From the NCBI GenBank assembly GCA_938045315.1, contig CALINM010000148.1, positions 1 to 11,508 on the forward strand: a DNA stretch of 11,508 nucleotides, in the 5' to 3' direction. Numbering within the stretch: the first letter of the stretch is position 1; each line of letters opens with the position of its first letter. Of the stretch, positions 1-11,508 are shown one piece after another. Position numbers and translations under genes: made by a program. Below the pieces are notes generated by a model. That model was not told where the DNA came from. It saw only the letters and a program-made list of their open reading frames with translations, and made no database searches. The DNA is from an uncultured bacterium. GTDB lineage: Bacteria > CALINM01.

Positions 1-423
1 TATCTACTTTTTAAAGAAGCTCATAAGAATATAGATATTAGTTTTTATCCCGATAAAAATTTACCTGAGGTAGAATGTGATAGAGAACAATTAAAAAGAG
101 CTTTTATAAATATTTTGAAGAATGCTGTAGAGGCTATTGAAGATTCAACAGATGGGAAAATTATTATAAAAACATCTTTTAATTCTAATGATAAGAGGGT
201 TTTAATATCAGTTTCTGATAATGGTAAAGGTATAAAGGATGAATATAAAGAAAGACTTTTTGAACCATACTTTTCAAGAAAACAAGGTGGTACAGGATTA
301 GGTCTTTATATTGTAAATAATATTATCACTGAACACGCAGGAACAATTAAAGTTGTTGATGTATTGCCTAAAGGTAGTGAATTTATTATTAACTTGCCAA
401 TTGAAAGGGAGAAAAATGTATAA
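1..423 (+). CDS. Sensor histidine kinase, NtrY-like, C-terminal ATPase part (5' end outside window)
   Basis: The frame is open from base 1 to the TAA at 421-423, giving the last 140 residues of a larger protein. What is visible is an almost complete HATPase_c domain: the N-box (INILKNAVEAI, window residues 36-46), G1 box DNGKGI (73-78), F-box LFEPYFS (86-92) and G2 box GGTGLGLYIVNN (96-107). These bind ATP-Mg for autophosphorylation. The phospho-accepting His, dimerisation helices and any membrane or sensor domains lie upstream of the window. The F-box and G2 wording (FEPYFS, GTGLGL) is typical of the NtrY/NtrB group. The stop overlaps the start of the next gene by 8 bp, so the two are translated together and almost certainly form a cognate kinase/regulator pair. 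The signal sensed cannot be told from this fragment. Confidence 0.9.
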   Translation, partial: YLLFKEAHKNIDISFYPDKNLPEVECDREQLKRAFINILKNAVEAIEDSTDGKIIIKTSFNSNDKRVLISVSDNGKGIKDEYKERLFEPYFSRKQGGTGLGLYIVNNIITEHAGTIKVVDVLPKGSEFIINLPIEREKNV

Positions 424-1672
424 GATATTAGTTATTGATGATGAAAAACCAATAAGAGAGTCTTTAAGGGGTGTCCTTGAAGATGAAGGATACAAAGTAT
501 TTACGGCAGAAGATGGTCTTTCAGGTATTAAAATGGTTAGAGAAATTATACCGGATGTTGTTCTTTTAGATATATGGATGCCCGGAAAAGATGGGGTTGA
601 AACATTAAAAGAAATCAAAGAGGAACTGCCTCAAATTCCTGTAATTATGATGTCTGGACATGGTAATATTGAAACAGCTGTTAAAACCACTAAAATAGGT
701 GCCTATGATTTCATTGAAAAACCAATTTCACTGGATAGATTAGTATTATTAATTGAAAATGCTATTAAATATCAAAAGTTACTTTACGAAAATAGATATC
801 TAAAAGAACAACTTAAAAAAGATAGCACAATAATCGCAGAATCACCCAAAATGAAAAAACTAATGGACGAACTAAATAGTGTATTGCGGACAGATTTAAC
901 GATAGTTCTTCTTGGTGAGGAAGGAACAGGAAAAGAGTTTTTAGCAAAAATAATCCATAATGCTTCAAATAGAGGTGGGAATTTTGTAGAAGTAAATTGT
1001 TTTAACCAGTGGCATTTAAAGACAACAACTTTATTTGAGAAAGTTTATCTAGCAAAAAATGGTACACTATATGTTAAAGACTTCAAAAATTTAACCATCG
1101 AAGCTCAGGAAATTATTCTTAACCACATTAAGGATTACAGGTTGATTTTATCCTGTATTGACTATCATTTAAATCCCAAAAAAGAACCAATGAAAATATT
1201 GCATAATATTAGCAATATCATTTTAAATGTCCCTCCTTTGAGAGAACGAAAGGAAGATATAAGACCACTACTTTTGCATTTCATTGATAATTTTTCAGAA
1301 AATTATAATAAAAGGCTGAATTTTTCAAGGCAAAGTTTAGAGATATTAGAAAAGTATAATTGGCCCGGAAATATTAAAGAATTAAAAAATTTTGTTGAAC
1401 AAATGTACATTACTTCAAAAACAGAAACGATATTGCAAAAAGATCTACCCGAATATATCTTAATGAATGGTAAGCTTAGTAATATTTTAGATGAACTCTT
1501 CCACCATAATCTTTTGAAAGAGGCAAAAAGAACCTTTGAAAGGGAGTTTATCAAACATAAACTGATTGAGACATCGGGAAATATAAAAAAAACCTCTGAA
1601 ATAATAGGTATACCAGAGAGACATCTCTTAAAAATGATTAAATTTTACTTTTTAGAAAGTTATGTTAGGTAA
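416..1672 (+). CDS. NtrX/NtrC-family response regulator with degenerate AAA+ domain
   Basis: The product is 418 residues. I start at ATG 416 because the receiver begins there (MYKILVIDDE) and AAAGGGA (404-410) is well placed; a longer in-frame reading from 353 only adds residues out of phase with the kinase end. Receiver: acidic D8/D9, phospho-acceptor D52, S80 and K102. A linker leads to an AAA+ domain with an intact Walker A (GEEGTGKE, 167-174), a PPLRER segment (273-278) and a WPGNIKEL segment (316-323). A Fis-type helix-turn-helix lies at about 387-408. Compared with NtrC/NtrX proteins the GAFTGA stretch is missing, Walker B reads GTLYVKDF where GTLFLDEI is usual, the loop before sensor 1 is missing, and the arginine-finger segment (FREDLYYRL in relatives) is replaced. 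It probably binds DNA under phosphorylation control without activating sigma-54. Some NtrX proteins lacking GAFTGA are known to work independently of sigma-54. Partner: the overlapping upstream kinase. Confidence 0.88.
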   Translation: MYKILVIDDEKPIRESLRGVLEDEGYKVFTAEDGLSGIKMVREIIPDVVLLDIWMPGKDGVETLKEIKEELPQIPVIMMSGHGNIETAVKTTKIGAYDFIEKPISLDRLVLLIENAIKYQKLLYENRYLKEQLKKDSTIIAESPKMKKLMDELNSVLRTDLTIVLLGEEGTGKEFLAKIIHNASNRGGNFVEVNCFNQWHLKTTTLFEKVYLAKNGTLYVKDFKNLTIEAQEIILNHIKDYRLILSCIDYHLNPKKEPMKILHNISNIILNVPPLRERKEDIRPLLLHFIDNFSENYNKRLNFSRQSLEILEKYNWPGNIKELKNFVEQMYITSKTETILQKDLPEYILMNGKLSNILDELFHHNLLKEAKRTFEREFIKHKLIETSGNIKKTSEIIGIPERHLLKMIKFYFLESYVR

Positions 1673-2390
1673 CATAAAAGATGAAGGCATTATTTTAAAT
1701 GTAAAGGACTTTCGTGAGAATGATAAAAAAGTAGATATTTTTCTTTCTAATAATGGGATTATAACTGCAGTTGCATATGGAGCAAAAAAAAGTAAAAAAA
1801 GGTTTGGCGGTAATTTAGATCCCTATAATCTTGGTGAATTTGAGATCTTAAGTACAAAAAAAGGATTTTATTTAAAAGAAGTATCCGTAAAGAGGATCTT
1901 TACAAATATAAAAAGTAATATCGTAACTTTAACGATGTTATTTAATATAACGAAATTAATTGTGAAAGTACCTTCAAATAATAAAATGATTTATAAAGCA
2001 TTACTAAAAATTTTAATGAAAATGGAGAGTAGCAACTTAGATCTAAAATATTACTTCTTTTTTCTCATTTATTTCCTAAAAAAAGAGGGTCTATTTTCTT
2101 TATGCAACTGTTATTTTTGTAACTCCCATATAATAGATAAATTAGTTATAAAAAATGGTCAATTAGTTTTCATGTGCAAAAACTGTGACAATAATATTGC
2201 TGATCTAGTTGATTTACAAGAAGATGAATTAAGTTTTTTGATTTCATGTTTGAATTTAGACAAAAACTTCGAAAGAATTAAATATAATGAGAAAATATTT
2301 TATAAACTTGAAATGTTTCTAATTGAGTATATTAGGGAACACTTTCACTTAACTTTGGAGAAATTACCAAAAATAAAAGCAAATACTTGA
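1662..2390 (+). CDS. recO: DNA repair protein RecO
   Basis: A 242-residue protein of usual RecO length. RecO works with RecR (and RecF) to load RecA on SSB-coated single-stranded DNA and anneals strands during recombinational repair. The N-terminal OB-fold shows the family pattern: EGIILNVKDFRENDKKVDIF (residues 8-27), then a basic patch (AKKSKKRFGG, 41-50) and a conserved L-x-P-x-x-x-G-E-F turn. A four-Cys zinc knuckle follows: C150-x2-C153 and C172-x2-C175, with an extra C148. The C-terminal helix (YIREHFHLTLEKLPKI) matches the usual end. The ATG overlaps the end of the regulator gene by 11 bp with only a weak Shine-Dalgarno (AGAAAG, 1654-1659), so translation is probably coupled. It diverges more than the tRNA synthetase genes next to it, as is normal for RecO. 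Confidence 0.9.
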   Translation: MLGNIKDEGIILNVKDFRENDKKVDIFLSNNGIITAVAYGAKKSKKRFGGNLDPYNLGEFEILSTKKGFYLKEVSVKRIFTNIKSNIVTLTMLFNITKLIVKVPSNNKMIYKALLKILMKMESSNLDLKYYFFFLIYFLKKEGLFSLCNCYFCNSHIIDKLVIKNGQLVFMCKNCDNNIADLVDLQEDELSFLISCLNLDKNFERIKYNEKIFYKLEMFLIEYIREHFHLTLEKLPKIKANT

Positions 2391-2416
2391 CTTTTCTTAT
2401 TTTTTTATGGTATTTT
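2387..2416 (+). promoter_or_regulatory. Candidate sigma-70-type promoter for glyQ-glyS-ppdK
   Basis: TTGACT (2387-2392, overlapping the recO stop) is followed after 18 bp by TATTTT (2411-2416), which carries a TGn extension (TG at 2408-2409). Transcription would start near 2422-2424, giving a leader of roughly 18 nt that still contains the glyQ Shine-Dalgarno. In such T-rich DNA, matches arise by chance, so this is moderate evidence. It would allow the synthetase genes to be expressed independently of the kinase/regulator/recO genes. Confidence 0.45.
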
Positions 2417-2429
2417 TCTAACACTTTTT

Positions 2430-2436
2430 GAGGGGG
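2430..2436 (+). promoter_or_regulatory. Strong ribosome binding site of glyQ
   Basis: GAGGGGG lies 4 bases before the ATG at 2441. A run of five G is an unusual form of the site; similar runs precede ppdK (5388-5392) and, on the minus strand, lptB (10304-10300). Confidence 0.75.
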
Positions 2437-2440
2437 TTAT

Positions 2441-3316
2441 ATGACGTTTCAAGATTTAATTTTAAAGTTGCAAAGTTTTTGGGCTCAAAGGGGTTGCATA
2501 ATTGGACAGCCTTATGATATTGAAGTAGGAGCAGGAACATCAAATCCCCATACTTTCCTGAGAGTTTTAGGGCCTGAACCATGGAATGTGGCTTATGTGG
2601 AACCATCACGTAGACCAACAGATGGTAGATATGGAGAAAATCCAAATAGATTGCAACATTATTATCAATTTCAGGTCATATTAAAACCATCACCAAGAGA
2701 TATTCAGGATATTTATTTGGATAGTCTTAAATACATTGGAATAAATCCTTTAGAGCATGATATTAGATTTGTTGAGGATGACTGGGAATCACCAACGCTG
2801 GGAGCATGGGGTTTAGGTTGGGAAGTATGGCTTGATGGTATGGAAATAACTCAATTCACATATTTCCAACAGGCAGGTGGGATAGATTTAAAGCCCATCT
2901 CTGGAGAAATAACTTATGGGTTAGAAAGAATTGCCATGTACCTTCAAGGAGTTGACAATGTATATAATTTGAAATGGAATGACACTGTAACCTATGGAGA
3001 TGTTCATTTGCAAGGTGAAATCGAATGGTCATATTATAATTTTGAAACAGCAGATATAAACTCGTTATTTAAGATGTTTGAAATTTACGAAAATGAATCT
3101 TTAAGATTGATAGATAAAAAATTAGTTTTACCAGCTTATGATTACTGCCTTAAATGCTCCCATACCTTTAATCTTCTTGATGCAAGAAATGCTATCTCTG
3201 TTGCAGAGAGAGCAAGTTTAATATCAAGGATAAGGGTTCTAGCAAAGGGATGTGCTGAGTTATATTTAAAACAGCGTGAAGAAATGGGATACCCACTTTT
3301 AAAAAAGGAAAAATAA
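2441..3316 (+). CDS. glyQ: Glycine--tRNA ligase alpha subunit
   Basis: A 291-residue protein, close to the usual 290-305. It is the catalytic class II core of the bacterial alpha2beta2 glycyl-tRNA synthetase, which forms glycyl-adenylate and charges tRNA-Gly in the cytoplasm. The family-specific block [18 protein letters not shown] (51-68) with the following [14 protein letters not shown] contains the class II motif 2 arginine region. The conserved [20 protein letters not shown] segment lies at 115-134, and motif 3 ([14 protein letters not shown], 157-170) carries the ATP-binding Arg. The C-terminus has the typical helical tail with [12 protein letters not shown]. The start is fixed by [15 protein letters not shown], the classic GlyQ beginning, and by the strong GAGGGGG site. 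The beta-subunit gene follows 2 bp after the stop, as expected for subunits made in equal amounts. Confidence 0.98.
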
Positions 3317-3318
3317 AT

Positions 3319-5385
3319 ATGAAAAGAGAACTAATTATTGAAATTGGAACAGAAGAAATACCTGCTGGATATTTGAAACCTGCCCTTTTTTCTATGAGAG
3401 ATAGAGTTACTTCATTGCTCGAAGATTTAAAAATACGTTATGGTAAATCAGAAACTTTTGGTACTCCTCGTAGAATGACTTTATATATAGAAGATGTTGA
3501 TTACAGACAACAAGATATGGAAGAAGAAGTAGTTGGTCCACCGAAAAAGGTAGCTTTAGATGAAAAAGGTAATTATACAAAAGCAGCAACTGGATTTGCA
3601 GCTGCTCAAAATATCTCTTTAGAGGAATTGAAAATAATTACAAAAGATAAAAAGGAGTATATTGGATTTAGAAGAATTAAGAAAGGCGAACCAACACTTG
3701 AAATATTAGCTAAACATTTACCTGAACTAATTCTAACCATACCCTTTCCAAAGAGTATGAGATGGGCAGCAGGAGATATTAAGTTTGTAAGGCCTATACA
3801 TTGGTTATTGGCTCTGTACGGTGGAGAAGTTATTCCATTCAGTATAGGTGAAATAAAATCTTCAAATTTTACAATAGGTCACCGTTTCATGGCTTATAAT
3901 AAAATTCATGTTTCTTCATTTGAAGAATATAAAGATCAATTAAGAAAAAATTTTGTTATAATCGATATTGAAGAAAGGAAAAACTACATTTTAAATGAGG
4001 CTCGAAAAATAGCAAATGAAATAAACGGTATTATTGAAGAAGATATGGATTTAATAGAAACTATAGCAAATCTTTGTGAATATCCAGTACCCTTATTGGG
4101 GTCTTTCGAGAGCAAATTTTTAAATCTTCCTCAAGAAATTCTTATAACCACTATGAAAAAACATCAAAAATATATTCCTATTTTTAATAATAACAATGAG
4201 TTACTACCTAATTTTATTATTGTATCTAATACAGAGGTGGAAAATCCAAAAACTATCATTGAGGGAAATAGTAAAGTTGTAAGAGCAAGGTTTTCAGATG
4301 CCGAATATTATTTTGAAAAAGATAAAAAAATACCCTTATCATCAAGAGTAGAAAGCTTAAAAAATGTTATGTTTCAAGAAAAGTTAGGAAATTATTATGA
4401 AAAAACTGAGCGGCTCATTGAATTATGCAACTTTTTAACCTCCTCGATAGATAAAAATTTAGAAGAAAAAACTAAAAGGGCAGCTTTCTTATGCAAAGCT
4501 GATTTAGTCACAGGTATGGTTTATGAATTTCCTGCATTACAAGGAATTATTGGCGGTGAATTAGCAAAACTTCAAAAGGAAGATAGTGATGTGGCTCAAG
4601 CAATCTATGAACATTATCTACCTCAATCTCCAGAAGATCCTATACCGTCAAATATTGTGGGGAAAATTCTTAGTTTGGCGGATAAAATTGATAGCTTAAC
4701 CGGTTTTTTTGGAATAGGCATTATGCCTAAAGGTGCTTCAGATCCATACGGTTTAAGAAGAATGGCCATAGGTATAATTAGATTGATTACTGAGATGGAG
4801 ATTAATATTGATTATACACAGATAATAAAATTTGCATATGAAAAACTTAAAGATAAACTTACAAAAAGTTATGATGAAATATTAAATAATCTTATCGATT
4901 TTATTGAAAACAGATTTTATTATCAAATGCAACTTTTAGGATATAGGGTAGATATAATAGATAGTGTTATTTCTACTCATCCTGTAGACTTGTGTAACGC
5001 TAAAAAAATTATCGAGGTTATGCATAAAGAATCTCAATCGGCTCTATTTAACGATTTAATTTTAGGTTTTAAGCGTGTTGCCAACATAACAAAAAATATA
5101 GAAAATTGTAATTTTGACGTATCCTTATTTAAGGAAGAGGCGGAAAAAAAGTTATATGAAAAATACCTTGAAGCTAATGATAAGATAAATCAGATAATTA
5201 CAGAAAAACTATTCAATGAAATCCCCATTGTTCTTGCAAATTTAAAGCCAGCTATTGACGAATATTTTGAAAACATACTTGTTATGGACAAAGATGAAAA
5301 GATTAAAAATAATAGATTGGCTCTTTTAGTTTCCTTAAGAAAGATTTTTAGTAAACTTATGGATTTTACTAAAATTCAGCAATAA
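3319..5385 (+). CDS. glyS: Glycine--tRNA ligase beta subunit
   Basis: A 688-residue protein, matching the usual length of about 690. It is the tRNA-binding partner of GlyQ. The N-terminal hallmark LIIEIGTEEIPAGYLKPAL is at residues 5-23, followed by FGTPRRMTLYIEDV (47-60) and MRWAAGDIKFVRPIHWLLAL (147-166). The HD-like central domain shows KADLVTGMVYEFPALQGIIG (393-412), LADKIDSL (453-460) and the KGASDPYGLRR block (471-481; PTGSKDPFALRR in many relatives). The last roughly 110 residues are the helical DALR-type anticodon-binding domain. AAGGAA at 3305-3310, inside the end of glyQ, serves as ribosome site. No frameshift or missing segment is visible. ppdK follows after 11 bp. Confidence 0.98.
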   Translation: MKRELIIEIGTEEIPAGYLKPALFSMRDRVTSLLEDLKIRYGKSETFGTPRRMTLYIEDVDYRQQDMEEEVVGPPKKVALDEKGNYTKAATGFAAAQNISLEELKIITKDKKEYIGFRRIKKGEPTLEILAKHLPELILTIPFPKSMRWAAGDIKFVRPIHWLLALYGGEVIPFSIGEIKSSNFTIGHRFMAYNKIHVSSFEEYKDQLRKNFVIIDIEERKNYILNEARKIANEINGIIEEDMDLIETIANLCEYPVPLLGSFESKFLNLPQEILITTMKKHQKYIPIFNNNNELLPNFIIVSNTEVENPKTIIEGNSKVVRARFSDAEYYFEKDKKIPLSSRVESLKNVMFQEKLGNYYEKTERLIELCNFLTSSIDKNLEEKTKRAAFLCKADLVTGMVYEFPALQGIIGGELAKLQKEDSDVAQAIYEHYLPQSPEDPIPSNIVGKILSLADKIDSLTGFFGIGIMPKGASDPYGLRRMAIGIIRLITEMEINIDYTQIIKFAYEKLKDKLTKSYDEILNNLIDFIENRFYYQMQLLGYRVDIIDSVISTHPVDLCNAKKIIEVMHKESQSALFNDLILGFKRVANITKNIENCNFDVSLFKEEAEKKLYEKYLEANDKINQIITEKLFNEIPIVLANLKPAIDEYFENILVMDKDEKIKNNRLALLVSLRKIFSKLMDFTKIQQ

Positions 5386-5396
5386 ACGGGGGTAAT

Positions 5397-8120
5397 ATGA
5401 GCAAAAAATATGTTTATTTTTTTGGAGAAGGTAAAGCTGATGGTAAAGCAGATATGAAAGAACTCTTGGGAGGCAAGGGGGCTAATTTAGCAGAGATGTG
5501 TCATTTAAAGATTCCTGTACCTCCTGGTTTTACAATTACTACAGAAGTATGCACCTATTATTACAAGCATAATCGTTCTTATCCAAAAGAACTAGAAAAA
5601 CAAGTAAAAGAGGCTTTAGCTAAGGTTGAAAAAATAATGAAAATGAAATTTGGAGATCCTGAAAACCCCCTTTTAGTATCTGTTAGATCTGGTGCAAGAA
5701 GCTCTATGCCTGGTATGATGGAAACGGTCTTAAATATTGGTTTGTGTTCCAAAACAATACCGGGTCTTATTAAAAAAACTAAAAATCCAAGATTTGTTTA
5801 TGATGCATATAGAAGATTAATAATGATGTATTCAGATGTAGTTATGGAAAAGGCTGCTGGTATAGAACCTAAAGATGGATATGGAATAAGAATACAACTT
5901 GATAAAATGCTTGAAGAATTAAAACACAAAAAAAATTATAAAAGTGATGCCGATATAACCACCGAAGATCTCAAAGATTTATGTGAAAAATTTAAGAAAA
6001 AAGTTAAAGAAGTACTAAAAAAACCATTTCCCGATGACGCTTATGAACAATTATGGGGTGGGATAGGTGCTGTTTTTGCATCCTGGAATGGGAAAAGAGC
6101 CGTTTCATACAGGAGAATTGAAGGGATTCCTGATGATTGGGGGACTGCCGTTAATGTTCAGGCTATGGTATTTGGTAACATGGGTGACACATCAGCAACT
6201 GGTGTTGCATTTACAAGAAATCCAGCTACTGGTGAAAATGTTTTTTATGGTGAATGGTTACCAAATGCACAGGGTGAAGATGTGGTTGCTGGAATTAGAA
6301 CCCCTAACCCACTTAATGAAGCGACAAAAAATGAACACAACATGCATTTGCCTTCTTTAGAGAAAGCAATGCCAGAGGTTTATAAGGAACTTCTTAAAAT
6401 AAGGAAAATTTTAGAAAAACATTATAAAGATATGCAGGATATTGAATTTACTATACAAGAGGGCAAACTCTGGATGCTACAATGTCGAGTAGGTAAAAGA
6501 ACTGGAACTGCGGCGCTAAATATGGCAATGGATATGCTTAAAGAAAAACTGATAACAGAAAAAGAAGCTATACTTCGTGTATCGCCAACCCAGTTAGATG
6601 AATTACTTCACCCAATAGTTGATCCATCTGCTGAGAAGAATTTGACCCCCTTAGCTAAAGGGCTTCCAGCGGGACCGGGAGGTGCATGTGGAGCAATTGT
6701 ATTTACTGCGAAAGATGCTGTTGAGGAAACAAAAAAGGGCAAACATGTGATACTAGTTAGAGAAGAAACTAATCCAGAAGATGTGGAAGGTATGAGAGCT
6801 GCTGTTGGTATTTTAACAGCAAGGGGTGGAATGACAAGCCATGCTGCTTTGGTTGCAAGAGGATGGGGTAAATGTTGTATTGTAGGTTGTGGTGCTTTAA
6901 AAATTGACATCACAAAAAAACAATTAAAAGTTGGTGACAGAATATTTAAAGAAGGTGACTATCTTACTTTAAATGGAACTAAGGGCTATGTTTATGAAGG
7001 TAAAGTTAAGATGGTTGACTCAACTGAAAACCCAAGATTTAAATCGTTTATGAAACTTGTTGATAAATATCGTTACTTAAGAGTCAGAACAAATGCAGAT
7101 ACACCAGAGGATGCAAAGACTGCATTAGATTTTGGCGCAGAAGGTATTGGTCTATTTAGAACAGAACATATGTTTTATGGAAAAAATTCAGAAAAACCTC
7201 TTTTCTTTTTGAGAAAAATGATTGTTGCTACAAATGAAACAGAAAGAAGAAAAGCACTAGATGAGTTATTCCCATATGTTAAGAAAGACATCAAAGATAC
7301 TTTATCTGTTATGAAAGGTCTTCCAGTAACAATTAGATTACTCGATCCTCCACTACATGAATTCGTTCCCAATAACATTGAAGAGAGAAAAAAACTGGCT
7401 GAGAGTTTAAATATTTCTATTGAAGAGTTCAATAAAAGAGCAGAAGAACTTCATGAAACAAATCCCATGATGGGACACAGAGGAGTTAGACTGGGTATTA
7501 CCTATCCAGAAATCACAGAAATGCAAATAAGGGCAATTTTTGAAGCAACGGTTGAATTAAACAAATCGGGTAAAAAAGTGATACCAGAAATAATGATTCC
7601 CGTTGTTGTTACAAAAAATGAGCTGGATCAACAAAAATCAATTGTAGAGAAAGTATATAATGAAGTATGCAAGAAATATAAAGTAAAAAAGATCGATTAT
7701 CTTTTTGGTACGATGATTGAGATACCAAGAGCTGCTTTAACAGCCAATAAAATTGCAGAGACAGCTGAGTTCTTTTCATTTGGTACAAATGATTTAACAC
7801 AAATGGGCTTTGGTTTTTCAAGGGATGATATAGGTTCTTTTCTGCCAGATTATCTGGATAATAAAATTTTACCATCAGATCCTTTTCAGACTCTGGATCA
7901 GGAAGGTATCGGTGAGCTTATTATAATTGGAATAGAAAGGGGAAGAAAAACGAGGCCAAACTTAAAGATTGGCATTTGTGGTGAACATGGTGGAGATCCT
8001 AAATCCATAGAATTTTGCCACAAAGTGGGAATGGATTACGTAAGTTGTTCACCATATCGTGTACCAGTAGCAAGACTTGCAGCAGCTCAGGCAGCAATAA
8101 AATTTCCAAAGAAGAAGTAA
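5397..8120 (+). CDS. ppdK: Pyruvate, phosphate dikinase
   Basis: A 907-residue protein, slightly longer than the Clostridium-type enzyme. It reversibly converts pyruvate + ATP + Pi to PEP + AMP + PPi through a phospho-His relay. N-terminal nucleotide-binding domain: LLGGKGANLAEM (23-34), PVPPGFTITT (40-49) and VSVRSGARSSMPGMMETVLN (94-113). The swivelling phospho-His domain has GGMTSHAALVARGWGKCCIV (477-496) with catalytic H482. The C-terminal PEP/pyruvate TIM barrel shows GIGLFRTEHMF (583-593), LLDPPLHEF (648-656), FFSFGTNDLTQM (792-803) and catalytic C861 in GICGEHGGDP. All key residues are present. In an anaerobe it would serve PEP synthesis for gluconeogenesis, or PPi-linked glycolysis. 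It is the last gene of the plus-strand block, with GGGGG (5388-5392) 4 bases before the ATG. The glyQ-glyS-ppdK order recurs in several bacterial groups. Confidence 0.98.
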   Translation: MSKKYVYFFGEGKADGKADMKELLGGKGANLAEMCHLKIPVPPGFTITTEVCTYYYKHNRSYPKELEKQVKEALAKVEKIMKMKFGDPENPLLVSVRSGARSSMPGMMETVLNIGLCSKTIPGLIKKTKNPRFVYDAYRRLIMMYSDVVMEKAAGIEPKDGYGIRIQLDKMLEELKHKKNYKSDADITTEDLKDLCEKFKKKVKEVLKKPFPDDAYEQLWGGIGAVFASWNGKRAVSYRRIEGIPDDWGTAVNVQAMVFGNMGDTSATGVAFTRNPATGENVFYGEWLPNAQGEDVVAGIRTPNPLNEATKNEHNMHLPSLEKAMPEVYKELLKIRKILEKHYKDMQDIEFTIQEGKLWMLQCRVGKRTGTAALNMAMDMLKEKLITEKEAILRVSPTQLDELLHPIVDPSAEKNLTPLAKGLPAGPGGACGAIVFTAKDAVEETKKGKHVILVREETNPEDVEGMRAAVGILTARGGMTSHAALVARGWGKCCIVGCGALKIDITKKQLKVGDRIFKEGDYLTLNGTKGYVYEGKVKMVDSTENPRFKSFMKLVDKYRYLRVRTNADTPEDAKTALDFGAEGIGLFRTEHMFYGKNSEKPLFFLRKMIVATNETERRKALDELFPYVKKDIKDTLSVMKGLPVTIRLLDPPLHEFVPNNIEERKKLAESLNISIEEFNKRAEELHETNPMMGHRGVRLGITYPEITEMQIRAIFEATVELNKSGKKVIPEIMIPVVVTKNELDQQKSIVEKVYNEVCKKYKVKKIDYLFGTMIEIPRAALTANKIAETAEFFSFGTNDLTQMGFGFSRDDIGSFLPDYLDNKILPSDPFQTLDQEGIGELIIIGIERGRKTRPNLKIGICGEHGGDPKSIEFCHKVGMDYVSCSPYRVPVARLAAAQAAIKFPKKK

Positions 8121-8133
8121 AAATATCTTTACG

Positions 8134-8166
8134 GGGGAAGGGTTAATTTATTTACTCCCCTTCCCT
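8134..8166. terminator. Hairpin between convergent ppdK and rpoN, possible bidirectional terminator
   Basis: GGGAAGGG (8135-8142) pairs perfectly with CCCTTCCC (8158-8165), with a G-T wobble pair outside and an A/T-rich 15-nt loop. It lies in the 54-bp gap between two convergent stop codons, where a shared terminator is expected. The T runs are not directly adjacent: on the plus strand T7 comes at 8181-8187, 15 nt beyond the stem. It is therefore not a textbook intrinsic terminator, although the position and GC-rich stem favour that role. Confidence 0.5.
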
Positions 8167-8174
8167 ATTCACAC

Positions 8175-9578
8175 TTAATATTTTTTTCTCATATTAGAGG
8201 AAAGAATACCAAGGCTTTCTCTATATTTTGTAACTGTTCTTCGTGCTATATTATATCCCTTGGCTTTTAAAATATCAGAAATTTCTTGATCACTTAATGG
8301 ATATTTTGGATCTTCTTTCTCAATCAGTTCTTTAATTACCTGTTTAACACTTATAGATGCAACGTCTTCAGAACCAATTTTTTTTATTCCAGTACTAAAA
8401 AAATACTTCATCTCAAACAATCCATTAGGCGTAAGCATATATTTATTACTCGTTACTCTGCTAATAGTTGATTCATGCAATTCCAACATACTTGAGATAT
8501 CTTTTAAAGTTAGAGGTCTCATGTAGTTAATGCCCCTATCAAAAAAATCTTTTTGATATTCAACAATTGCTTTAGCTACTCGTAAAATTGTACTCCCCCT
8601 TTGATGGATACTCTTGACGAACCAATGGGCATTTTTAATCTTTTCTTGTAAAAAATTTTTTGTATTTTCATCAAGTTCTTTATTTTTTAACATCAATTCA
8701 TATTGCCTGTTTATTTTTAGAGATGGGATGCCCTCTTTATTTAAAATAACTTTATATTCGTCACCATCTTTGAATACAAAGACGTCAGGTTCAATGTATT
8801 GATTTTCGTATTCTGAGAATCCAAATCCTTGTCCTGGTTTTGGATTGAGGGATTTTATAATTTCGAAAGCACATTCGATATCTTCAACAGTGGTATTTAA
8901 AACATGAGCAATTTTTTTAAAATTTTTTTTCGATAAGTCTTCTAAATGATGGGTGATAATTTTCTTCAACAAATCCTTTTTATCTGTTTCAAAAACTTCT
9001 ATTTGAACCAGTAAACATTCAGAAATATTTCTTGAACCCACTCCAACTGGATCAAAATATTGAATTTTTTTTAACACATTTTCAACTCTATCTTGATTAA
9101 TATTTAGCTTTTGAGCTATTTCATCTATAGATACTCTTAGATAGCCATCGGGATCGATATTACCAATTATTTCTTCACCAATACGCAGCTCTTCATTTGT
9201 AAAATGACTTAAATTTAGTTGCCAGAGTAAATGATCATACAAATTTGGTTTTTTTGAAGCAAAATTTTCCCATATATTTTCATCTTCCTCATCATAAGAT
9301 TTTTGTTGATATGATCTATATTTTGCTTCATATTCTTCACGCAATTTAGAATAGGTATCTAATATTTTTGATACTTCAAGTTCATCTGAATTTTCATACA
9401 ATTCCGTGTAATTGTTTTTTTCATCAATCTCTAATACAGGATTTTCTTGAACCTCAAGTTCAATAGATTCTTTGAGTTCAAGATGATTTAATTGCAAAAC
9501 TTTTATAGACAGTTGAAGTTGAGGTGTTAAAACAAGCTGCTGAGTTAATTTAGTTTGCAGTTTTAAATTGATAGACAT
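8175..9578 (-). CDS. rpoN: RNA polymerase sigma-54 factor RpoN
   Basis: A 467-residue protein, close to the usual 450-490. Sigma-54 directs polymerase to -24/-12 promoters and needs an AAA+ activator. Region I (residues 1-50) has the Gln/Leu-rich activator-response sequence, with QLVLTPQLQLSIKVLQLNHLEL at 14-35. An acidic, low-complexity region II follows (about 51-108), then the core-binding domain (about 110-300, including FDPVGVGSRNISECLL). The helix-turn-helix for the -12 element is at about 357-377 (HESTISRVTSNKYM, 368-381), and the RpoN box ARRTVTKYRE (445-454) reads the -24 element. The gene overlaps lptB by one base (TAATG) and has only a weak Shine-Dalgarno, suggesting coupled translation. 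No hpf or ptsN homologue follows, unlike in many proteobacteria; ppdK is convergent instead. No convincing -24/-12 site was found within this window. Confidence 0.98.
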   Translation of the reverse strand: MSINLKLQTKLTQQLVLTPQLQLSIKVLQLNHLELKESIELEVQENPVLEIDEKNNYTELYENSDELEVSKILDTYSKLREEYEAKYRSYQQKSYDEEDENIWENFASKKPNLYDHLLWQLNLSHFTNEELRIGEEIIGNIDPDGYLRVSIDEIAQKLNINQDRVENVLKKIQYFDPVGVGSRNISECLLVQIEVFETDKKDLLKKIITHHLEDLSKKNFKKIAHVLNTTVEDIECAFEIIKSLNPKPGQGFGFSEYENQYIEPDVFVFKDGDEYKVILNKEGIPSLKINRQYELMLKNKELDENTKNFLQEKIKNAHWFVKSIHQRGSTILRVAKAIVEYQKDFFDRGINYMRPLTLKDISSMLELHESTISRVTSNKYMLTPNGLFEMKYFFSTGIKKIGSEDVASISVKQVIKELIEKEDPKYPLSDQEISDILKAKGYNIARRTVTKYRESLGILSSNMRKKY

Positions 9579-10294
9579 TACAGTATATAACCTTCACCTA
9601 AATAATTTTTTATGACTAACTCATCTTTTGAAATTTTTTCTGGTGTACCTTCTGATAAAATTTTACCATTGCTAATAACATAAGCTCTATCACATATTTT
9701 CAAAGCTTCTCTAACATTATGATCAGTGATTATTACTCCAATACCCTTTTCCTTAAGATTTATAACCATACTCTGTATATCAGAAACAAGGATAGGATCA
9801 ACTCCTGCAAAAGGTTCGTCCAATAATATAAATCTTGGTGATAAACTTAAAGTCCTTGCTATTTCTAACCGTCTTTTTTCTCCACCCGATAATACAGAGG
9901 CTCTCTCATGTCGCAAACTTTCTATCTGAAATTCCTTTAAAAGTTGGTTTGTAATAGCATCAATCTCCTCTCTTGCATAATTATTTTCTTCTAAGACCAG
10001 TTTAATATTATCTTCTACAGATAGCCTCCTAAATATCGATTGTTCCTGTGCCAAATAGGCTATACCCTTTTTTGCTCTTAAATGAATAGGTAATTTTGTG
10101 ATTACTTCTTCATCGATAAAAACATTTCCCTTATCAGGGCTGATAATACCAGCAATTATATAAAATGTTGTAGTTTTCCCAGCTCCATTAGGTCCTAATA
10201 AACCTACAATCTCACCCGGATTTACATATAAGGTAATATTATCTATAACTCGTTTTTTGCCATAATTTTTTTCAATATTCTCAATCTTTAACAA
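9578..10294 (-). CDS. lptB: LPS export ABC transporter ATP-binding protein LptB
   Basis: A 238-residue cytoplasmic ATPase that powers extraction of lipopolysaccharide from the inner membrane through LptFG (not in this window). ABC motifs are complete: Walker A GPNGAGKT (34-41), Q-loop YLAQEQSIFRRLSVEDN (80-96, characteristic of LptB), signature LSGGE (135-139), Walker B FILLDE (155-160), the LptB-typical PFAGVDP (161-167) and switch H192. The start is TTG (10294-10292): the codon before it is the lptA stop, so no earlier start is possible, and GGGGG (10304-10300) sits 5 bases upstream. The next gene, rpoN, overlaps by 1 bp. Confidence 0.97.
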   Translation of the reverse strand: MLKIENIEKNYGKKRVIDNITLYVNPGEIVGLLGPNGAGKTTTFYIIAGIISPDKGNVFIDEEVITKLPIHLRAKKGIAYLAQEQSIFRRLSVEDNIKLVLEENNYAREEIDAITNQLLKEFQIESLRHERASVLSGGEKRRLEIARTLSLSPRFILLDEPFAGVDPILVSDIQSMVINLKEKGIGVIITDHNVREALKICDRAYVISNGKILSEGTPEKISKDELVIKNYLGEGYIL

Positions 10295-10768
10295 TTAATC
10301 CCCCATTTTAAATATAACTCTTGGTCTTTTACCTTCAACTGTGCTTTTATTTTCTTTGATAAAAAAAGTAATTTTGTTACCAATTACTTGATTCTCCCCT
10401 TTTTCAGTAACAGTGACTGGATTACCTTCAAGTATAATTATATCCTCTTTATTAAAAAACTTACCTAAATCACCCCTGGCAATCTTATCTTTTTGAACAA
10501 TCTTAACATCTCCTTTTGCAATCATATAATCTATTTCTTTTTTATTAGATTTTTCATTTTCTGTATAAAAAACTTCCAGCTTAGAGCAATATAGTGTAAT
10601 ATCAGCCTTTTTTGCAACCACATCACCTGAGAAAATTATCATCCTTTTATCTTCCATAAATTCCATAAGATTTGCATTTATATCCACAATATTTTTGTCC
10701 TGTGCATGAACATTTTTAAAAAATAAAAAAATCAACATAATAATTAAAACTTTAGCTCTGATAGCCAT
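10295..10768 (-). CDS. lptA: LPS transport periplasmic protein LptA
   Basis: A 157-residue secreted protein that bridges inner and outer membrane as part of the LPS transport path. It has a Sec signal peptide: basic start (MAIRAK), hydrophobic core (VLIIMLIFLFF, 7-17) and a likely cut after VHA (20-22). The mature part is an OstA/LptA-type beta-jellyroll with the expected pattern: DINANLMEFMEDKRMIIFSGDVVAK, a stretch of alternating strands, YMIAKGDVKIVQKDKIARGDLGKF, then ILEGNPVTVTEKGENQVIGNKITFF. The ATG lies inside the end of lptC (25-bp overlap) with AGAGGT (10779-10774) 5 bases ahead. A later Met at residue 11 would remove the signal peptide's basic end, so I keep the first. lptB follows without a gap. 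Confidence 0.93.
   Translation of the reverse strand: MAIRAKVLIIMLIFLFFKNVHAQDKNIVDINANLMEFMEDKRMIIFSGDVVAKKADITLYCSKLEVFYTENEKSNKKEIDYMIAKGDVKIVQKDKIARGDLGKFFNKEDIIILEGNPVTVTEKGENQVIGNKITFFIKENKSTVEGKRPRVIFKMGD
10300..10304 (-). promoter_or_regulatory. Ribosome binding site that fixes the TTG start of lptB
   Basis: GGGGG on the minus strand, inside the last codons of lptA, lies 5 bases before the TTG at 10294. The spacing supports TTG as a true start rather than a downstream codon, since the protein then begins MLKIENIEKNYG as LptB proteins do. Confidence 0.65.
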
Positions 10769-11274
10769 AATTTACCTCTTATTTTTTTTAATGTTATTTT
10801 TTTACTACTTAAATCATAAACTAAATCTCTTCCCTCTATTATGCTTCTGTGTAGATGCATTTTTATATTGTCAGGTGCAAAAATAGTATTTGATTTTTGA
10901 TTAAAAATTATCTTATTAGTCTCAAGGATATTACTATTTTCTGAAATTGATATGTTATTTTGTAATTCCACCCTATTTTCCTTTTGGTAATTTGTGAGTA
11001 AATCTGCTTTAAAATCTATCTTCTTATTTTTATTGTTCTGATAATATCCCTGAAGATTTCTAATTATGTGCTGATCAACTGATTTTGTTAGACCTTTTCC
11101 TTCTAAGTAAATTTCTTCTCCACCATCGTTAATAATCATATATGAAAAATTGGTTATATAAACTGGCTCTAGCGATAAATCGATTTCTTTAGAACTATTA
11201 TAAGAATAAATCGAAATGGGGTATAACAAAAATGTTAGCAAAATATAAACTAAAAATATATTAGCATTTTTCAT
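10744..11274 (-). CDS. lptC: LPS export system protein LptC
   Basis: A 176-residue protein, slightly short for LptC. It has an N-terminal membrane anchor (hydrophobic residues about 6-24, after MKNAN) and a periplasmic beta-jellyroll domain. The domain shows the LptC pattern: ITNFSYMIINDGGEEIYLEG early on, then RVELQNNISISENSNILETN, FAPDNIKMHLHRSIIEGRDL and a final KKITLKKIRGKL. LptC receives LPS from LptB2FG and hands it to LptA. Sequence similarity within this family is low, so the call rests on pattern and on its place directly before lptA-lptB. The ATG has no good Shine-Dalgarno; a candidate promoter ends a few bases upstream. An upstream 64-codon frame overlaps its start by 14 bp. Confidence 0.85.
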   Translation of the reverse strand: MKNANIFLVYILLTFLLYPISIYSYNSSKEIDLSLEPVYITNFSYMIINDGGEEIYLEGKGLTKSVDQHIIRNLQGYYQNNKNKKIDFKADLLTNYQKENRVELQNNISISENSNILETNKIIFNQKSNTIFAPDNIKMHLHRSIIEGRDLVYDLSSKKITLKKIRGKLWLSELKF

Positions 11275-11455
11275 ACCAATTAAAATATAACATAAAATTA
11301 TTGAAAATACAATCTGGCACTTGGTATAGACATATTAACCAGTAGATTTTTTCCCAGGAAACATTGCCATCATTACTTAATAAAACCCTTCTTACCATCT
11401 CTCTTGCAAATTTAGGTGATTGTTTCCTTAACTCATCATAGGGGATAATACTCAT
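11261..11455 (-). pseudogene. Truncated transposase-like N-terminal fragment (64-codon frame)
   Basis: The frame starts at ATG 11455 with a possible GGAG 9 bases ahead and a stop codon two codons before it. The first 33 residues (to about 11357) look like the N-terminus of a helix-turn-helix transposase or integrase: a charged helix ending KFAREMVRRVLLSNDGNVS, where relatives as I recall them continue with an A-x-x-L-x-x-S-R-x-T-V recognition helix. Here it changes abruptly to WEKIYWLICLYQ and a hydrophobic, Cys- and Trp-containing tail that looks like read-through of the AT-rich lptC upstream region. I infer an insertion-sequence remnant cut at about 11354-11357. Alternatively it is a real small protein translationally coupled to lptC (14-bp overlap). 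The transposase likeness is from memory and not confirmed. Confidence 0.45.
11284..11312 (-). promoter_or_regulatory. Candidate extended -10 promoter for the lpt-rpoN operon
   Basis: On the minus strand TATATT (11289-11284) is preceded by TG-T (TG at 11292-11291), and a poor -35, TTGTAT (11312-11307), lies 17 bp upstream. The start point would fall around 11277-11275, only a few bases before the lptC ATG at 11274, so the transcript would be nearly leaderless. The A/T richness makes chance matches likely; the 17-bp spacing and the TGn extension together are the support. Confidence 0.4.
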
Positions 11456-11483
11456 ACACTATGTCTCCATCCTGGTAGAAATT

Positions 11484-11500
11484 TTGGGATTCTATCCCAA
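11484..11500. repeat. Perfect 7-bp inverted repeat at the window edge
   Basis: TTGGGAT (11484-11490), a 3-base spacer, then ATCCCAA (11494-11500). It lies 29 bp upstream of the transposase-like fragment. It could be an operator, a small RNA hairpin in the leader of that gene, or part of an insertion-sequence end; the sequence alone does not decide. Confidence 0.6.
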
Positions 11501-11508
11501 GTTTTGTG

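Follow-up and report, generated by a model that had tools for sequence, protein, structure and literature searches.

The nearest named matches to the regulator described here are NtrX proteins, with Brucella NtrX first in structure, and the Brucella protein was reportedly found by Fernandez in 2017 to lack GAFTGA, to bind ATP without ATPase activity and to repress its own promoter. In bEBPs, the movements of loops 1 and 2 against sigma-54 and DNA are coupled to ATP hydrolysis, in which Walker B and an arginine finger acting in trans take part (PMC7175178). The first-pass annotation of our locus stated that GAFTGA-less NtrX and NtrC proteins are known in alphaproteobacteria, and the literature bears this out, as the motif is missing from Caulobacter NtrX and from the NtrC proteins of R. 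capsulatus and Caulobacter (PMC10274813). R. capsulatus NtrC has sigma-70 as its partner and requires ATP binding but not hydrolysis, the Walker A and B residues of Caulobacter NtrC are required for growth on ammonium, and VpsR (spelled VspR in that source), also GAFTGA-less, works without ATP (PMC10274813). The GAFTGA changes of TyrR, DhaR and HupR, which were shown to be sigma-70 dependent, and of VpsR and YplP, which were judged probably not sigma-54 dependent, are small deletions or substitutions (PMC3162934).

An NtrX orthologue with two cuts in its AAA+ domain

We analyzed an 11,508-nucleotide stretch of DNA from an uncultured bacterium (the window; Table 1), whose draft assembly yielded no 16S rRNA gene, together with a genome collection that holds three species of the source phylum, all of one family; the orthologues compared are those of genomes G001 and G002. 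The regulator is an NtrX orthologue and the response regulator of an NtrY-type kinase. We called it by orthology and gene pairing and not by the NCBIfam model for NtrX (NF051870), which at 278.8 bits is still the best NCBIfam model but stays under a cut-off of 600 bits that presumes an intact AAA+ domain. Among plasmid records, the annotated S. meliloti ntrX was the second-best match, the top match being without annotation. Nearly all relatives that we examined have an NtrY-like kinase gene ahead of the regulator gene, as seen in every flank read for L181-L191, and the full-length kinase orthologue in G001 has the order HAMP-PAS-HisKA-HATPase with a weak match to NtrY_N (19.8 bits vs 23.2). 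At the other end, the last 11 bases of the regulator gene (1662-1672) are shared with the start of recO, and the two are therefore likely to belong to one operon.

Table 1. Features of the regulator gene and its surroundings, with positions in the window, and the NtrX-LpxC fusions of other genomes
Feature	Position	Strand	Remarks
NtrX-type response regulator gene (P0001)	416..1672	+	418 aa, ATG at 416
Receiver domain with D8, D9, D52, S80, K102	416..775	+	Pfam PF00072, 111 bits
Walker A GEEGTGKE, kept	914..937	+	GKS in G002, the distant orthologue
Loop 1 (GAFTGA) excision site	1001..1060	+	16 residues fewer than in intact relatives
Walker B strand GTLYVKDF (usual form GTLFLDEI), Asp to Lys	1061..1084	+	From alignment
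Loop 2 (pre-sensor 1 hairpin) excision site	1121..1138	+	15 residues fewer; hairpin only in control model
Former arginine-finger segment, EPMKILHNI in place of FREDLYYRL	1184..1210	+	From alignment
PPLRER, start of AAA lid, kept	1232..1249	+	PF25601, 82.5 bits
WPGNIKEL, sensor II Arg to Lys	1361..1384	+	From alignment
C-terminal Fis-type helix-turn-helix, predicted	1514..1645	+	Three helices in model; HTH_8 below cut-off, E 0.016
Cognate NtrY-type histidine kinase gene, 3' end	1..423	+	HATPase_c match
recO	1662..2390	+	Overlaps end of regulator gene; synteny kept in G001 and G002
rpoN (sigma-54)	8175..9578	-	Sole one found in the genome via the activator-interacting domain
NtrX-LpxC fusions			L178/L192 (G044), L180/L193 (G189), L020/L194 (G033), L201 (G277), L202 (G075), L203 (G345), L204 (G321)

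Profile searches gave an uneven picture along the protein. The receiver and the AAA lid exceeded the Pfam cut-offs, while the C-terminus reached 15.4 bits against HTH_8 (cut-off 22), although a three-helix HTH is present in the AlphaFold model. PF00158 matched over the first 60 of its 168 profile positions only. Sigma54_activ_2 (PF14532) matched over positions 1-138 of 138 with 55.6 bits (cut-off 25), a match that is not specific, given that intact bEBPs have it too.

The stretch singled out by the first-pass annotation, 1001-1205, corresponds to codons 196-263 of the ORF and lies in the middle of the AAA+ domain. We compared it with 182 pooled homologue sequences in which the relevant part is intact. 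The interval N194 to T217 holds 22 residues vs 38 in 143 of the 182, so that 16 residues including GAFTGA are missing, and the interval T217 to L243 holds 25 residues vs 40 in 176 of the 182, a loss of 15 that removes loop 2. Consistently, Walker A and PPLRER lie 106 residues apart here and 110 in G002, compared with 141 in nearly all intact relatives. Walker B reads KD in the regulator and in G001 and KE in G002; these forms are confined to the window clade, whereas 176 rows of the alignment have DE. The arginine-finger segment is gone, and its two arginines align with P258 and N264. The Walker A, PPLRER and WPGN motifs, all five receiver residues and the predicted HTH are present. The annotation had described the cuts, the lost residues and the retained motifs correctly, and its account was slightly understated; it overlooked the sensor II Arg, which is Lys in all three orthologues.

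The AlphaFold2 model of the regulator (pLDDT 87.6) was built on an alignment of 33 sequences that includes intact homologues, and its fold is thus partly inherited from them. Five core strands are kept in the model (162-166, 190-194, 217-221, 242-247 and 267-271), with no loop-1 or loop-2 element, whereas a control model of the intact relative L155, made in the same way, has a loop-1 element at about 210-229 and a pre-sensor-1 hairpin at 259-261 and 268-270. Foldseek and VIA-align returned Brucella NtrX as the best whole-chain match. The AAA+ part superposed on FleQ over 217 of 252 residues at 2.0 A, leaving about 35 FleQ residues unmatched, the same number as is missing by sequence, and 212 of 248 residues were aligned on NtrC1.

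Conservation of the cuts and persistence of sigma-54

The orthologues in G001 and G002 are 84% and 50% identical to the regulator, and both share its two cuts as well as its Lys at Walker B and at sensor II. The annotation had asked whether relatives share the deletions or keep an intact GAFTGA and Walker B at this locus; neither of the two genomes has an intact version there. The residues D8, D9, D52, S80 and K102 are invariant across the three orthologues, and the whole window is syntenic in G001 and G002 (kinase, recO, glyQ, glyS, ppdK, rpoN, lptB, lptA and lptC). Comparison with G001 gave pN 0.098 and pS 0.70, a pN/pS of about 0.14, with synonymous changes near saturation, so that a formal dN/dS would be rough. 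Judged from these substitution counts, the regulator ORF is under strong purifying selection. Its identity to G001 equals that of rpoN (84%). The recO and lptC genes reach just 47-49% identity to G001, far below their neighbours.

The shared cuts, the kept synteny and the purifying selection together indicate that the gene is neither decaying nor misread, and a pseudogene or sequencing error is ruled out by the orthologues in G001 and G002. The locus sits at the start of a draft contig and its AAA+ core is less conserved than the remainder, as might be expected of a decaying gene or an assembly error, but the frame is open in three genomes with identical cuts, pN/pS is low and gene order is kept, leaving this reading with next to no credibility. 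A second, intact NtrX copy was also sought, and no close one was seen in the three genomes, the next-best bEBPs scoring at most 236 bits vs 770-843.

Identity to G002 differs by region, being 72% in the receiver, 42% in residues 139-197, which include Walker A, 21% in residues 198-272, 57% in the lid and 48% in the DNA-binding end. This distribution indicates that selection acts on both ends of the protein, on Walker A and on the lid, and is relaxed on the motor part.

Sigma-54 itself has remained. All three genomes of the phylum have an rpoN gene whose activator-interacting domain is intact, which rules out lineage-wide loss of sigma-54 as the cause of the cuts. Eleven further proteins of the source genome match the full-length sigma-54 domain, and those inspected have GAFTGA or GAFTDA, LDE and a finger of the FREDLYYRL type; in three paralogues (L007, L009 and L010) GAFTDA replaces GAFTGA. 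Since rpoN and intact bEBPs remain in the genome, the loss is specific to the regulator. The proposal that exactly the parts which remodel sigma-54 polymerase were lost, with the signalling and DNA-binding ends kept, is thus supported by the absence of both loops and the hydrolysis residues from three orthologues, by purifying selection, by synteny and by the persistence of rpoN and intact bEBPs in the source genome.

That the regulator still activates sigma-54 polymerase in some non-standard way would agree with the position of rpoN, 6.5 kb off in the conserved block and with its activator-interacting domain intact. We consider this extremely improbable, given that loop 1, loop 2, the Walker B Asp, the arginine finger and the sensor II Arg are all missing, and that changes in GAFTGA alone mostly abolish activation (PMC3162934). 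The regulator might instead be a decoy subunit that inserts itself into rings formed by the cell's intact bEBPs and so poisons or tunes their activity, an idea for which the eleven other bEBPs with a full sigma-54 domain and the retained lid and Walker A can be cited. It appears very unlikely: the protein retains a receiver and a DNA-binding domain of its own and is still paired with its own kinase gene, the arginine finger is missing from the subunit interface, and nothing in the data points to mixed rings.

Outside the phylum, the nearest relatives, e.g. L155 (G172), L018 (G037) and L057, are intact, indicating that the loss arose within the source lineage or on the way to it. GAFTGA has been lost several times elsewhere with the ATPase residues kept, as in Sphingomonas (L079), Henriciella (L076) and Bryobacterales NtrX. 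In the NtrX group of L159, L167 and L163, loop 1 is cut or rewritten and the ATPase residues are kept, a separate loss of GAFTGA. A second bEBP in the Henriciella ntr locus (L076 2276-3719; L094 2273-3716), which is probably NtrC, is without both loops and keeps Walker B and the finger. PgtA-like regulators were considered as a second case and rejected, as a Sphingomonas relative without GAFTGA and with an altered finger region keeps most of loop 2. The suggestion that the loss of loop 2 and Walker B looks more extreme than in known proteins is therefore right against most relatives, though the case is not unique in view of the NtrX-LpxC fusion in G277, the Henriciella bEBP and betaproteobacterial NtrX.

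A putative sigma-54-independent regulator

On the sequence, no loop or hydrolysis machinery appears to be left, and the remaining parts are a phospho-receiver, a P-loop core and a predicted HTH. The regulator almost certainly controls genes by a route other than sigma-54 activation, and the automatic label 'sigma-54-dependent regulator' is wrong for it. Our favoured reading, to which we give a probability of roughly 0.6, is that of a DNA-binding regulator controlled by phosphorylation and independent of sigma-54, with an AAA+ domain that has become a pseudo-ATPase and still binds nucleotide. The AAA+ domain would be reduced to a compact alpha/beta core and lid, having lost both contact loops for sigma-54 polymerase and the residues required for ATP hydrolysis. 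NtrY would phosphorylate D52, as the conserved residues and the gene pairing lead us to expect, and the phosphorylated regulator, probably a dimer rather than a hexameric motor, would bind DNA through its C-terminal HTH and act at promoters that depend on another sigma factor, through either recruitment or blocking. The AAA+ domain may still bind nucleotide in a structural or allosteric role. We infer the sigma-54 independence, the dimer and the binding of nucleotide without hydrolysis, and a part as repressor or sigma-70-type regulator, as the annotation had proposed, may be inferred in the same way.

Retention of Walker A suggests that the AAA+ domain binds nucleotide and favours a model of the R. 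capsulatus NtrC type, while the fast-evolving remainder gives room for one of the VpsR type. It is possible that the AAA+ remnant is a mere folded spacer or dimerisation surface to which no nucleotide binds, the regulator acting otherwise as in our favoured reading. The sequence past Walker A evolves fast (residues 198-272), Walker B, sensor II and the arginine finger have all gone, and VpsR, a GAFTGA-less protein, functions without ATP (PMC10274813); against this, the Gly-Lys of Walker A is invariant in the three orthologues and residues 139-197 are better conserved than the remaining core, and we regard a spacer as unlikely, though deserving of attention. The described binding-site motif CAAN3-5TTG (PMC9223101) is not informative here, because it has six fixed bases and the DNA is of about 30% GC.

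NtrX-LpxC fusions and comparison with known systems

Among the relatives retrieved, seven genomes encode NtrX joined to a complete LpxC as a single ORF (729-757 aa), directly downstream of an NtrY-type gene, and in each of the seven the fusion was the only LpxC gene found. A limited literature search found no earlier description of such a fusion. The AAA+ domains of the fusions have lost GAFTGA and the arginine finger and have Lys at sensor II (Ala in L201), and the L201 fusion is without both loops. Their AAA+ decay thus resembles that of the regulator, whereas a whole C-terminal LpxC is theirs only: the regulator ORF ends after the HTH, and in the source genome lpxC lies on another contig. 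In G133 (L183 1994-6569) a separate lpxC is directly upstream of ntrY-ntrX. The fusion proteins form one clade (support 100/98). The window clade and the fusion clade were grouped with support 82/75 in a first tree but not in a larger one, and an AU test of the two as one clade did not reject it (p 0.315).

The cell envelope is under NtrYX control in Rhodobacter sphaeroides and Caulobacter, where the system reduces transcription of lpxC; no NtrX site was found at lpxC of R. sphaeroides (PMC7240162, PMC12444477), so that the effect on lpxC there may be indirect. Envelope control by the regulator is a plausible guess, no more. A broader scenario, in which NtrX of several phyla has repeatedly been turned from an AAA+ motor into a pseudo-ATPase regulator of outer-membrane lipid synthesis, with an LpxC-fused branch and the window clade as an unfused member, seems to us doubtful; were it true, a phospho-switch in the fusions could directly control the committed lipid A enzyme within a single polypeptide. 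Together, the regulator and the fusions make the role of NtrYX outside Proteobacteria testable, the prediction being sigma-54-independent control, perhaps of the cell envelope.

Set beside known systems, the regulator shares with alphaproteobacterial NtrX (Brucella abortus, Caulobacter, Rhodobacter and Sinorhizobium) an NtrY partner and the arrangement of receiver, AAA+ domain and, by prediction, HTH, and the Brucella abortus protein (PDB 5m7n/5m7o/5m7p) is its best structural match. Sphingomonas and Henriciella NtrX keep loop 2, Walker B and the arginine finger, whereas the regulator has lost these too. R. capsulatus and Caulobacter NtrC resemble it in the excision of GAFTGA and act at sigma-70 promoters (PMC10274813), but they are NtrC and not NtrX. 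TyrR, DhaR, HupR, VpsR and YplP, like the regulator derived from bEBPs and without GAFTGA, belong to other families. Betaproteobacterial NtrX / PlrR is, like the regulator, an NtrX without a working sigma-54 AAA+ domain, but there the whole domain is lost (PMC13001219), whereas our model predicts that the regulator keeps a folded remnant. GAFTGA-less NtrX and NtrC and AAA-less NtrX were thus known already, and the regulator extends this trend as a well-defined, conserved intermediate between the alphaproteobacterial and the betaproteobacterial forms, and shows how an ATP-driven activator can be dismantled stepwise while both of its ends stay under selection.
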